Below are positions 1 through 64,000 of a stretch of DNA of 64,000 nt, piece by piece. Position 1 is the stretch's first letter. Every line of letters begins with the position of its first letter. Source of the DNA: Acidithiobacillus ferridurans (GTDB lineage: Bacteria > Pseudomonadota > Gammaproteobacteria > Acidithiobacillales > Acidithiobacillaceae). The stretch is from NCBI RefSeq assembly GCF_003966655.1, contig NZ_AP018795.1, positions 248,001 to 312,000 on the forward strand, in the 5' to 3' direction. The notes beneath the pieces are model-generated. The model did not search any database. It had not been told where the DNA came from and saw only the letters and a list, made by a program, of their open reading frames with translations. A program made the position numbers and the translations under genes.

Positions 1-782
1 GCCTCGCCACCCGGCTGAAGGGCACACCGGGTTTCCTCGGCATCACCCTCAAGCAAATGGTCGGCACCTCCACGATGGTCATGAATTACCCACCCCAGTA
101 CAAAGGCATCCTGGCCGACGCCAATGAACAGGCGGTGCAGGAAGGACGCTTGCCCTATTCTTTCCTCCTCCTGGTCCGTTTTGCCGACCCAGCGGCCCTG
201 CAGGGGGCGAAGCTCGCCGACTGGCTACACAGTGCCCTCGCTCCGGCCCTGGCCTTTACCCCGCCCGGCACCAGCGAACACACCCAACTTCTCCCCCTGG
301 CCGGCATTTACGCCAGCCTCATCGCCGGGGACCGCAAGGAAATCTTCAGCACCGGGCCGGCCATCGCCCGCTTTCTGGCCCATCAAGACGATACCCCTGA
401 GCGCAAGCTGGTCACCGTGGTCAACCATGTGATGGTGCCCGACAAGGATCATGCCCTCGTTGAGGCCAAAGTGGGGCCACTCCTGAAGGTCGCCCAGAAC
501 ACCTTCCAGCCCAAGGATGACGCCAACGACATCGGCCAGCCGGGGGCCAAGGACAACCGCGACTACCGCAAGGCGATGAGCACGGAGATCCTGGCCAATA
601 CCGAGACTTGCGGATCCTTGCGCAGCTATCTCATGCACGGCGTCTGGGAGTCGGTCTGGGATCACGAAAACTCCCACCTCGATCCCCGCTTCCAGCATGC
701 CTTCCTGCAGTTGGCGCCCTACATCGTCGTCGGACCGGTAGAACCCTTCTACCAAACGTGGTTTTTGGAAAACCGCGCCTAA
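1..782 (+). CDS. Unrecognised protein, 3' part of gene (5' end outside window)
   Basis: The reading frame is already open at base 3 and stays open into a methionine codon at 57, so the gene very likely starts before the window; at least 259 residues are visible. I do not recognise the family. The visible part has no obvious signal peptide, membrane segment or cysteine-metal motif. It is a soluble, mixed-composition protein with a hydrophobic stretch in the middle (around PLAGIYASLIAG) and a C-terminus rich in aromatic residues (PFYQTWFLENRA). The AhpD-like gene follows after 36 bases on the same strand behind an AAGGAG ribosome site, so the two are probably co-transcribed, which hints at a redox or detoxification setting. 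That is inference only. Confidence 0.6.
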   Translation, partial: LATRLKGTPGFLGITLKQMVGTSTMVMNYPPQYKGILADANEQAVQEGRLPYSFLLLVRFADPAALQGAKLADWLHSALAPALAFTPPGTSEHTQLLPLAGIYASLIAGDRKEIFSTGPAIARFLAHQDDTPERKLVTVVNHVMVPDKDHALVEAKVGPLLKVAQNTFQPKDDANDIGQPGAKDNRDYRKAMSTEILANTETCGSLRSYLMHGVWESVWDHENSHLDPRFQHAFLQLAPYIVVGPVEPFYQTWFLENRA

Positions 783-818
783 TCCCGGGCGCCCCTGCAC
801 ATTTCAAGGAGATCACCC

Positions 819-1193
819 ATGTCGAACAAAGCATCGCCCACCGCCGAAGAGATCCTTGCCGGCATGCGCCAGGCCATGGGCCGGGTCCCGTCGGCCATTG
901 AAAAATCCGTAACCGCAGATCCGGTCCTCATCCACGAGCACATGCGTTCCCGCGCCTTCGCCATGCCGGCGGAGGGCGTTCTGGACGAGGAAACCCGTAC
1001 CCTGATCTACCTCGCCGCCGCACTGGCGGGTTCCAGCCATGCCTGTGTCCAGGCCATGGCTGACAAGATCGTCCAGCAAGGCGTCGCCCCGGCCAAGGTC
1101 GTCGAAACCATCCGCATCACCCGCTTTGCCATGGCCACCAAGATCATCGGCGACGCCGAACCCATCTTTGCTGCCCTGAACAGCAGAGCTTAG
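819..1193 (+). CDS. Carboxymuconolactone decarboxylase / AhpD-like protein, atypical active site
   Basis: A 124-residue protein of the carboxymuconolactone decarboxylase (AhpD-like) fold: a short helical protein with the hydrophobic helix LIYLAAALAGSSHACVQAM around residues 67-85. Family members that act as disulfide reductases carry CxxC followed by His at this point. Here the first cysteine is Ser and the usual His is Met, leaving one cysteine, so a thiol-peroxidase-support role is doubtful. The start is well placed: AAGGAG lies upstream of ATG. A short AATCCAC/GTGGATT hairpin follows the stop at about 1209-1225 but has no T-run, so it is a weak terminator at best. The substrate is unknown. 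Confidence 0.75.
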   Translation: MSNKASPTAEEILAGMRQAMGRVPSAIEKSVTADPVLIHEHMRSRAFAMPAEGVLDEETRTLIYLAAALAGSSHACVQAMADKIVQQGVAPAKVVETIRITRFAMATKIIGDAEPIFAALNSRA

Positions 1194-1223
1194 CACCTGG
1201 GAAACAGCAATCCACCTTGTGGA

Positions 1224-1430
1224 TTATCCTTGTGCGCGGGTTTCCCACCACCAGACGCGCAGACGTTCCAGCAATACTGTCCAGAGCATGGCGTAGCGGC
1301 CCTGCTGTTCTTTGCCCTGTTCGATTCGCAGGACCATGCGCTGGCTATCGATGTCTCCGACATTTAAGGAGATGACCTCATGAGCGCGCCTCAGCCGCTG
1401 GGTACCGGAACTGGCGGCGCTGCCCAGTTG
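1224..1430 (-). pseudogene. Tyrosine recombinase (phage-integrase type) remnant
   Basis: Reading the minus strand gives a continuous frame with VISLNVGDIDSQRMVLRIEQ and then RYAMLWTVLLERLRVWWWET, ending in TAA at 1226-1224. This is the typical central part of site-specific tyrosine recombinases found beside IS91-type elements (normally ...KVGDIDSQRM..IEQGKG..RYAMLSP.LL..LR.WW). The catalytic C-terminal HxxR and Tyr are missing, and upstream of the fragment the similarity fades at about 1430. There is no start codon or ribosome site for it. It is therefore a dead fragment left by a mobile element next to the ars genes. Confidence 0.7.
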
Positions 1431-1439
1431 CGTCCATTC

Positions 1440-1582
1440 ATCCGCCCCGGACAGCGGAGATCGATATACTGACTCGTGCAGGAGTCACCCTCGGGTCAAA
1501 CTACCTTTATCCCATTGTGGATCGCCGGCAGGTCCGGCAGCGTGCCCTAGATGCCTTCCGAAATCTGAAGAAAGCAGAATAA
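1440..1582 (+). other. Short open frame, probable gene-end fragment
   Basis: The plus strand holds an open frame ending at TAA 1580-1582 whose last part reads as a plausible protein C-terminus (AGVTLGSNYLYPIVDRR then a charged amphipathic helix ending LKKAE). There is no good start codon or ribosome site in this frame. I do not recognise the family; the length and helix would fit the tail of a small DNA-binding or antitoxin-like protein, but this is a guess. It sits between the recombinase remnant and the small frame behind arsM, and is best read as further debris of the same rearranged island. Confidence 0.3.
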
Positions 1583-1583
1583 T

Positions 1584-1712
1584 TCAAAGTGCTGCGAGAT
1601 TTTCGAGTGGCTCTGGTATCGGCGTCCATCCACTCCGATCAATCTGTTGCCACGACTGTGCGAACATCGCGAAGATGTCCTGCATTTCCAATCTGACATT
1701 ATCATGGCACAT
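1584..1712 (-). CDS. Small 42-residue open frame coupled to arsM
   Basis: The ATG at 1712-1710 overlaps the arsM stop codon (TGATG), so this frame would be translated by coupling behind arsM. It encodes 42 residues containing MQDIFAMFAQSWQQIDRSGW and a proline-rich tail PIPEPLENLAAL. No family is recognised and no cysteines suited to arsenic binding occur apart from Cys2. It may be a genuine small protein, or the tail of a larger gene fused to the end of the ars operon during rearrangement; the recombinase remnant 150 bases further on favours the second view. Confidence 0.4.
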   Translation of the reverse strand: MCHDNVRLEMQDIFAMFAQSWQQIDRSGWTPIPEPLENLAAL

Positions 1713-2572
1713 CAGCCACCAGGCTTGATCGCCTCAATGGTGGCGGAAACCACGTAGTCTGTCACGTTGTGGCCCGGCGCCCAGTCCTTGATAAACTCCT
1801 TTGACTCGTCCTTCGGCTGGATACGGATCCGCTGGAAGCCGGCCTCGTGCATCATCGCTTCCAAGTCATCGATCAAGGAGGCGTTGCCCATGCAACCTGC
1901 AATGAGGCCCGCGTTACTACGCATCTCCTCGGGGAGCTCGATAGTGGCGACCACATCCGAGATGGCTAGCCGTCCGCCCGGCTTGAGTACGCGGAAGGCA
2001 TCACGGAAAACCTGGGACTTGTTCGGCGACAGGTTGATCACGCAGTTGGAGATGACCACGTCGGCGGTCGCATCGGCAATCGGCAGGTGCTCAATCTCGC
2101 CGAGACGAAACTCCACGTTTTCATACTGTCCCTTCAGGGCGTTTGCGCGCGCCTTGGAAACCATATCCGGAGTCATGTCGACGCCGATTACGCGGCCGCT
2201 GCCGCCAACCTCGCGAACGGCAAGGAAGCAGTCAAAGCCACCACCTGAACCCAGATCGACCACGGTTTCGCCCGATTTAAGTGCAGCGATGGCCTTGGGG
2301 TTGCCGCACCCAAGGCCCATGTCGGCCCCAGAGGGAACCAGATCAAGATCTGCCTGGCTGTAACCGAGGCGAGTGGAGATGAGGGTGTTGATCGCACTAT
2401 CGTCTGTGGTGCCGCAGCAACTGGCGCCAACACCGCAGCCTTGGCCCTCGGTATTGGCCTTCGCGACCTGGGCGTATGCCTCACGCACGCTCTGGCGGTG
2501 TGCGTCGTGGCCAGCGGCCTGACCCTGATCGGTAACGGCGGAAGTGCCGCAGCAGGCATTCTGTTTGCTCAT
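1712..2572 (-). CDS. arsM: Arsenite S-adenosylmethionine methyltransferase ArsM
   Basis: A 286-residue ArsM. It transfers methyl groups from S-adenosylmethionine to As(III), giving methylated and finally volatile arsines, in the cytoplasm. The Rossmann methyltransferase motif VDLGSGGGFDCF lies at residues 105-116. The cysteines that bind As(III) in the family are present: Cys53 in ASCCG, Cys177 in ISNCVINLSP and Cys227 in AGCMGNA, spaced as in the characterised algal enzyme. The N-terminus carries an extra Cys-Cys pair (residues 7-8). The start codon overlaps the arsR stop by ATGA, so arsR-arsM is one operon under arsenite control. Confidence 0.93.
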   Translation of the reverse strand: MSKQNACCGTSAVTDQGQAAGHDAHRQSVREAYAQVAKANTEGQGCGVGASCCGTTDDSAINTLISTRLGYSQADLDLVPSGADMGLGCGNPKAIAALKSGETVVDLGSGGGFDCFLAVREVGGSGRVIGVDMTPDMVSKARANALKGQYENVEFRLGEIEHLPIADATADVVISNCVINLSPNKSQVFRDAFRVLKPGGRLAISDVVATIELPEEMRSNAGLIAGCMGNASLIDDLEAMMHEAGFQRIRIQPKDESKEFIKDWAPGHNVTDYVVSATIEAIKPGG

Positions 2573-2919
2573 GGATTTCCTCCTTGCATCTTCGGTTGTG
2601 CGGGCAAATCGCTAAAGAACGCGGCGAGCTGCTCAAGGGTTTGCGGGGCCACCCAACACTCAACCTGTTGGCCCTTGCGCGCCATCTGGACAAGACCGGC
2701 GCGATGGAGTTCTTTCAGGTGATGGGAGAGGGTGGAGGCCGAAATATCAACATCTGCACCAAGCTGGCCGACACTGTAACGCACCGCATCCTCCGTACTA
2801 CAGCTGGTGCCGGGTGGGCAGCAACTGGCGAGGCGGCGGAACATGGCCAAGCGATGAGGATTGCTCAGTGCCTTGAACTGAGCCGCGAAGGATTCGACAT
2901 CATTTCTAATATTCGTCAT
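2569..2919 (-). CDS. arsR: ArsR-family arsenite-responsive repressor
   Basis: A 116-residue winged-helix repressor (SMTB/ArsR family). The recognition-helix segment ISASTLSHHLKELHRAGLV lies around residues 59-77. A cysteine cluster, Cys33-Cys34 and Cys40 (SCCPPGTSC), sits early in the protein, before the recognition helix; in the classic Acidithiobacillus ArsR the As(III)-binding cysteines are near the C-terminus, so this is a different, independently evolved sensor site. It is presumed to repress its own promoter and arsM until arsenite binds. The gene overlaps arsM by 4 bases. The promoter lies so close that the transcript may be leaderless. Confidence 0.9.
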   Translation of the reverse strand: MTNIRNDVESFAAQFKALSNPHRLAMFRRLASCCPPGTSCSTEDAVRYSVGQLGADVDISASTLSHHLKELHRAGLVQMARKGQQVECWVAPQTLEQLAAFFSDLPAQPKMQGGNP

Positions 2920-2926
2920 GTTTCGA

Positions 2927-2956
2927 ATAATAGAGAAGCAGCGCTGGCGAAGTCAA
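2927..2956 (-). promoter_or_regulatory. arsR-arsM promoter (sigma-70 type)
   Basis: On the minus strand TTGACT (2956-2951) and TATTAT (2932-2927) are separated by 18 bases, a good sigma-70 match. The predicted start point falls at about 2920, next to the arsR ATG at 2919, leaving little or no leader. Confidence 0.65.
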
Positions 2957-3088
2957 GATATACTCGCCCCATTGCTTAACCGTGCCGGATTCTCACCAAC
3001 AGCCAGCGACTGGAAATGCGCCTTGCCGCAGACGATCTTGGTGCTTTCTAAGAAAACTCCATGAAAACATTTTGTTGCTTCAGTATAA

Positions 3089-3398
3089 TGGCGGAGGCGG
3101 TGAGATTCGAACTCACGAGGGGCGTTAACCCCTGCCGGTTTTCCTTACCCGCTATGGCTTTCGCCACAGGGCCACAAGGACCCCTTTGGAGTCTGGATCA
3201 TGCCTTCACCCTGGCCATGAGGCTGTAGGTGGGAACCGTCTGATCTCTACACCTTCCGGAACTTTTCCGGCTTGGCTCGGCGTTACCTCGGATAAACCAG
3301 GGGATTCGCCGAATTTGATTCCTGCCACCCTGCCCGTTTCCCGGCAGAGGCTCGATTGGGGACAAGACCGGTGCAATCAACCGCTCTGCCACACCTCC
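3089..3398 (-). tRNA. tRNA-Ser(UGA), split by an intron
   Basis: Two separated pieces on the minus strand make one class II tRNA. The 5' exon (3398-3364, 35 nt) begins GGAGGTGTGG and runs through the D arm to CCGGTCTT. The 3' exon (3143-3092, 52 nt) begins GAAAACCGG, has a long variable arm (AGGGGTTAACGCCCCT), the T arm GTGAGTTCGAATCTCAC and the acceptor strand CGCCTCC, followed by an encoded CCA (3091-3089). Joined, the exons give 87 nt plus CCA with the 7-bp acceptor stem GGAGGTG/CGCCTCC, the stem CCGGT/ACCGG and the loop CTTGAAA, hence anticodon UGA (serine). The break falls between U34 and G35 of the anticodon. Confidence 0.93.
3144..3363 (-). ncRNA. Group I (IC3-like) self-splicing intron in the tRNA-Ser anticodon
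   Basis: The 220 nt between the exons hold the core of a small group I ribozyme. From memory of the Azoarcus tRNA-Ile intron, the same blocks occur in the same order: GCCGGGAAAC, TCAAATTCGGCGAA (P3/P4 side), AACGCCGAGCCAAGC, AAGGTGTAGAGA followed by the P7 strand, CCCACCTA, and GGTGAAGGCA followed by the second P7 strand. The P7 pairing is GATCA (3245-3241) with TGATC (3200-3196), where Azoarcus has GACTA with TAGTC: a two-base compensatory change. The 5' exon ends in U and the intron ends in G, as group I splicing requires, and a GAG in the intron can pair with the exon CUU. There is no internal protein gene. Confidence 0.92.
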
Positions 3399-3408
3399 GT
3401 GGCCCGCT

Positions 3409-3437
3409 AGTGTAGCGAAAGCGCCCCCTCATGGGAA
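3409..3437 (-). promoter_or_regulatory. Putative tRNA-Ser promoter
   Basis: TACACT (3414-3409) lies 10 bases before the tRNA 5' end and is preceded, after 17 bases, by TTCCCA (3437-3432, four of six consensus matches). A GC-rich stretch between the -10 and the start fits stable-RNA promoters under growth-rate control. The bases beyond it (3440-3538) are AT-rich and hold no gene that I can see. Confidence 0.4.
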
Positions 3438-3594
3438 TGGACGCAACGCCAACCCACATTAAAATATTATATGCTTATTTTCTGGTTATTTATCCTGCAA
3501 TTAAAAATACCTTGGTGTCAACCATAAGGTTCCGGGACTATACTGCCCGCACGCTCGCTATGGAGCGCAAACAGCGAATATGGAGGAGGGGTCG

Positions 3595-4146
3595 ATGTTC
3601 AGAAAAATGACAGTGGCGGCCATTTTAGGGCTTAGCCTGGCGGGGCCAACGATGGCTATGGCGGCGGAGGCCCCCTCTGGGGCTACGGGAAGTACTGCCG
3701 GAGCTCCGGTCGCGCCCCCGGCTTTCATGTCCCCGGCCTGGGCGCAGGATCTGTGCACCGCGTGGAACAACAGCCCGACATTGACCGAAAAACTGGCCGG
3801 TTCCTGGGTCAAAAACAACGGCGGTAAAGGCTACAAGGTGATGGAAGTCTCCGACTCCGACATGAAGACCACCCCACCCGTGCAACTGGAAATCGCCCTC
3901 AAAGGGGGCAAAGCGGTATGCAGCTATGGCGGCGCCATCAAAGTCAGCAAGCTTAATTATAATTATGACTATAAAATGTGGGCAACCACCCATGATTGGC
4001 ATCACATGGGGTCACCGCTGACCGCCATGATGTTCGGGCGCCTGAACTTTAAGGGTCCGAAAATGGAAGCCATGGAAAACATGGGTCCCTTCTCTGCTTT
4101 CCTGAAACTCGTCAAGGACGTGCCCGCAACGGTTCCCGCTTCCTGA
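3595..4146 (+). CDS. Secreted SCP2-type sterol/lipid-binding domain protein
   Basis: A 183-residue protein with a signal peptide (MFRKMTVAAILGLSLAGPTM, cleavage near AMAAEA) and a single SCP2-like domain from about residue 45 to the end. The domain ends with the family-typical block GRLNFKGPKMEAM. SCP2 domains bind sterols or other bulky lipids in a hydrophobic tunnel; an exported copy would act in the periplasm. Two cysteines are present in the mature part. The ATG at 3595 is chosen because GGAGGAGG lies 5-8 bases upstream; the earlier ATG at 3580 would spoil the signal peptide. A TATACT at 3539-3544 may be its -10 box. It is transcribed alone, with a strong terminator after it. Confidence 0.75.
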   Translation: MFRKMTVAAILGLSLAGPTMAMAAEAPSGATGSTAGAPVAPPAFMSPAWAQDLCTAWNNSPTLTEKLAGSWVKNNGGKGYKVMEVSDSDMKTTPPVQLEIALKGGKAVCSYGGAIKVSKLNYNYDYKMWATTHDWHHMGSPLTAMMFGRLNFKGPKMEAMENMGPFSAFLKLVKDVPATVPAS

Positions 4147-4166
4147 ACGGCTGATCGGGGCGCAAC

Positions 4167-4199
4167 AAAAAGGGGCACCCGGCATTCCGGGCGCCCCTT
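4167..4199 (+). terminator. Hairpin terminator between convergent genes
   Basis: AAGGGGCACCCGG and CCGGGCGCCCCTT form a 13-bp stem with one mismatch and a four-base loop. It sits between the SCP2 gene and gatB, which converge, and can serve both strands because A-rich and T-rich bases flank it. Confidence 0.75.
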
Positions 4200-4222
4200 C
4201 GGCATGTGTGAAATTCCGCTCG

Positions 4223-5653
4223 CTAACCCTTCTGCAAACGCTCCAGCAAAATAGCGTTTACCTGATCTGGATTGGCTTTTCCCTGACTAGCCTTCATCAC
4301 CTGACCCACAAAAAAGCCCAGCAGCTTGTCCTTCCCGGCGCGAAAGTCGGCTGCCTGTTGCGGATGGGCCGTGACAATGGCGTCCACCATTGCGGAAATA
4401 GCCGCCACATCGGTGATCTGCCGCAGTCCCCGGCTGTCAATAATGGCATCCACCTCACCACCACGATGAAAAAGCTCTTCAAAGATATCCTTGGCGATCT
4501 TGCCAGAGATCGTTTGATCTTCGATACGCTGGACCAGCAGGCGCAGTTTCCCGGCCGAGACCGGACAGTCCTCAAGCTCAACGCCCGCCTTGTTGAGGGC
4601 CCCGAGCAGGTCGCCCATGACCCAGTTCGCCGCCAGTTTACCATCCACACCGACGGCTACCTGCTCGTAGTAATCCGCCAGGGTACGGCCAGCAGTGAGC
4701 ACGCCAGCGTCATAGACCGGCAGCGCATACTGACGCATAAACCGGATACGCTTGGCATCGGGCAACTCCGGGAGAGTCGCCCGCACCCGCTCGATACGCG
4801 CCTCGTCCAACACCAGCGGTAACAGATCCGGGTCGGGAAAATAGCGATAATCGTTGGCTTCTTCTTTACCGCGCATGGAGCGGGTTTCGTCGCGGTTGGC
4901 GTCATAGAGACGTGTTTCCTGCACAATCCGGCCGCCACTCTCCAGGATGTCGCGCTGGCGAACGATCTCATATTCGATCGCCTTTTCCAGAAACCGGAAA
5001 GAGTTGAGATTCTTGATCTCGGCACGGGTCCCATAGGGGGCGTCCGGCCGCCGCAGGGAGACGTTGGCATCACAACGAAAGGAGCCTTCCTGCATATTGC
5101 CATCACAAATATCCAGATAACGTACCAGGGTATGCAGTTTTTTGAGATAGGCCACCGCCTCAGCCGGCGAGCGCATATCCGGCTCGGACACGATTTCCAG
5201 CAACGGCGTGCCCGCACGGTTCAGGTCGATGCCGGATTGTCCGATGAAGGCCTCGTGAAGTGATTTACCGGCGTCTTCTTCCAGGTGGGCGCGGGTCACG
5301 CCCACTACCTTTTCCCCACCGTCGGGTAGTTGCACCGTCAGTGTCCCCTTGCCGACGACGGGCAGCTCGTACTGGCTGATCTGATAGCCCTTGGGCAGAT
5401 CGGGGTAAAAATAGTTCTTGCGGGCAAAAATACTGTGCCGATTCAGCTCCGCGCCAATCGCCAGCCCTAGAGCGATAGCCTTATCCACCGCTGCCGCATT
5501 GAGTACCGGCAGGGTACCAGGCATAGCTAGACAGACCGGACAGGTGTGGCTGTTAGGCTCCGCCCCGAAAGCGGTCGGACAGCCGCAAAATATTTTGGTG
5601 GCGGTATTGAGCTGAGCGTGAACTTCCAGGCCGATGACGACTTCCCAGTCCAT
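4223..5653 (-). CDS. gatB: Aspartyl/glutamyl-tRNA(Asn/Gln) amidotransferase subunit B
   Basis: GatB, 476 residues from the chosen start, binds misacylated Asp-tRNA(Asn) or Glu-tRNA(Gln) and phosphorylates the acyl group before amidation. The family N-terminus [13 protein letters not shown] is present, as are the zinc-binding cysteines CGC...CPVC at about residues 20-40, and the C-terminal YqeY-like tail that recognises the tRNA. The ATG at 5653 is preferred since GGAGG lies 7 bases upstream; an ATG two codons earlier (5659) overlaps the gatA stop. It is last of the gatC-gatA-gatB set, which is itself at the 3' end of the long minus-strand run. Confidence 0.95.
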
Positions 5654-5655
5654 AT

Positions 5656-7128
5656 TCATGCCTCCCTCGCATGCACGGCCGGATGTGCGTGGTGCCACTG
5701 GGTTTCCTGCTGATAGCGATGGGCTACGTTCAGCAACAGATCATCAGCGAAATAATCCCCCATCAACTGCATGCCCACAGGCAACCCCGCAGCCGTGAAG
5801 CCACAGGGAACGCTGAGCGCGGGGATGCCCGCGAGATTCACCGCGATGGTATAAATATCCGCCAGATACATCGCCACCGGATCGGCATTTTTGGCACCCA
5901 GCGGAAAGGCCGGAGTCGGGGTGGTCGGCCCGACGATCACGTCCACTTCCGCAAAAGCCCGCCGGAAATCCTCGCGAATCAGGCTGCGCACCTGCTGGGC
6001 CTTGCGATAATAGGCATCATAGTAACCGGCAGAGAGCACGTAGGTCCCCACCAGAATCCGCCGCCGCACCTCCGCGCCAAAACCCTCATAGCGACTCTGC
6101 TGATACAACTCGGTCAAATCCGCAGGATTCGCCGCCCGGTGGGTGTAGCGCACACCGTCAAAACGGGCCAGGTTGCTGGAGGCTTCCGCCGGCGCCAGGA
6201 CGTAGTATGTGCTCACCGCATGGGGATTATTGGGCAGCCGAATCGACTGCACTGCGGCGCCCTGCCGGGCGAGTTCCGCGATGCCCGCCTGCACCGCAGC
6301 CGCCACCTCCGGATCGAGACCGGCGCCGAAAAACTCCTCCGGGACCCCCACCCGCAAACCCTGCAAGGGACGCTCCAGGCCGCGTAAGAAATCGCTGGCG
6401 GCGGCCGGGTGACTGGTGGAATCGCGCGGATCATGCGCGGCCATCACGTTCAGCAACAGTGCGCAGTCCTCGGCGTTACGCGCCATGGGCCCGCCCTGAT
6501 CCAGACTGGAGGCAAAAGCGATCATGCCGTAACGGGAGACCCGGCCGTAGGTCGGCTTGATGCCCGTGATCCCACAAAGGGCGGCGGGCTGACGGATAGA
6601 ACCGCCGGTATCGGTGCCGGTCGCTACGGGCACCAGCCCAGCAGCCACTGCTGCGGCAGACCCCCCCGAAGAGCCACCGGGTACCATACCGGTATGCCAG
6701 GGGTTACGCACCGGACCAAAATAACTGGTCTCGTTGGAAGAACCCATGGCGAATTCGTCCATGTTCAGTTTGCCCAGCATAACCATCCCCTCTGCCGCCA
6801 ACCGCTCCACCACGGTGGCGTTGTAGGGCGCGACAAAGTGCTCCAGCATCCTGGATCCACACGTGGTGCGCACCCCCGCAGTGCAGAAGATGTCCTTATG
6901 AGCCATGGGAATGCCAAGCAAGGGACCATCCTCACCGGCTGCACGCCGCGCATCTGCCGTCGCGGCAGCGGCCAGCGCGTCACTCTCGGTAACCGTGACG
7001 AAGGCGTTCAGTGCCGGATTGAGGGCGGAAATCCGCTTCAGCAGCGCCGTGGTCAACTCCACGGAAGAAAAATCCCGATTGCGCAAGCCCTGGCGGAGTT
7101 CCCGCAGGGAGAATTCATGGAGTTCCAA
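5656..7128 (-). CDS. gatA: Aspartyl/glutamyl-tRNA(Asn/Gln) amidotransferase subunit A
   Basis: GatA, 490 residues, is the amidase subunit: it releases ammonia from glutamine or asparagine and channels it to GatB. The amidase-signature Ser-cisSer-Lys triad is visible: Lys in AHKDIF, a Ser in [14 protein letters not shown], and the nucleophile Ser in [10 protein letters not shown]. Length is normal for the family. It lies between gatC (9 bases upstream) and gatB (overlap or 2-base gap, depending on the gatB start). Its presence shows that the organism makes Gln-tRNA and/or Asn-tRNA by the indirect route. Confidence 0.96.
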
Positions 7129-7137
7129 AGGTGGCTC

Positions 7138-7425
7138 CTACTCGATAACTTTAGGGACAAGAAAAAGCCCGTGCTCAGCCGCGGGCGCACTTGCCATGAG
7201 CACCTCACGCTGATCCTGATGGACAACCGTATCCGGACGCAGGGGCTGATCCAGGTCAAGGGGATGGGCCATGATCGGGACATCCGTCGTCTCGATCGCG
7301 CGCAACTCTTCCACCAGCCCCATGATGCGCTCCAACTGATCGGCCACTGCGGGTATCTCCGCCTGCGGCAGCGCAATGCGGGCCAGATGTGCCGTGCGCC
7401 GCACCGTATCCTGATCGAATGCCAT
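7138..7425 (-). CDS. gatC: Aspartyl/glutamyl-tRNA(Asn/Gln) amidotransferase subunit C
   Basis: GatC, 95 residues, wraps around GatA and GatB and stabilises the heterotrimer. The family start (VRRTAHLARIALP) and the DVPIMAHPLDLDQPLRPD middle block are clear. It begins 2 bases after the end of mlaA, so the gat genes appear to be read from the same transcript as the upstream lipid-transport genes, an odd pairing for a housekeeping trio. Confidence 0.93.
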   Translation of the reverse strand: MAFDQDTVRRTAHLARIALPQAEIPAVADQLERIMGLVEELRAIETTDVPIMAHPLDLDQPLRPDTVVHQDQREVLMASAPAAEHGLFLVPKVIE

Positions 7426-7427
7426 AA

Positions 7428-8246
7428 TTATGGTTTTCCTTTCATGTTCTCGTGGCTCGGAGAAGCTTCACCAGGTTTGGGTGTGGGTGTGGCGGCCGCC
7501 GGCGGCGGCAGTTGCAGGCCCTCCAGCAACTGGTTTTTACTGACCGCCCCACCGGATATCAGATACTGCTCATGCTGTTCCCAGGCGTTGCGCATAAATA
7601 CATAAGGATTAACAGCCTCCTGAACCATCCGGATGTTCGGCCCTTCGACATAGGCCTTGTTGATGATTCCCACACCCGTCAGGGCGTACTGAGCCGAACT
7701 GACAGTCAGATAATATGCCGGCCCGGTAAAAATCGTCATCGCCAGGCCCGGCAAGCTGCGCAGAGAACTGGGTCCATAAAACGGCAACACCAGATAAGGT
7801 CCCTGCGGCACCCCCCAGACACCCAGCGTTACTCCCAGGCTGTTTTCGTGGTTGGGCAGATCCAGACGGTTCGCCACGTCGAAGAGTCCACCCAGACCGA
7901 ACACGGAATTGACAAGGAACCGGCTCAGATCCTCCATTCCCTGTCGACCCCGCCCCTGCAGAAAATCGTTGATGAAAATATAGGGCATGTCCACATTGGA
8001 GAATACATTGCTGACGCCCTCGCGGACAAAATCGGGGGTCACGGTCTTGTACCCGGTGGCTACGGGCTTCAGCACATAATCATACAGGCCCATATTCAGA
8101 TGGAACATCGGCTTGTTGACGGCCTCCAGCGGATCCACGGGTTTTCCCGTAGCGCCCTGAGGCCCGTTTACCGTAGCACATCCCGACAGGGTCAACACAC
8201 CGATGGTCAGCGCGACCCTAGTTAAATATATACTCGATCGCATCAT
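7428..8246 (-). CDS. mlaA: MlaA/VacJ-family outer-membrane lipid-transport lipoprotein
   Basis: A 272-residue lipoprotein with lipobox LTLSGC (Cys23). MlaA proteins form a ring in the outer membrane and remove phospholipids from its outer leaflet, passing them to the periplasmic carrier MlaC. The typical blocks DPLEAVNKPMFHLN, NVFSNVDMPYIFINDFLQG, LDLPNHENSLGVTLGVWGV and GPYLVLPFYGPSS are all present. The C-terminal 35 residues are a low-complexity proline-rich tail. The gene overlaps the MlaC-type gene by one base (TGATG), so carrier and outer-membrane partner are made together. Sitting in the hopanoid operon, it may handle hopanoids as well as phospholipids; that is inference. Confidence 0.92.
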   Translation of the reverse strand: MMRSSIYLTRVALTIGVLTLSGCATVNGPQGATGKPVDPLEAVNKPMFHLNMGLYDYVLKPVATGYKTVTPDFVREGVSNVFSNVDMPYIFINDFLQGRGRQGMEDLSRFLVNSVFGLGGLFDVANRLDLPNHENSLGVTLGVWGVPQGPYLVLPFYGPSSLRSLPGLAMTIFTGPAYYLTVSSAQYALTGVGIINKAYVEGPNIRMVQEAVNPYVFMRNAWEQHEQYLISGGAVSKNQLLEGLQLPPPAAATPTPKPGEASPSHENMKGKP

Positions 8247-8905
8247 CAGGACCCTTTGGCGTACCCGGCAATCTGCGCTTTCAGGTGCGCAATGAGTGCG
8301 GCAAACCCCTTTTTCTGCATGGTTTCGGTATATTCCGCCCGCCGCAGGGAAAGGTCACTGACCCCGTCGGCGACGACATTGACGATACGCCAGTGATCCC
8401 CATCTTTCTGCAGGATATAATCGAAATGATGCACCTTACCGTTATGCTCCGTAAAGGTACTGAATACCCCCTCCGCACCAGGCTGCAATGCCTGACTGCT
8501 CACAATGGCAAAATGCTCGCCGTTGTAGCTGTCGAAACGCGCGGCGTAGGTGGCCGCGGTAAAATCCGCGAGCACCCCGACAAACTCGTTTTGTTGTTCC
8601 GGGCTGAGCTTTTGCCAATAGTCCCCCAGCGTCAAGGCGGCGATTCGCCGGTAATCAAAAACCTTCTGTACCACCGGAGCCACGATCCGGTAACGACCGC
8701 TGTAACCCAGGCGACGACCACCCTGCATGGATTTTAGTAGTACCCCATCCAGGGTATTGATCGTCGCCTCCGGGGTGCCGCCTATCGCTGGCGCTCCAGG
8801 GGATGATGTGGCGGGTGCGGCCACCGTCACCGCAGCGGCAGACAGGACCGGAGCGATCCCACTGACGGTGCAGGCCAGCAGTACAACCAGACTTTTCCTG
8901 AGCAT
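8246..8905 (-). CDS. hpnM: MlaC-like periplasmic lipid carrier (HpnM type)
   Basis: A 219-residue MlaC/Tol-Ttg2-family protein with a cleavable signal peptide (MLRKSLVVLLACTVSG, then an Ala-rich region). The conserved MlaC core RIAALTLGDYWQKLSPEQQNEF lies in the middle. MlaC proteins ferry one lipid between membranes; the copies found in hopanoid loci are called HpnM. The ATG at 8905 is chosen because GAAGGGGG lies 7 bases upstream; an earlier ATG six codons up has no such site. It follows hpnH by 45 bases and is coupled to mlaA. I assign HpnM by position; plain MlaC is the alternative. Confidence 0.85.
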   Translation of the reverse strand: MLRKSLVVLLACTVSGIAPVLSAAAVTVAAPATSSPGAPAIGGTPEATINTLDGVLLKSMQGGRRLGYSGRYRIVAPVVQKVFDYRRIAALTLGDYWQKLSPEQQNEFVGVLADFTAATYAARFDSYNGEHFAIVSSQALQPGAEGVFSTFTEHNGKVHHFDYILQKDGDHWRIVNVVADGVSDLSLRRAEYTETMQKKGFAALIAHLKAQIAGYAKGS

Positions 8906-8950
8906 GAAATCCCCCTTCACCATGAACCTGATATTTTTCCGGAACCGCCT

Positions 8951-10054
8951 TCAGCGCTCTACATGCAAAGGGAAAACCGGGTGTTCGGTACCCTGAGCCG
9001 GGGGCGATACCGGCATATCCGGTGCCATGGGACCGGCCGTGCGTGGCCCCAGCAAGGCCACTTTAAGGGCTTTCAGCGGGTGGGCGAAGGTGTCGTTGAC
9101 GGCCGTCGGCTCGAAACCGGAATGCACCTGGCACTGGTCGCATTTACCATTCACACCCACTCCGTATTTATCCCATGGCGTCGTTTCCATAAGTTCATTG
9201 AAGGTCTGCGCGTAGCCTTCGCTGACCAGGAGGTAGCAAGGCTTCTGCCAGCCAAAGATGTTGCGCGTCGGATTGCCCCAGGGCGTGCACTGATAATTCT
9301 GGTTACCCGCCAAGAAATCGAGAAAAAGGCTGGACTGGTTGAACTTCCAGCGCGACTTCCGCTCCTTGCCGATGCGAAAGATGTCACGGAAAAGCTGACG
9401 TGAGGCCCGACGTTGAATAAAAACCTCCTGCTGCGGTGCGCGCTCATAATTGAATCCGGGCGAAATGGTCACCCCCTCCACCCCCAGTGCTTTGCAGTCA
9501 TCCAGGAAAGCGGCCACCTCGTCGGCGCCCTCCCCCTGAAACAGGGTGCAGTTTACCGTAACCCGGAAGCCCCTCCCCACCGCTTCGCGAATGGCTTCCG
9601 TAGCGCGTTGATAGGTACCCGGCTGACACACGGAATCATCATGACGATGCGCATTGCCGTCCAGATGCACCGAGAAAGTCAGGTAAGGCGAGGGCTGGTA
9701 ATCGCCCATACGCTTCTTGAGGAGCAACGCATTGGTGCAGAGGTAGACAAAGCGCTTACGCTCGACAAGGCCTTCCACAACTGCGGGCATATCCTTGTGA
9801 ATGAGCGGTTCGCCTCCAGCGATGGAGACAATGGGAGCCCCGCACTCCTCGGCAGCGCCGATACATTCCTCGACGGACAGCCGCCTGTCGAGCGTTTCAT
9901 CGGGATAGTCGATCTTACCGCAGCCCGAACAGGCCAGGTTGCAGCGAAACAATGGCTCCAGCATCAGCACCAAAGGATAGCGCTTACGCCCCTGCAGCTT
10001 CTGCGCCAGGATGTAGCGTCCTACCCGATAGCTCTGAATCAAAGGAACACCCAT
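8951..10054 (-). CDS. hpnH: Adenosylhopane synthase, radical SAM enzyme HpnH
   Basis: HpnH, 367 residues, joins the 5'-deoxyadenosyl radical to diploptene to give adenosylhopane, the first side-chain step. The radical SAM cluster ligands are Cys38, Cys42 and Cys45 (CNLACSGC), followed by the GGEPL motif (SIAGGEPLIH). A C-terminal cysteine group (CDQCQVHSGFEP) matches the extended HpnH family. It has its own promoter upstream and is followed by hpnM and mlaA. The last 40 residues are proline-rich and look species-specific. HpnG, encoded 9 kb upstream in the same direction, acts on its product. Confidence 0.95.
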   Translation of the reverse strand: MGVPLIQSYRVGRYILAQKLQGRKRYPLVLMLEPLFRCNLACSGCGKIDYPDETLDRRLSVEECIGAAEECGAPIVSIAGGEPLIHKDMPAVVEGLVERKRFVYLCTNALLLKKRMGDYQPSPYLTFSVHLDGNAHRHDDSVCQPGTYQRATEAIREAVGRGFRVTVNCTLFQGEGADEVAAFLDDCKALGVEGVTISPGFNYERAPQQEVFIQRRASRQLFRDIFRIGKERKSRWKFNQSSLFLDFLAGNQNYQCTPWGNPTRNIFGWQKPCYLLVSEGYAQTFNELMETTPWDKYGVGVNGKCDQCQVHSGFEPTAVNDTFAHPLKALKVALLGPRTAGPMAPDMPVSPPAQGTEHPVFPLHVER

Positions 10055-10116
10055 GACAAAACACCCCTCTCAGCCGCAACGCAGCGTATATGGATAATGA
10101 ACGACAAACTATAATT

Positions 10117-10147
10117 AGTATAACATACCAAACCGTATGTGGGACAA
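10117..10147 (-). promoter_or_regulatory. Putative hpnH promoter with extended -10
   Basis: On the minus strand TGTTATACT gives an extended -10 (hexamer 10122-10117) with TTGTCC (10147-10142) 19 bases upstream. It lies in the only sizeable gap (105 bases) inside the hopanoid run, so hpnH-hpnM-mlaA-gat may be transcribed separately as well as by read-through. Confidence 0.5.
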
Positions 10148-10159
10148 GGCGACGGATCC

Positions 10160-11002
10160 TCAGGCGGCCCTGCTCCGAGACAAAAAGAAAAACAGCATGT
10201 TGGCGATCCGCGGCGCGAGCTTCGGGCGCAACAAACGGTCATCATAGGGCGCAAAACGCCGGTCATTTTCCTGGCGGCAGAGCGCAAGAAGCTGCTTCAG
10301 GCTGACATCCTTACTCACTTGGTCATGCCCGGTCAGGGTAAAATTTTCTTCCTCATGCGCATGTAGCCCCCGGGCGGTCTGTATGCGCGCCCAGGCCTGC
10401 AGGGCAATCACCTGTACGCGCTGGAGTTCGAGCATCACCTTTTTCCGCCAGGGCAGACGCCGGCGGTGCCAACTCAGCCAGTTGACAAAAAATATGATAT
10501 GACGCGCCTCTTCCTGCATGACCGGCTCGAAGATCTTCACCAAGTCAGGCGGAAAGAAACCCGAGTCTTTGGCGGCAGCGAACAACCCGAAGGCAAAGTA
10601 GGAATCCAGGCATTCGCCATAACCCGTATAGAGAAACTCCCAGTACGGATCGCGCACCCGTGGCGGGGCAGGTAATGGCGGAATTTCGATACCATAATGC
10701 TGTACCAGGGCGCGTAGCAGGTCGGAATGGCGCTGTTCCTCCTGCCCGTCGAGGGCCACTGCCGCTCGCACCACCGGGTCCGGCTCCCGCTCACCCATGC
10801 TTTGCACCATACGCGCCGTCACGCTTTCGGTGGCGACGGCTTCACCCCAGAACGGCAGGGACTTCACCCGCTGCGCAGTTTCCGAGTCCAGTTCCGGCCA
10901 ATCCATATGCTGCGGATCATAATGGATGTGCGTGTCGTGAAAAAACTTGCAGAACAGGTCGCGATGGGCGTCGGACCCTGGATCCAAAGATATCGCCGTC
11001 AT
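10160..11002 (-). CDS. Ferritin-like di-iron protein of the hopanoid operon
   Basis: A 280-residue soluble protein with two ExxH motifs, EEQRHSDLL (about residue 100) and EEARHIIFF (about residue 165). Candidate Glu ligands lie in the intervening helices ([13 protein letters not shown] and [11 protein letters not shown]), so the full E, ExxH, E, ExxH quartet of a four-helix di-iron carboxylate site can be drawn. The reaction is unknown; relatives include oxygenases, desaturases and ferritin-like proteins. The ATG at 11002 has GGGGAGGG upstream and overlaps the hpnL stop by ATGA, so it is firmly part of the hopanoid operon. An oxygen-dependent change to the hopanoid or its membrane is the natural hypothesis. 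Confidence 0.75.
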
Positions 11003-12030
11003 GAAATGCCCTCCCCGTTGGAACGTATTTGCCGCCACTGGCGGTGCATATGATGGCCTTCTAATGCTTGCCATGACAAGAGTACCGGAATGCCCGTCAG
11101 GGTTTCGCGGAAGCGGCGTGTCAGAGAAAAGGCCAGTGCCAGATCAGGCCCGACACCGATCGCGCTGCCGAACAGAATGAAGCCGCCCTCCTGCACACCC
11201 AATCCGCCCGGCACCAGAAACGCCATACTGCGCAGGGCCTGCCCGAGGCTTTCCAGAAGTAGTGCTGCCCAGAAAGGAAGAGGATGGCCCAGCAGCCAGA
11301 AGGTGAACCAGACTTCCGCCGTGCCCGCCAACAGACCGCTCAGTTGCCAGAAATTCGCCGGGAGCAGGCCCCAGCGACGTGCGTAGAGCCGACGGATTTC
11401 GGCATCCAGACGCTGAGGTTCTCCTATCAGCGCGAGCAGGTCCTTACCGCCTAGAAGCTTCTTCATCAGCATCTGCAGGACCGTGAACAGCCCCCAACGA
11501 TATTGCACCCAGATAAAGGCCATGAGCAACGGCAGGATCAATGCCAGAAAAAATACCACCTGGAATTGCAGATGGTGGTCACTGACCGCGAAAATCAGCA
11601 CCACGAACCCCGCCAGCGTGAAGATGAACTGGCTCAACAGGGTCAGGGTGACTTCCACCATGACGCTGGCCCCGGCGACATAGCCGGGCACGCCGGAATA
11701 GGTCAGGAGGCGTACACCGAGCACTTCTCCACCCACCCGCGCCACCGGCAGGAGGCCGTTGGCCGCTTCGCGTACCAGCGCCACCCATAGCAAAAACCAG
11801 AAACGGACGCGCGCCTTACCGCGCAGCAGCCACTTCCAGCCCAACACGTCCAGAGACAGCGGCAGCAGGTGAAAGGGGAGAAGCCACAGCAGACCCCAGC
11901 CAGCCACTGCCAGCAATTTCAGGATGTCGGAAACACCGGCATGCACGACCAGGAAGACGGTCAAGCCCAGACCGAGCAGACCGGCTGCCAGCATCATCAC
12001 TTTCTGTTTCAGCAAATTAGCTGCCTTCAT
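10999..12030 (-). CDS. hpnL: HpnL-type integral membrane protein (UPF0104 / LPG synthase TM family)
   Basis: About 343 residues with roughly eight hydrophobic segments, from [19 protein letters not shown] near the N-terminus to the end. The conserved family block [16 protein letters not shown] is present near the C-terminus. It belongs to the flippase-like UPF0104 group that includes the membrane part of lysylphosphatidylglycerol synthase; hopanoid-cluster members are called HpnL. The role is unproven and is presumed to be lipid flipping or transfer. The ATG at 12030 is preferred over the GTG at 12051 because AAGAGGG lies about 10 bases upstream. It overlaps the end of hpnN by 14 bases and the ferritin-like gene by 4. 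Confidence 0.82.
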
Positions 12031-14719
12031 CCTGGGCAATACCCTCTTCACGGGGGGACGGGGTAAATAGCAAGAGCAAAGCCGGGAGCACGATCAGAAT
12101 GCACAGCAGCACGATGGCCAGCGCGAGGCTCAGCGCCTCGCCCAGGCTGGCCATACCCGGATCGCGGGAAACCGCCATGCTGCCAAAGGCGCTGAGGGTC
12201 GTAAGCCCGCTGAAAAAAACGGCCATGGGGGTGGATGTCCCAAGCAGATGCGCGACATCCACACCGTTGCGCCAGCGCACCACGATGTAGATGGCAAAGG
12301 CCACACCGAGACCGATAAGCAGAGGCAGAACGATGATGTTGCCGAGATTGAAGCTCAATCCGAACAGGGACATGGCTGCCACCGTGAACAGCGCCGCCAG
12401 CAGCAGCGGAATCATGATCAGCAACACGTCGCGGTAACGGCGCAAGGCCAGGAGGAGCAGCAGGCTGATGGCTATCAGCGCAATAAACGTAGCCTCCTGA
12501 AAGGCACCGAGCACCGCCTCTCCGCCTTGGACCAGCATCACCGGTGTACCCACGGCATTGGGCTCCACCTTCAGCACGCTTCGCACAAAGGTCGCCATCG
12601 CCTGATTACTGCTCAGATTGGCCTTGGGAAAAATCTCCACGCGCGCCTGGCCCGAAGCCGCCACATAACGGTCCCGCAGGGACTTCGGCAGGGTCTGCAA
12701 GGTTACCGGAGTGGCGGACAACGCCATGCCGAGGCGTCGCAATTCGCCGGGCAAGGTACCCATCACCCGCGTTTGCAGATCGGCGATCGCCTGAGCATTC
12801 GTGCCGCGAGTCGCCAAAAACTGCGCGAGATGGCCAGCCAGCGCGGCCGCCGCCCGTCCGTCAGGTGTATTCTCGCCGTCCTTTTGCGCGAGGGCCCGCA
12901 ATTTGGTTACCAATTCCCCAAGACTTTTCGCGGTATCGGGCGTCGGCGGCTGCAAACCGGCAGGCATCAGCAGCGAAAAGGGCGGCACGAGGATCTGCAA
13001 GTTCTGCAATATGGCCAGCTTCTCGGTTTGATGCTCTGGAATATAACTGGAAATCGTCAGGGCCTGCGCCACGGTGGGCAGCCGCTCCACCCGCGCCGCA
13101 ATAGCCTGCGCCGCCGGAATATCCGGAGTGAGCACCTCCATACGATAGGGGGCCGTCTGTGGATCGGCGAGGAGCTTCTCGAAAACGCGCACCCCCTCCG
13201 CATGGCGGTCGATCATATGCAGTGGATTGAAGTCGAAAGAGGTACGCAGCACCAGCGGCACGGACGCCAGCGCCAGCAGGGCCACCACGCCCAGTACATA
13301 GTAGGCATAACGGTGGATGGGGTGACGCACCAGGGTGGGAATTTGGCGCAGATGCGGATAATACGTCGGTCTTGTACGCGTTACCACCATAGGCCAGAGG
13401 GTCAAAAAAGCGGGCAGGAAGGTGATGGTGACGAACAGGGCGACCAGCATGCTGGTGCCAGAAATCAGTCCGAGATCGACGATGCCGGCGTAGCTGGTAG
13501 GCACGAAAGCAAAAAAACTGAAAGCAGCCGCAACGGCGGCAAGGCTCAAGGCGCCGCCCATACCCTGCGTCACCCGCTGCATGGCCTGTCGGTGAGCTGC
13601 GCCGTTAAAAACTTCTTCCCGATAGCGCAGGCAGAACTGAATGCCAAAATCAACACCCAGACCGATAAAGAGAATGGCAAAGGCCACGGAAATAAGATTG
13701 AAGGGACCGATAAAAAACAGTGCCCAGGCGGTGGTCAGGATCATTCCGGCGATCAGCCCCATCAGCACCCCGGAAACCAGTTGCAGCGAGCGCAATGCTA
13801 TGATCAGCAAAATGATTTCGAGCGTGAACGTCAGCGCCAGAGAAACAGCGGCACCCTGACTCACGGTTTTCAATTGTTCCGCATCCAGTACCGCACCGCC
13901 GGTCACCCCCACGTCCACCCCGTGGGCGGCATTCAGGTTGAGCGAGGTAAGGCCAGCGCGCAAAGTATGTATAGCCGCAGCAGCAGGCTCCAAAGACTTG
14001 TAATTCAGGGCAGGCTGAATAATGACGAAGCGTTGCGACGGCCCCATTCGGGCCAGATCGCCGCCCATGAGTGTACCCCACGAAATGGTATAGGGTTTGC
14101 CCTGCATCTGCGCCGTGAGCGCCCGATCCAGAGCAGAAAAAATAGCCGTCAATCCAGGCAGTTGCACACCATTGGTCAGGCGTTGTCCGATCGCCATGCT
14201 CAACAGGCTGCTGAGGCCATTCAGGCTCGGTTCGGCAGAGAGTCTGGCGATGAGCGGCTGCGCGTCGGTGATGCGGTTGGCAAAGTCCTGTACTTCTTTG
14301 GGGGAGAGATACAGGAGGCCGTTACGCTGAAAAAAAGGCCCGCCGCCCGGCACATATACGTCGTGGAAAGATTGCGGCCGGGCGCGCAGCCAAGTACTGA
14401 GGCGATCGACGGCTGTATCCGTAAGATTTCGATCAGCGCCCTGGAGGACCACCACAATCGTGTTTTTATCCTGCGGAAACGCTTTCTGGTAAGCCACTTC
14501 ACGCTTCTGAAAAGGCAGATCACGGGACAAGGCATGGCTGGTGTCGGTATCCACGGAGAAATGACCGACCGAGTAGCCCAGGGCGAGCAGGGTGGCCAGC
14601 ACGATGGCCGCCAGCATCCAGGTGGCGCGCCGCACCGAGAGGTCCACCAAGGCCACCAGACCCCGAGAGAACTGCGCGCCGGAGCGCTGAAGAAAACGGT
14701 CAACGGGCGACAAAATCAC
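12017..14719 (-). CDS. hpnN: Hopanoid transporter HpnN (RND/MMPL family)
   Basis: HpnN, 900 residues, is an RND-superfamily inner-membrane protein with two repeats: a transmembrane helix near residue 40, a large periplasmic domain, a five-to-six helix bundle around residues 270-430, then a second periplasmic domain and helix bundle to residue 890. In Rhodopseudomonas and Burkholderia it moves hopanoids from the inner to the outer membrane. The sequence GVDFGIQFCLRYREE in the first bundle is the typical proton-relay region. The gene overlaps hpnK by 20 bases and hpnL by 14. A long apparent open frame on the opposite strand is only a GC-rich shadow. Confidence 0.93.
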   Translation of the reverse strand: MILSPVDRFLQRSGAQFSRGLVALVDLSVRRATWMLAAIVLATLLALGYSVGHFSVDTDTSHALSRDLPFQKREVAYQKAFPQDKNTIVVVLQGADRNLTDTAVDRLSTWLRARPQSFHDVYVPGGGPFFQRNGLLYLSPKEVQDFANRITDAQPLIARLSAEPSLNGLSSLLSMAIGQRLTNGVQLPGLTAIFSALDRALTAQMQGKPYTISWGTLMGGDLARMGPSQRFVIIQPALNYKSLEPAAAAIHTLRAGLTSLNLNAAHGVDVGVTGGAVLDAEQLKTVSQGAAVSLALTFTLEIILLIIALRSLQLVSGVLMGLIAGMILTTAWALFFIGPFNLISVAFAILFIGLGVDFGIQFCLRYREEVFNGAAHRQAMQRVTQGMGGALSLAAVAAAFSFFAFVPTSYAGIVDLGLISGTSMLVALFVTITFLPAFLTLWPMVVTRTRPTYYPHLRQIPTLVRHPIHRYAYYVLGVVALLALASVPLVLRTSFDFNPLHMIDRHAEGVRVFEKLLADPQTAPYRMEVLTPDIPAAQAIAARVERLPTVAQALTISSYIPEHQTEKLAILQNLQILVPPFSLLMPAGLQPPTPDTAKSLGELVTKLRALAQKDGENTPDGRAAAALAGHLAQFLATRGTNAQAIADLQTRVMGTLPGELRRLGMALSATPVTLQTLPKSLRDRYVAASGQARVEIFPKANLSSNQAMATFVRSVLKVEPNAVGTPVMLVQGGEAVLGAFQEATFIALIAISLLLLLALRRYRDVLLIMIPLLLAALFTVAAMSLFGLSFNLGNIIVLPLLIGLGVAFAIYIVVRWRNGVDVAHLLGTSTPMAVFFSGLTTLSAFGSMAVSRDPGMASLGEALSLALAIVLLCILIVLPALLLLFTPSPREEGIAQDEGS

Positions 14720-15575
14720 GGAAAGTACCCTTCGCGATATCCTGATCGCGCAAATAATCTTTTACCCGGGGGCTCGTCAGCGCCGCCCACTCGGCGTGCG
14801 GTTCATAGTTCGGCATGAGGGCGTGCAGAGCCGCCGTCTGCACCATGGCCGGATGCAGATAAATCTCCGTAACCCCCGCCGCCGGCAGACAGCGGAGCAT
14901 CCGGAGCAGTCGCGCCTCGTCCATGTGGCCAGTGGCGTCCAGGCCGTAGAGCTGGTCGTTATGCATGATCCGGCGACGGTCCAGTTGGCGGCGCATGTGC
15001 GCCAACCACGGCGCCAGAAAGATGGACCAGAATGCCGGCGCGAACCCCCTGGCACCGCTGCAGCGGGCCGCCCGTAAAGGCTCTCGGGGCAAACGCACCG
15101 CCCGCAGGCCAAACTCCCTCCCGACTTCCAGCATCTGCATCAGCACTGTAGGATGCAGATGCAGATGTTTATGTGCATTGGCATGGTCCAGTTCCAGGCC
15201 GGTGGCGGCAAAGGCGGCGAACTGGGCACGGATCTCCGCCGCCAGTTGCCTTCTGACCTGTGGCAAAAAGAAATAGCGCACCCCGCGCCGCCAGAGATCC
15301 GCAGCAAAACGCCCCTGTTCATCGACCAGATCCGGCACCTGCTCCGCCGGCAGCAGAGGCGTGCCGTCCACCAAGGTAAGATGCAGCCCTACGCCCAGGC
15401 GGGGCAACGCCCTGGCACGGGCGACGGCGTCCGCGGCGGCTGGAGCCGCGACCATGAGGCTGGCGGTGGTCAGCACGCCATCACGGTGTGCGGACTCCAC
15501 CGCCTCGTTCACCGCCATATCCAAGCCAAAGTCGTCGGCGTTGAAGATGACCCGCCGGCCGCCGCCCTGCCCCAC
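14700..15575 (-). CDS. hpnK: YdjC-type carbohydrate deacetylase HpnK
   Basis: HpnK, 291 residues, belongs to the YdjC/ChbG deacetylase family. The metal-binding signature FNADDFGLD lies at residues 11-19, with histidines HAN and HKHLHLHPTVL about residues 130-140 completing the site. In Burkholderia HpnK removes the acetyl group from the N-acetylglucosaminyl hopanoid made by HpnI, and HpnJ then contracts the ring to give the cyclitol ether. The start is GTG at 15575, with the hpnJ stop one base upstream. HpnI, HpnJ and HpnK being adjacent strongly suggests composite hopanoids with a cyclitol or glucosamine head group. Confidence 0.92.
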   Translation of the reverse strand: MGQGGGRRVIFNADDFGLDMAVNEAVESAHRDGVLTTASLMVAAPAAADAVARARALPRLGVGLHLTLVDGTPLLPAEQVPDLVDEQGRFAADLWRRGVRYFFLPQVRRQLAAEIRAQFAAFAATGLELDHANAHKHLHLHPTVLMQMLEVGREFGLRAVRLPREPLRAARCSGARGFAPAFWSIFLAPWLAHMRRQLDRRRIMHNDQLYGLDATGHMDEARLLRMLRCLPAAGVTEIYLHPAMVQTAALHALMPNYEPHAEWAALTSPRVKDYLRDQDIAKGTFRDFVAR

Positions 15576-15576
15576 T

Positions 15577-17007
15577 TCAGCCGTGGCGCTGTCGGAGGAA
15601 ACGGACGAATTCCACGCCTTCGCGCAAACGACGTTTCATCATTTGCGTGCTCTTGAGCATCTCACCCGTGATTTCGGCAATCTTGCCGGCGCGGAAGTAG
15701 AAGCGCTTGTACATCACCTCCACGGAGTCGAAGATTTCCGTATGGTTGAGGTGCGGGTAACTCATGGGGCTGATCTGCACACCACGGTCGTTGACCAAGT
15801 GTGCCTCATCTTCGTCCGTCAGCCAGCCTTCCTGTTTGGCCTGATTGTACAGGAAGGTGCCGGGATACGGCGCCGCCAGCGACACCTGTATGGTATGGGG
15901 ATTGATTTCCTTGGCAAAATCGATGGTCTTCTGAATGGTCTCCTTCGTTTCGCCCGGCAGGCCGAGAATAAAGGTGCCGTGAATCACAATCCCCAGTTTG
16001 TGACAGTCGGCCGTGAATTTGCGCGCCGCCTCGACCTTGAGCCCCTTCTTGATGTTGTTGAGGATCTGCTGGTCGCCCGATTCATAGCCCACCAGCAACA
16101 GGCGCAGGCCGTTCTCGTGGAGCACCTTGAGGGTATCGTAGGGCACGTTGGCCTTGGCGTTGCAGGACCAGGTCACACCCAGCTTGCCCAGACCTCGGGC
16201 GATTTCTTCGGCACGGGGACGGTCATCGGTAAATGTATCATCGTCAAAGAAGATTTCCTGGACCTGCGGGAAGTTCTTCTGGATGTAGCGCACCTCTTCA
16301 ATGACGCTGGCAGCACTGCGGGTGCGATAGCGATGGCCACCCACCGTCTGCGGCCAGAGACAGAAGGTGCACTGCGAACGGCAGCCGCGCCCGGTGTAGA
16401 AGGAAATATAGGGATGCTTGAGGTAACCGATGAAGTAATCCTCGATGTGCAGATCGCGCTTGTACACTTCGGAGACGAAGGGCAAGGCGTCCATGTCTTC
16501 GATCATGGCGCGATCGGGGTTGTGGATGATCTGGCCATTGCTGGAGCGGTAGGTGACGCCGTCCACCTCACTCAGGGGCCGACCTTCGGCTATCTCCTTG
16601 AGGGTGTAATCAAACTCCTCGCGGGCCACGAAGTCGACCGCCGCCGCGGCCTGCTGCAGGGACTCCTCGGGCTCCACCGCCACCTTGGCGCCGACCATGC
16701 CGATGAGCAACTTCGGGTAGTGCTCCTTGAGCACTTCTGCCATACGCACATCGGAAGGAAAAGACGGGGTGCTGGTATGAATGATGCAGAGATCATACCC
16801 TGCGGCAACCTGCAGGGTTTCTTCGACACTGACATCCGCGGGGGGGGCGTCGAGCAAGCGGCTGCCAGGAATCATGGCGGCGGGCTGGGCCAGCCAGGTG
16901 GGGAACCAGAAAGAGCGAATTTCCCGCTTGGCCTGATAGCGCGAACCGGCACCACCATCGAATCCCTCAAAGGAAGGGGCTTGCAAGAACAGGGTTTTCA
17001 TCGTCAT
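15577..17007 (-). CDS. hpnJ: Radical SAM enzyme HpnJ (hopanoid cyclitol ether synthase)
   Basis: HpnJ, 476 residues, has an N-terminal B12-binding-like domain (about residues 1-150) and a radical SAM domain with CRSQCTFC near residues 207-214. It converts glucosaminyl bacteriohopanetetrol to the cyclitol ether by ring contraction. Further family blocks are IFFDDDTF and GTFILGLPGETKETI. The start codon overlaps the hpnI stop (ATGA); a second ATG two codons later is possible. Position between the transferase (hpnI) and the deacetylase (hpnK) matches the order of the biochemical steps. Confidence 0.93.
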   Translation of the reverse strand: MTMKTLFLQAPSFEGFDGGAGSRYQAKREIRSFWFPTWLAQPAAMIPGSRLLDAPPADVSVEETLQVAAGYDLCIIHTSTPSFPSDVRMAEVLKEHYPKLLIGMVGAKVAVEPEESLQQAAAAVDFVAREEFDYTLKEIAEGRPLSEVDGVTYRSSNGQIIHNPDRAMIEDMDALPFVSEVYKRDLHIEDYFIGYLKHPYISFYTGRGCRSQCTFCLWPQTVGGHRYRTRSAASVIEEVRYIQKNFPQVQEIFFDDDTFTDDRPRAEEIARGLGKLGVTWSCNAKANVPYDTLKVLHENGLRLLLVGYESGDQQILNNIKKGLKVEAARKFTADCHKLGIVIHGTFILGLPGETKETIQKTIDFAKEINPHTIQVSLAAPYPGTFLYNQAKQEGWLTDEDEAHLVNDRGVQISPMSYPHLNHTEIFDSVEVMYKRFYFRAGKIAEITGEMLKSTQMMKRRLREGVEFVRFLRQRHG

Positions 17008-18164
17008 CGTTTTGCTCCGTCATGGCCATCCATCCGCCCGTCGGCGGCGATGGCAAATTGCGACCCCCGCCAGGCGACGTGCCGTGCGAAAAGGGCGTGA
17101 AACCAGATCCACAGGCCCAGAAACTCTCCCAGCAGGGCCACACCAAACGAACCGTCTGCACCAAGTTTGTGCATAATTTGCCTATGGTACACGAGGCGCA
17201 AGAGGAGAACCACACCCAGCGGCACCCCGCCCCAGAAACCCATCCAGGGCGCGAGCAGCAGCACCAGGGGCAGCGGATAAGTCAAAAAAGAAAAGGTGTG
17301 ACCCAGCGGCTGTACCGATCGCGTGGTACGCGACCAGCGCAGCGCATGCTGGTAAAAGGCGCGGAAATTCGCCTCCCTGACCTCGGTATCCACCACATAA
17401 TCCGCGAGCAGGGTGGCTTGCCCCAACTGGCGACTGTAGGCGCCGAGCCAGTAATCGTCCGCCAGCTGGTTCGCCAGGCGCGGCAGGCCGCCGACGGCCT
17501 CCAGCGTCCGGCGACGCAAAGCCATGGTCGCCCCGCCACAGAAAATGTTCGGACCCAGGCGCGCCGCCAGCAGCACCGAAGGCAGAAAGAGATCGTTCAC
17601 CTGACCGGCCAGCACCCGCGACCAGAAGGTGGCTACGGGCCTGGCCCGGTAGAGGCAGGTCACCACACCCACATTCCTGTTTTGCAGGGAAGCACAGATC
17701 TGGCGCAGGTAATAGGGGCCGACGGAAATGTCCGCGTCGCTGATCACCAGGGTGTCGTAACGACAGACGGCGAGGATGCCCGCCAGATTATTGACCTTGG
17801 GATTACTGCCGATATGCGCTTCCGTACACACCCAGCGCAACGCCAAGGCCGGGAACTCGGCCTGCAACTGCAGCACCACGGCGACGGCCGGATCGTCGGG
17901 GTGCTGCACGCCAAAAACCATTTCAAATGCCGGGTAGTCCTGCACGCAGAAACTGCGCAGGGCGGCGTAGAGATCCCCCTCATCCCCATGCAGCGGCTTG
18001 AGCACACTGATTCCGGGCCCATCGCACAGGATATCTCCGCTGACGGCGGCATCGCGCTCCGGCAATATCGGGTGCCAGCGCGCGATTGCCCGAAGCGCCA
18101 TCAGCAGATAGACCACGGCCGCCAGGGAAAGCAGCGCCGCAGGGCCGCCTATCCACCAGCACAT
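17004..18164 (-). CDS. hpnI: Hopanoid glycosyltransferase HpnI
   Basis: HpnI, 386 residues, is a GT2-type membrane glycosyltransferase related to ceramide glucosyltransferase; it attaches N-acetylglucosamine to bacteriohopanetetrol. An N-terminal membrane anchor (residues 5-28) is followed by the GT domain with ISVLKPLHGDE, the metal-binding SDADISV and the RW motif in HALRWSRTTRS. Two or three hydrophobic segments close the protein. The ATG has GGGGG 4 bases upstream. It begins 42 bases after hpnA ends and is coupled to hpnJ. Confidence 0.92.
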   Translation of the reverse strand: MCWWIGGPAALLSLAAVVYLLMALRAIARWHPILPERDAAVSGDILCDGPGISVLKPLHGDEGDLYAALRSFCVQDYPAFEMVFGVQHPDDPAVAVVLQLQAEFPALALRWVCTEAHIGSNPKVNNLAGILAVCRYDTLVISDADISVGPYYLRQICASLQNRNVGVVTCLYRARPVATFWSRVLAGQVNDLFLPSVLLAARLGPNIFCGGATMALRRRTLEAVGGLPRLANQLADDYWLGAYSRQLGQATLLADYVVDTEVREANFRAFYQHALRWSRTTRSVQPLGHTFSFLTYPLPLVLLLAPWMGFWGGVPLGVVLLLRLVYHRQIMHKLGADGSFGVALLGEFLGLWIWFHALFARHVAWRGSQFAIAADGRMDGHDGAKR

Positions 18165-18206
18165 AAGGCCCCCACGGCGGCCACCGCCAGACGGCGGGCC
18201 AGCAGA

Positions 18207-19196
18207 CTACAGATAGTGATGCTCCGCAAACCATCGTACCGCGTCCCGCAAGGCCTCCTCCGCAGGACGATGGGTGTAATGCAGGACGCGCTCCGCCTTG
18301 GCAGACGAAAAATACATCTTGTGGGCGGCCATGCGCAGCTCATCCACCGTTACCAGCGGCGTCCCCCTGCCCCGCAGGCGCGCCACCCGCTCCGCCCCCC
18401 AGGCCAGGGGATAGAGCAGGCGGCGAGGGATACGCAGCCATGGCGAACGATGCCCGGTCAGACCGGCAATACGGGTGAGGATCGCCGCCAAGGGGAGGTT
18501 ATCGCCACCGAGAATATAGCGTTCCCCGACCTCGCCGTCCGTAAATGCCTGCCAATGGCCCATGGCCACATCATCCACATGCACCACGTTCAGACCAGTA
18601 TCGACATAAGCCGGCATACGGCCCGCCGCAGCATCGCGCACCATCCGCCCGGTGGGGGTCGGTTTGCGATCCGCCGGACCTATGGGCGTCGACGGATTGA
18701 CGATGACGATGGGCGCACCTTCCTCCCGGCAAAGGGCCCGCAGGGCCTCCTCGGCGAGATATTTGGAGCGCTTGTAGTGCCCGATCATGTCTTCCAGTTG
18801 CGCAGTGGTATCCTCATCGGCTTCCCGGCCATCGGCATAATGACCGAGCACAGCAACGCTGCTGGTATAGACGATGCGCTCCACCCCGGCATCGAGCGCC
18901 GCGCGCACCAGACGTTCGCTGCCGCCCACATTGGCGGCATACATGGCGCGCGGATCGGGTACCCAGAGCCGGTAGTCCGCAGCCACATGAAAAACCGCCT
19001 GACAGCCAGCCACCGCGCCATCCAGGGTCGGGCCGTCTGTGAGATCCCCGACCACCAGTTCCACGTCCAGCCCTTCCCAGTTGGCCGGATCAGCACCGGT
19101 GCGGTGGAGCACTCGCACCTCCAGACCTTCGGCGAGCAGGCGGCGCAGCACCGCGCCACCGACGAAACCGGATGCCCCGGTCAACAGGGCTTTCAT
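18207..19196 (-). CDS. hpnA: Hopanoid-associated NAD-dependent sugar epimerase/dehydratase HpnA
   Basis: HpnA, 329 residues, is an extended short-chain dehydrogenase. The nucleotide-binding TGASGFVGGAVLRRLL is at the N-terminus, the catalytic YKRSK (Tyr-x3-Lys) near residue 140, with Ser residues of YTSSVAVLG upstream. Its exact substrate is not settled in any organism; it is thought to act on the ribosyl or sugar side chain, perhaps as the reductase that opens ribosylhopane. The start overlaps the hpnG stop by four bases (ATGA), so phosphorylase and reductase are translationally coupled. Confidence 0.92.
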   Translation of the reverse strand: MKALLTGASGFVGGAVLRRLLAEGLEVRVLHRTGADPANWEGLDVELVVGDLTDGPTLDGAVAGCQAVFHVAADYRLWVPDPRAMYAANVGGSERLVRAALDAGVERIVYTSSVAVLGHYADGREADEDTTAQLEDMIGHYKRSKYLAEEALRALCREEGAPIVIVNPSTPIGPADRKPTPTGRMVRDAAAGRMPAYVDTGLNVVHVDDVAMGHWQAFTDGEVGERYILGGDNLPLAAILTRIAGLTGHRSPWLRIPRRLLYPLAWGAERVARLRGRGTPLVTVDELRMAAHKMYFSSAKAERVLHYTHRPAEEALRDAVRWFAEHHYL

Positions 19197-19906
19197 GCCG
19201 CCCTTCCTGCGTGAAGAAGGGACGGCGCCACCGTGCGAAGCGTTCGCAGCGCCTTCTGCATCTGCCCGCCCAAGCCCAGCAAAGTGGACAACTCGGCAGG
19301 ATGGCGCAACAACCCGCGCGCCAGGCGGAGGGCCTGCGGCCGCCCATAGGCGTCGACACTCGCCGTGGCCACCGCTGGCAGCGACTGATCTGCAGGGTCC
19401 ACGACACTGCGGATGACGATAAAGGGGGTATCCGCGCCATGCGCCGCGGCAGCAATGGCACCACTTTCCATATCCACCCCCTGTGCCGACGGGTAATCCA
19501 CCAGAAAGGCCGCCTTCGCCGCCCTAGAACCGCAAGGCTCATCCACCGAAAGCACTCCCCCGGCATGGAATGGGATGGACAGCGATTTCGCCAGGCCCCC
19601 GCGCCATGCCACATCCACCGACCAGCACTGCCCCGCCCAGAACACGGTTTCCGGCAGGAGCAGATCACCCGGCTTCCGTTCCGGCCGCAAGGCGCCCACA
19701 GTTCCCCAGGAAACCAGCCCGTCAACACCTGCAGCAATCAGCCTATACGCCGCGGCCGTCGCCCGCTCGGGCCCCATGCCGGAAACACACAGCAAGATAT
19801 GCTCACCCACCTCTATCAGCGCATCGTGCGACAGCGCGCCCGCGAGGGAAAAAACACGCGCCTCCGCGTCCAGCGCCACCACCACTCCTATTCGTGCGCC
19901 ATGCAT
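19193..19906 (-). CDS. hpnG: Adenosylhopane nucleosidase/phosphorylase HpnG
   Basis: HpnG, 237 residues, is a nucleoside-phosphorylase-fold protein that removes adenine from adenosylhopane to give (phospho)ribosylhopane. Visible family features are GVVVALDAEARVF at the N-terminus, LVSWGTVGAL and the substrate-binding VDMESGAIAAAA. The gene overlaps the end of shc by 19 bases and the start of hpnA by 4. It acts directly after HpnH, although hpnH is encoded about 9 kb further along the same strand. Confidence 0.92.
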   Translation of the reverse strand: MHGARIGVVVALDAEARVFSLAGALSHDALIEVGEHILLCVSGMGPERATAAAYRLIAAGVDGLVSWGTVGALRPERKPGDLLLPETVFWAGQCWSVDVAWRGGLAKSLSIPFHAGGVLSVDEPCGSRAAKAAFLVDYPSAQGVDMESGAIAAAAHGADTPFIVIRSVVDPADQSLPAVATASVDAYGRPQALRLARGLLRHPAELSTLLGLGGQMQKALRTLRTVAPSLLHAGRAA

Positions 19907-21819
19907 CCCAAGTTCCGGTAGCGGGCCAGCGCCCAGAGCGGGAAATAAAACGCATATCCATGATAAATCAGGTAAAAAACCTTTGGGAACCCCGGCGCGT
20001 TAAAAAAGGGCGCCTGCCAGCATCCATCCCCTTCCTGATGCGCCTGCAGCCAGGCTATGCCACGATGCAGGGCCACACTATCCCGGTCTCCCGCCGCCAT
20101 CAGACCCAGGCAGGCCCAGGCCGTCTGTGCCGCGGTAGAGGTCTGGCCCACCCCGGCAAGACCGGGGTCACCGTAGGAATCGTTGCTTTCACCCCAACCG
20201 CCGTCGCTCTGCTGTACCGCGCGCAGCCAGTACGCAGCGCGTTCCATGGTGGGTTTCAGGGAAGGATCGTTCAGTTCGGCCAGCGCCATGAGTACGGACC
20301 AGGTCCCGTAGATGTAGTTGGTTCCCCAGCGCCCGAACCAGGCGCCCGATGACTCCTGTTCACGCAGCAGATAAGCCACGGCACGCCGCAGCACATCGCG
20401 GTCCCGTGGCCGCGCCAGATGCGCCAGAAAGGCCACCACCCGCCCGGTGACATCGGCCGTCGGCGGGTCCAGCAGGGCCTTGTGGTCGGCAAAGGGAATT
20501 TCGTTCAGGTAGTAGTGGGTGTTGTCCACATCATAGGCGCCGAAACCGCCGTTTCTGGATTGCATGCCCGCCAACCAGTTCGCCGCCTTCTCGATGCTGT
20601 CACGGTCCTCCGCACGCCCGGCCCGCGCCAGGGCCCAGCCCACTGCCGCCGTGTCATCCAGATCCGGATAATACGGATTGGCATATTGAAACGCCCAGCC
20701 ACCGCCCGCCAAATGGGGCCGTGACTCCCGCCAGTCGCCGGGTTCGGCACCGATCTGCCGGTCCTTGAGCCAGCGAATACCGGTTTGCACCGCGGGAGAG
20801 ACTTCACCATCCTGCTCCAGCAGGGCGTGGAGCGCGAGACAGGTATCCCAGACGGGTGATACACAGGGCTGACAATAGGCGTCGTTCGCCCGCTCCACCA
20901 CCAGTTTGCGCAGCGCCGCGCCGGTTTGCCGACGATAATCATGATCCGGCGGATAGCCGAGCAGCGCCAGGGCCTCGTGGGCGTTCACCATGGCCGGGAA
21001 GATGCCGTTGAGGCCATCTTCCCCATTGATCCGCGCGGTAAACCACGCCTCCGCCTTCTTCAGGGCACGACGCCGGATAGCGTGCGGTATCCAGCCCTCC
21101 ATCAACCGCCAGAATCGATCCAGAGACAGAAAGAAATATGCCACAATCCCTTGCCGGGCGTGGCTGAAATAATCCGTAATCTGATCCGGCGGTCGACGGA
21201 ACAACTCCCGAATATGCACTTGCAGGGGATTTTTGGCGCGCGCCTTGAGGCTGCACAAAATAAACAGGGGCACCATCACCGTGCGCGACCAGGAAGCGAC
21301 TTTGTAGATATGAAAGGGAAACCAGCGCGGCAGCAGCATGATTTCCACCGGAATGAAGGGCACCGCCCGCCATGGCACCTGGGCAAAAAGCGCCAGCGTA
21401 ATGCGCGTGAATACATTGCTGCGTTCCGCTCCGCCATGGGCGAGAATCGCCTCCCGGGCGCGCCGCATGTGCGGCAGTTCGGGGTCATCGCCCGCAAGTT
21501 TCAGGGCGTAATAGACCTTTACCGATGCACTCAGATCAAAATGGCCACCGTAATAGAGGGGCCAGCCCCCGTGATCCGCCTGCTTGCCGCGCAGATAGAC
21601 AGCGATCCTGGCCTGCAGAGCCTCGTCCCGCTCATCCATGTAATGCTGCATTAGAATATATTCGGCAGGGATGGTGCAATCGGCCTCAAACTCGAAACAC
21701 CAGTGACCATCCTCCGCCTGCCGACCGCTCAGCGCCTGACGCGCCTGCGCGATCACCCGATCCAGTGATGAACGAAAAATGCCCGCGCCAGAACGCACCG
21801 GTTGCAGCATACGATTCAT
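19888..21819 (-). CDS. shc: Squalene-hopene cyclase
   Basis: Shc (HpnF), 643 residues, cyclises squalene to hopene and hopanol on the inner membrane. The acid motif YPDLDDTAAV lies at about residue 385 (the family usually has DVDDTA), and several QW repeats (for example GWPLYYGGHFDLS, GSWFGRW-type blocks and QQSDGGWGES) flank the two alpha-barrels. The ATG at 21819 overlaps the preceding stop by ATGA; the longer open frame upstream is not part of the protein. Length is normal. This is the entry enzyme of the hopanoid pathway and shares a transcript with its own squalene supply. Confidence 0.96.
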   Translation of the reverse strand: MNRMLQPVRSGAGIFRSSLDRVIAQARQALSGRQAEDGHWCFEFEADCTIPAEYILMQHYMDERDEALQARIAVYLRGKQADHGGWPLYYGGHFDLSASVKVYYALKLAGDDPELPHMRRAREAILAHGGAERSNVFTRITLALFAQVPWRAVPFIPVEIMLLPRWFPFHIYKVASWSRTVMVPLFILCSLKARAKNPLQVHIRELFRRPPDQITDYFSHARQGIVAYFFLSLDRFWRLMEGWIPHAIRRRALKKAEAWFTARINGEDGLNGIFPAMVNAHEALALLGYPPDHDYRRQTGAALRKLVVERANDAYCQPCVSPVWDTCLALHALLEQDGEVSPAVQTGIRWLKDRQIGAEPGDWRESRPHLAGGGWAFQYANPYYPDLDDTAAVGWALARAGRAEDRDSIEKAANWLAGMQSRNGGFGAYDVDNTHYYLNEIPFADHKALLDPPTADVTGRVVAFLAHLARPRDRDVLRRAVAYLLREQESSGAWFGRWGTNYIYGTWSVLMALAELNDPSLKPTMERAAYWLRAVQQSDGGWGESNDSYGDPGLAGVGQTSTAAQTAWACLGLMAAGDRDSVALHRGIAWLQAHQEGDGCWQAPFFNAPGFPKVFYLIYHGYAFYFPLWALARYRNLGCMAHE

Positions 21820-22859
21820 GGTTGCGCGACAGCGGAAGACAGAGGCAGTGGTTTGACGCCCACCCGGAAACTCCACTGCAGGAGCGCATCGGAGCGATGC
21901 AGGAGACGCGACAGTAATACCACCCGATGTACGCTGCGACGGCTGATTTTCACCTCGCTCCCGGAGGCAAAAGCCGGATTTTCGGCAATCCGCCGCAGGG
22001 TCAGCACCGCCATGGCGATGGCCCAAAGGCAAAAATCCCGCATCCCCGTCTGCCCGGCCGGTATCATCAGCGTGTAGCGCAGCGCATTTTGCAGATGGTC
22101 CGCGGCAATACCCAGCAGCTCGCTGAGGCCCGCCTGGAACGCGGGGTCCCGACTGCCGGGCCGCACCCCGGCGATATCGCAGCCATGACGCTGAAACAGC
22201 GCGCGTGGCATCCAGCTCACACCGCGCTGCCAGTCATCCCAGATGTCCTTGAGAATATTGGTCATCTGCAGGCCTTGCCCGAAGGACACCGCCAATCGCT
22301 GCATCTCCGCATCATGCTCCGCCAGCAGCGGCTCGAACTCGACAAATAGGCTGGTGAGCATTTCACCGACGACACCCGCAACCACATAGCAGTAGCGATC
22401 CAGGGCCGCCATGTCCGCCAACCCCTGCAACGAAGCATGCTGCTGAAACTCCGCCATCCCCATGCCCATGATCCGCACGCAGCGGGACAATGCCGCCTGC
22501 TGGGTGGGGTTGAGGCTGTGGGTGATGGCGACGACTTCCGGAGTGTGGCGAATCAGATCGTGCTCGGCTTCTGGCATCGCCGGCGACAGGTCTGCGCCCA
22601 ATGCGGCAGCAAAGGCGGCGGGATCGTCCGCACCCTCCACCACCCGAAGAAATTTCGCCTGCCAACAGGCCTTTTTTTCCCAGGGCATATCCGGATCGTC
22701 TTCAATGGTGTCGGCAATACGGCACAACAGATAACCGTTGCCGACCGCGTCCCGGAGCGCCTCCGGCAACTGGGGGATGGTCAGGGCAAAAGTCCTGGAA
22801 ACAGCCTGAAGGCTTTGTGCCTGGTACGCCAAAGCCCGCTCCAACGCCGCCATCAACAT
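21816..22859 (-). CDS. Squalene synthase (single-enzyme type)
   Basis: A trans-isoprenyl diphosphate synthase of the squalene/phytoene family, about 347 residues. The block SRTFALTIPQLPEALRDAVG and the two aspartate motifs DTIEDD (about residue 50) and NILKDIWDD (about residue 200) are those of the one-step squalene synthases of methanotrophs and eukaryotes rather than of HpnC or HpnD. No hpnC, hpnD or hpnE is present nearby, which supports direct conversion of two farnesyl diphosphates to squalene. The start is uncertain: the ATG at 22859 is chosen at the beginning of clear similarity; a GTG at 23021 overlaps the gpsA stop and would add 54 unconserved residues. Confidence 0.85.
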   Translation of the reverse strand: MLMAALERALAYQAQSLQAVSRTFALTIPQLPEALRDAVGNGYLLCRIADTIEDDPDMPWEKKACWQAKFLRVVEGADDPAAFAAALGADLSPAMPEAEHDLIRHTPEVVAITHSLNPTQQAALSRCVRIMGMGMAEFQQHASLQGLADMAALDRYCYVVAGVVGEMLTSLFVEFEPLLAEHDAEMQRLAVSFGQGLQMTNILKDIWDDWQRGVSWMPRALFQRHGCDIAGVRPGSRDPAFQAGLSELLGIAADHLQNALRYTLMIPAGQTGMRDFCLWAIAMAVLTLRRIAENPAFASGSEVKISRRSVHRVVLLSRLLHRSDALLQWSFRVGVKPLPLSSAVAQP

Positions 22860-23017
22860 GCGGTCCTGTCTGGTGACATCCAAACTCCTTGTTGTATTTG
22901 TCCGGGTGCGCGCAAACACCCTGTCATCTGGCGGCAATGTAACGATCCCGGACCCATTCTGCAAGTCTTGCAGCCCTATGCCACCCACCCGGATCTGCGC
23001 ACGGCGACCCGTCGCCG

Positions 23018-24052
23018 TCACTCGGTTCTGGCGGCGCTCCCAGGGGTGCCATCATCTGAAACATGCAACTCGGAACGCAGGGCGCGGCGCATCAGTTCGT
23101 CGCTCGCGGCGCGCGGCGCGGCACCCGCGAACAGCACGCGATAGACCTGTTCGGTAATCGGCATATCCACCCCCAGGCTCTGCGCAAACTGAAACAAAGC
23201 CTGTGCCGTGCGTACCCCCTCGGCCTCCTCGCCAATTCCGCGCAGCACCGCTTCCAGGCTCAGGCCGCCGCCCAGGCCCAGCCCCACCCGCCGGTTCCGC
23301 GAGAGATCGCTGCAGGACGTGAGGATCAGGTCACCGGCACCGGCCAGACCCATGAAGGTCTCGGTTCGCCCCCCCAGCGCCGTCCCCAGGCGATGCAACT
23401 CCGCCATCCCACGGGTGATGAGCGCGGCACGGGCACTGTCGCCATTGCCCAGACCATCGGAAATACCAGCGGCAATGGCCAGCACATTCTTGATCGCCCC
23501 GCCCAGACAGACGCCCGCCACATCATCACTGGTGTAGACCCGCATCTGGGCGCTGCCAAAGGCCTCGGCCACCCGCTGGGCATAGGTCGGATCGGTAGAC
23601 GCCGCCGTCATCGCCAGTGGTTTGCCGAGCATCAGATCATGGGCGAAACTCGGGCCGGAAAGCACCACCAGAGGCGCCTCCGGCAAGATTTCCCGCAATA
23701 CCTGGTCAAGACGCAAGGCGCTCGGCACTTCCAACCCTTTACTGGCGAGGACGAGCAGCGCGGTGGGCGGCAGACAGGGGAGCAGATGCGTCAGCAGGCC
23801 ACGCAACGCATGACTGGGCACCGCAAGGACGATGCCCTCGCTGCCCTGTACCGCAGCGGCGAGGTCCACCGTGCAGTGCAGTCCTTGCGGCCGCGCGCAC
23901 TCTGGAAATACGGGGAAAAGGTCCGTCCGTCCGGGCTGACAGGGCAGGCGCTCGGCGCGCCGTCCCCAAAGCTGCACGGTATGCCTTTGGCGCAGCAGAT
24001 ATACGGCCAGCGCCGTCCCCCAGTGTCCGCCGCCCAGTACTGCCCAACGCAT
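23018..24052 (-). CDS. gpsA: NAD(P)-dependent glycerol-3-phosphate dehydrogenase
   Basis: GpsA, 344 residues, reduces dihydroxyacetone phosphate to sn-glycerol-3-phosphate for phospholipid synthesis. The Rossmann motif is LGGGHWGTALA, followed by VVLSGPSFAHDL, the catalytic-Lys region GAIKNVLAIAAGISDGLG and LTSCSDLSRNRRVGLGLG. It starts 4 bases after secB ends and stands at the head of the squalene/hopanoid genes, so membrane-lipid precursors are made together. The C-terminal tail of some 20 residues is not conserved. Confidence 0.95.
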   Translation of the reverse strand: MRWAVLGGGHWGTALAVYLLRQRHTVQLWGRRAERLPCQPGRTDLFPVFPECARPQGLHCTVDLAAAVQGSEGIVLAVPSHALRGLLTHLLPCLPPTALLVLASKGLEVPSALRLDQVLREILPEAPLVVLSGPSFAHDLMLGKPLAMTAASTDPTYAQRVAEAFGSAQMRVYTSDDVAGVCLGGAIKNVLAIAAGISDGLGNGDSARAALITRGMAELHRLGTALGGRTETFMGLAGAGDLILTSCSDLSRNRRVGLGLGGGLSLEAVLRGIGEEAEGVRTAQALFQFAQSLGVDMPITEQVYRVLFAGAAPRAASDELMRRALRSELHVSDDGTPGSAARTE

Positions 24053-24055
24053 GGA

Positions 24056-24505
24056 TTATTGCGTCGTATAGTTCTGCTGCTGGGTCTGCGCCTGCTGATA
24101 CAGGGCCTCGAAATTCACCGGGTGCAGGTGCAATGGCTGGAAACCACCGCGACCGACGAGATCCGCAACCACTTCCCGCGCATACGGGAACAGGATGGTC
24201 GGGCAATGCACGGCCAACAGGGCGGGCATGTGCTCTTCCGGGATGTTCTGAACCCGGAACAGACCAGACTGCTGAACTTCCACAGCAAAGTAGGTGCTCT
24301 CACCCGCCTTGGCCTTGACGGTCACCGTCAGCGTCACTTCGGTAAGTCCTTCCATCCCTTCCACTACGGTACTAGCGGTGTTCAGCCCCACATCTACGGT
24401 CGGCGCCTCGGTCTGCACAAAACTGAGGGGCGCGTTGGGCGACTCAAAAGAGATGTCTTTCACGTAGATGCGTTCGATCATGAAAACTGCTTCCTGTTCG
24501 TCCAT
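24056..24505 (-). CDS. secB: Protein-export chaperone SecB
   Basis: SecB, 149 residues, keeps precursor proteins unfolded and delivers them to SecA. Conserved parts are IYVKDISFESPNAP, the acidic/hydrophobic strand region and HCPTILFPYAREVVADLVGRGGFQPLHLHPVNFEALY, seen here in shorter pieces such as LFPYAREVVADL and FQPLHLHPVNF. The ATG at 24505 is used because GAAGGACTT precedes it; upstream codons are not part of the gene. SecB next to GpsA is the usual arrangement in proteobacteria. Confidence 0.95.
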   Translation of the reverse strand: MDEQEAVFMIERIYVKDISFESPNAPLSFVQTEAPTVDVGLNTASTVVEGMEGLTEVTLTVTVKAKAGESTYFAVEVQQSGLFRVQNIPEEHMPALLAVHCPTILFPYAREVVADLVGRGGFQPLHLHPVNFEALYQQAQTQQQNYTTQ

Positions 24506-24648
24506 AAGTCCTTCTTCTTGGGTTGTGGGTAGCCGTAGTTTAACTGAATTCCCCCCCGCCGGGCTACGTCCCCCACGCACCTCTGAACCCCACATCGGGC
24601 GCGCCGACCGGGATGCTTGCCCAGAACAAGTCCTTCCACCAGGGGCGC

Positions 24649-24677
24649 TTGCTCTGTGTCGCGGTTCTGTGTAGGAT
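24649..24677 (+). promoter_or_regulatory. tRNA-Glu promoter
   Basis: TTGCTC (24649-24654) and TAGGAT (24672-24677) are 17 bases apart, with the mature tRNA beginning 16 bases downstream. It is a good sigma-70 arrangement for a single-gene tRNA transcript. Confidence 0.6.
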
Positions 24678-24693
24678 TCTCAGCGCTGTCCAT

Positions 24694-24769
24694 GTCCCCA
24701 TCGTCTAGTGGCCTAGGACACCGCCCTTTCACGGCGGTAACGGGGGTTCGAACCCCCCTGGGGACGCCA
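24694..24769 (+). tRNA. tRNA-Glu(UUC)
   Basis: A complete 76-nt cloverleaf including the encoded CCA. The acceptor stem is GTCCCCA/TGGGGAC, the D arm TCTAGTGGCCTAGGA, the anticodon arm CCGCC CTTTCAC GGCGG (anticodon UUC) and the T arm GGGGG TTCGAAC CCCCC. No intron is present. The bases immediately after it lead into integration debris, as often seen at tRNA genes. Confidence 0.96.
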
Positions 24770-25032
24770 AACAAAACAACAAGTTAGAAAATTCATCTTG
24801 GCTAGCTTGATTAAACGCTGCAATTATTCTGCATTTCATCTGCTCATTCTGGAAAAGGCCGTGGCGCCGGGTATCGATGAGTTGCAGTTGTGGACATGAA
24901 AGACGTGCAGTCTCGCATGGGTCGCCGTTAGTACAGAAGAGGGCTCTGACCCCTTAAGTCGGGGGGTAAACCCTGACCCACGTCACGTCGCTCGGGGAAG
25001 GAAACGAAACCTGGAATAAGCCCAACGGATCG

Positions 25033-25271
25033 ATGTCGTAACTGAGAGGCCGGGGTTTGTTCTGCCGGTTTCCGTACCACGCAGTTACCTGCCGCCAGTG
25101 CGGGCGCCAGTTTCCAGCACGCCATTGGCAGTGGGAAGCTCCACGGAATGATTTGACCAACAACGCCCAACGCCTCATGGAAGTGTTAAGCGACGGCATT
25201 TTCGTCGATTTCACCTATAGCGCCTTCCTGAGCGCGTAAGCAAACTGCGAAGTAGCGGCCACGGGTGGAGA
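25033..25271 (-). pseudogene. Aldehyde dehydrogenase remnant
   Basis: The minus strand reads RYFAVCLRAQEGAIGEIDEN, a TAA stop at 25188-25186, then [20 protein letters not shown] and [20 protein letters not shown]. These are the central NAD-binding blocks of an aldehyde dehydrogenase (normally ...[24 protein letters not shown]...). The in-frame stop replaces a Tyr codon, and similarity ends abruptly on both sides with the catalytic half absent. It is a dead internal fragment of some 80 codons. The rest of 24770-25362 holds no gene that I can see. Confidence 0.8.
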
Positions 25272-25362
25272 AAAACGCGCCCAGATCCCGGACCGCGTTT
25301 TGCCCCTTCCTTTGTCTGTCGCCCTTTCTTACACTGTGCGCTTCAGCTAAACAGGGTTTTTT

Positions 25363-27075
25363 ATGCGCGCCAGTCAGATTTTTATCCCCACCCTCAAGGA
25401 GACGCCCGCCGAGGCGGAACTCGTCAGTCACCAGTTGTTGCTGCGCGGTGGCTTTATCCGCCGCCTGGCTTCGGGCTTATACACCTGGATGCCCCTGGGG
25501 TTGCGGGTGTTGCGCAAGGTGGAGCGGGTGGTGCGTGAAGAGATGGATCGCAGCGGTGCGCAGGAATTGCTGATGCCGGTGGTGCAGCCTGCCGAACTGT
25601 GGCAGGAGTCGGGCCGATGGGAACAATACGGCCCGGAGTTGCTGCGCCTGCGCGACCGCCATGACCGCGAGTTTTGCCTGGGGCCTACCCATGAGGAAGT
25701 CATCAGCGATCTCGCGCGGCGGGAGATTCACTCCTACCGGCAGCTTCCCGTCAATTTCTATCAGATCCAGACCAAGTTCCGCGATGAAATCCGACCCCGC
25801 TTCGGGCTGATGCGCGGCCGTGAGTTCATCATGAAGGACGCGTATTCCTTCCACATGGATCATACCTCCCTGGAAATTACCTATCAGGCGATGTACGAGG
25901 CCTACCAGCGGATATTTACCCGCCTGGGGCTGAACTTTCGCGCGGTAGAAGCCGATAACGGGGCCATCGGGGGTAAGCGCTCCCATGAGTTTCATGTGCT
26001 GGCGGATTCGGGAGAGGACGCCATCGTCTCCTGTCACCACTGCGACTATGCCGCCAACATGGAAAAGGCGGCGAGTCGCCCCGAGTTGGCGGAAACGGAG
26101 ATGCCGCTGGCCGCCGAGCGGGTGCGGACGCCGGGCATCCGTACCGTGGCGGAGCAGGCGGAGCACCTGGGTATCCCTACCGCAAAAATCGTCAAAACCG
26201 TATTGGTGGTGGCCGACGGCAAGACCGTGATGATGCTGCTGCGCGGTGACGACGAACTGAATCTGGTCAAGGCGGGGCACGCCCTGAATGCCCAGGACGT
26301 GCAAATGGCCAGTCCTGAGGAAGCCGTATCGGCCACGGGTGCGCCTTTGGGCTTCATCGGCCCCAAGGAGCCGCTGCTGACCGTCCCCATCCTGGCGGAT
26401 CACCGCGCCCTTGGCGTGGCCAATTTCAGCACCGGCGCCAATGCGGCGGATCTGCACTGGATCAACCTCAACTGGGACCGCGATCTGCCGCGCCCGGCGG
26501 CGGCCGATCTGCGCAATGTTCGCGCCGGGGATGCGTGTCCCCATTGTGCGGAAGGCACCCTGAGCGTCCGCCGCGGTATCGAGGTGGGGCACGTCTTTCA
26601 GCTTGGCGAGCGTTACAGCAAGAGCATGGGGATTACCGTGCTCGACGAAACCGGTCGTGATGCCACGGTCACCATGGGTTGCTACGGTATCGGGGTGTCG
26701 CGGGTGGTGGCAGCGGCGGTGGAGCAGCATTTCGACGAACGGGGCATCACCTGGCCGGTGGCCCTCGCGCCCTTTGAGGTGGGCATCGTCGCCATCAACG
26801 CGCGCAAGTCACCGGATGTGACCGCCGCCGCCCAGGCCTTGCACGACCGCCTGGAGGCGGAGGGTTACAGCGTGTTGCTCGACGACCGCGATGAGCGTCC
26901 CGGAGTACAGTTCGCCACCATGGACCTGATCGGCCTGCCCCATCGCATCGTGGTCAGTGACGCGGTGCTGGCGCAGGGCGTGTGGGAATATCGCGCCCGG
27001 CGGACTACGGAAAACGTGCTGCTTGACGAAACACAACTCATGGAACGCCTGCGCAAGGAGCATGCCCGTGGATAA
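25363..27075 (+). CDS. proS: Prolyl-tRNA synthetase
   Basis: ProS, 570 residues, charges tRNA-Pro. It is the bacterial form with an editing (INS) domain inserted between class II motifs 2 and 3, about residues 225-390, where [17 protein letters not shown] is recognisable. The N-terminal class II part includes [31 protein letters not shown] and [20 protein letters not shown]; the anticodon-binding domain closes the protein. The ATG overlaps no other gene and follows a T-rich leader. The uspA gene overlaps its last codons. Confidence 0.96.
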
Positions 27076-27544
27076 ATCGCCCGTAAAACCGCTCATAAAG
27101 CATATTCTGGTGGCCGTGGATTTTTCACCCATGGCGCTGGTCACCGCGCAGATGGCCGCACAGGAGGCGCAACTGCGTGGCGCCCGCCTCACCCTGCTGC
27201 ATATTTTCAATCCGCAGATGCTGAATCTGCAGATGCCGGAGGAAATCCTGCCCCCCACCCTGGATCTGCGCGAAAAACTGCTCCATATGGCCCATGCCGA
27301 AATGGAAAAGCTGCGTCAGTCGGTAACCGAAGGTGGAATCACGCCGCAGGTGGAGATAGTGGAAAGCGGGGAGAATATCGGCAAGGCAGTGATCGCCTTC
27401 GGCAAGGCCCATGAAGTGGACATGCTGGTGGTGGGCAGTCATGGCCACGGCGCCATTGGCCGGTTGCTGCTGGGTTCCGTCGCCAACGATATCGTCCATT
27501 ATGCCCGTTGCCCGGTGCTGGTGGTCAAACAGCCGGAGGAGTGA
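27068..27544 (+). CDS. Universal stress protein UspA family
   Basis: A single-domain Usp of about 158 residues. The N-terminus [11 protein letters not shown] and the ATP-binding signature [19 protein letters not shown] followed by CPVLVV identify the ATP-binding subgroup. Such proteins help survival under starvation or other stress; the target is unknown. GTG at 27068 is preferred as the start because AAGGAG lies 7 bases upstream; the ATG at 27062 is too close to that site. The gene overlaps the end of proS by 8 bases and converges with the pqiC-like gene. Confidence 0.88.
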
Positions 27545-27556
27545 GCCCGGGAATCG

Positions 27557-28222
27557 TCAGGGCTGGCGCGCGGAGTGCTCCGTAGCCGCCGTCTGCGCCG
27601 CCCAACTGCTTATCGCCCTCACGAAGCGTGCGCTGGCCGTGGCCATCGCCTTCGCGCCGCCCTGCGCACTCGCACTGGGAAGCATCTTGGTGAAACGGAA
27701 ATGACGCTGCGCGATCACCTGATAATCGGCAGTTTTCACCAATGTCGCCGTACCGGCAACCAGCGCCGCGCCCGCATCCGGACCGCTGAAATTCACCACG
27801 AAGTCCGTCAGTTTTACCTGTAGCAACCAGACGGAACGGCCTCTCGACAGCGGCGTCAGCACGGCCCGCCACTGGCCGGATTCTTCCAGTTGCCGTTGCA
27901 GACGACTGGCAATCATCTGCGGCGGGGTGCCGATCCAGCGGGCATCCCGGTAGGCCAGCAGTCGCTGCGGGTCCTGGTAGAGCAGGTGGTACTGATAATT
28001 GTCCGTTTCCAGCCAGTGCACGGCGCTGACCGGCCTCAGCCGCAGCACGGGCAGCGTCGCCGTTGAGCCCGTGGTGCTGGCCAGAGGGGCAGGATGTGGG
28101 GGCGTAATATCGTAGGGCGCCTGCCAGGAAACGCTAGTGGCACAACCTGTGGCGAGCAGGACCAGACCCGCCAGTATCATGCGCTTCCCGACTGGTGAAC
28201 ATTTGGAGTAAAGGTGTCGCAT
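27557..28222 (-). CDS. PqiC/YmbA-type ABC-transport auxiliary lipoprotein
   Basis: A lipoprotein of about 221 residues with a signal peptide ending in LLATGC (Cys27 from the chosen start). The mature part follows the DUF330/PqiC pattern: LRPVSAVHWLETDNYQYHLL, then a mixed alpha-beta domain to ARFVRAISSW. PqiC-type lipoproteins dock on outer-membrane sides of MCE/MlaD tunnels in lipid transport. The ATG at 28222 lies 5 bases after the mlaD stop; a later ATG at 28180 is possible but gives a very short signal peptide. It pairs with mlaD just upstream. Confidence 0.78.
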   Translation of the reverse strand: MRHLYSKCSPVGKRMILAGLVLLATGCATSVSWQAPYDITPPHPAPLASTTGSTATLPVLRLRPVSAVHWLETDNYQYHLLYQDPQRLLAYRDARWIGTPPQMIASRLQRQLEESGQWRAVLTPLSRGRSVWLLQVKLTDFVVNFSGPDAGAALVAGTATLVKTADYQVIAQRHFRFTKMLPSASAQGGAKAMATASARFVRAISSWAAQTAATEHSARQP

Positions 28223-28226
28223 GCGC

Positions 28227-29165
28227 TCAGTTTCCTCCTGCGGAAAATCCCGGTTCACCCGGACCCGGCGGCGGGCCACGATCGCCGTAGAGCAGCGATT
28301 GTGGGGAGCGTTGCAGCGAGCGGCTGAGACTCTGCACCGCCGTGCTGCTGGCGATCAGACTTTGTGTCAGACGATTCACCTGTGGCAACGTATCGTAATT
28401 GAGGGTATTCACCGTCCGCTCCCCGGCCACAGCAAGTCCACGCAAGGATTTGGCGGCCGCTGCCGTGTCCGCCAGTGGTGCCTGGGCGGAGACCGTCAGC
28501 GCATCCAGATGTTTGAGCATTTGCTGGCTTGCCACCATGGTGGACCGGGTGGCGGCGACCATCCCGGGCAGCGCCTTGATGGTCGGCAATAATGCCGTCT
28601 CCATCTGCACCAAATGGTCCGTGGCCTGGTCCAGGTGGGCAAGGGTCTGCGCAAAACGGGTACGATTCTGGCGGTTGAGCAGCACGTTCAACCGGCTGGC
28701 CAACATGTTGCCACGATTCACCAGGGATTCGCCATTGCGGGACAGCACCTCCAAAAAGCTGGGATGCATGGGAATTTCGGCCGGTCGGCCGTCCACCCTC
28801 GGCAAAGGCGCGAAGTCGGTACCGCGATCCGTCAGGGATAAATAACTCAGCCCAGTTACCCCTTGCGGCGACAGTTCGGCGAAAGTCGCTCGGGTAACGG
28901 GAGTCGCCTCATCCACTTTGATCCGCACCCTGATCATGCGCGGATTCGCCGGATCCAGACCAATTGCGGTCACGTCTCCGACCCGCACGCCTTTGAAACG
29001 TACCGGCGCCTGCAGAGTCAGACCCGCTACGCTGTACGGGGATATGACATCGAAGGTCACGCCCGGCCTCTGCCGGTGATGCATCCACAATCCGACCACC
29101 ACCATTCCAATGCCGAGAACGGCCAGAAAGATGAGTGCTACCAGCGCGTGTGCACGGCTCTCCAA
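28227..29165 (-). CDS. MlaD/MCE-domain lipid-transport protein
   Basis: About 312 residues: one N-terminal transmembrane helix (ALVALIFLAVLGIGMVVVGL), the MCE domain with GVTFDVISPYSVAGL and the tightly conserved VRFKGVRVGDVTAIGLDP, and a long helical C-terminal part. MCE proteins form periplasmic tunnels or rings for lipid movement. The start is TTG at 29165: the product begins MESRAH as in MlaD relatives, and AGAGGAG stands 6 bases upstream. No ABC permease (MlaE) or ATPase (MlaF) is encoded next to it, which is unusual. Confidence 0.85.
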   Translation of the reverse strand: MESRAHALVALIFLAVLGIGMVVVGLWMHHRQRPGVTFDVISPYSVAGLTLQAPVRFKGVRVGDVTAIGLDPANPRMIRVRIKVDEATPVTRATFAELSPQGVTGLSYLSLTDRGTDFAPLPRVDGRPAEIPMHPSFLEVLSRNGESLVNRGNMLASRLNVLLNRQNRTRFAQTLAHLDQATDHLVQMETALLPTIKALPGMVAATRSTMVASQQMLKHLDALTVSAQAPLADTAAAAKSLRGLAVAGERTVNTLNYDTLPQVNRLTQSLIASSTAVQSLSRSLQRSPQSLLYGDRGPPPGPGEPGFSAGGN

Positions 29166-29257
29166 GGGGAACTCCTCTGCGATATCCTGGACTATTGGAG
29201 CACAGGACGGGCGCCAAGCCAATGACCCCCCGGCACGTCCATGGCCCGGCGCACGGA

Positions 29258-29287
29258 TTGACTTGCCACAAGACCCATGCCTAAATG
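29258..29287 (+). promoter_or_regulatory. Putative promoter of the Pcm-like gene
   Basis: TTGACT (29258-29263) and TAAATG (29282-29287) lie 18 bases apart in the divergent gap between mlaD and the methyltransferase gene, with the start codon 30 bases downstream. Confidence 0.45.
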
Positions 29288-29316
29288 TCGGAAATTCACT
29301 GGAACGCTGATGCCCT

Positions 29317-29970
29317 ATGGACTTTGACATCCTCCGCCGTACCATGATCGACACCCAGATCCGCACCTGGGATGTGCTCGACCCCCGTGTGCTGAACGCC
29401 GTTGCGCAGGTGAAGCGCGAGAACTTCGTAGCGGCCGCCTACCGGCACCTGGCTTTCGCTGATTTCACCCTGCCTCTGGAGCATGGTGAAACCATGTGGT
29501 CGCCGAAAATGGAGGCGCGGGTCGTTCAGGAGCTGGATTTGCGGGAACAGGACCGGGTACTGGAGATCGGTACCGGAAGCGGCTATCTGACCGCCCTGAT
29601 GGCACAACTTGCGGGAATGGTACACAGCGTTGAAGACCGCGCCGATCTCTCCCGGACGGCGGGAAATCATCTGCGCATACAGGGTATTCAGAATGCCTGT
29701 CTGTACATTGGCGACGGCTCCGAGGGCTGGGCGGACAATGCCCCATATGATGCCATCTGCATCACCGGCTCCCTGCCGGTACTGCCGGATGTCTTCAAAC
29801 AGCAACTGACGGTCGGTGGGCGGCTGGTCGCCATTCTCGGCACCGGTCCGGCCATGGGGGTGCGGCGCATCCTGCACTCCCGGCCGGGTGTTTTTGAGAG
29901 CTCGGAGCTTTTTGAGACAGAGATCCCGCCTTTGCGTCATCAGCCGCTACCAGCCCACTTCGTGTTCTGA
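29317..29970 (+). CDS. Protein-L-isoaspartate O-methyltransferase-like protein
   Basis: A 217-residue class I methyltransferase of the Pcm family. The N-terminal RRTMIDTQIRTWDVLDPRVL, the SAM-binding VLEIGTGSGYLTALMA and the LTVGGRLVAILG strand are typical. Classic Pcm repairs isoaspartyl residues in damaged proteins; this version is the shorter variant often found beside tolC or export genes, and its substrate may differ. It is divergent from mlaD and is followed after 6 bases by the isochorismatase-like gene. Confidence 0.85.
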   Translation: MDFDILRRTMIDTQIRTWDVLDPRVLNAVAQVKRENFVAAAYRHLAFADFTLPLEHGETMWSPKMEARVVQELDLREQDRVLEIGTGSGYLTALMAQLAGMVHSVEDRADLSRTAGNHLRIQGIQNACLYIGDGSEGWADNAPYDAICITGSLPVLPDVFKQQLTVGGRLVAILGTGPAMGVRRILHSRPGVFESSELFETEIPPLRHQPLPAHFVF

Positions 29971-29976
29971 GCAGTC

Positions 29977-30522
29977 ATGCGTATCGAGGCTGCGCAGAGC
30001 ATCGTCATTGCCATCGATCTGCAGGATCGCCTACTCGGTACACTTGTGCCGGCGCGGCGGACGCCGCTCCTGGACAATGTCTCCCGGCTGCTGAAATCGG
30101 CCACCACCCTGGGGCTGCCTGTCCTCGCCACCGCCCAATATCCGCAGGGACTGGGGCCGGCCCGCGAGGATATCTGCGTCCATGCTGCACAGGTTCTGGA
30201 AAAGACCGCCTTTTCCTGCTGGCGCGGCGATGACATCCGCCAGTGGCTGACGGCACAGGACGATCGGCGTCAGGTCATTCTGACCGGCATAGAGTTGCAC
30301 ATCTGCGTGCTGCAAACGGCGCTGGACCTGCAGGCGGCGGGCTGGCAACCGGTGGTAGTGGCCGACGCCTGCGCCAGTCGTGACGCCGAGCATCAGCAAC
30401 CTGCCTTGGAGCGGCTGCGGCACGCCGGGGTTACGGTCGCTGTCGCCGAATCCGTATTTTATGAGTGGCTGGGGGACGCGACCCACCCGGCCTTTCGCGG
30501 TCTTGCCGCCGCATGGCGTTAG
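29977..30522 (+). CDS. Isochorismatase-family cysteine hydrolase
   Basis: A 181-residue hydrolase of the isochorismatase superfamily. The catalytic triad can be placed: Asp14 (IAIDLQD), Lys76 (VLEKTAF) and the nucleophile Cys110 (ELHICVLQT). The cis-peptide GIELHIC matches the YcaC-like subgroup. The substrate cannot be told from sequence; relatives hydrolyse nicotinamide, biuret-like amides or unknown compounds. It lies between the Pcm-like gene and the peptidase on one strand with short gaps, so an operon is likely. Confidence 0.82.
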   Translation: MRIEAAQSIVIAIDLQDRLLGTLVPARRTPLLDNVSRLLKSATTLGLPVLATAQYPQGLGPAREDICVHAAQVLEKTAFSCWRGDDIRQWLTAQDDRRQVILTGIELHICVLQTALDLQAAGWQPVVVADACASRDAEHQQPALERLRHAGVTVAVAESVFYEWLGDATHPAFRGLAAAWR

Positions 30523-30532
30523 GAATGCTGCT

Positions 30533-32319
30533 TTGACCATTCCCCCACTGAGTTACCGGATCAGCGCCGCGCCGCGGGCCCATCTTTTTCGGGTAACCCT
30601 GAGCATTTCGGAAGCGGACCCGGAAGGACAGATCCTTGCCCTGCCCGCCTGGGTGCCCGGCAGCTACACCATCCGCGACCTTGCCCGTCATGTGACCCAA
30701 ATCCGCGCAGAACGCAACGGACAGGAGATCGCCCTGCACAAAATCGCCAAAGACCGCTGGCGGCTTGCGCCAGGGCATGGTCCGGTGGTCGTCCGTTACG
30801 CCGTCTACGCCTTCGACCGCTCGGTACGGACCGCATATCTGGATGATCAGGGTGGCTTTTTCAACGGCCCGGCCATCTACCTGCGAGTATCCGGACAGGA
30901 GACACAAACGCACGCGGTCCTCCTCGAAGGCCCCGAAGACTGGCAGGTAGCCACCGCCCTTCCCCGCCATAGCGGTGCGGTGTGGAGTTGGGGCGGTTTT
31001 GAAGCCCCCGGCTATGATGCCCTCATCGATCATCCAGTGCTCATGGGGTCCCTTACCCTGCTGGATTTCGAGGTAGGAGAGCGGCCCCATCACCTGCTTA
31101 TCCAGGGCACTCACCAGGCGGATCTGCAACGTCTCGGTACCGACCTGACCCGCATCTGCGACTGGCAGCAGCGCTTCTGGGGGATGCCGCCTTTGCCGAG
31201 TATCACTTTCTGTGCATGACCGGCGCCGACGGCTATGGCGGGCTGGAGCACCGTGCGTCCAGCGCCCTCCTCTGCGCCCGGGATGACCTGAGCGGTCGTA
31301 ACGACGACCATTACCGGCGTTTTCTGGGGCTGGCCAGCCACGAGTATTTTCATGGCTGGCTGGTGCAGGCCATCCGTCCCGCCGTGCTCAGCGCCAGCGC
31401 ACTGGACCGGGAGGTACTCACCCGCGATCTCTGGGTCTTCGAGGGTATCACCTCCTATTATGACGACCTCTGCCTGCGTCGCGCCGGTCTGACGACCCCC
31501 GCGCAATATCTGTGCGGCGTCGGGAAGGAACTTACCCGCCTGCTGCGCCGCCCCGGACGTTTCCTGCAAAGCGTGGCGGAATCCAGTGAAGATGCCTGGA
31601 TCAGGCTCTATCATCCCCATGTCAACAGCGCCAACTTTGAGATCAGCTATTACAACAAGGGCGCCCTGCTCGCCCTCTGCCTGGACCTCAGTCTGCGCTT
31701 GGAGAGTGCCGGCGCCCTGAGTCTGGACACGGTACTTGTGCGCCTGTGGCAGAATTTCGGACGCACCGGCATTCCCCTGCCGGAAGGCCAGTGTGTCGGA
31801 ATAGTCGAAGACCTTGCGGGCCCTGCGCTCGCCGGGCGTCTGCAGGACTGGATCACCGCGAGGACCGACTTACCGTTGCCGGCGCTGCTCGCGGAAATGG
31901 GCATTGCGCTGCGCCTGCGCGCGGCCAGCGGCCCGCAGGATGAGGGCGGACAGCCCGCAGAGAAAACCCTGCGCGCATGGCTTGGCGCGCAGTGGTTACC
32001 CCATGCGCTGGGTGTCCAGTTGCGCCATGTGCAGACGGACAGCCCTGCGGAGCAGGCGGGTCTGTCGCCGGACGACATTCTCATCGCCCTGGATGGCGTC
32101 CGGACTACGGCGGAACAATTGTCGGAGCAACTGGATGCGGTTCCGGGGGGTGCGGCGCTGCGCATTCAGTTCTTCCGCGACGACATCCTCCGGGAAACCC
32201 GCGTGACCCCTACCCCACCACCACGGGATACGGCCTGGCTGGAATTACTGGAGGACGTAGATGATGTGGTCCTCGCGCGTCGCCGCGCCTGGCTGGAGGG
32301 GAACGGGCGCGGCCAGTGA
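30533..32319 (+). pseudogene. M61-family glycyl aminopeptidase, frameshifted
   Basis: Two reading frames together make one M61 metallopeptidase of about 595 residues. The first (from a TTG at 30533) holds the N-terminal domain and runs to FWGMPPL, then leaves the frame. The second continues EYHFLCMTGADGYGGLEHR, the zinc motif HEYFHGW with the downstream glutamate region, the C-terminal helical domain and a PDZ domain (about 31990-32190). One T is missing in the TTT at 31192-31194; restoring it joins the frames perfectly (PPFAEYHF). There is no slippery heptamer, so it is a mutation or a sequencing error. If real, the catalytic half is not made. Confidence 0.85.
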
Positions 32320-32358
32320 AGCGTCCCGATGCGCGTCCCTGCCGTACGGGGGATGGGC

Positions 32359-33162
32359 TCAGGATATTTCTTGCGGAAAGTCGTAACGCACACGACGCAC
32401 GGCGCTGCATCGGCCAGTGCCCGTATCCACCGTCATCAGCAGGCCGCAAAAAGTGGCCACGCCGTCCACCGCTTCTCCGTGTCCGGGCAGGGCGGTAATG
32501 AAGCGGCGAATGGCGGCGTCCCTGTCCACGCCGATCACCGAGTCGTAGCAACCGCACATGCCCGCATCGCTCTGATAGGCCGTGCCGCCGGGGAGCACTC
32601 GCTCATCCGCCGTAGGCACATGGGTATGGCTGCCCATGACGCCAGCCACTCGGCCCGCCAGGTGCCAACCCATGGCCGTCTTCTCACTGGTGGCTTCGGC
32701 GTGCATATCGACGAGGACGACATCGCAATCCATCGCCTCTCGCGCCAGCACGGCATCCGCGGTGCGAAATGGGCAGTCATACACCGGATGCATGAACAGC
32801 CGTCCCATGAGATTGAGCACCCCCAGACGCCAGCCGCCCTGCGCCTCCACCACCACCCAGCCCGCTCCCGGTGTGCCCGGCGGTGCATTGCAGGGCCGCA
32901 GCAGGCGCGGCTCCTCCCGGATGAAGGCCAGCGCCTCCCGCTGATCCCAGACATGGTTCCCGGCAGTAATCACGTCCACACCCCAACCGCGGAATTCCCG
33001 GACGATGGCCGCCGTGATCCCCATACCGCCGGCGGCGTTCTCCCCATTCACCACCACCGCGTCCAGCGGCCCCTCCTGCCGCAGCCGCGCCAGCGCCAGC
33101 CGCAAGGCACGCCGCCCTGCGGACCCCATCACATCACCGGCAAACAATATTTGTGCCATCAT
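32359..33162 (-). CDS. ymdB: YmdB-type metallophosphoesterase (TIGR00282)
   Basis: About 267 residues. The calcineurin-like core ligands are all visible: GDVMGSAG, NGENAAGG, GNHVWDQ, DMHAEATSEK and GSHTHVPTADE. Bacillus YmdB is a cyclic nucleotide phosphodiesterase needed for biofilm and nanotube formation; the role in proteobacteria is unsettled. The start is one of two adjacent ATGs at 33162/33159 that overlap the fau stop, so the two genes are coupled. It converges with the M61 gene. Confidence 0.88.
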   Translation of the reverse strand: MMAQILFAGDVMGSAGRRALRLALARLRQEGPLDAVVVNGENAAGGMGITAAIVREFRGWGVDVITAGNHVWDQREALAFIREEPRLLRPCNAPPGTPGAGWVVVEAQGGWRLGVLNLMGRLFMHPVYDCPFRTADAVLAREAMDCDVVLVDMHAEATSEKTAMGWHLAGRVAGVMGSHTHVPTADERVLPGGTAYQSDAGMCGCYDSVIGVDRDAAIRRFITALPGHGEAVDGVATFCGLLMTVDTGTGRCSAVRRVRYDFPQEIS

Positions 33163-33752
33163 GATCCGATCCGGTAACAGCCTTTTTCTGTACAGACGAT
33201 GCCCAGTGGAATATCCCAGGGCTCTCTGGGCAGCCGGGGCACCTCCTGAAAGGCATGCCCGACACCAACCAATCGCGGGCGCCGCCAACTGCGGCGATGG
33301 GGCAGATGCGCCAGGCTGCGATCATAGAAACCGCCGCCCATCCCCAGACGGTACCCCTCCGCGTCGAAGGCAACCAGCGGCAGGATCAGCAGATCCAGCT
33401 CGCGTACCGACCGTTGACAGCCGGGGGGCACCTGCGGTTCCGGGATGTGAAAGCGATTGCTGCGCAGGTCCGTATGCGGATGAAAAGGCGCAAAGCGGAG
33501 GCTGCGCGCAAAGTGCCCGGCCAGCACCGGCAGATAAAAATGTTTGTTGCCGGCGATGGGATGCTGCATGACCGGCAAGGGGCTGATTTCGCCCTGCATA
33601 GGCCAGTAGAGTCCGATATGCCGGGCCCGCCGAAAATGGTTGAGGCGCACGAGGTGACTGGCGAGGGCCGCGGCGGCATGGTACAACGCCTCCGACGATA
33701 GCCCACGTCGCTGCTGACGTATCTGTCGGCGCAACTGACTTTTGGTCGGCAG
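33159..33752 (-). CDS. fau: 5-formyltetrahydrofolate cyclo-ligase
   Basis: The YgfA/Fau family, about 197 residues, converts 5-formyl-THF to 5,10-methenyl-THF with ATP. Family blocks are TKSQLRRQIRQQRRGLS, IGLYWPMQGEISPLPVM, LDLLILPLVAFDAEGYRLGMG and GGFYDRSLAHL. The start is uncertain: no ATG lies in the right place, so a CTG at 33752 preceded by CAGGAT is proposed; a GTG at 33842 would start inside the 6S RNA. The order 6S RNA then fau is conserved in many proteobacteria and supports both calls. Confidence 0.85.
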   Translation of the reverse strand: MPTKSQLRRQIRQQRRGLSSEALYHAAAALASHLVRLNHFRRARHIGLYWPMQGEISPLPVMQHPIAGNKHFYLPVLAGHFARSLRFAPFHPHTDLRSNRFHIPEPQVPPGCQRSVRELDLLILPLVAFDAEGYRLGMGGGFYDRSLAHLPHRRSWRRPRLVGVGHAFQEVPRLPREPWDIPLGIVCTEKGCYRIGS

Positions 33753-33774
33753 ATCATCCTGCCCTGGAAATAAG

Positions 33775-33956
33775 GAACCCCCCGCCTGGGTCGTGCAGCC
33801 CGCTACCCCATGAACCTGATGTACAGGTGGGAATCCACACACCGCTTCAGGCTACTCCGCAAAGGAGCGGCACACCACGGCGATGACTGGGGACACCCTG
33901 GATAGACAATGTTGGTTCAGGAATCATCTCGGCCACTCGAGCCCCGCAGGAGGCAA
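33775..33956 (-). ncRNA. ssrS: 6S RNA
   Basis: The 180-nt gap between zapA and fau is the classic 6S RNA site. The sequence folds as expected for this sigma-70 RNA polymerase decoy: a closing stem CCTCCTG (33953-33947) with CGGGGGG (33784-33778), an inner stem TGAACC with GGTTCA flanking the central bubble, and a terminal hairpin GCTCC TTTGC GGAGT. A strong promoter stands directly upstream. Identification is by position and fold; I could not run a covariance model. Confidence 0.8.
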
Positions 33957-33961
33957 TAACC

Positions 33962-33990
33962 AAGCTACTCTGCCCCCCTACCCATGTCAA
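33962..33990 (-). promoter_or_regulatory. 6S RNA promoter
   Basis: TTGACA (33990-33985, perfect -35) and TAGCTT (33967-33962) lie 17 bases apart, with the -35 inside the 3' end of zapA. The predicted start at about 33956 matches the 5' edge of the folded RNA. Confidence 0.7.
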
Positions 33991-34291
33991 CCAGCCGGCG
34001 CAGGCGACTCTCCAGCCGATCGAGCTGTTCATCGCGCGCCTGCACTTCCTGGCGGGCGCGCTGCAGGTCTGCGGCCAGATTGACCGCCACCATCAGAGCG
34101 GTGCGCTCCTTGCTGATCGTCCGCCCCCCCGCGCGGGCGGCGTCGAGCTGTTGATTGAGCAGAGCCACCGCCTCCAGGAGCAGCGCCTGCTCTTCGGGCA
34201 GACAGGGTACCTGATAGCTTTGCCCCATCAGGTTGATATTGACGCGGTTGGTGGCGGAATTACGGGTCGCTTCAGGCACGGTCTTCTCCAT
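33965..34291 (-). CDS. zapA: Cell division protein ZapA
   Basis: ZapA, 108 residues, bundles FtsZ filaments at midcell. The N-terminal fold NRVNINLMGQSYQVPC and the helix ERTALMVAVNLAADLQRARQ are typical, with a C-terminal coiled coil. The gene follows the zapB-like gene and precedes 6S RNA, the standard gammaproteobacterial order. Confidence 0.9.
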   Translation of the reverse strand: MEKTVPEATRNSATNRVNINLMGQSYQVPCLPEEQALLLEAVALLNQQLDAARAGGRTISKERTALMVAVNLAADLQRARQEVQARDEQLDRLESRLRRLVDMGRGAE

Positions 34292-34306
34292 CTGTCTGGG
34301 TGTTCT

Positions 34307-34543
34307 TTATTCGTTTTCCCAACAACTGACCTGCGTGAGCAGTTCGCTGAGTCGCAGACATATTGCCTCCTGACGTTCCCGCAGCAGGGTATTTTCTGCA
34401 TCCAGCATCTGGAGTTGCTTCTGCAGTGCCTGCAGGGAACGCCTGTCGCGGTCGTCGCCTTCGAGGTGACGACGCAGGCCACGATAATCCGTTATAATGC
34501 TCTCCAGCTCTATGAACAGGGATTCAAAACGGGACTCCACCAC
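34307..34543 (-). CDS. ZapB-like coiled-coil protein (TIGR02449 type)
   Basis: A short protein of about 78 residues, mostly one coiled coil (LQALQKQLQMLDAENTLLRE, then RLSELL). Small coiled-coil proteins of this kind precede zapA in many gammaproteobacteria and are thought to assist FtsZ ring organisation. The start is unclear: GTG at 34543 is used; a TTG at 34564 would add seven residues. It ends 15 bases before zapA. Confidence 0.65.
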   Translation of the reverse strand: MVESRFESLFIELESIITDYRGLRRHLEGDDRDRRSLQALQKQLQMLDAENTLLRERQEAICLRLSELLTQVSCWENE

Positions 34544-34630
34544 TGCGCCACCCCATCTCTCCAAGGATTTTGCGTTCGAGTGTACGAAGCGTCCCAGCCA
34601 TTTGCAAACTGAATCAGGTCATTCCCGGTT

Positions 34631-36541
34631 ATGTCCCCTTCTGATCACGAGAAACGTATTCGCAGCTTCCGCTTCCGACTAGGGGTGGCAGCCGGTCTGA
34701 TGTGGCTGGCGATACTGGTCGTCGTGCTGCGCATCGTGGACCTGCAGGTGCTGCATTATTCCAAATTTCGCACCCTGGCCTACGATAATCATGTGGCTCT
34801 CGTGCCCGTCGCACCGCCCCGCGGCCTGGTGCTGGCCGATCACGGCGCGGTGCTGGCCGAAAATGAGCCCACCTATGCCCTGGAAATCACCCCCGACCAG
34901 GTGCCCAAACTGCAGGACACATTGCAGCGACTGCAGCAATTGCTCGGGCTGGACGCGAACGATATGCGCCGCTTTCAGGAACGGCGCATGGGCAGGCCGG
35001 ATTTCGATCCGGTGGTGCTCAAGGCCGGTCTGACACCGGCACAGATCGCCGCGGTAGCCGTGCGCGCGTTGGATCTGCCCGGGGTGCAGGTGGTCGCCAT
35101 GCTTCATCGTCATTATCCCTACGACGCGCTCTTTTCCCACGTCGTCGGCTATGTCGGCCCGATTACCGCCACCGACCTCAAGGATTTTCGCGCCAGCAAC
35201 TATGTCGGACGCAACTACATCGGCAAGAATGGCCTGGAACGCTATTACGAACGCCAGCTCCGCGGCACCATGGGCTATCAGATCAAGGATATCAATGCAC
35301 GCGGCCTGCAGGTGGGCACCCTGCGCGAGATCCCGGCGCGCCCTGGTGAAAATTTACTCACCCACCTGCGGGTGCGGGTTCAGGAGGCGGGGGCACTGGC
35401 CCTACAGGGCAAGGGGTATCGCGGCGCAGTCGTCGCCATGAACCCGAACGATGGCGCTGTACTGGCCATGGTGACCAGCCCCAGCTTCAATGCCAACTGG
35501 TTCGTGGATGGTATCAGCACGGCCCACTGGCAGAGCCTCCTGGACAATCCGGGTCGCCCATTGATGAATCGCGCCGACAATGGCCTCTACCCGCCAGGTT
35601 CCTGCGCCAAGCCCTTTTATTCTGTAGAGGCGGTACAGGAAGGCATCATTGCGCCGGATTACCATACTTTCTGCGCGGGTAATTATCAGCTTGGCGGCCA
35701 TACCTACTGGGACTGGAACCGGGCAGGATTCGGCAACACCGGCCTGACCAAGGCACTGACCTGGTCGGTGGATGTTTTTTATTACAAACTTGCGGTGAAG
35801 ATGGGCATCGCCCTGCAGGACAAGACCCTGTGGCGATTTGGCTTCGGCAGCAAACCACCCATCGATCTGCCAGGGGGGGCCAGCGGCCTGGTACCCACCC
35901 CCGCCTGGAAGCAGGCGCATCTGCATGCCCCGTGGTACACCGGGGATTCCGTCATTCTCGGAATTGGCCAAGGGTATCTTCTGGAGAGCCCCCTGCAATT
36001 AGCGCGGGCGGTCTCCGCGCTCGCCAATGGCGGCTATCTGGTCCAGCCTCAGGTGGCCAAAGCCTTCGTCGATCCGGACAATGGCAGGGTGGAGCCCATC
36101 GCCGATGCGCCGCCCATCGACCTCCACATTTCCGCGGAGGCCATGCAGGCGGTGCGTAAAGGCATGGAGTCCTGTGTCACCAGCGGGACCTGCCATACGG
36201 TCGCCATCCCCGGCATCACCATTGCCGGGAAGACGGGCACCGCGCAAGTCCCGGTGGGGTACAAAAATGGTCACACCGTCTATAACAACGACTCTCTTTT
36301 TATCGGCTGGGCACCGGTACATCACCCCAAAATCGCCGTCGCCGTCGTGGTGGAATATGGTGGGCATAATGCCTGGCAAGCCCTGCCGGTAGCCCGCGCA
36401 GTGATCAACGCCTATTTACGGCCCGATGGAAAAATGCCGGAAACGGTTGCCGAAAAAACCGCGGCGCATTATGATGCGCCCCTTGCCATTGGGGAGAAAG
36501 GTTCTGTCAACCCTCGCCCCGCTCAACCCGCGATACCATAA
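34631..36541 (+). CDS. mrdA: Penicillin-binding protein 2 (elongation transpeptidase)
   Basis: PBP2, 636 residues, cross-links lateral-wall peptidoglycan with RodA. One N-terminal membrane helix (LGVAAGLMWLAILVVVLRIV), the dimerisation domain, then the transpeptidase. Catalytic motifs: Ser324-x-x-Lys327 in PPGSCAKP (most relatives have STFK or STIK, so Cys-Ala is unusual), SVD in TWSVDVFYY and KTGTAQV near residue 533. It is transcribed on its own side; mreBCD and rodA are not in the window. A gap of 12 bases separates it from rplY. Confidence 0.93.
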   Translation: MSPSDHEKRIRSFRFRLGVAAGLMWLAILVVVLRIVDLQVLHYSKFRTLAYDNHVALVPVAPPRGLVLADHGAVLAENEPTYALEITPDQVPKLQDTLQRLQQLLGLDANDMRRFQERRMGRPDFDPVVLKAGLTPAQIAAVAVRALDLPGVQVVAMLHRHYPYDALFSHVVGYVGPITATDLKDFRASNYVGRNYIGKNGLERYYERQLRGTMGYQIKDINARGLQVGTLREIPARPGENLLTHLRVRVQEAGALALQGKGYRGAVVAMNPNDGAVLAMVTSPSFNANWFVDGISTAHWQSLLDNPGRPLMNRADNGLYPPGSCAKPFYSVEAVQEGIIAPDYHTFCAGNYQLGGHTYWDWNRAGFGNTGLTKALTWSVDVFYYKLAVKMGIALQDKTLWRFGFGSKPPIDLPGGASGLVPTPAWKQAHLHAPWYTGDSVILGIGQGYLLESPLQLARAVSALANGGYLVQPQVAKAFVDPDNGRVEPIADAPPIDLHISAEAMQAVRKGMESCVTSGTCHTVAIPGITIAGKTGTAQVPVGYKNGHTVYNNDSLFIGWAPVHHPKIAVAVVVEYGGHNAWQALPVARAVINAYLRPDGKMPETVAEKTAAHYDAPLAIGEKGSVNPRPAQPAIP

Positions 36542-36553
36542 GGAGTCCAGAAA

Positions 36554-37162
36554 ATGACAGATTTTGCGATTGCGGCCCAGCCGCGCGAAGATATCGGCCG
36601 TCGTGCCAGCCGCCGCCTGCGCCGCACCGGCATGGTACCCGCCGTGCTCTACGGGGACGGCAAGGCCGCGCTGGGCATCAGCATTGAAGCCCGCCTGCTG
36701 CGCAAGCTGTTGCCCGACGAGCGCGCCTATACCCACATCATCACGCTGCAACTCCCCGGTCGCAATGAGACGGCCCTGATCCGCGATATTCAGATGCACC
36801 CTTATAAGGAGGAGGTCCTGCACATGGACTTCCTGCGCGTTCACGCTGGCGAACAAGTACGCTTGCATGTGCCCGTCCACTTCCTGAACGAAAGCACCTG
36901 CGCCGGCATCAAGGCAGGCGGAGTATTGCATCGCGCCCTGGTGGAAGTAGAAGTGGAAGCGCGGGTGGATCGCCTGCCGGAAGCCCTCCAGGTGGATATC
37001 GCCGGGCTGCACATTGGTGACAGCCTGCATCTGTCCCAGATCAGTGTGCCCGCCGGCGTGACACTGGTACCTTTGCTGCATGAAGACGACAAGGAAGTCG
37101 TCGCCATCCACAATCCGCGTACCGGTGCCGAGGCGGAAGAGGCCCCGGAGACCACCGCCTGA
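36554..37162 (+). CDS. rplY: Ribosomal protein L25 (general stress protein Ctc type)
   Basis: The long, two-domain L25/Ctc form, 202 residues: the 5S rRNA-binding L25 domain at the N-terminus (RREDIGRRASRRLRR-like block, then GMVPAVLYGDGKAAL) and the C-terminal beta domain ending in an acidic tail. ATG is preceded by AAGGAG. Followed at 6 bases by pth, the near-universal L25-Pth-YchF arrangement. Confidence 0.94.
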   Translation: MTDFAIAAQPREDIGRRASRRLRRTGMVPAVLYGDGKAALGISIEARLLRKLLPDERAYTHIITLQLPGRNETALIRDIQMHPYKEEVLHMDFLRVHAGEQVRLHVPVHFLNESTCAGIKAGGVLHRALVEVEVEARVDRLPEALQVDIAGLHIGDSLHLSQISVPAGVTLVPLLHEDDKEVVAIHNPRTGAEAEEAPETTA

Positions 37163-37168
37163 GGCCTT

Positions 37169-37738
37169 ATGGACTGGTTGTTGGCGGGCCTGGGTAACCC
37201 CGGCGCGGAATACGCCCGGACCCGCCACAATGCCGGTTTTTGGACGCTCCAAACCCTTGCGGATCGGGTCGGGGCGTCTTTGCGTATGGAGAAGCGCTGG
37301 CATTGTCTGGCCGCTACGGCGCGAGCTTCGGGACTGGAACTGGGGCTGTGTATGCCCCAGGATTTCATGAACCGCAGTGGCGGCCCGGTGCAGGCCATGG
37401 CGGCCTTTTATAAAGTACCCGCGGAACGGATTCTGGTGATGCATGACGAACTGGACCTGTTGCCGGGCACGGCGCGGCTGAAACGCGGTGGAGGTCATGG
37501 CGGCCACAATGGGCTCCGCGACCTCGAACGTGCCCTGGGCACACGGGATTACTGGCGACTGCGTATCGGCATCGGCCATCCGGGGCATAAGGACGCAGTC
37601 ATCCCTTATGTGCTGAGCGCTCCGCCGCCGGCGGATAAGGCCCTGATTGACGAGGCGATTGAACGCAGCCTCGGCGTACTTCCCGACTTTCTCTGCGGCC
37701 GCACGGATGCGGCGCAAAAAACCCTGCACAGCGATTAG
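37169..37738 (+). CDS. pth: Peptidyl-tRNA hydrolase
   Basis: Pth, 189 residues, frees tRNA from stalled peptidyl-tRNA. Catalytic residues are visible: Asn10 in GLGNPGAEY, His20 in TRHNAGF, and Asp in VMHDELDLLPG; the substrate-binding FMNRSGGPV and GGHGGHNGLRDL are present. It lies between rplY and ychF as in most proteobacteria. Confidence 0.96.
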   Translation: MDWLLAGLGNPGAEYARTRHNAGFWTLQTLADRVGASLRMEKRWHCLAATARASGLELGLCMPQDFMNRSGGPVQAMAAFYKVPAERILVMHDELDLLPGTARLKRGGGHGGHNGLRDLERALGTRDYWRLRIGIGHPGHKDAVIPYVLSAPPPADKALIDEAIERSLGVLPDFLCGRTDAAQKTLHSD

Positions 37739-37747
37739 GAGTTTCTT

Positions 37748-38839
37748 ATGGCTTTGGCCTGCGGCATCGTCGGCTTACCCAACGTCGGCAAATCCACCCT
37801 TTTCAACGCCATCACCAGGGCGGGCATCGCGGCGGAAAACTATCCCTTCTGTACGATCGAGCCCAATGTCGGGCTGGTTGCCGTTCCGGATCCCCGTCTT
37901 GAGGCCCTGTCAGAGATCGTCAAGCCACAGAAGGTACAGCACGCCACTATGGAGTTCGTGGACATCGCCGGGCTGGTGGCCGGTGCGGCGCAGGGCGAGG
38001 GTCTGGGCAACCAGTTTCTCGCCCATATCCGCGAGACAGACGCCATTGCCTTGGTCACCCGCTGCTTTGAGGACCCCAATGTAGTTCATGTGAGCGGTCA
38101 CGTGGATCCCGTGGCAGATCTGGAGGTGGTGCTGACGGAGCTGATTCTGGCCGATCTCGGCACCGTGGAGAAGGCGCAGGCACGGGTGGCGCGACAGGCC
38201 AAGGGCGGCAACAAGGACGCGGTGGCCGAAGTCGCCGCCATGGCCCGTCTCCTGCCCCATCTGAATGAAGGAAAGCCGGCCGCCAGCCTGAAACTGAACG
38301 GGGAGGAGCAAGAGCATCTGCGCGGCCTCTGTCTGCTGACCATGAAACCCCTCATGGTTATTGCCAATGTCGCCGAGAACGAGTTGCAGGGTGGCCCCTG
38401 GCGTGCGCCCCTGGAAGCCTGGGCGAGCGAACGGCACGCGAGTGTGGTGCCCGTCTGCGCCGCCATAGAATCAGAGCTGGCAGAACTGGAACCGGAGGAG
38501 CAAAGCGCTTTCTTGCAGGACTTGGGACTGGAGGAGCCCGGCCTCAAGCGCATCATCCGTGCGGCCTACCGTTTACTGGGTCTGCAGACCTACTTCACTG
38601 CCGGCGTCAAGGAGGTCCGCGCCTGGACCATCCCGGTGGGCGCCACAGCGCCACAGGCGGCGGGTGTGATCCACAGCGACTTCGAACGCGGCTTCATCCG
38701 CGCCCAGACCATCGCCTATGACGATTTCATCCGCTACAAAGGCGAACAAGGGGCGAAGGAAGCAGGCAAGATGCGCGCGGAAGGAAAGGAATATGTAGTG
38801 CAGGACGGAGATGTGCTGAACTTTTTGTTCAACGTGTAG
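37748..38839 (+). CDS. ychF: Redox-regulated ATPase/GTPase YchF (OLA1 family)
   Basis: YchF, 363 residues. The nucleotide-binding motifs are GLPNVGKST and [21 protein letters not shown] (seen in parts), followed by a coiled coil and a C-terminal TGS domain ending in [15 protein letters not shown]. It prefers ATP and influences translation and oxidative-stress responses. AGGAGTTTCTT precedes the ATG. It closes the L25-Pth-YchF group. Confidence 0.95.
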
Positions 38840-38859
38840 GGAATACCGTCCAAAATAGA

Positions 38860-38887
38860 TTGCATATCGCGCGTTTTAACGTACACT
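38860..38887 (+). promoter_or_regulatory. Promoter of the XRE-cupin gene and Hyf-like operon
   Basis: TTGCAT (38860-38865) and TACACT (38882-38887) are 16 bases apart. The ATG at 38896 lies only 8 bases after the -10, so the message would be nearly leaderless. No Shine-Dalgarno sequence stands before the ATG, which agrees. Confidence 0.55.
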
Positions 38888-38895
38888 CTCCGCCC

Positions 38896-39438
38896 ATGGA
38901 ACAGGTCTGCAAAAAAATTCGGCAACTTCGCGAGGATAAGAGATGGTCCGTGCGCGGGCTGGCAGCGCGTGCCGAAATTTCACCCAGCGCCCTCTCGCAG
39001 ATCGAGGCCGGGCAGAACTCCCCCTCCATCGCCACGCTGGAAAAAATCTGCGCGGCGCTGCAGATTCCCATCGCCGCAATTTTCGATGACGGTGAAACGG
39101 CGGGTTTGCCATGGATCATGCGCAGCGGTGACCGACGCAAGTTTTACAGTGCCGGTTCCCACGCTTCACTAGAACCGCTGGCCCACGGCCTGCCGCAAAA
39201 GAAAATGCAACCGCTGCTGATGGTACTGGAACCGGGCGGAGAGTGTGGTGAGCACCCCTACACCAGCGCCGAAGGAGAAGAATTCACCATCGTCATCCGC
39301 GGGACAGCCGCTTTTGAGCAATCCGGGGTGGCCACGGAACTGGGGGAAGGCGACGCCATTTACTATGATCCGCGTCTGCCCCACAACTGGCACAACCGCG
39401 GCCACTCCGCAACAACCCTGTTGGTGGTGGTAGCCTAG
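38896..39438 (+). CDS. XRE-family regulator with C-terminal cupin domain
   Basis: A 180-residue transcription factor: an HTH-XRE domain at residues 1-65 (LAARAEISPSALSQIEAGQN) and a small cupin domain at about 105-180 with HPYTSAEGEEFTIVIRG and YYDPRLPHNWHN. Cupin-linked XRE proteins usually sense small organic ligands and regulate adjacent genes. Its TAG stop overlaps the GTG start of hyfB (TAGTG), so it is the first gene of the Hyf-like operon and probably its autoregulated controller. The ligand is unknown. Confidence 0.88.
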   Translation: MEQVCKKIRQLREDKRWSVRGLAARAEISPSALSQIEAGQNSPSIATLEKICAALQIPIAAIFDDGETAGLPWIMRSGDRRKFYSAGSHASLEPLAHGLPQKKMQPLLMVLEPGGECGEHPYTSAEGEEFTIVIRGTAAFEQSGVATELGEGDAIYYDPRLPHNWHNRGHSATTLLVVVA

Positions 39439-40916
39439 TGATCTCCTGCCTGCCTCTGGATCTCGCCACTGGGGCATTACTGCTCTGGCTGGGTCTCGGG
39501 CTACTGGGCTTTCTGCTGGGCGGCTGGCCAACCGCCGCCTGCCGGCTGATCTTCCCCCTCAGCAGCGTGGTTGCCCTGCTGCTGGCCATTGCCGGGTTCA
39601 GCGCGCTGACGGCCCCTCCAGACCAACTGCAACTGCGCGGGCCCCTGCCCGCCTTGCCTTGGTCTTTCCAGATCGATCCCCTCTCGGGATTTTTCCTGAT
39701 TCTGCTGGGATTGCTAGCCTTCGCGGTATCCCTTTTTGCCACGGGCTATTTCCGCACCCTTTCGGGACCGGCACTGCGTCGGCTCGTGCTCCAATACCAC
39801 ACCTTTCTGCTGGGGATGGGGCTGGTTCTGCTGGCGGCCAATGCCTTCACTTTCCTGGTCGCCTGGGAAGTCATGGCGCTGGCCTCGTATTTCCTGGTGG
39901 TGACGGAGCATGAGGAGGCGGGCAGCCGCCATGCCGGTTTCGTCTATCTGCTCATCGCCCACCTTGGGGCGCTGGCCATTTTGCTGGGCTTCGTCCTCCT
40001 CGCCGGAGCGGCCATAGCCCAGGGCGGGCCGTTCAGCGCCATGCTGCACGCCCCCCTCGATCCATTCTGGGCATCGGCCGCCTTTCTCCTGACCTTTTTC
40101 GGATTCGGTGCCAAGGCGGGCTTGCTTCCCCTCCACATCTGGCTGCCGGATGCCCATCCTGCCGCCCCCGCACCGGTCTCCGCGTTGATGAGCGGGGCCA
40201 TGCTGCAGATGGCCTTCTATGGCATGTTGCGCGTGGACTTTCTCTTTCTCGGCAAGCTGGCCTCGTGGTGGGGTCCCTTTGTACTGGGCGTGGGCCTGGC
40301 GACGGCCCTCTTCGGTGTGCTTTTCGCTGCCGTCCAGACCGACATGAAACGCCTGCTGGCCTATTCCTCCATAGAAAACATGGGGCTGATCATGGTGGCC
40401 TTCGGCCTCGCCCTGATCTTCCGCGCGCATGGACTCGGTGCCCTGGCGGCACTGGCTCTGGCCGCCGCCCTGTATCACGCCCTGAACCACGCCTTCTTCA
40501 AGGGTCTGCTTTTTCTCGGCAGCGGCAGCGTCCTGCACGGAGCGGGCAGCGTGGCCATGGATCGACTGGGCGGCCTGATCCGGCAGATGCCTCAAACCGC
40601 CTTTTTCATGCTCCTCGGCACCCTCGCCATCGCCGGGCTACCCCCCTCAACGGCTTCGTCTCTGAATGGCTGCTCCTGCAGGCATTCCTGCTGTCGCCTG
40701 CCTTGCCCCAAAGCACCCTCAGCGCGGTATTGCCCCTGGCGGCCTCCGGCGTCGTGCTGGCGGTAGCGCTGGCGGCCTATGCCATGGTCAAGTTTTACGG
40801 TATCGCCTTTCTCGGTCAGGCGCGCGGCGCACGGCATGCCCATGAGAGCGGACGCTGGGAACGCTCGGCCATGGCCCTGCTGAGTGTCGCCTGTATTGTC
40901 CTCGGACTTTTTCCGG
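39438..40916 (+). pseudogene. hyfB: hyfB-like membrane subunit, 5' part (frameshifted, then split by IS)
   Basis: The first 493 codons of a HyfB/NuoL-type antiporter-like subunit: repeated hydrophobic helices, the lysine-bearing GFGAKAGLLPLHIWLPDAHP and LLAYSSIENMGLI. Start is GTG at 39438, coupled to the XRE-cupin stop. The frame breaks at a run of six C (40641-40646): one more C would restore LPPLNGFVSEWLLLQ, which is what the other frame encodes up to 40916. There the IS4-family element begins. In the intact gene the frame continues at 42475 as GLFPGILLNML. The total would be about 660 residues, normal for HyfB. Confidence 0.9.
40908..40916 (+). repeat. 9-bp target-site duplication, left copy
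   Basis: TTTTTCCGG occurs immediately before the left inverted repeat and again directly after the right one at 42466-42474. This marks a single, recent transposition event into hyfB. Confidence 0.92.
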
Positions 40917-40994
40917 CTGAAGTTTAGACATGCAGCCTCCTCGCCAGCTTCTATGTGTGGCGATATGGCGTAGTAAATGTGGAGCAGGATTGAG

Positions 40995-42317
40995 TCAGGC
41001 GACCTTTTTGCGGGGTGGGTCATCGGTATCGGCCCAAAAGGCGGGGGCGGGGCACTGGAATTTCCCGGACTTCGGGTCGTAGCCCTTCCAGAATGGAACC
41101 CGCAGAAATTGCAGATGAAGCCATTGGGCCATGAGTCCTGCGGTGACAGGAGTAGCGATACGCCAGGGCGCTACTGCAGTCATGGGGAAATCTTCGGATA
41201 GGGTTTCGGCGAGGAGTTGCACCATGGACCAAGCGATGCAGCGGATTTGCATCCAGCGTTCCAAGACGGTGCGTTTTTGCTGCCAGAGGTTATGGATGCC
41301 CCACCAGCGTTTGAGATTGTGGAAGATCGGTTCGATCTGCCAGCGGTTGCTGTAGAGGACGACGATTTCGCTGGCGGTGAGATCCGTCTCGGAAGCGAGA
41401 TAGAGGCGGGTGGGAGACCACCGATGATGCTTTTCATCGTAGATCGCACTCCATACGGCACGGACCGGATGGCCGTTCAGGAATCGTGCATTGGCGATGA
41501 TGGATTGAAGACGGACCTTCTGCCGTTTCCCATAGAGATCCAGAGAGACGATCTCGGTGGGCAGCGCAGCCATGTCTTCCACGGTGTACTTGTTTCCATA
41601 TATCCGAGGACGCCCGCGTTGGGATGTCCTCGGCGGTGGGTCGCGGAGCAGTACAGTATCTTTGCGCACCTGGCCGATGAACTGGCCTGCCGGCTGCAGG
41701 CCGTGCTGACGCAACAGGGGCAAGAGCAGGCGCCGCCGCATGAACCAAGCATCGGTGAGCAACCGGACGGGTACGGGGATGTGGGGTATAAAGGCGCGCA
41801 GCAATGCTCCGGCGATTTTCAGCTTGTGGGTGTTGCCGGTACTGGGCACCAGGCGCAAGCGGATGGGAAAGGAAATGGCTTTGCCGGAACGGGTACGCAG
41901 GGTCAACGCCAGACCCACCCAATTCTGGGCGAGGACATAACTGGGGCGGTTGTGCTTATGACTGTGGTCGAAGCGGATGGCCGCGCCTGGGGCCTTGGTA
42001 GAGTGCCGCAGGACCATCGTGTCGTCGACGACTAACTCGACGATCAGGGGCTTGGGCAAGGACTGCAGGAGCCAGCGTACCTGGGTTATGGCCAACGCCT
42101 GTGTACGCAAGGACGCACGCTCCAGGAGTTTGTAATAGGTGGTCCAGTGGCAGCGGAGGGAGATGCTGCTGAGGGCGCGGGTGACCCAGCCTTCGGGCGA
42201 GATCAGGCAACCGCAAAGCAGCTCCACAAAACTGCGCCGCGAGCGGGGCGGCACGACCGTCAGAAAGTAGGAAATCCACTCCGAGAGGCGGAGGGCAACG
42301 AGACGATGAAAGGGCAT
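40995..42317 (-). CDS. IS4-family DDE transposase
   Basis: A 440-residue transposase with the DDE triad: Asp99 (VVDDTMVL), Asp189 (RLLTDAWFM) and Glu within YSNRWQIEPIFHNLK, which exactly matches the IS4 signature Y-(2)-R-(3)-E-(6)-K. The frame is intact from the ATG at 42317, so the element should be active. The region before the ATG holds strong hairpins that may limit translation. Confidence 0.93.
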   Translation of the reverse strand: MPFHRLVALRLSEWISYFLTVVPPRSRRSFVELLCGCLISPEGWVTRALSSISLRCHWTTYYKLLERASLRTQALAITQVRWLLQSLPKPLIVELVVDDTMVLRHSTKAPGAAIRFDHSHKHNRPSYVLAQNWVGLALTLRTRSGKAISFPIRLRLVPSTGNTHKLKIAGALLRAFIPHIPVPVRLLTDAWFMRRRLLLPLLRQHGLQPAGQFIGQVRKDTVLLRDPPPRTSQRGRPRIYGNKYTVEDMAALPTEIVSLDLYGKRQKVRLQSIIANARFLNGHPVRAVWSAIYDEKHHRWSPTRLYLASETDLTASEIVVLYSNRWQIEPIFHNLKRWWGIHNLWQQKRTVLERWMQIRCIAWSMVQLLAETLSEDFPMTAVAPWRIATPVTAGLMAQWLHLQFLRVPFWKGYDPKSGKFQCPAPAFWADTDDPPRKKVA

Positions 42318-42329
42318 GACAGTGATTCC

Positions 42330-42381
42330 GAGAAGCCTAAAACGCTTCTCATTGGCCGACCCTTTTTTACAAGGGTCGGCC
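42330..42381 (-). promoter_or_regulatory. Two hairpins before the transposase start
   Basis: GAGAAGC/GCTTCTC (42330-42350) and the 9-bp stem GGCCGACCC/GGGTCGGCC (42354-42381) lie just upstream of the transposase ATG at 42317. Such structures in insertion-sequence leaders often hold transposase expression down, including against read-through transcripts. That function is inferred. Confidence 0.55.
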
Positions 42382-42425
42382 GCACGGCACTATCACTGTG
42401 TCAAGCACTTTCGTAGCAAAAATAG

Positions 42426-42448
42426 AAAAAACCCGGCGGAGCCGGGCT
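42426..42448 (-). terminator. Inbound terminator at the IS right end
   Basis: On the minus strand CCCGGC TCC GCCGGG is followed by TTTTTT, a textbook intrinsic terminator lying between the right inverted repeat and the transposase. It would stop outside transcripts entering the element on the transposase strand. Confidence 0.7.
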
Positions 42449-42465
42449 GTATGTCTAAACTTCAG

Positions 42466-42474
42466 TTTTTCCGG
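42466..42474 (+). repeat. 9-bp target-site duplication, right copy
   Basis: TTTTTCCGG, identical to the copy at 40908-40916, directly follows the right inverted repeat. Confidence 0.92.
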
Positions 42475-42977
42475 GTATTTTGTTGAATATGCTGCATCCC
42501 GTGCTGCAGGAGATGCTCGGCCAAGGCTTCGCCGTCCAGCACGGGCTGTGGCTGACTCCGGTCTCCGCGCAACGCGCCAGTTACAGTCCGATCATTTTCT
42601 TCCTCGGCATAGCCACCGCCCTGGGACTGGGTTTTCTCCTGATCTGGAGCTTCTTTGGCCGGCCCCTGCGGCGGGTGCCGGTCTGGTCCTGCGGCTTTCC
42701 CGTCCGGACGTCGGCCATGCAGGATAGCCCACTGGGATTTGCGCAACCCCTGCTGCGCATCTTCGCCCCGCTGTATCAGGCGGGACGAGAGGCGGACGGC
42801 GCCGGCCGCTGGCGAATGCGGATCGGAGAACCTTTGTACCGTGGCTTCTATCAACCCCTGAACCTTGTTGCCTTCTGGCTCTCGGCTCAGGTGCTGCGCC
42901 TGCAGCAGGGCCGCATCACCCTGTATCTGCTCTACAGCTTCCTGACCCTGCTGGTCCTGCTGGCGATCTGGCGATGA
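42466..42977 (+). pseudogene. hyfB: hyfB-like membrane subunit, 3' part after the IS
   Basis: After the right target duplication the hyfB frame resumes (GILLNMLHPVLQEML) and runs to the natural stop at 42977. It covers the last 165 or so residues, with one amphipathic and two or three membrane helices (IIFFLGIATALGLGFLLIW). A TTG at 42480 could start translation of this piece alone, but it lacks the proton-channel core. Its last bases overlap the start of hyfC by 4. Confidence 0.88.
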
Positions 42978-43915
42978 CGGGCATACTGCTGGAACTGGCA
43001 CAGGTACTGCTGGTGGCATTTCTGGCGCCACTCTTTGCGGGGTTGCTGCGGGCCTTGCGGGCGATCCTGCAAAACCGGCGACCGGCAGGCTGCTGGCAGA
43101 ACTACCGTGATCTGTATCGTCTGTTCCATAAAGAATCTCTACAGGCCGACGGCACGTCCTGGCTCTTCCGCTTTGCCCCTTATGCAATTTTCGGGGCGTT
43201 CTGTCTGGCGGCGGCGATCATCCCCATCCTTGCCACCGGCCTGCCTCTGGCACCCGCCGCCGACGTCATCGCCTTGGTGGGTCTGTTCGCCCTGGCACGG
43301 GTTTTTCAGGTGCTGGCAGCCATGGACACGGGGACGCCCTTCGCCACCCTGGGCGCCCATCGGGAAATGCTGATCGCCGGACTCGCGGAGCCCGCCCTGC
43401 TGGCCACACTCTTTACGGCGTCCCTGCTCTCCCGGTCCACTTCGCTGAGCGTGATCGTGGCCCATCTGGAGCAACTGCGCTTCGCCCTGCACCCCAGCAT
43501 GGTTTTCGCGGCCGCCGCCTTTTTCATCGTGCTGTTGGCGGAAAATGCGCGGATTCCCGTGGACAATCCCGCTACCCACCTGGAACTGACCATGATTCAC
43601 GAAGCCATGCTCCTGGAGTACTCGGGGCGGCATCTCGCACTCATGGAGTGGGCGGCGCAGATCAAGCTGACGCTCTATGTGGCCATCGGTATTGCGCTGT
43701 TCCTGCCCTGGGGTATCGTGCCCATCGCAGAAGTCGCGATACTGCCCGTGACCCTGCCGGTCCTGCTGCTGAAATTCGCGGGCGCCGCCGTGATCCTGGC
43801 ATTGATCGAAACCTTGCTCGCCAAGCTCCGACTTTTCCGCGCCCCGGAGTTCATGGCCACCGCCTTTCTGCTCGGGGTTATCGGCCTTTTGACTTTTTTC
43901 ATGCTGGGGGCATGA
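42974..43915 (+). CDS. hyfC: HyfC-like (NuoH-type) membrane subunit
   Basis: A 313-residue membrane protein of the NuoH/HycD/HyfC family that links the membrane arm to the soluble arm in complex I-like enzymes. It has about eight helices, with the conserved loop QNYRDLYRLFHKESL near residue 42 and the charged ENARIPVDNPATHLELTMIHE block near residue 195, here seen in parts such as ARIPVDNPATHLELTMIHEA. The start overlaps the hyfB stop by ATGA. The gene itself is intact. Confidence 0.92.
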   Translation: MTGILLELAQVLLVAFLAPLFAGLLRALRAILQNRRPAGCWQNYRDLYRLFHKESLQADGTSWLFRFAPYAIFGAFCLAAAIIPILATGLPLAPAADVIALVGLFALARVFQVLAAMDTGTPFATLGAHREMLIAGLAEPALLATLFTASLLSRSTSLSVIVAHLEQLRFALHPSMVFAAAAFFIVLLAENARIPVDNPATHLELTMIHEAMLLEYSGRHLALMEWAAQIKLTLYVAIGIALFLPWGIVPIAEVAILPVTLPVLLLKFAGAAVILALIETLLAKLRLFRAPEFMATAFLLGVIGLLTFFMLGA

Positions 43916-43916
43916 C

Positions 43917-44594
43917 ATGATCATCACCGCACAGGGACTCGCGTGGGGCATCCCCCTGCTGAAGCTCCTCGCCGCCCTCCTCCTGCTGCTCGCTTTCGCC
44001 ATGCTGGCGCAACGGCGCCTCCTCACCCTGATCCATCTCCTCGCTTGGCAGGGAGTAGTCCTCGCGGCCGGCACGGCGCTGGTGGCACTGCTGACCGGGC
44101 AGACGGAATTGTGGTTTTCCGCAGCCCTGACCCTGGGGCTGAAGGCCATTCTGATCCCAACGGTACTGCATCGTCTGTTACGACGCCTGCAGGTACATGG
44201 CGATGTGGAGGCAGTGCTCAACATCCCCCTGACCCTGCTCGCCGGCATCGCGCTGGTCATCTTTGCGTTCTCCCTGGCCGCCCCCATCACCGCCCTGACC
44301 GACACCGTGACCCGCGGTATGGTCGGCATTGCCCTCGCCGCCGTGCTGCTCGCTTTCCTGATGATGATCACGCGGCGCAAGGCCATTTCTCAGGTGGTGG
44401 GATTTCTGGCCATCGATAACGGCCTCTTCTTCGCCGCCACCAGCGCCACCCTGGGCATGCCGATGATCGTGGAACTGGGGGTGGCCCTGGATGCCCTGAT
44501 CGGCTTCGTCATTCTCGGCGTATTCTTTTTTCAGATACGGGAGACCTTCGACAGCATGGATCTCCAGAATCTGGAACATATCCGGGAGGAATGA
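43917..44594 (+). CDS. hyfE: HyfE-like membrane subunit
   Basis: A 225-residue membrane protein with about seven helices, of the HyfE group that resembles NuoK in its C-terminal half (LLAFLMMITRRKAISQVVGF then FLAIDNGLFFAATS). It begins 1 base after the hyfC stop and overlaps hyfF by 4 bases. In Hyf complexes HyfE lies between the NuoH-like and antiporter-like subunits. Confidence 0.9.
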   Translation: MIITAQGLAWGIPLLKLLAALLLLLAFAMLAQRRLLTLIHLLAWQGVVLAAGTALVALLTGQTELWFSAALTLGLKAILIPTVLHRLLRRLQVHGDVEAVLNIPLTLLAGIALVIFAFSLAAPITALTDTVTRGMVGIALAAVLLAFLMMITRRKAISQVVGFLAIDNGLFFAATSATLGMPMIVELGVALDALIGFVILGVFFFQIRETFDSMDLQNLEHIREE

Positions 44595-46048
44595 TGCTGA
44601 TTCTATTGGTTCTGGCTTGTGCGGCGATGGGCATCCCCCTGCTTGCCCTCTGGGGCGACGGGCGCCGGGGGGCGGCGATGTTCATCGGCTTCAATACGCT
44701 GACGCTGCTGGCCATCCTGGCCCTGGCCATACAGGTGCTGCAAGACGGTGCATTTACCGCGGGCGGCGGGCAATTCTTGGTGGATGATCTCAGTATCGTG
44801 CTGGTACTGGTGGATGGCGTGGTGGGACTCAGTACGGCGTGGTTCTCCCGCAACTATATGCTGCACGAAACGGCGCACTGGTCGCTCTCTCGCCGGCGTG
44901 TCCGCCTTTATCACGCCATGTTTCAGACCTTTCTCGCCACCATGCTGCTGGCCCTGCTGACCAACAATATGGGCATCCTCTGGGTAGCCATGGAAGGCGC
45001 TACCCTATCCACGGTACTGCTGGTGAGCCTCTTCCGCACCGCGGAGGGCCTGGAGGCGGCGTGGAAGTATTTCATTCTCTGCGGCGTCGGTCTGGCGATG
45101 GCGCTATTCGGTACGATCCTGCTATATTTCGCCGCCCAGAAAATCATGGGGCACGGTGCGGACGCATTGTTGTGGACGCATCTGGCGGCCGTGCGCCATC
45201 AGTTGGAGCCGCAGGTCATGGCCATCGCCTTCATCTTCATGCTGGTGGGCTACGGCACCAAAATCGGCCTGACTCCGCTCAACAACTGGCTGCCGGATGC
45301 TCACGCCAGCGGCCCCAGTTCGGTTTCGGCGGTGCTCTCCGGCCTGTTGCTCAATGTCGCCCTCTACGCCATCCTGCGCGCCAAGGTACTGGTGGATGGC
45401 GCTCTGGGTCGGGACTTCGCCAGCCACCTGCTGATGGGTTTCGGTTTGCTCTCCCTGCTGGTGGCAGGCTTTTCCATGCTGCGGCAACGGGATGTGAAGC
45501 GGCTTTTCGCCTATTCCTCCATCGAGCATATGGGGCTGGCCACCTTCGCCTTCGGGATCGGCGGACCACTAGCGAGCTTTGCGGGCTTGCTGCACATGGT
45601 CAGCCACAGCCTGACCAAGTCCTCGGTGTTTTTCTCGGTCGGGCAAGCGGTACAGGACATCGGCAGCCGCGAAATCCAGCGCATCCGCGGTATGCTGGAA
45701 TTCAACCCCTTGCTGGGCTGGGCGTTTATGCTGGCGGTGCTGTTCATCCTGGGAATGCCCCCCAGCGGGCTTTTCTTGAGCGAATTCCTGATCATCACCA
45801 GTACCCTGCAGGCCCAGCCCTGGCTCACGCCCTTGCTTCTGCTGGGGTTGGGTGTGGCTTTCGCCGGGATTTTCCCGCGTCTGCAGAGCATGGTCTTCGG
45901 GGTACATCAGGAAGGCGTTGTGCGCCAGTCCGCCGTCGGCATCATTCCGGTCTTCATCCAATTGGCCCTCGTCGCCATGCTCGGGGTGTTCATCCCCTTG
46001 ACGCTGGACCAGTGGATGCAGCACGCCGCTCAGCTTCTCCACGGATAG
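44591..46048 (+). CDS. hyfF: HyfF-like antiporter-type membrane subunit
   Basis: A 485-residue antiporter-like (NuoL/M/N-type) protein with about 13 to 14 helices. The channel residues are present: a Glu in AMEGATLSTVLLVSLFR, the Lys in YGTKIGLTPLNNWLPDAH and the Lys in QRDVKRLFAYSSIEHMGLA. It should carry a proton or cation path. With hyfB broken, this is the only intact antiporter-like subunit of the operon. It is coupled to hyfE and precedes hyfG by 10 bases. Confidence 0.92.
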   Translation: MMLILLVLACAAMGIPLLALWGDGRRGAAMFIGFNTLTLLAILALAIQVLQDGAFTAGGGQFLVDDLSIVLVLVDGVVGLSTAWFSRNYMLHETAHWSLSRRRVRLYHAMFQTFLATMLLALLTNNMGILWVAMEGATLSTVLLVSLFRTAEGLEAAWKYFILCGVGLAMALFGTILLYFAAQKIMGHGADALLWTHLAAVRHQLEPQVMAIAFIFMLVGYGTKIGLTPLNNWLPDAHASGPSSVSAVLSGLLLNVALYAILRAKVLVDGALGRDFASHLLMGFGLLSLLVAGFSMLRQRDVKRLFAYSSIEHMGLATFAFGIGGPLASFAGLLHMVSHSLTKSSVFFSVGQAVQDIGSREIQRIRGMLEFNPLLGWAFMLAVLFILGMPPSGLFLSEFLIITSTLQAQPWLTPLLLLGLGVAFAGIFPRLQSMVFGVHQEGVVRQSAVGIIPVFIQLALVAMLGVFIPLTLDQWMQHAAQLLHG

Positions 46049-46058
46049 GGACGCCATC

Positions 46059-47606
46059 ATGCCCAACCCCGCGCTGCGCGTACTGACCGATTTCCGACAG
46101 TGGGGCACGACCTTGCCGGTGTGGTCCGGTCGCCTCTGCAAAGAGTACTGGCTCCTTGCCGCCGAAAACATCCATGCGCAAGGGGGTCGCCTGCTGGCCC
46201 TCTGGGGCGAGGACCGCCGTACTGAAGAACCTGGTTATCTCGTCCATGCGGCCTTTTTGTCGGAGACGGGCATCGTGCATACGGAGATGATCGTAGACCC
46301 GGCCGCGGCGTCCTGCCCGAGCCTGGCCGCCGTTTTTCCGGGCGCGCTGCGCATGGAACGCGCCCTATACGACCTGCTGGGCATTCGCGCGGGGAATGGC
46401 GACACTCGTCCCTGGCTGCGGCATGCCGCATGGCCTGCGGATCAGTTTCCCCTACGCACGGATTTTTGCGCTGACAACCTTACTACCGCTGGAGACGGAG
46501 ACTATGCCTTCGTGTCTGCCGCCAGCCCGGATGCCCACGAGATTCCGGTGGGTCCCATACATGCCGGCATCATCGAGCCGGGGCACTTCCGCTTCCAGGT
46601 CCTGGGCGAAGAGATTCTGCACCTGGAGGAGCGCTTCGGCTATACACACAAAGGGGTGGAGCGCCTGCTCCAGGGCCTGGATGTGGATGCGGGCGCACGT
46701 CTGGCCGGACGGATCAGCGGTGACAGCACAGTGGCGTATGCGTGGAGTTATGCCCAGGCGGTGGAGCAGATCGCCGCGATGCAGGTCCCGGAACGCGCCC
46801 AATGGCTGCGCGTCCTCTGCCTGGAACGGGAGCGCCTGGCCAATCACCTCGGTGACATCGGCGCCATCGGCAACGACGCCGGATTGGCCTTCGCCCTGAC
46901 CCAGTTCCAGGCGCTCAAGGAGGATCTGCTGCGGGAGAATCAGCGCTATATCGGGCATCGCTACCTTATGGACCGGGTCTTGCCCGGTGGGGTGGGCTTT
47001 GACCTTACGGCGGTGGCCGTCGCGGCCCTCCGCAGTGCGGGGCAAGCGCTTGGAACCGCCGTCGGGCGCCTGCAGGAAATCCTTGCCGAACATGGCGGTC
47101 TGCGCGACCGTGTGGTGCGGCTGGGCATAATTTCCCCGGAACGGGCGGCGCATCTGGGACTCATGGGGGTCGCCGGCCGCGCCAGCGGTCAACCCTGGGA
47201 CCAGCGCATACAATTTCCCCAACCCCCTTACGATCAGATCCAGGTACGCATGGCCACCGCCACGGAGGGCGACGTCGCGGCGCGCATGGCGGTGCGCTTT
47301 CTCGAGATTTTCGAGTCGCTGCGCCTGCAGGAGGAAATCCTCCGCAATCTGCCCGGCGGGAACGTGTGCCAACCCCCGGATCTCCGGGATGCTGCGGGAG
47401 AGGGCGTTGGTTGGGTGGAGGGCTGGCGGGGTGAGGTATTTTTCTGGCTGCGCATGGAGCAGGGACGTATTCGCCGCTGTCATCCCCAGGACCCGTCGTG
47501 GACCCTCTGGCCGGCGCTGGAAGAAGCGGTCCTCCGCGATATCGTCGCGGATTTTCCGCTCATCAACAAATCTTTCAACCTGAGTTACAGCGGTCATGAT
47601 CTGTGA
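46059..47606 (+). CDS. hyfG: HyfG-like large subunit lacking all Ni-Fe ligands
   Basis: A 515-residue fusion of a NuoC-like domain (about residues 1-140) and a NuoD/hydrogenase-large-subunit domain (about 160-515). In group 4 hydrogenases the first ligand motif is RxCGxC; here it is RISGDS (residues 218-223), with Ser at both positions. The C-terminal DPCxxC-type motif is replaced by NLSYSGHDL (Ser509, Gly512) at the extreme end, with no cleavable tail. So no [NiFe] centre can form. It resembles the energy-converting-hydrogenase-related (Ehr) proteins. The reaction is unknown. It sits between the membrane genes and the small subunit hyfI. Confidence 0.92.
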   Translation: MPNPALRVLTDFRQWGTTLPVWSGRLCKEYWLLAAENIHAQGGRLLALWGEDRRTEEPGYLVHAAFLSETGIVHTEMIVDPAAASCPSLAAVFPGALRMERALYDLLGIRAGNGDTRPWLRHAAWPADQFPLRTDFCADNLTTAGDGDYAFVSAASPDAHEIPVGPIHAGIIEPGHFRFQVLGEEILHLEERFGYTHKGVERLLQGLDVDAGARLAGRISGDSTVAYAWSYAQAVEQIAAMQVPERAQWLRVLCLERERLANHLGDIGAIGNDAGLAFALTQFQALKEDLLRENQRYIGHRYLMDRVLPGGVGFDLTAVAVAALRSAGQALGTAVGRLQEILAEHGGLRDRVVRLGIISPERAAHLGLMGVAGRASGQPWDQRIQFPQPPYDQIQVRMATATEGDVAARMAVRFLEIFESLRLQEEILRNLPGGNVCQPPDLRDAAGEGVGWVEGWRGEVFFWLRMEQGRIRRCHPQDPSWTLWPALEEAVLRDIVADFPLINKSFNLSYSGHDL

Positions 47607-47642
47607 GCACGGCGCCGGGACAGTTCCCGGAAGGAGATGGTG

Positions 47643-48140
47643 ATGTACCGGATATTGCGTGAGCTGCTGCGGCTGGGAAGGGTGGGAGAGACACCACCGC
47701 GGACGGAACGGGACCCATCCTCCGCCAGCCCCCTTGTTTTTCGCCACAGCCTCGGCATCCGCCATGTGGATGCGGGCTCCTGTAATGGTTGCGAGCTGGA
47801 GCTGAATGCCCTGGGCGGCCCACATTATGGCCTGGAGCAGGCAGGCTTCCACTTTGGCGCCTCACCGCGTCATGCGGATGTGCTGACAGTGACTGGACCA
47901 GTGACCCGCCACATGGTCGCGGCTTTGCAGGACTGCCACAATGCCATGCCCGAACCGCGGCGGGTCATCGCCATTGGCGACTGCGCCTGTGGTGGCGGCG
48001 CATTCCGGGGCAGTTATGCGGTCATGGGCAGCGCCGCGGAGGTCTTGCCGGTGGATCTGCAGATACCAGGCTGTCCGCCGGATCCGGACGCGCTGCTGCG
48101 GGGACTTTTGCAGGTGTCCGGGGAACGAATAAACGGTTGA
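47643..48140 (+). CDS. hyfI: HyfI-like (NuoB-type) iron-sulfur small subunit
   Basis: A 165-residue NuoB/HycG-family protein. The four ligands of the proximal [4Fe-4S] cluster are kept: Cys47 and Cys50 (GSCNGCELE), Cys114 (IGDCACGGG) and Cys144 (IPGCPPD). The electron-carrying part of the module is therefore intact although the large subunit has no metal ligands. ATG at 47643 is chosen because AAGGAG stands 6 bases upstream. It is the last gene of the operon; no HyfA, HyfH or maturation genes follow. The next gene is cbbM after 255 bases. Confidence 0.92.
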   Translation: MYRILRELLRLGRVGETPPRTERDPSSASPLVFRHSLGIRHVDAGSCNGCELELNALGGPHYGLEQAGFHFGASPRHADVLTVTGPVTRHMVAALQDCHNAMPEPRRVIAIGDCACGGGAFRGSYAVMGSAAEVLPVDLQIPGCPPDPDALLRGLLQVSGERING

Positions 48141-48250
48141 CGGACGGACTCCGGCACCGAGGGTCTGACGCAGTCCGGCAAAAGCGGGGCAAACGATCCA
48201 TAAGCTGATACTTACCGATCCAATAAGATTCTTCTGGTATATGGGTCGGT

Positions 48251-48279
48251 TTGACAATGCTATAATGCCCGGGGTTATT
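48251..48279 (+). promoter_or_regulatory. Candidate cbbM promoter elements
   Basis: A perfect TATAAT (48261-48266) and a perfect TTGACA (48251-48256) occur only 4 bases apart, so they cannot form one promoter. TTGACA could pair with GTTATT (48274-48279, spacing 17); TATAAT could be used with an activator such as CbbR and a poor -35. The 255-base gap holds no gene; a 117-base leader would precede the cbbM start. Confidence 0.4.
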
Positions 48280-48395
48280 TGTTTTGTTGCGTGGAACGCG
48301 CTGCTCGCACAGTCCATCGGCCGGATCCGGCAGGAAGTCAACCGCAACATCGGACTTTTCATGATCAATATGCAATATGCACAAGAGGAACAACC

Positions 48396-49775
48396 ATGGA
48401 TCAATCTAATCGCTATGCCGATCTTTCGCTAAAAGAGGAAGACCTTATCTCTGGCGGCAAACACGTTCTGGTGGCCTACAAAATGAAGCCCAAGGCTGGC
48501 CACGGTTATCTCGAGAGTGCCGCCCACTTCGCCGCCGAGTCCTCCACCGGCACCAACGTCGAGGTCTCCACCACCGACGACTTCACCAAGGGTGTCGACG
48601 CGCTGGTCTATCACATCGACGAAGCGACCGAAGACATGCGGATCGCCTATCCGCTGGAACTGTTCGACCGCAACGTTACCGACGGCCGCTTCATGCTGGT
48701 GTCCTTCCTGACGCTCACCATCGGCAACAACCAGGGCATGGGCGACATCGCCCACGCCAAGATGATCGACTTCTACGTGCCCGAGCGCGTGATCGAGATG
48801 TTCGACGGCCCGGCCAAGGGCATCTCCGACCTGTGGCGCATCCTCGGCCGCCCGGTCAAGGACGGCGGCTATATCTCCGGCACCATCATCAAGCCCAAGC
48901 TCGGCCTGCGTCCCGAGCCTTTTGCGGCAGCGGCCTACCAGTTCTGGCTGGGCGGCGACTTCATCAAGAACGACGAACCCCAGGGCAACCAGGTGTTCGC
49001 CCCGATCAAGAAGACCCTGCCGCTGGTCTACGACTCCCTCAAGCGCGCCCAGGATGAAACCGGCCAGGCCAAGCTGTTCTCCATGAACATCACCGCTGAC
49101 GACCACTTCGAGATGTGCGCCCGCGCCGATTTTGCGCTGGAAACCTTCGGTCCCGATGCCGACAAGCTGGCCTTCCTGGTCGACGGTTTCGTCGGTGGTC
49201 CCGGCATGATCACCACCGCCCGCCGCCAGTACCCCAACCAGTTCCTGCACTATCACCGCGCCGGCCACGGTATGATCACCTCGCCCAGCGCCGAGCGCGG
49301 CTACACCGCCTTCGTGCTGGCCAAGATGAGCCGGCTGCAGGGCGCTTCCGGCATCCACGTCGGCACCATGGGCTACGGCAAGATGGAAGGCGAAGGCGAC
49401 GACAAGGTCATCGCCTACATGATCGAGCGCGACGAGTGCCAGGGCCCGGTCTACTTCCAGAAGTGGTACGGCATCAAGCCCACCACCCCGATCATCTCCG
49501 GCGGCATGAACGCACTGCGCCTGCCCGGCTTCTTCGAGAACCTGGGCCACGGCAACGTGATCAACACCGCCGGCGGCGGCTCCTACGGCCACATCGACTC
49601 CCCGGCGGCCGGTGCCATCTCCCTGCGCCAGGCCTACGACTGCTGGAAGGCCAAGGCCGACCCGATCGAGTGGGCCAAGGAGCACAAGGAATTCGCCCGC
49701 GCCTTCGAGTCCTTCCCGGGCGATGCCGACAAGCTGTTCCCCGGCTGGCGTGAAAAGCTGGGCGTGCATAAGTAA
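48396..49775 (+). CDS. cbbM: Ribulose-bisphosphate carboxylase, form II
   Basis: Form II RuBisCO, 459 residues, the usual length. It fixes CO2 onto ribulose bisphosphate. The catalytic Lys166 (GTIIKPKLG) and the carbamylated Lys191 ([10 protein letters not shown]) are at the same numbers as in the Rhodospirillum enzyme. ATG is preceded by AGAGGA. The gene has strongly biased codon use (almost only C- or G-ending codons), as expected for very high expression. It is followed by a strong terminator and then by its activase genes cbbQ and cbbO. No carboxysome genes are present; form II serves at high CO2 and low O2. Confidence 0.98.
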
Positions 49776-49803
49776 TCCTCCGTCTCCGATCAACCAGATA
49801 AAT

Positions 49804-49830
49804 GCGCCCCCGAACGGGGGCGCTTTTGTT
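49804..49830 (+). terminator. Intrinsic terminator after cbbM
   Basis: GCGCCCCC GAAC GGGGGCGC TTTTGTT: an 8-bp stem, tetraloop and T-run, 28 bases after the cbbM stop. It would hold cbbQO expression below that of cbbM. Confidence 0.85.
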
Positions 49831-49914
49831 GAAAACGGCCTCCAACAGCCCGTTTCGAACCGACTCATTCCCTGTTTCGCCGCCTCTGGCGGCAAACCAC
49901 ACACGGAGCGCCGC

Positions 49915-50733
49915 ATGACTGCAACAGATTCCTCCATCCTGAACCAGTACCTGGTAGGCAAGGAACCGTTTTACCAGCCTCAGCACGACGAAGTGGCCCT
50001 GTTTGAATCTGCCTACCGCAAGCGGCTGCCGGTGATGGTCAAGGGACCGACCGGTTGCGGCAAGTCCCGCTTCGTCGAATACATGGCCTGGAAGCTCTCC
50101 AAGCCGCTGGTCACCGTAGCCTGTAACGAGGACATGACCGCCGCTGATCTGGTCGGCCGCTGGCTGCTCGACAAGAACGGTACCCGCTGGCAGGACGGCC
50201 CGCTGACGGTGGCGGCACGCTACGGCGCGATCTGTTATCTGGACGAAATCGTCGAGGCCCGCCAGGACACCACCGTGGTGATCCACCCGCTCACCGACCA
50301 TCGCCGCACCCTGCCGCTGGACAAGAAGGGCGAACTGATCCGTGCGCATCCCGACTTTCAACTGGTGATTTCCTACAACCCCGGCTATCAGTCGCTGATG
50401 AAGGATCTCAAGCAATCCACCAAGCAGCGCTTTACCGGCTTTGAATTTGACTATCCCAACGCCGAACTGGAAGCCGGGATTCTGGTGCGGGAAACCGGTG
50501 TGGCGCCGGCCACAGCCACCCAGTTGGTCGCCGTGGCCGCTACCGCCCGGCGTCTCAAGGGCCATGGTCTGGACGAGGGCATCTCCACCCGGCTGCTGGT
50601 CTATGCCGCCATGCTGATGGACGATGGGGTGGCACCGCGCGCGGCCTGCCGCATGGCTTTGGTGCAGCCGATCACCGATGATGCCGACATTCGCGCGACG
50701 CTGGAGCACGCCATCGACATGACTTTCGCCTGA
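49915..50733 (+). CDS. cbbQ: RuBisCO activase subunit CbbQ (AAA+ MoxR type)
   Basis: CbbQ, 272 residues, is a hexameric AAA+ ATPase that, with CbbO, removes inhibitory sugar phosphates from RuBisCO. Walker A is GPTGCGKS (44-51), Walker B CYLDEI (107-112), followed by sensor and arginine-finger regions (SYNPGYQ, STRLLVYAAML). The start ATG has GGAG upstream. It follows the cbbM terminator, so it is transcribed by read-through or from a promoter that I could not define. Confidence 0.95.
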   Translation: MTATDSSILNQYLVGKEPFYQPQHDEVALFESAYRKRLPVMVKGPTGCGKSRFVEYMAWKLSKPLVTVACNEDMTAADLVGRWLLDKNGTRWQDGPLTVAARYGAICYLDEIVEARQDTTVVIHPLTDHRRTLPLDKKGELIRAHPDFQLVISYNPGYQSLMKDLKQSTKQRFTGFEFDYPNAELEAGILVRETGVAPATATQLVAVAATARRLKGHGLDEGISTRLLVYAAMLMDDGVAPRAACRMALVQPITDDADIRATLEHAIDMTFA

Positions 50734-50751
50734 AGCGCGGCAGTGGCCTCC

Positions 50752-53031
50752 ATGACGGATCATCCGTGCGACGCCTCTCTGCCATCCCGCCTGGCAGCAT
50801 ACCGGAAACAACTCGACTGTCGCTTCCCCCGGGTCGGCGAGGTGTTTCCCGACTGTATCGCCAAGGCCAGTGCCTGCCTCGGCCCGGCGGGAGTGAGCGC
50901 CTATGTTGACGCAGCGCGCGTCCTCTGCAAACTCGGGCGGGGTGAAGAACCGGTCCTGATTTTCCTCGAAGAATGGCCGGACATCGGCGCCGCGCTGGGC
51001 GACGGTACACTGGAAATGGTCATGCAGATGGTGCAGCACATGCAACGCACCCCCAACGGCAACGCCATCGGCGGATTTCTGCAAACCCTGGCGCCGGTCA
51101 GCCGCGCCCTGCAGGGCCGCGAGCAATTGGGGCATTACCTGGACACGCTACGCGACATGATGGAGCGTACCACCGGCTCCATCCACGGTCATCACCAGAC
51201 CCACCCCAGCCCCGGTCTGCCGGAGCTCCTGCGCCAGGCACCCACCCTGTTGCAGAGCCTGACCGTGGATGGCCTGCGCCATTGGGTCGACTATGGCGTG
51301 CGCAATTATCTCCACCACCCCGAACGTCAGAAAGACTTCTTCTCGCTACAGTCGCCGGACAGCCGGGCGGTGCTGCAGCGCGAACGACACGGCACCCTGC
51401 TGGCGGACGTCGAACGCAAACTCGACCTGTACCTGCGCGGGCTCTGGGAGGACAGCGAAGTATTGGTCCCCTACTCCACCGCCTTTACCACGCTGCGCAC
51501 GCCGCAGCCCTACTACGACGCGCTTGGCATGCGGCTGCCGGATGTGCTCGTTGATCTGCCGGGTGTCAGCGCGCTGGACCACTACCGCGCGATCCTGGCG
51601 CATATGGTCGGCCACCGGCGCTGGTCGACACCGCAAATAGCCGATAACTGGAGCCCGTTCCAGCGCCTGGCCGTGGAGTTTTTCGAGGACGCCCGCATCG
51701 ACATCCTGGTCATCCGGACCTATCCCGGCCTGCGCACGCTATTTCTCGCGCTGCACCCCAAACCCGGTGAGGATGCCTGCGATCCGGAGACGACCTCCTG
51801 CTTGCGCCATCGTCTGGCGATGCTGTCGCGGGCGCTGCTCGATCCGGAACATGGTTACCGCAATCCCGTGCTCCATGACTTTGTCGGCCGCTTTCACCGG
51901 GAACTCGCGGGCGGCAATGCCGATACGGCGACCATGGCCCGGCTGGCGCTGGATTACGTCACCACCACACGCCGCCAGAGCGACCAGTTCGCCAAAGTGC
52001 ATTTCGCCGATACCGAGATCAGCTACCGCGACGACAACCGCGGCTTATGGCGCTTCATCGAATCCGGCGATGAGGAAGAGGCCTTTGACGCGGCGCAACG
52101 CAAGGCGCCCGACCTGGAAACCCAAGGACTGCCGCCGCGCCACTATCCCGAATGGGACTATCAGAGCCAGAGCTACCGGCCAGACTGGGTCAGCCTCTAT
52201 GAAGGGCTGCACGCCTCGACGGCGGCAGCGGCCATCGATCAACTGCTTCTCAAGCATGCGGCGCTGGCCAAGCACCTCAAACGCCTGCTCGATCTGCTCA
52301 AACCGCAGGACAAGGTGCGCATCCGCTACCAGGAAGAAGGCAGCGAACTGGATCTGGACGTCGCCCTGCGTTCCTGGATCGATTTCAAGAGCGGCAGCAC
52401 CCCTGACCCGCGCATCAACATGAGCCATCGCACGGCCGGGCGCGATATCGCCGTGACCCTGTTGCTGGACTTGTCCGAATCACTGAACGAACCTGTCAAA
52501 ACCGGCGGCGGTGACGGCCAGACGGTGTTGCAACTATCGCAGGAAGCGGTATCGCTGCTCGCCTGGTCCATCGAACAACTCGGCGATCCGTTGGCTATTG
52601 CCGGTTTCAACTCCAACACCCGCCATGAAGTGCGCTATCAGCACATCAAGGGTTTCTCCGAACCTTGGGGAGACACCGTCAAGGGCCGCCTGGCGGCGCT
52701 CCAGGCCGGTTATTCGACCCGGATGGGTGCCGCCATGCGCCACGCGGGACACTATCTGGCGGCACGCAAGGCCGACAAGAAACTGATGCTGGTACTCACC
52801 GACGGCCGGCCCTCTGACGTCGATGTGCAGGACGAACGTCTCCTGATCGAAGACGCCCGCCAAGCAGTCAATGAGCTGGATCGCGACGGCATCTTCACCT
52901 ACTGTATCAGCCTCGACGCCCATGCCGACGCCTATGTCGCCGACATCTTCGGCCGTCAGTACACCGTCATCGACCACATTGCCAGACTGCCGGAAAAGCT
53001 GCCGGAACTGTTTATCGCCCTGACCCGGTAG
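50752..53031 (+). CDS. cbbO: RuBisCO activase adaptor CbbO (VWA domain)
   Basis: CbbO, about 759 residues, binds CbbQ and RuBisCO and directs remodelling. A large helical N-terminal part is followed by a C-terminal von Willebrand A domain with the MIDAS motif DLSES near residue 570 and LVLTDGRPSDV further on. The ATG at 50752 is used; a GTG at 50743 is also possible and neither has a clear ribosome site. It begins 18 bases after cbbQ and converges with cbbR, whose stop is 6 bases away. Confidence 0.94.
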   Translation: MTDHPCDASLPSRLAAYRKQLDCRFPRVGEVFPDCIAKASACLGPAGVSAYVDAARVLCKLGRGEEPVLIFLEEWPDIGAALGDGTLEMVMQMVQHMQRTPNGNAIGGFLQTLAPVSRALQGREQLGHYLDTLRDMMERTTGSIHGHHQTHPSPGLPELLRQAPTLLQSLTVDGLRHWVDYGVRNYLHHPERQKDFFSLQSPDSRAVLQRERHGTLLADVERKLDLYLRGLWEDSEVLVPYSTAFTTLRTPQPYYDALGMRLPDVLVDLPGVSALDHYRAILAHMVGHRRWSTPQIADNWSPFQRLAVEFFEDARIDILVIRTYPGLRTLFLALHPKPGEDACDPETTSCLRHRLAMLSRALLDPEHGYRNPVLHDFVGRFHRELAGGNADTATMARLALDYVTTTRRQSDQFAKVHFADTEISYRDDNRGLWRFIESGDEEEAFDAAQRKAPDLETQGLPPRHYPEWDYQSQSYRPDWVSLYEGLHASTAAAAIDQLLLKHAALAKHLKRLLDLLKPQDKVRIRYQEEGSELDLDVALRSWIDFKSGSTPDPRINMSHRTAGRDIAVTLLLDLSESLNEPVKTGGGDGQTVLQLSQEAVSLLAWSIEQLGDPLAIAGFNSNTRHEVRYQHIKGFSEPWGDTVKGRLAALQAGYSTRMGAAMRHAGHYLAARKADKKLMLVLTDGRPSDVDVQDERLLIEDARQAVNELDRDGIFTYCISLDAHADAYVADIFGRQYTVIDHIARLPEKLPELFIALTR

Positions 53032-53037
53032 GGGCCC

Positions 53038-53949
53038 TTATGCGGGCAGCAACCGCGCCGCATCCTGGTTCAGCAGAAAATCCCGGAAGGCCTGAGCGGC
53101 TGCCGAGAGGCGCTTACCCTGACGATGTACCAGATACCAATGGCGTTCGATAGGCATGCCTTGCACATCCAGCACCGCCAGATGTCCCGCCAGCAACTCT
53201 TCCCGCACCGTATGCAGAGAAGCGATGCCCAGCCCCATACCGGCGCGCACCGCATGTTTGATCGCTTCGTGGCTGCTGACTTCGATGCTCGCATGCAGCG
53301 CAACACTGGCCTTTTCGAAAAATTGTTCCACCGCGATCCGCGTCCCCGAACCCGACTCCCGCATAATGAAAGGATAAGCCGCCACCGCCTCCAGAGTAAT
53401 CGCCCTGACCTGAGCCAAGGGATGATCAGGCGCGGCGATGATCACCAGCGGGTTTTCCAGAAAGGCCGTAGCCTCCAGCGACAGCCCCGCTGGTGGCCGC
53501 CCCATGATGGCAACGTCCACTTCGTTTTCCGCCAACTGATGCAGCAAGGTCTCCCGATTGGTGACATCCATACTGACCGTCACCTGCGGGTGCAATTTAC
53601 TGAACGCCGCCAGTAGATAAGGTGCGATATATGCCCCAGTGGTCGCCACGCTGATATGAATATGTCCCCCGGCCAGTCCCTTGAGGTCATTGATCACTTG
53701 CACCGCCTCATCCAGCTGCTGGGTGATGGCGGCACTGTAGCGCGCCATTTCCCGCCCCGCTTCAGTGAGATATATCTGGCGCCCCAGTTGTTCAAAGAGC
53801 GGCAGTCCAACCTGCTCTTCCATCTGCCGGACCTGCATGGATACGGCGGGCTGGCTGAGATAGAGCGCCTGCGCGGCGCGGGTAAAGCTCTGATACTTCG
53901 CCACGGCGGTAAACACCTGTAACTGGCGAAAGGTGAGATGCATGCTCAT
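53038..53949 (-). CDS. cbbR: LysR-type regulator CbbR
   Basis: A 303-residue LysR regulator: N-terminal winged helix (FTRAAQALYLSQPAVSMQVRQ) and a periplasmic-binding-like effector domain. The C-terminal half matches CbbR proteins, which sense Calvin-cycle metabolites such as NADPH or ribulose bisphosphate and activate cbb operons. Unusually it is not divergent from cbbM but lies downstream, facing cbbO. Its start overlaps the stop of yjdM by ATGA, so these two are co-expressed. Confidence 0.85.
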   Translation of the reverse strand: MSMHLTFRQLQVFTAVAKYQSFTRAAQALYLSQPAVSMQVRQMEEQVGLPLFEQLGRQIYLTEAGREMARYSAAITQQLDEAVQVINDLKGLAGGHIHISVATTGAYIAPYLLAAFSKLHPQVTVSMDVTNRETLLHQLAENEVDVAIMGRPPAGLSLEATAFLENPLVIIAAPDHPLAQVRAITLEAVAAYPFIMRESGSGTRIAVEQFFEKASVALHASIEVSSHEAIKHAVRAGMGLGIASLHTVREELLAGHLAVLDVQGMPIERHWYLVHRQGKRLSAAAQAFRDFLLNQDAARLLPA

Positions 53950-54287
53950 GGTGTTTTACGTAGAAACTCGGACTTTAACTGTATCGCACCAACACCATCC
54001 ACCTTACAATCAATGTTATGATCACCATCAACAATACGGACATTTTTTATTTTTGTTCCAACTTTTATTATTGATGACGAACCTTTGATCTTGAGATCTT
54101 TCACCACGACCACGGTATCGCCATCATTGATGGCATGGCCATTTGCATCAGAAGCACGAAGAGAGTCGATTTTTTCCAGATGGTTTTCTTTTGGCCATTC
54201 TTGTGCGCACTCTGGACATATATAAAGATTGCCATCTTCATAGACGTAATTTGAACCGCATTTTTGACAACTCGGAATACTGCCCAT
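53946..54287 (-). CDS. yjdM: YjdM/PhnA-type zinc-ribbon protein
   Basis: A 113-residue protein with an N-terminal zinc ribbon (CQKCGSNYVYEDG and CPECAQEW) and the family block NDGDTVVVVKDLKIKGSS. Once called PhnA, the family has no phosphonate role that is proven; its function is unknown. The ATG at 54287 is preceded by AAGGAAGG and is preferred over the longer frame. Base composition is clearly lower in GC than in its neighbours, suggesting transfer. It is translationally coupled to cbbR. Confidence 0.85.
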   Translation of the reverse strand: MGSIPSCQKCGSNYVYEDGNLYICPECAQEWPKENHLEKIDSLRASDANGHAINDGDTVVVVKDLKIKGSSSIIKVGTKIKNVRIVDGDHNIDCKVDGVGAIQLKSEFLRKTP

Positions 54288-54458
54288 AGATAAGCCTTCC
54301 TTAGTGGTTATTGGTAAAAACAGCATCTTGCGGACCAAATATGGGTGCCCCATATACGCAACGACCATCCCGTTCCCAAACAAATCCGCCTCGACAGCAA
54401 TGACCTGGTCGTCAGATCTCTCGCAGATTCTGGTGATACAGGTACACATCTTCTATCA

Positions 54459-54602
54459 CTATTTAACATATTGGCCACCAATACGCCACCCTTCCGGGGT
54501 CTGGCGTAGCATGCCCGTAGAACTCCGCGCTGCATAACTGTCTGGCCTGGCCATCCTGGTTGAATCCGTCAATGAGCAGCACATCGACAAGTTTGGAGTG
54601 AA
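54459..54602 (-). pseudogene. SnoaL-like protein fragment (C-terminal end)
   Basis: The minus strand ends a frame with MLRQTPEGWRIGGQYVK and TAG at 54461-54459, the typical tail of a SnoaL/NTF2-like protein (...LVRTPDGWRIAxR). The frame is cut at about 54600 where an IS3-type end begins, and no start codon is available. It is a leftover, not a gene. The 170 bases between it and yjdM show no feature that I can support. Confidence 0.45.
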
Positions 54603-54735
54603 CGGCCCCGAGTATTGTGGAGGCTGTTCAGGTTAAGTCATACCGCTTGACCGGCCTGACGTTCGAGTTGCTGATAATATTGTGCCTCAGCTTCTGCCGG
54701 AGAGATATAACCCAAAGACTCCAGCAGTTCATTAC
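54598..54735 (-). mobile_element. IS3-family element remnant (transposase C-terminus and end)
   Basis: On the minus strand NELLESLGYISPAEAEAQYY and then QQLERQAGQAV with a TGA at 54640-54638 give the last 31 codons of an IS3-family OrfB transposase. The typical end sequence with CCTCCACAATACTCGGGGCCGTTCA-like bases follows, read here at about 54600-54625. The rest of the element is missing. It is an old, truncated insertion sequence. The remaining bases to 54889 hold no gene. Confidence 0.7.
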
Positions 54736-54889
54736 TAATAGCTATTTACAACTCCTTTCTCACAGGACGGTAGTTTCCTGCCAAATGACCATTTACACAA
54801 CAATTCTTACAACCCCCGTTCCCGTCCGGCTGGGGAACTGCTAGCATCTACCCAGCAGCGGCCCCACGGCGATTTTTGAAGGCGGGTGC

Positions 54890-55726
54890 ATGAAACTTGG
54901 AAGTTCGGGGTTGTTTCTCCAGACCGGCAGGGCACAGCGGATGGGAAAGCCGGGCATGCGCGTTGTTTGGCAAATGGTGTCTTTACTCGCCATATTTTTC
55001 GCCATACCGGCTTGGGGATCAGGGGCGGAGCGCGTCGTGCCCATCCTGCTCTACCATCGTTTTGGTCCCGTGGTGAGAGATACCATGACCGTTCGCACAA
55101 TGGTCTTCGCGGCACAGATGGAATACCTGAGGAGCCATGGCTACCGGATTGTCCCGCTCAAGGAAGTCGTAGCATATATTCGTGGCGTTGGTCCCCCTCC
55201 CCCTCCCCATTCCGTGGTGATCACCGCGGATGACGGGCACCAGTCGGTGTACACGGACATGTTTCCCTTGGTGCAGCATTACCATATTCCGGTGACGCTC
55301 TTCATCTATCCTTCCGCCATATCCCGGGCGTCTTACGCCCTGACCTGGGATGAGTTGCGGATCATGCGCGACTCCGGGCTCGTGGACATCCAGTCCCACA
55401 CCTACTGGCATCCGAACTTCAAGACAGAAAAGAAACGTCTTGCCCCTCAGGCATACGAGAAGTTCGTGGCCATGCAATTGGAAAAGTCCAGGGCGAAGCT
55501 CGATCAGGAACTGGGGATCAAAGTGGACATGCTTGCCTGGCCCTTCGGGATCTACGATGAAGAGCTCATCAAGAGCGCCGTGGCGGCGGGATATATCGCC
55601 GCCTGCACCATGGTAAGGGCGCCTGCCGGGCCATCGGATAATGTGATGGCCCTCCCGCGCTATCTGATCACGGACCAGGATACGGGCAAGACATTGGGAA
55701 GACTGTTGACCACGGACTCCAGATAA
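54890..55726 (+). CDS. Secreted polysaccharide deacetylase (NodB family)
   Basis: A 278-residue carbohydrate esterase 4 (NodB) protein. A signal peptide or anchor (MVSLLAIFFAIPAWGSG) precedes the domain; the metal site is TADDGHQS (the family usually has TFDDG) and HTYWH. It most likely removes acetyl groups from an extracellular or periplasmic polysaccharide such as poly-N-acetylglucosamine. The ATG at 54890 has GAAGGCGGG upstream; ATG at 54956 would give a tighter signal peptide. It leads a three-gene run with a glycosyl hydrolase and a serine hydrolase. Confidence 0.85.
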   Translation: MKLGSSGLFLQTGRAQRMGKPGMRVVWQMVSLLAIFFAIPAWGSGAERVVPILLYHRFGPVVRDTMTVRTMVFAAQMEYLRSHGYRIVPLKEVVAYIRGVGPPPPPHSVVITADDGHQSVYTDMFPLVQHYHIPVTLFIYPSAISRASYALTWDELRIMRDSGLVDIQSHTYWHPNFKTEKKRLAPQAYEKFVAMQLEKSRAKLDQELGIKVDMLAWPFGIYDEELIKSAVAAGYIAACTMVRAPAGPSDNVMALPRYLITDQDTGKTLGRLLTTDSR

Positions 55727-55738
55727 ACGAGGTGAGCT

Positions 55739-57106
55739 GTGAAGGGTTATAAAAACATAAAAAACATATGCGCTTCGTTAGTTGCAGTCTTGTTGCTCGT
55801 CTCGGGGAGCGCTGCCGCCTACAGCGGGATGGTCGTGGACGCCTTGACATGCAAACCGATCCCAGGGGCATTTGTGACCTTGGGAGATACGGTCGTGCGC
55901 ACCAGCCAGGGTGGACGTTTCCAGATTGGCGGAGAAGGGGCGGTGCTTGGCCTCAGGGCCTACGGCTACAGGCGACGCGAGGTCCCCGTCGGAGATCTCA
56001 AGGAGGATGAGACCCTATCCCTCGCGCCTTTCAAACCAAAGGCCCTTTATTTGTCTTCCTACGGAGCGGCCAACACGCGCCTGCGGGAATCCGCGCTTGA
56101 TATCATCGGCAAAACGGACCTCAACGCCGTAGTGATCGATGTGAAAAGCGACCGGGGAAGGATTGCGTACAAGACCGACGTTCCTCTGGCGACAGAGATC
56201 GGCGCCCAAAAAATGATCACCATTAAACATATCAAGCAACTAATGGACGATTTGCACAAAGAAGGCATCTACACCATTGCCAGGATCGTGGTTTTCAAGG
56301 ACAACGTCCTCGCATTGGCGCGACCGGATCTGGCCGTGAGGACCGCGGGCGGTGCCATCTGGAGGGATCGGGAGGGCCTCGCCTGGACCGATCCTTTCAG
56401 CAGGCAGGTATGGGACTACAACATCGACATCGCCATCGAGGCCGCCAGGGACGGCTTCGACGAGATCCAGTTCGACTACGTCCGCTTTCCCGACGCCAAG
56501 GGCCTGGTGTTTTCCCGGCCGACTACCCGGGAAAGCCGGGTCTCGGCAATTTCCGGCTTTCTCGCGGAGGCCCGCAGGCGCTTGATCCCATATAATGTCT
56601 TTCTTTCTGCGGATATCTTTGGTTACGTGATCTGGAACCGCAATGACACCGGGATCGGCCAAAACCTGGATGAGATGGCGCAGCAGGTCGATTATATCTC
56701 TCCCATGCTCTATCCATCGGGCTTTCAGTACGGTATTCCCGGCTACCCCAACCCCGTTCTCCATCCGCACCAAATAGTGTACCTCTCGCTGCGCAAAGCC
56801 GAAGAAAGAACGGGTTTGCCTGCAGTGCGCTTCCGCCCCTGGCTGCAGGCATTTCGTGACTACGCCTTTGGCGGGAAACCCTTCGAGGGCGAGGAGATTG
56901 CGGCGCAGATCGATGCGGCGCAGACTTTCGGATCAGACGGATGGATGCTGTGGAACCCCCGTAATGTCTATACTACGGCAGGACTCCGGCCGAAGTCGGG
57001 GATGGTGACAACCATTCGCGAAGGCCACCTGAACAATCCTGGAGGGATCGGAACGGGAATATGTTCACGCAATACGCCGGTAAAAATGGCGCATCTCGCG
57101 CGCTGA
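55739..57106 (+). CDS. Secreted putative glycoside hydrolase (DUF4015 type)
   Basis: A 455-residue exported protein starting at GTG with GAGGTGA upstream. The signal peptide (ASLVAVLLLVSGSAAA) is followed by a short carboxypeptidase-regulatory-like beta domain (about 28-95) and a TIM-barrel DUF4015 domain (about 105-420) with acidic strand ends in AVVIDVKSDRG, DEIQFDYVRFPD and DYISPMLYPSGF. This family is thought to cut amino-sugar polymers, by analogy to the hydrolase domain of PgaB. Pairing with a NodB deacetylase supports that. It overlaps the next gene by 46 bases. Confidence 0.82.
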   Translation: MKGYKNIKNICASLVAVLLLVSGSAAAYSGMVVDALTCKPIPGAFVTLGDTVVRTSQGGRFQIGGEGAVLGLRAYGYRRREVPVGDLKEDETLSLAPFKPKALYLSSYGAANTRLRESALDIIGKTDLNAVVIDVKSDRGRIAYKTDVPLATEIGAQKMITIKHIKQLMDDLHKEGIYTIARIVVFKDNVLALARPDLAVRTAGGAIWRDREGLAWTDPFSRQVWDYNIDIAIEAARDGFDEIQFDYVRFPDAKGLVFSRPTTRESRVSAISGFLAEARRRLIPYNVFLSADIFGYVIWNRNDTGIGQNLDEMAQQVDYISPMLYPSGFQYGIPGYPNPVLHPHQIVYLSLRKAEERTGLPAVRFRPWLQAFRDYAFGGKPFEGEEIAAQIDAAQTFGSDGWMLWNPRNVYTTAGLRPKSGMVTTIREGHLNNPGGIGTGICSRNTPVKMAHLAR

Positions 57107-58419
57107 CCTGGAAAGGCGCCCTATGGGCTCTGGTGTTCTTCGCCTTGCTGTGTACGGGCATATTATCCGCCCAGGCGGATGCTGACCCGGAAAGGCTTCA
57201 TCGGGCGGACTTGTCGGGAATCGCGCAGATCGTTCAGAAGGAGATCCAGAGCGGCAGAATTCCCGGAGCCGTCATACTCGTGGGCAACGAGGGCCGGATC
57301 GTCTACCGCCAGGCCTTCGGATATGCCGCGCTGGAACCCGAAAGGATCCCCATGAGCGTCGGGACACTGTTCGATCTGGCGTCTCTTACCAAGGTCGTCG
57401 CAACCACCACCGCCGTGATGCAACTCGTGCAAGAAGGGAAACTGGATCTCGACGCCCCTGCGGCCAGATACTGGCCGGCCTTCGGGGAGAATGGCAAGGA
57501 AGTCATTACGGTACGGGAACTGCTCACCCATTACTCGGGGCTGGCCCCAGATCTCAACCCGAGAATCCCATGGCGCGGTTACCGGGGGGCGCTTGGGGCA
57601 ATCATCGCGGAAAAGCCGGTGGCTGCGCCCGGTAGCCGTTACCTTTACAGCGATATCAATTTCGAGGCCCTCGGCGAGATCGTCCGCAGGGTTTCCGGCG
57701 AGCCGCTCGACGTCTACTGCGCCGAGCATATCTTTAGGCCGCTCCACATGCGGGAGACGACCTTCCGCCCACCCGCATGGAAACGATATCGCATTGCGCC
57801 CACGGAATATCTGGGTGGCAAGCTGCGCTGGGGCAAGGTGCATGATCCCACGGCCTACCGCATGGGAGGGGTTTCTGGCCATGCCGGGCTGTTTTCCACC
57901 GCCGGCGATCTCGCGATTTTTGCGCAGATGCTTCTGAACGGTGGCGCCCTTCATAGCGTTCGGATATTGGAGCGCCGTTCCGTGGGGCGGATGACCATCC
58001 CCCAATCCCCGCCCGGAAAGGTGCAGCTGCGCGGGCTGGGCTGGGACCTGGCCGCGCCCTTCGCCCCCAACCGTGACGACCTCCTGCCCGTGGGCGCCTA
58101 TGATCACACCGGCTTTACCGGGACACTCCTGTGGATCGACCCGGTGTCCAGGACCTGTGTGATCATCCTGACCAACCGCGTCTATCCCTTCGGCAAGGGC
58201 AACGCCGGCCCACTCAGGGAAGCGGTGGTCCAACTGGTTTCTTCCCATCTCGGTCCCTTGACCGACGCCGAGGTGGCAGCGAGCCGCCCACGCCTCGGGC
58301 GTTATTACGCGACGGTGAACCGGCCAGATGTGGGGCCGAGCCATGTGCAAACCGGCATGGGAGGCCGGAAACGCCACTATGTGCAGAAGTCTTCGGGAAA
58401 TCGTCCGGTGAGTGGATAG
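57061..58419 (+). CDS. Beta-lactamase-related serine hydrolase (class C-like)
   Basis: A 452-residue exported serine hydrolase: N-terminal signal or anchor (ALWALVFFALLCTGILSA), the nucleophile motif SLTK near residue 108, YSDIN (the Tyr-x-Asn-type second motif with Asp-Ile-Asn) near 197 and HTGFTG near 350. The fold is shared by AmpC, esterases and D-amino-acid or acyl peptidases, so the substrate is uncertain; an acyl ester on a cell-surface polymer or a muropeptide is possible. The overlapping start shows tight coupling to the hydrolase gene. Confidence 0.83.
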   Translation: MFTQYAGKNGASRALTWKGALWALVFFALLCTGILSAQADADPERLHRADLSGIAQIVQKEIQSGRIPGAVILVGNEGRIVYRQAFGYAALEPERIPMSVGTLFDLASLTKVVATTTAVMQLVQEGKLDLDAPAARYWPAFGENGKEVITVRELLTHYSGLAPDLNPRIPWRGYRGALGAIIAEKPVAAPGSRYLYSDINFEALGEIVRRVSGEPLDVYCAEHIFRPLHMRETTFRPPAWKRYRIAPTEYLGGKLRWGKVHDPTAYRMGGVSGHAGLFSTAGDLAIFAQMLLNGGALHSVRILERRSVGRMTIPQSPPGKVQLRGLGWDLAAPFAPNRDDLLPVGAYDHTGFTGTLLWIDPVSRTCVIILTNRVYPFGKGNAGPLREAVVQLVSSHLGPLTDAEVAASRPRLGRYYATVNRPDVGPSHVQTGMGGRKRHYVQKSSGNRPVSG

Positions 58420-58443
58420 ATCGTCCGTTACTGCGTAGGGCGG

Positions 58444-58974
58444 TCAGCGGCTTCCACCAACCGGATATCGGTTCTCGGAACGGCAAGGATCGGTCATGGG
58501 CGGCGGATTCATGTTGATCAGCGGCGCCAGTTCCTGCAACGCCTGCCAGTAGACGCGGCGTTTGAAGGAAATGATTTCATTCACCGGCATCCAGTAATCC
58601 ACCCAGCGCCAGTCCTCGAACTCCGGCTGCCGGGTGCGCAGATTGATTTCTGCCTCTTCGCCCTCAAAACGAAGTAAAAACCAGATCTGCTTCTGCCCGC
58701 GATAGCGACGCCGCGAGACGCGATGGCGGGCGCAGGGCACTTCATAGCGCAACCAGCCCCGCGTCCTTCCGATGATGCAGACCTTGGCGGTCCCTACTTC
58801 TTCTTCCAGTTCACGGAACATCGCCTGCTCCGGCGTTTCTGCATAATCGATGCCGCCCTGGGGAAACTGCCAAGCATTTTCACCCAGGCGTTTGGCCCAC
58901 AATACCTGATTCTGTTCGTTACAAATGATCATGCCCACATTGGGGCGATAGCCGTCTGCGTCTATCATGTTCAT
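58444..58974 (-). CDS. rppH: RNA pyrophosphohydrolase RppH
   Basis: RppH, 176 residues, removes pyrophosphate from the 5' end of mRNAs to start decay. The Nudix box is intact ([20 protein letters not shown] then VG), preceded by AWQFPQ, with [14 protein letters not shown] and [11 protein letters not shown] as family-specific parts. It faces the serine hydrolase gene. Confidence 0.94.
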
Positions 58975-59055
58975 CGTCTCTGCCGATGCCTTTTATATTG
59001 GCAATATAACACGCTGCAGGGCCAGCGTCAGTCCAATTCCACCTCCGGGGCGCCT

Positions 59056-59499
59056 TCAGACCATGTGAAGCAGTTCCAGCGGGTAGCGTTGGCCCGCCCG
59101 ATAGTCCGCCATGCAGCGCTGGACCATGGCGCTACGCATCTCTCCCTCACGCGCCACAATCTCCTCCGGGGTCAGCCACACCGGACCGATGATGCCCGCA
59201 TCCAGAGCGCGGCTACTGTCCCTGGTGCCGAGCTGTCCGCCGAAGGCGAAGCGCAGATAAGTCAGGTTTTTCGCAGGATATTCCCAGTGATAAATACCAG
59301 TCAGATATTCCGGCCGAAAAAAGTGGCCGGTTTCCTCCAGGGTTTCGCGAACGACCGCCTCCAGCAGCGTTTCACCAGGATCCCAGTGGCCGGCAGGCTG
59401 ATTGAAACAGCGCCGCCCATCTACCACTTCTTCCACCAACAGGAAACGGCCGTTCTCCTCTGCGACGGTGGCTACCGTCACATGGGGTGTCCAGATCAT
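59056..59499 (-). CDS. nudJ: Nudix hydrolase, NudJ-like phosphatase
   Basis: A 147-residue Nudix protein with the box GHWDPGETLLEAVVRETLEE and TG; the N-terminus WTPHVTVATVAEENGRFLLV and NQPAGH match NudJ (thiamin/HMP pyrophosphatase and general nucleotide phosphatase). It overlaps rsuA by four bases (ATGA), so the two are coupled. Confidence 0.85.
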   Translation of the reverse strand: MIWTPHVTVATVAEENGRFLLVEEVVDGRRCFNQPAGHWDPGETLLEAVVRETLEETGHFFRPEYLTGIYHWEYPAKNLTYLRFAFGGQLGTRDSSRALDAGIIGPVWLTPEEIVAREGEMRSAMVQRCMADYRAGQRYPLELLHMV

Positions 59500-60251
59500 G
59501 GAATTTCCTCCCTCATACGCTCCGCCACTGTGAGTTCACGCCACTGACCGGCCGGGAGATCGCCCAGCAAAAAAGGGCCGTAGGCCTCCCGATGCAGTGT
59601 CAGCACGAGATTATCCAGAGCCGCGAACATCCGGCGGACTTCATGGTAACGCCCCTCCGTCAGTGTCAGCAGGACCTCGCGCTCTGTCAGGCAGTGCAAC
59701 GTGGCGGGGCGACAAGGTGTGTCTTCACCGTCCAGCATCAAGGTTCCCGCGGCCAGAATGTCCGCCGCATCCCCTCGCAATGGTTCCTGCAGAGTCACGC
59801 GATACACCCGGGGAATGGCACGGCGGGGGCTCGTCCAGTGGTGCAGCCAGTCACCGTCATCGGTGAGCAGCAGGACCCCGCTGGTCTCCCGGTCAAGCCG
59901 ACCGACACTGCTCAGCGCTGGCCGCCGATAGCGCCAGCGCAGGGGAAAATCCTGATAGATGGCGCGGGGATCATCGTGAGCACAGACCTTCCCCAGAGGT
60001 TTATGATAGAGCAGATAGAAAGCATGGGGATGATCAATGGGCTCCTCATCCACCCAAACCTCCGCCGCGTTCACTCTGGCAGAGGCCTTGCGCAGCAGTT
60101 CCCCAGCCACGCGCACGCGCCCCTCGCGCAACAGGTCGCGCACTTCGGAGCGGCTGCAATACCCTAGGCGGGACAGTAAATGATCCATACGCTCGGCAGT
60201 TTTTTGCATAGGACGCAGTTTAGCCTGTCGGACAGGCTGACGAAAAGTCAT
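59496..60251 (-). CDS. rsuA: 16S rRNA pseudouridine synthase, RsuA family
   Basis: A 251-residue RsuA/RluB/E/F-type pseudouridine synthase: N-terminal S4 domain (MDHLLSRLGYCSRSEVRDLL), catalytic GRLDRETSGVLLLTDDG with the essential Asp, and EGRYHEVRRMFAALDN. RsuA acts on U516 of 16S rRNA; the RluE group is a second possibility. The ATG at 60251 is chosen because TAGGAG lies 4 bases upstream. It is divergent from the deiminase gene, 42 bases away. Confidence 0.88.
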   Translation of the reverse strand: MTFRQPVRQAKLRPMQKTAERMDHLLSRLGYCSRSEVRDLLREGRVRVAGELLRKASARVNAAEVWVDEEPIDHPHAFYLLYHKPLGKVCAHDDPRAIYQDFPLRWRYRRPALSSVGRLDRETSGVLLLTDDGDWLHHWTSPRRAIPRVYRVTLQEPLRGDAADILAAGTLMLDGEDTPCRPATLHCLTEREVLLTLTEGRYHEVRRMFAALDNLVLTLHREAYGPFLLGDLPAGQWRELTVAERMREEIP

Positions 60252-60293
60252 TAAACTCCTATGATGTCGGGGTGACGGACAACGGAGCGGACC

Positions 60294-61325
60294 ATGGCAG
60301 CTGAATACACCCTTCCCGCGGAGTGGGCTCCGCAGCAATCGGTACAACTCACCTGGCCGCACCCGGATACCGACTGGGGGCCGCGCCTGGAAAGCGTGCT
60401 GCCCGTCTTTGCCCGCATTGCCCGTGAAATCAGCCTCCGCGAGGACGTGCTCATTGCCTGCCATGATCCGACCAGCATCGAGGTCTGCAGGCAATATCTG
60501 CATCAGGCCGGTGCCAACCTATTCCGCTGCCACCTGCACATCGTCCCCAGCAATGACTCCTGGGCGCGCGACCACGGTCCCATTACCCTGAAAAATGCTG
60601 CTGGACAGCATAAACTGATGGATTTTGCCTTTAACGCCTGGGGCCTGAAATTTCGCGCTGATTTAGATAATCAGATCACCCGTCACCTGCATGCTCAGGG
60701 TGCCTTTGGTGCAGCAGCGCTGGAAATTTCCGGCATGGTGCTGGAAGGTGGCAGCATTGAAAGCGACGGCCAGGGCACCTTGCTGACCACGAGTGCGTGC
60801 CTGCTTTCGCCCAACCGCAATCCGCAATGGTCCGCGGCGCAGATCGCAGACGCCCTGTGCGCCCAACTCGGTGTGGAACGCGTCCTCTGGCTGCATAGCG
60901 GCCATCTGGAAGGAGATGACACGGATGCCCACATCGACACCCTTGCCCGTTTCTGCAACCCCCATACCATCGCCTATCAGAGTTGCGATGACCCTGACGA
61001 CAGTCATTTCGCCCCGCTCCAGCAAATGGCGGCGGAACTCAGAGCCTTCCGCAACCGGGATGGCGCACCGTATCACCTGATTCCTCTGCCTTGGGCACAG
61101 GCGCAAAGGGACGGTGATGGCGCCCGTCTGCCCCTCAGCTATGCCAACTTTCTCATTCTCAACTCTGCCCTGCTCCTGCCGACTTACGATGATCCCGCCG
61201 ACACGGTGGCACAGAATCGCCTGCAACACGCCTTCCCCGATCGGGAAGTAATCGCCATTCCCTGCATCGAACTGGCTCGCCAGCATGGCAGCCTGCACTG
61301 CGTAACCATGCAGCTACCGCGCTGA
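60294..61325 (+). CDS. Agmatine deiminase / peptidyl-arginine deiminase family protein
   Basis: A 343-residue guanidino-modifying enzyme. Active-site parts are WARDHGP (Asp), VLEGGSIESDG, HSGHLEGDDTDAHIDTLARF (His/Asp) and the nucleophile Cys336 in HGSLHCVTMQLP. Agmatine to N-carbamoylputrescine is the best-known reaction and leads to putrescine; no partner amidohydrolase (aguB) is next to it, so other guanidino substrates remain possible. Its start ATG is preceded by GGAGCGGACC. Confidence 0.87.
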   Translation: MAAEYTLPAEWAPQQSVQLTWPHPDTDWGPRLESVLPVFARIAREISLREDVLIACHDPTSIEVCRQYLHQAGANLFRCHLHIVPSNDSWARDHGPITLKNAAGQHKLMDFAFNAWGLKFRADLDNQITRHLHAQGAFGAAALEISGMVLEGGSIESDGQGTLLTTSACLLSPNRNPQWSAAQIADALCAQLGVERVLWLHSGHLEGDDTDAHIDTLARFCNPHTIAYQSCDDPDDSHFAPLQQMAAELRAFRNRDGAPYHLIPLPWAQAQRDGDGARLPLSYANFLILNSALLLPTYDDPADTVAQNRLQHAFPDREVIAIPCIELARQHGSLHCVTMQLPR

Positions 61326-61399
61326 GAATGGAACATTGAGGGCACCCCAGAACTACATTATATGATTATATACCGTTATAGAACATTACAATAAATAAA

Positions 61400-61413
61400 T
61401 TGATTTTTATCAA
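61400..61413 (+). promoter_or_regulatory. FNR/ANR-type binding site
   Basis: TTGATTTTTATCAA is a perfect match to the FNR consensus TTGAT-N4-ATCAA, inside a 190-base AT-rich leader that has no gene. It lies 104 bases before the molybdoenzyme start codon. A TATAAT at 61450-61455 could be the -10; the site would then be centred about 55 bases upstream of transcription start. Anaerobic activation of the gene is implied. Confidence 0.7.
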
Positions 61414-61449
61414 TTCCCACCCGGCACCAAGGCGCGTAGCATATCACCA

Positions 61450-61455
61450 TATAAT
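61450..61455 (+). promoter_or_regulatory. Putative -10 box of the molybdoenzyme gene
   Basis: A perfect TATAAT in the AT-rich leader between the FNR-type palindrome and the start codon; no good -35 lies at the proper distance, as is usual for activator-dependent promoters. Confidence 0.4.
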
Positions 61456-61517
61456 GACATTCTAAACTAATTATATTATTAAAAACATAGCGCTTATTGT
61501 GCACAGGAGGCCTTCAA

Positions 61518-64000
61518 ATGGCTTGGCAGTTTCCAAAAATGACCCGCCGTACCTTTCTTAAAAGCACCAGCGTCAGTGCCGTGGGCGCGACGCTCTACCA
61601 TCCCGACTGGATCAAACTGGCTGGCCCCACGCATCCCGACGCTGCCGACCACTTTGCCCACTCCATTTGCAACTACTGCTCTTCCTTTTGCTCGCTGCGT
61701 ATTACCGTCGCGGAGAAAAAAGGCAAGCAGCGCATCATGAAGCTGGGCGGCAACCCCAACTCCACCCTCAACGGCGACAAGATCTGCGCCCGCGGCCAAT
61801 CGGGCTTACGTCAGGTCTACAGCGCCAACCGCATCAAGACGCCCCTCATCCGCGTGGCGGGCAGCAAGCGCAGCGAGATGAAATTCCGCGCCGCCACCTG
61901 GGAAGAAGCCTGGGACTACATCGCGCAGAAGAGCAAGGGGATCAAGCCGTGGGAATGGACCATCTATGGCGGCTGGAGCACCTGCTCCTTCTATATTCCC
62001 AACACCTTCTGCTTCACTGCCGCCAATCAGATCCCCAATCTCATCACCTCGCCCACGCAAAATTGCGTTTTCAACGGCCATTTCGGCACCAACTCCATGA
62101 CCGGCAACTATGTCGTTCACGGCGAGAACATTGAGGATTACGAAAACAGCGACTACATCCTCTCTATCATCGGCAACGGCAGCATCGGCGGCGTCTCGAC
62201 CTGCCGAGCCGTGCGTTTCGCCGCCGGCATAGAGAAAGGGGCCAAGGTGGTAGTTCTCGACCCGCGCGCCTCGGAAACGGCGGCCAAGGCCGACGAGTGG
62301 TATGCCATCAAGCCCGGCACCGACCTGGATTTCACCCTCGCCATGCTACGGGAGATGATGAATAACGGCTGGTACGATGAGGAGTTTCTCATCAGCCACA
62401 GCAACATGCCCTTCCTGGTGCGCAAAAATGCCCACAACGTCTGGGAACTCTATCTTTCGGCGCAAAAAGAACCCGCCGTCATCGACGCCAAGAGCGGTCA
62501 GGTGGTCTTTCTCCCCGCCTTCAGCAACCACAATCTGCAAGGCAGCAACGGCAACAGCGTGACCCCCTTGCTTCGCGCACCCCAAGGCTTTACTCACAAT
62601 GGCGAGGCCATGCTGACGGTCTTTGATGCTCAGCATCAGGAGATTCAATCCTATACACCCGAATGGGCTGCTGCCAATACCGGCATCAACGCCGCCGACA
62701 TCCGCAAGATCGTTCGCGATTTTCATCAGGCCAAGTCGCCCATCCTCATCCCCGGATGGTCCGGGGCCCGCTACGGCAACATCCAGATGCTGCGCAGGGT
62801 CCAGGCCATGATCCAGGGCCTCAAGGGCGGGTTCGACGTGCCCGGCGGCTGGATCTTCGGCGGGGACTACCGCGAGCAGGTGCGGCACATGTGGGAGGTG
62901 AAGAATGATCCCAAGGCGCCGCCCATGGCCAGCTTGGCGGGCATGCCCTTCGTTTACTGGAGCGCCAAGGCGGCAGCCGATCCCAACACCTATCCCCACG
63001 GCTATCCGGCCTGGGCGGCGGTGCATCGCGATCAGACTCCCAAGGATTCTCCCGACTGGGCGGCGTTTCCCTTCACCACAGAGGTAGGGTTGGATTCCGC
63101 CGTAAAAGGCAAACTGACCTGGAAAGGCGCGCCCTATCTCTGCAAAGCCATCCTCTTCAACGGCACCAACCCCCTGCGCGATGCGCCCGAGAGCTTCTGG
63201 GAAGAGGTCCTGAACCATCCCAACATGGACTTGGTCGTCGTCATGGACGTAATGCCCTCGGATACCCTGGCCTATGCCGACGTGGTCCTGCCCGAACTCA
63301 CCTACCTGGAGCGCGATGAACCGGCCATCTACGGCAACGGCACCAATCCCGACAACATGCTCATCACCCGTTATCAGGCCGTTCCGCCCCTCTACGACAA
63401 CGTCATTCTGCCCGATGCCTTGCTGAAGCTGACGGAGATCATCAGCGGCAGCAGCGAACCCTATTATCGGGCACTGGAGCAGCTCGCTGGCGTGCCCGCC
63501 GCCCGCCTCAAGGCCCTGACTGCCGAGAATCGCGCCAAGGGCATCAAAAATCCCTTCAACATGGCCAGCCGCCAGGTGGATTTTGAAATGAAGGCCAAAG
63601 GACTCGGCATCACGCCGCAAAAGCTCGATGCGGTGTTGCGCGAGAAGGGGGTCTATCCCGTCGCCAAGGCCGAGGAACTCATCGCCAACTACGGCATGCC
63701 GCGCAAGATGGCCCTGCCCACCCCCAGCGGGCGAGCCGAGTTCTACAGCAACCTCTATGGGCAATTGCGGGAGCAGTTTGGCCTCTGGGATAACCCTTAT
63801 TTTTCGGTACTGGCCACCCACATTCCCGCCGATTGTCGACCGGGCAGCAAGGCACCCATGGCCGATGACGAGTTCTATTTTACCTTCGGCATGGTGCCCG
63901 TGGTTTCCCATTGTTCGCCGAACAACGATTTCCAACCTCTGGTGAGTATCAGCAAGTTCCGTGGCGACATTTATACGGGTCTATGGGTGCACAGCCAGCG
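61518..64000 (+). CDS. Tat-exported molybdopterin oxidoreductase, 5' part (PsrA/PhsA/TtrA-like)
   Basis: At least 827 residues of a DMSO-reductase-family catalytic subunit; the frame runs out of the window. The twin-arginine signal TRRTFLK (residues 9-15) directs folded export. A [4Fe-4S] cluster is bound by Cys51, Cys54, Cys58 and Cys90 (CNYCSSFC, then KICARGQSG). A bis-molybdopterin domain follows (VVLDPRASETAAKAD, LVVVMDVMPSDTLAYADVVL). It most resembles polysulfide, thiosulfate or tetrathionate reductase large subunits. The ATG has AGGAGG 7 bases upstream. The FNR-type site fits anaerobic sulfur-compound reduction, though the exact substrate cannot be read from sequence. Confidence 0.85.
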   Translation, partial: MAWQFPKMTRRTFLKSTSVSAVGATLYHPDWIKLAGPTHPDAADHFAHSICNYCSSFCSLRITVAEKKGKQRIMKLGGNPNSTLNGDKICARGQSGLRQVYSANRIKTPLIRVAGSKRSEMKFRAATWEEAWDYIAQKSKGIKPWEWTIYGGWSTCSFYIPNTFCFTAANQIPNLITSPTQNCVFNGHFGTNSMTGNYVVHGENIEDYENSDYILSIIGNGSIGGVSTCRAVRFAAGIEKGAKVVVLDPRASETAAKADEWYAIKPGTDLDFTLAMLREMMNNGWYDEEFLISHSNMPFLVRKNAHNVWELYLSAQKEPAVIDAKSGQVVFLPAFSNHNLQGSNGNSVTPLLRAPQGFTHNGEAMLTVFDAQHQEIQSYTPEWAAANTGINAADIRKIVRDFHQAKSPILIPGWSGARYGNIQMLRRVQAMIQGLKGGFDVPGGWIFGGDYREQVRHMWEVKNDPKAPPMASLAGMPFVYWSAKAAADPNTYPHGYPAWAAVHRDQTPKDSPDWAAFPFTTEVGLDSAVKGKLTWKGAPYLCKAILFNGTNPLRDAPESFWEEVLNHPNMDLVVVMDVMPSDTLAYADVVLPELTYLERDEPAIYGNGTNPDNMLITRYQAVPPLYDNVILPDALLKLTEIISGSSEPYYRALEQLAGVPAARLKALTAENRAKGIKNPFNMASRQVDFEMKAKGLGITPQKLDAVLREKGVYPVAKAEELIANYGMPRKMALPTPSGRAEFYSNLYGQLREQFGLWDNPYFSVLATHIPADCRPGSKAPMADDEFYFTFGMVPVVSHCSPNNDFQPLVSISKFRGDIYTGLWVHSQ

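Follow-up and report, generated by a model that had tools for sequence, protein, structure and literature searches.

A putative self-splicing group I intron in the anticodon of tRNA-Ser(UGA) of Acidithiobacillus ferridurans and other bacteria

We found that the tRNA-Ser(UGA) gene at positions 3089–3398 (minus strand) of the window, the 64,000-nt stretch of Acidithiobacillus ferridurans DNA analysed here (RefSeq assembly GCF_003966655.1, contig NZ_AP018795.1, positions 248,001–312,000), is interrupted after U34 by a group I intron of 220 nt. Judged from its sequence, there is little doubt that this is a group I intron splicing from tRNA-Ser(UGA), and it is probably active. It would be an autocatalytic intron of the bacterial tRNA anticodon, IC3 type, interrupting the only tRNA-Ser(UGA) gene that we detected in this genome, and we infer that it is spliced in the cell. 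This adds tRNA-Ser(UGA) to the bacterial tRNA genes occupied by group I introns, in named, cultured species. The sole detected gene for a UCA-reading tRNA would depend on a ribozyme, and ordinary tools see the genome as lacking this tRNA.

The interrupted gene and its intron

With introns allowed, ARAGORN called a tRNA-Ser(tga) of 90 nt with an intron of 220 nt and exons meeting as ...CUU / GAAAA.... The joined exons, 90 nt with CCA and 87 nt without it, make a proper tRNA according to ARAGORN, in which all traits of tRNA-Ser(UGA) are present (long variable arm, UGA anticodon, encoded CCA) and whose layout is the same in seven empty sites of related genomes. A sequence-only reading of this DNA had placed a group I intron between bases 34 and 35 of a tRNA-Ser(UGA) at these coordinates and had predicted an 87-nt joined product. 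Both hold, as do the coordinates, with the gene on the minus strand, and ARAGORN with introns and the covarying core described below agree on the insertion. The bases that the same reading had noted at the splice sites, U preceding the intron and G ending it, are those of the window sequence (Table 1). Its expectation that ordinary finders would miss the gene was borne out: default ARAGORN on the window returned a tRNA-Glu only, and Rfam cmscan at gathering thresholds returned a 6S RNA and the same tRNA-Glu only, both leaving the locus blank. The 6S RNA lies on the minus strand at 33775–33955 (67.3 bits). At relaxed thresholds, the best Rfam match at the locus was a tmRNA (16 bits vs. a cut-off of 47, E 0.00024), which we discarded, since in it the 3′ half of the tRNA and the intron end are aligned to the tmRNA end.

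Table 1. Features of the interrupted tRNA-Ser(UGA) gene, in window positions
Feature	Positions	Strand	Basis
5′ exon of tRNA-Ser(UGA), G1 to U34, 35 nt, ending C32 U33 U34	3364..3398	-	ARAGORN with introns; (near-)identical in 8 other full genus copies and 7 empty sites
Group I intron, 220 nt, GUCC...GUAAG, IC3 type by kinship	3144..3363	-	ARAGORN, genus alignment, covariation
UC directly 5′ of guide, complementary to 3′ exon G35 A36 (3142–3143), predicted P10	3354..3355	-	UC in 29/29 scored Ser introns
Internal guide sequence GAG, intron positions 11–13; predicted P1 with exon CUU (3364–3366), U34-G at splice site	3351..3353	-	sequence
P2 hairpin	3328..3349	-	read from sequence, outside covariation count
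P3 5′ strand	3317..3322	-	99.7% of cells paired; 4/6 pairs changed on both sides
P4 (3307–3313 with 3276–3282) enclosing P5	3276..3313	-	P4 96.2% paired; P5 outside count
P6 and extension	3252..3275	-	covariation helices 3 and 4
P7 5′ strand; part of guanosine-binding site by analogy	3240..3245	-	absent from search model; covariation, values in text
P3 3′ strand (pseudoknot with P7)	3232..3237	-	covariation
P8	3207..3231	-	covariation helix 6
P7 3′ strand	3196..3202	-	covariation
P9 region, GAAA tetraloop and terminal G	3144..3193	-	sequence
3′ exon of tRNA-Ser(UGA), G35 to CCA end, 55 nt	3089..3143	-	ARAGORN, genus alignment

To search for related introns we took the 134-nt core from 10 Acidithiobacillus copies and made of it a covariance model (R1) that includes P3, P4, P5, P6, and P8 and leaves P7 out. 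R1 gave full-length matches to all 100 loci, 98 of them at 57.7–174.4 bits, L099 at 38.6, and L102 at 33.6. Across the 100 aligned cores (98 distinct), 96.9% of 2971 cells in 31 pairs, P7 included, were paired, and the covariation score was 0.516 vs. 0.160 in shuffled alignments (0/500 as high) and at most 0.092 when slid, in an alignment that, P7 excepted, was fitted to the tested structure. P7 alone was 93.7% paired with a covariation score of 0.495 vs. 0.180 shuffled, but in two of its five measures, pair count and number of pair types, it did not exceed the shuffled alignments.

The guide is a consistent feature, a G[A/G]GC near the intron 5′ end being found in all 29 scored Ser introns, and the terminal G is present in 9/9 genus copies having both ends. 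A U before the 5′ splice site paired with the guide G, together with a last G, was seen in the window and in eight other genus copies found by similarity; genomes outside the genus are no test of these bases because the search pattern demanded both. The intron has an antisense frame without stops over its full length (73 codons), and in the sense direction the longest open stretch is 54. Both frames are short for a homing endonuclease, and no ORF of endonuclease size is present. P7 of the window intron is AUCA/UGAU; many relatives, the tRNA-Ile(CAU) intron L224 among them, have ACUA/UAGU. The two-base compensatory change in P7 that the sequence-only reading had described relative to the Azoarcus tRNA-Ile intron is in keeping with this, L224 being the tRNA-Ile(CAU) intron compared.

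In the mechanism that we propose, the pre-tRNA would fold into the P3–P8 core, and P1, formed by exon CUU and guide GAG with a U34-G wobble, would set the 5′ splice site. A guanosine bound in P7 would attack after U34, the terminal G would next occupy the guanosine site, P10 (UC with G35 A36) would align the 3′ exon, and exon joining would yield a normal tRNA.

Relatives, guide flank and descent

The sequence-only reading had suggested looking for the same insertion in related Acidithiobacillus, where we found it in 10 of 17 genomes; the window's own copy and eight others match all 310 bases, and that of G011 is cut by a contig end. The remaining seven genomes have an exact empty site, in which the two exon pieces abut in an uninterrupted tRNA-Ser(UGA) whose D and variable arms show a few differences from the intron-bearing exons. 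These empty sites in close relatives make intron gain or loss testable. The upstream 1.5 kb is common to intron-bearing and intron-free genomes (16 compared, G011 left out), and about 1 kb of it also occurs in G296, from another genus of the family. A gatB homologue lies within about 1.2 kb of the gene in 17/17 genus genomes, and intron presence and absence on the gatB tree amount to one change. On this tree G296, a long and partial row, and G002 branch outside the intron-free set (split support 69/55), which suits ancestral presence followed by one exact loss. The DNA 3′ of the tRNA gene is mostly unalike among Acidithiobacillus genomes. In the window this side (1–2920) encodes an ArsR-type regulator and a methyltransferase that we take to be ArsM, an arrangement resembling an integration hot spot.

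Beyond the genus, an exon-only pattern run over GTDB genomes with the bases next to the splice sites fixed returned 52 loci. A core motif was present in 27, of which 26 were called tRNA-Ser(tga) and one was cut at its 5′ end; the other 25 had neither core motif nor tRNA and were set aside as chance. In all, split tRNA-Ser(UGA) genes amount to 31 introns in 31 genomes, mostly Acidithiobacillaceae and Betaproteobacteria (10 genus genomes, G296, L215 of G874, and the 27 pattern loci less eight already counted). Fifteen belong to the Acidithiobacillaceae clade, and the other 16 to Pusillimonas, Allopusillimonas, Methyloversatilis, Propionivibrio, Sulfuritalea, and MAGs; two of these MAGs bear the titles Acidobacteriaceae and Mycobacteriaceae, which are given as in the records and may be wrong. 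The split gene is thus present in at least two bacterial lineages. Within the class, R1 matched 44/369 genomes at E ≤ 0.01, a large share of them over positions 10–82 only, 38/398 genomes of the phylum at 1e-6, and 43/300 genomes of G385's order at 1e-6, among which G385, G390, and G397 were carriers known beforehand. The window gene was also compared with plasmid and phage records, of which 16 and 17, respectively, gave matches, none of them over 80% of the query, the best plasmid match covering 49% at 73% identity in the intron core and the phage hits among the matches listed being tRNA ends. One exact 18-base P7 pattern was absent from viral contigs.

Other hosts make up 69 alignment rows, 52 of them labelled tRNA-Leu(UAA) and the remainder tRNA-Arg(CCU), tRNA-Leu(CAA), tRNA-Ile(CAU), single others, and two without a host; several hosts named by ARAGORN were corrected after inspection of the exons. 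Related introns in tRNA-Leu(CAA) (L075, L178, L179) follow a 5′ exon ending in CUC, which gives C-G, not U-G, at the splice site. Probable related introns, with hosts assigned by eye or ARAGORN, lie in tRNA-Lys(UUU), tRNA-Arg(UCU), and tRNA-Thr(UGU) (L093, L193, and L235, respectively), and another (L234, likewise assigned) apparently lies between bases 33 and 34 of a CAU tRNA.

Among known systems, the tRNA-Leu(UAA) introns share with the Ser intron the site between bases 34 and 35, the GAG guide, core motifs, and a similar size, and are its neighbours in the full-intron tree; they differ in the host tRNA, in having UU and not UC before the guide, and from the Acidithiobacillaceae introns in the P7 AUCA/UGAU. 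The Azoarcus tRNA-Ile(CAU) intron is of subtype IC3, with a compact core and a GAAA tetraloop in the P9 region, as in the Ser intron, but has another host, insertion point, and P7 pairs (compared through its relative L224). Its structure is given as solved in excerpts of PMC3984707. Bacterial tRNA-Arg(CCU) and tRNA-fMet introns are likewise group I introns of the anticodon loop, with a host and insertion point different from those of the Ser intron. According to excerpts of the respective sources, group I introns are the reason why 36 genomes appear to be without fMet or Ile2 (PMC8450103), the Synechocystis fMet intron has a 150-codon ORF, and inserts in Arg, Gly, and Lys tRNAs are of only 22–49 nt (PMC5733544). 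The hosts named among excerpts of PMC8450103, PMC4033280, PMC3984707, PMC6125680, PMC5733544, PMC11408192, and PMC11782384 include Leu(UAA), fMet, and Ile2, and in the open-licence literature searched, as far as its excerpts go, we found no bacterial tRNA-Ser host of a group I intron. The earlier suggestion that a serine host is unusual and perhaps undescribed agrees with this search, and needs amending in that the host, with 31 genomes, is not confined to one organism.

The sequence beside the guide follows the host. The 3′ exon starts with AA in tRNA-Leu(UAA) and GA in tRNA-Ser(UGA), and directly 5′ of the guide stand the bases UC in 29/29 Ser introns with located ends, and UU in 46/53 Leu(UAA) and 3/3 scored Leu(CAA) introns; this scoring left out 19 introns with other or unclear hosts and the Ser rows L010 and L162, in which the gene is cut by a contig or locus end. 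Four of the seven Leu(UAA) exceptions have an extra G before the guide. P10 predicts exactly this change from UU to UC, which fits the new 3′ exon. The C of UC can also pair with intron base 1, a G in Ser introns. One GAG guide serves both hosts because the 5′ exon CUU is common to them. If the Ser introns form one clade, the UC change is one event and not 29; introns of common descent do not count as independent cases. The replacement of UU by UC beside the guide would document, in nature, how a ribozyme was adapted to a new host gene.

Sequence and structure comparison places the intron by descent with the tRNA-Leu(UAA) introns, at the same insertion point, and its IC3 assignment, in keeping with the IC3-like core that had been proposed from the sequence, follows from this kinship as seen with R1 and the full-intron tree. 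In the full-intron tree (87 rows), 29 Ser introns lie on one side of a branch, beside Leu introns, with support 91/96 (not starred) and recovery in 92% of 200 bootstrap trees. These 87 rows remain after removal of nine of the 100 rows with long branches or unassigned host and of four more without called intron ends. The full tree includes P1 and P2, which could resemble each other through a shared host. In the core-only tree (100 rows) the Ser introns do not form one group and need three changes, at least two of them forced by starred branches; on the core with the nine rows removed, a single Ser clade was not rejected (AU p 0.43). We consider it likely that there was one move from the Leu lineage to tRNA-Ser, accompanied by the flank change from UU to UC, then inheritance in Acidithiobacillaceae with one exact loss, and we infer the direction of the move, from Leu to Ser. 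A different history, which leaves the identity of the intron untouched, has Leu-type introns colonising tRNA-Ser(UGA) twice independently, in Acidithiobacillaceae and in Betaproteobacteria, with the UC change arising twice. The core tree parts the Ser introns of the two groups in this way, and their P7 differs (AUCA vs. ACUU), ACUU being also the P7 of many Leu introns, but the full-intron tree unites all 29 and the core does not reject their single clade, so that we regard two colonisations as possible but rather unlikely.

Dependence on the interrupted gene

RF00005 detected 41 tRNAs in the window's genome, with the serine anticodons GCU, GGA, and CGA; as the sequence-only reading had foreseen, the genome thus seems to lack tRNA-Ser(UGA). 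Neither RF00005 nor a pattern for the uninterrupted anticodon arm found an intact tRNA-Ser(UGA) in this genome, parts of which are masked, and for this reason the lack of a second gene is not absolute. Within that limit, the second, uninterrupted copy that the earlier reading had named as evidence against it did not turn up. Run on 33 genomes, the pattern found an uninterrupted anticodon arm in 7/7 intron-free genomes and in 3/26 intron-bearing ones (G004, G387, G389); it was absent from 23 of the 26, the window's genome included. G004 has a second, intact tRNA-Ser(UGA) beside the interrupted one and is the sole such case among the 26, and in G387 and G389 the uninterrupted copy is truncated and ARAGORN calls no tRNA there. 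The intact copy of G004 (locus L255) is one of seven tRNA genes in about 2.3 kb. Within the genus, 9/10 intron-bearing genomes are without an intact gene, two of the 10 being only 81–85% complete.

If there is no other tRNA-Ser(UGA) gene, the cell has to splice to read UCA codons, and splicing would be essential to it. On the contrary reading, the intron is a dead remnant that has lost splicing, and either a gene not seen here supplies the tRNA or a different tRNA decodes UCA. Masked stretches of the genome could hide a second tRNA-Ser(UGA) gene, and UCA is rare, with 4 of 116 serine codons in the eight ORFs counted. However, the exons and core pairs are kept across many genomes, all seven intron-free relatives have one intact gene and nine of the ten intron-bearing genus genomes have none, and besides UGA the serine anticodons are GCU, GGA, and CGA only; a dead remnant is therefore very improbable. 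Neither fMet, tRNA-Ile(GAU), nor tRNA-Ala(UGC) is among the 41 tRNAs, and stretches beside both 5S genes are masked as N. The two CAU tRNAs of the genome were judged by eye to be Ile2 and elongator Met, and a search for an interrupted fMet gene with a pattern and an E. coli fMet query gave nothing convincing.

The general group I model, RF00028 (Intron_gpI), gave no match at the locus at gathering or relaxed thresholds, and over the genus it gave sub-threshold matches in 3/17 genomes (best 23.8 bits vs. a cut-off of 50). In a control on 10 loci with related introns, it reached the cut-off in three (L193, L087, L081) and missed seven, including ordinary tRNA-Leu(UAA) introns, so its silence here is weak evidence. 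In archaeal sequence, excerpts of PMC6125680 report no significant RF00028 match where subtype models found 39 introns. The sequence-only reading had counted the lack of a group I covariance score against itself; RF00028 is indeed blank at the locus, yet it fails equally at most of the control loci, and the R1 core model finds related introns. That the inserted DNA is no ribozyme, e.g. a protein-spliced intron, would accord with the blank RF00028 result but is scarcely credible against the covarying P3/P7 pseudoknot, the guide pairing, the terminal G, the kinship to tRNA-Leu(UAA) introns, and the failure of RF00028 at seven of ten loci with the same core.

An element with a split gene in two MAGs

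In the betaproteobacterial MAGs G387 and G389, an inserted element with inverted ends TTATCTWAACC / GGTTTAGATAA, flanked by GAGTTC, disrupts the T-loop of the resident intronless tRNA-Ser(UGA). The element of G387 is 2.5 kb long (L268 2110–4638, in region L268:2066–4700), and the tRNA is broken after GAGTTC. It holds a complete intron-bearing tRNA-Ser(UGA) at L268 4256–4559, ending 68 nt before the right terminal repeat, after which come GAGTTC and the missing tRNA 3′ end. Six plasmid records match the G387 gene, none over 80%. G389 has the same two element ends on two contigs (L269/L270), for which reason their belonging together is an assumption. In both MAGs, then, the intron-bearing gene is apparently part of an element that interrupts a resident intronless tRNA-Ser(UGA).

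We give even odds to the idea that an endonuclease-free tRNA intron can spread as a passenger on an element that disrupts the tRNA gene already present and replaces it with an intron-bearing one. If this is true, the host would come to need splicing, and unrelated bacteria could acquire the intron; the presence of the element in two MAGs suggests such a route of spread for introns lacking an endonuclease. The left end of the G389 element encodes a tyrosine recombinase (PF00589, E 1.2e-18) with nine NCBIfam matches, all under their cut-offs (e.g. GmtY, 48 bits vs. 340), and at the left end in G387 only part of this recombinase is left (71% over 87 residues). In G389, a type I-G cas3 (TIGR02621, 557.8 bits vs. 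400) lies within 0.9 kb of the intron-bearing gene.
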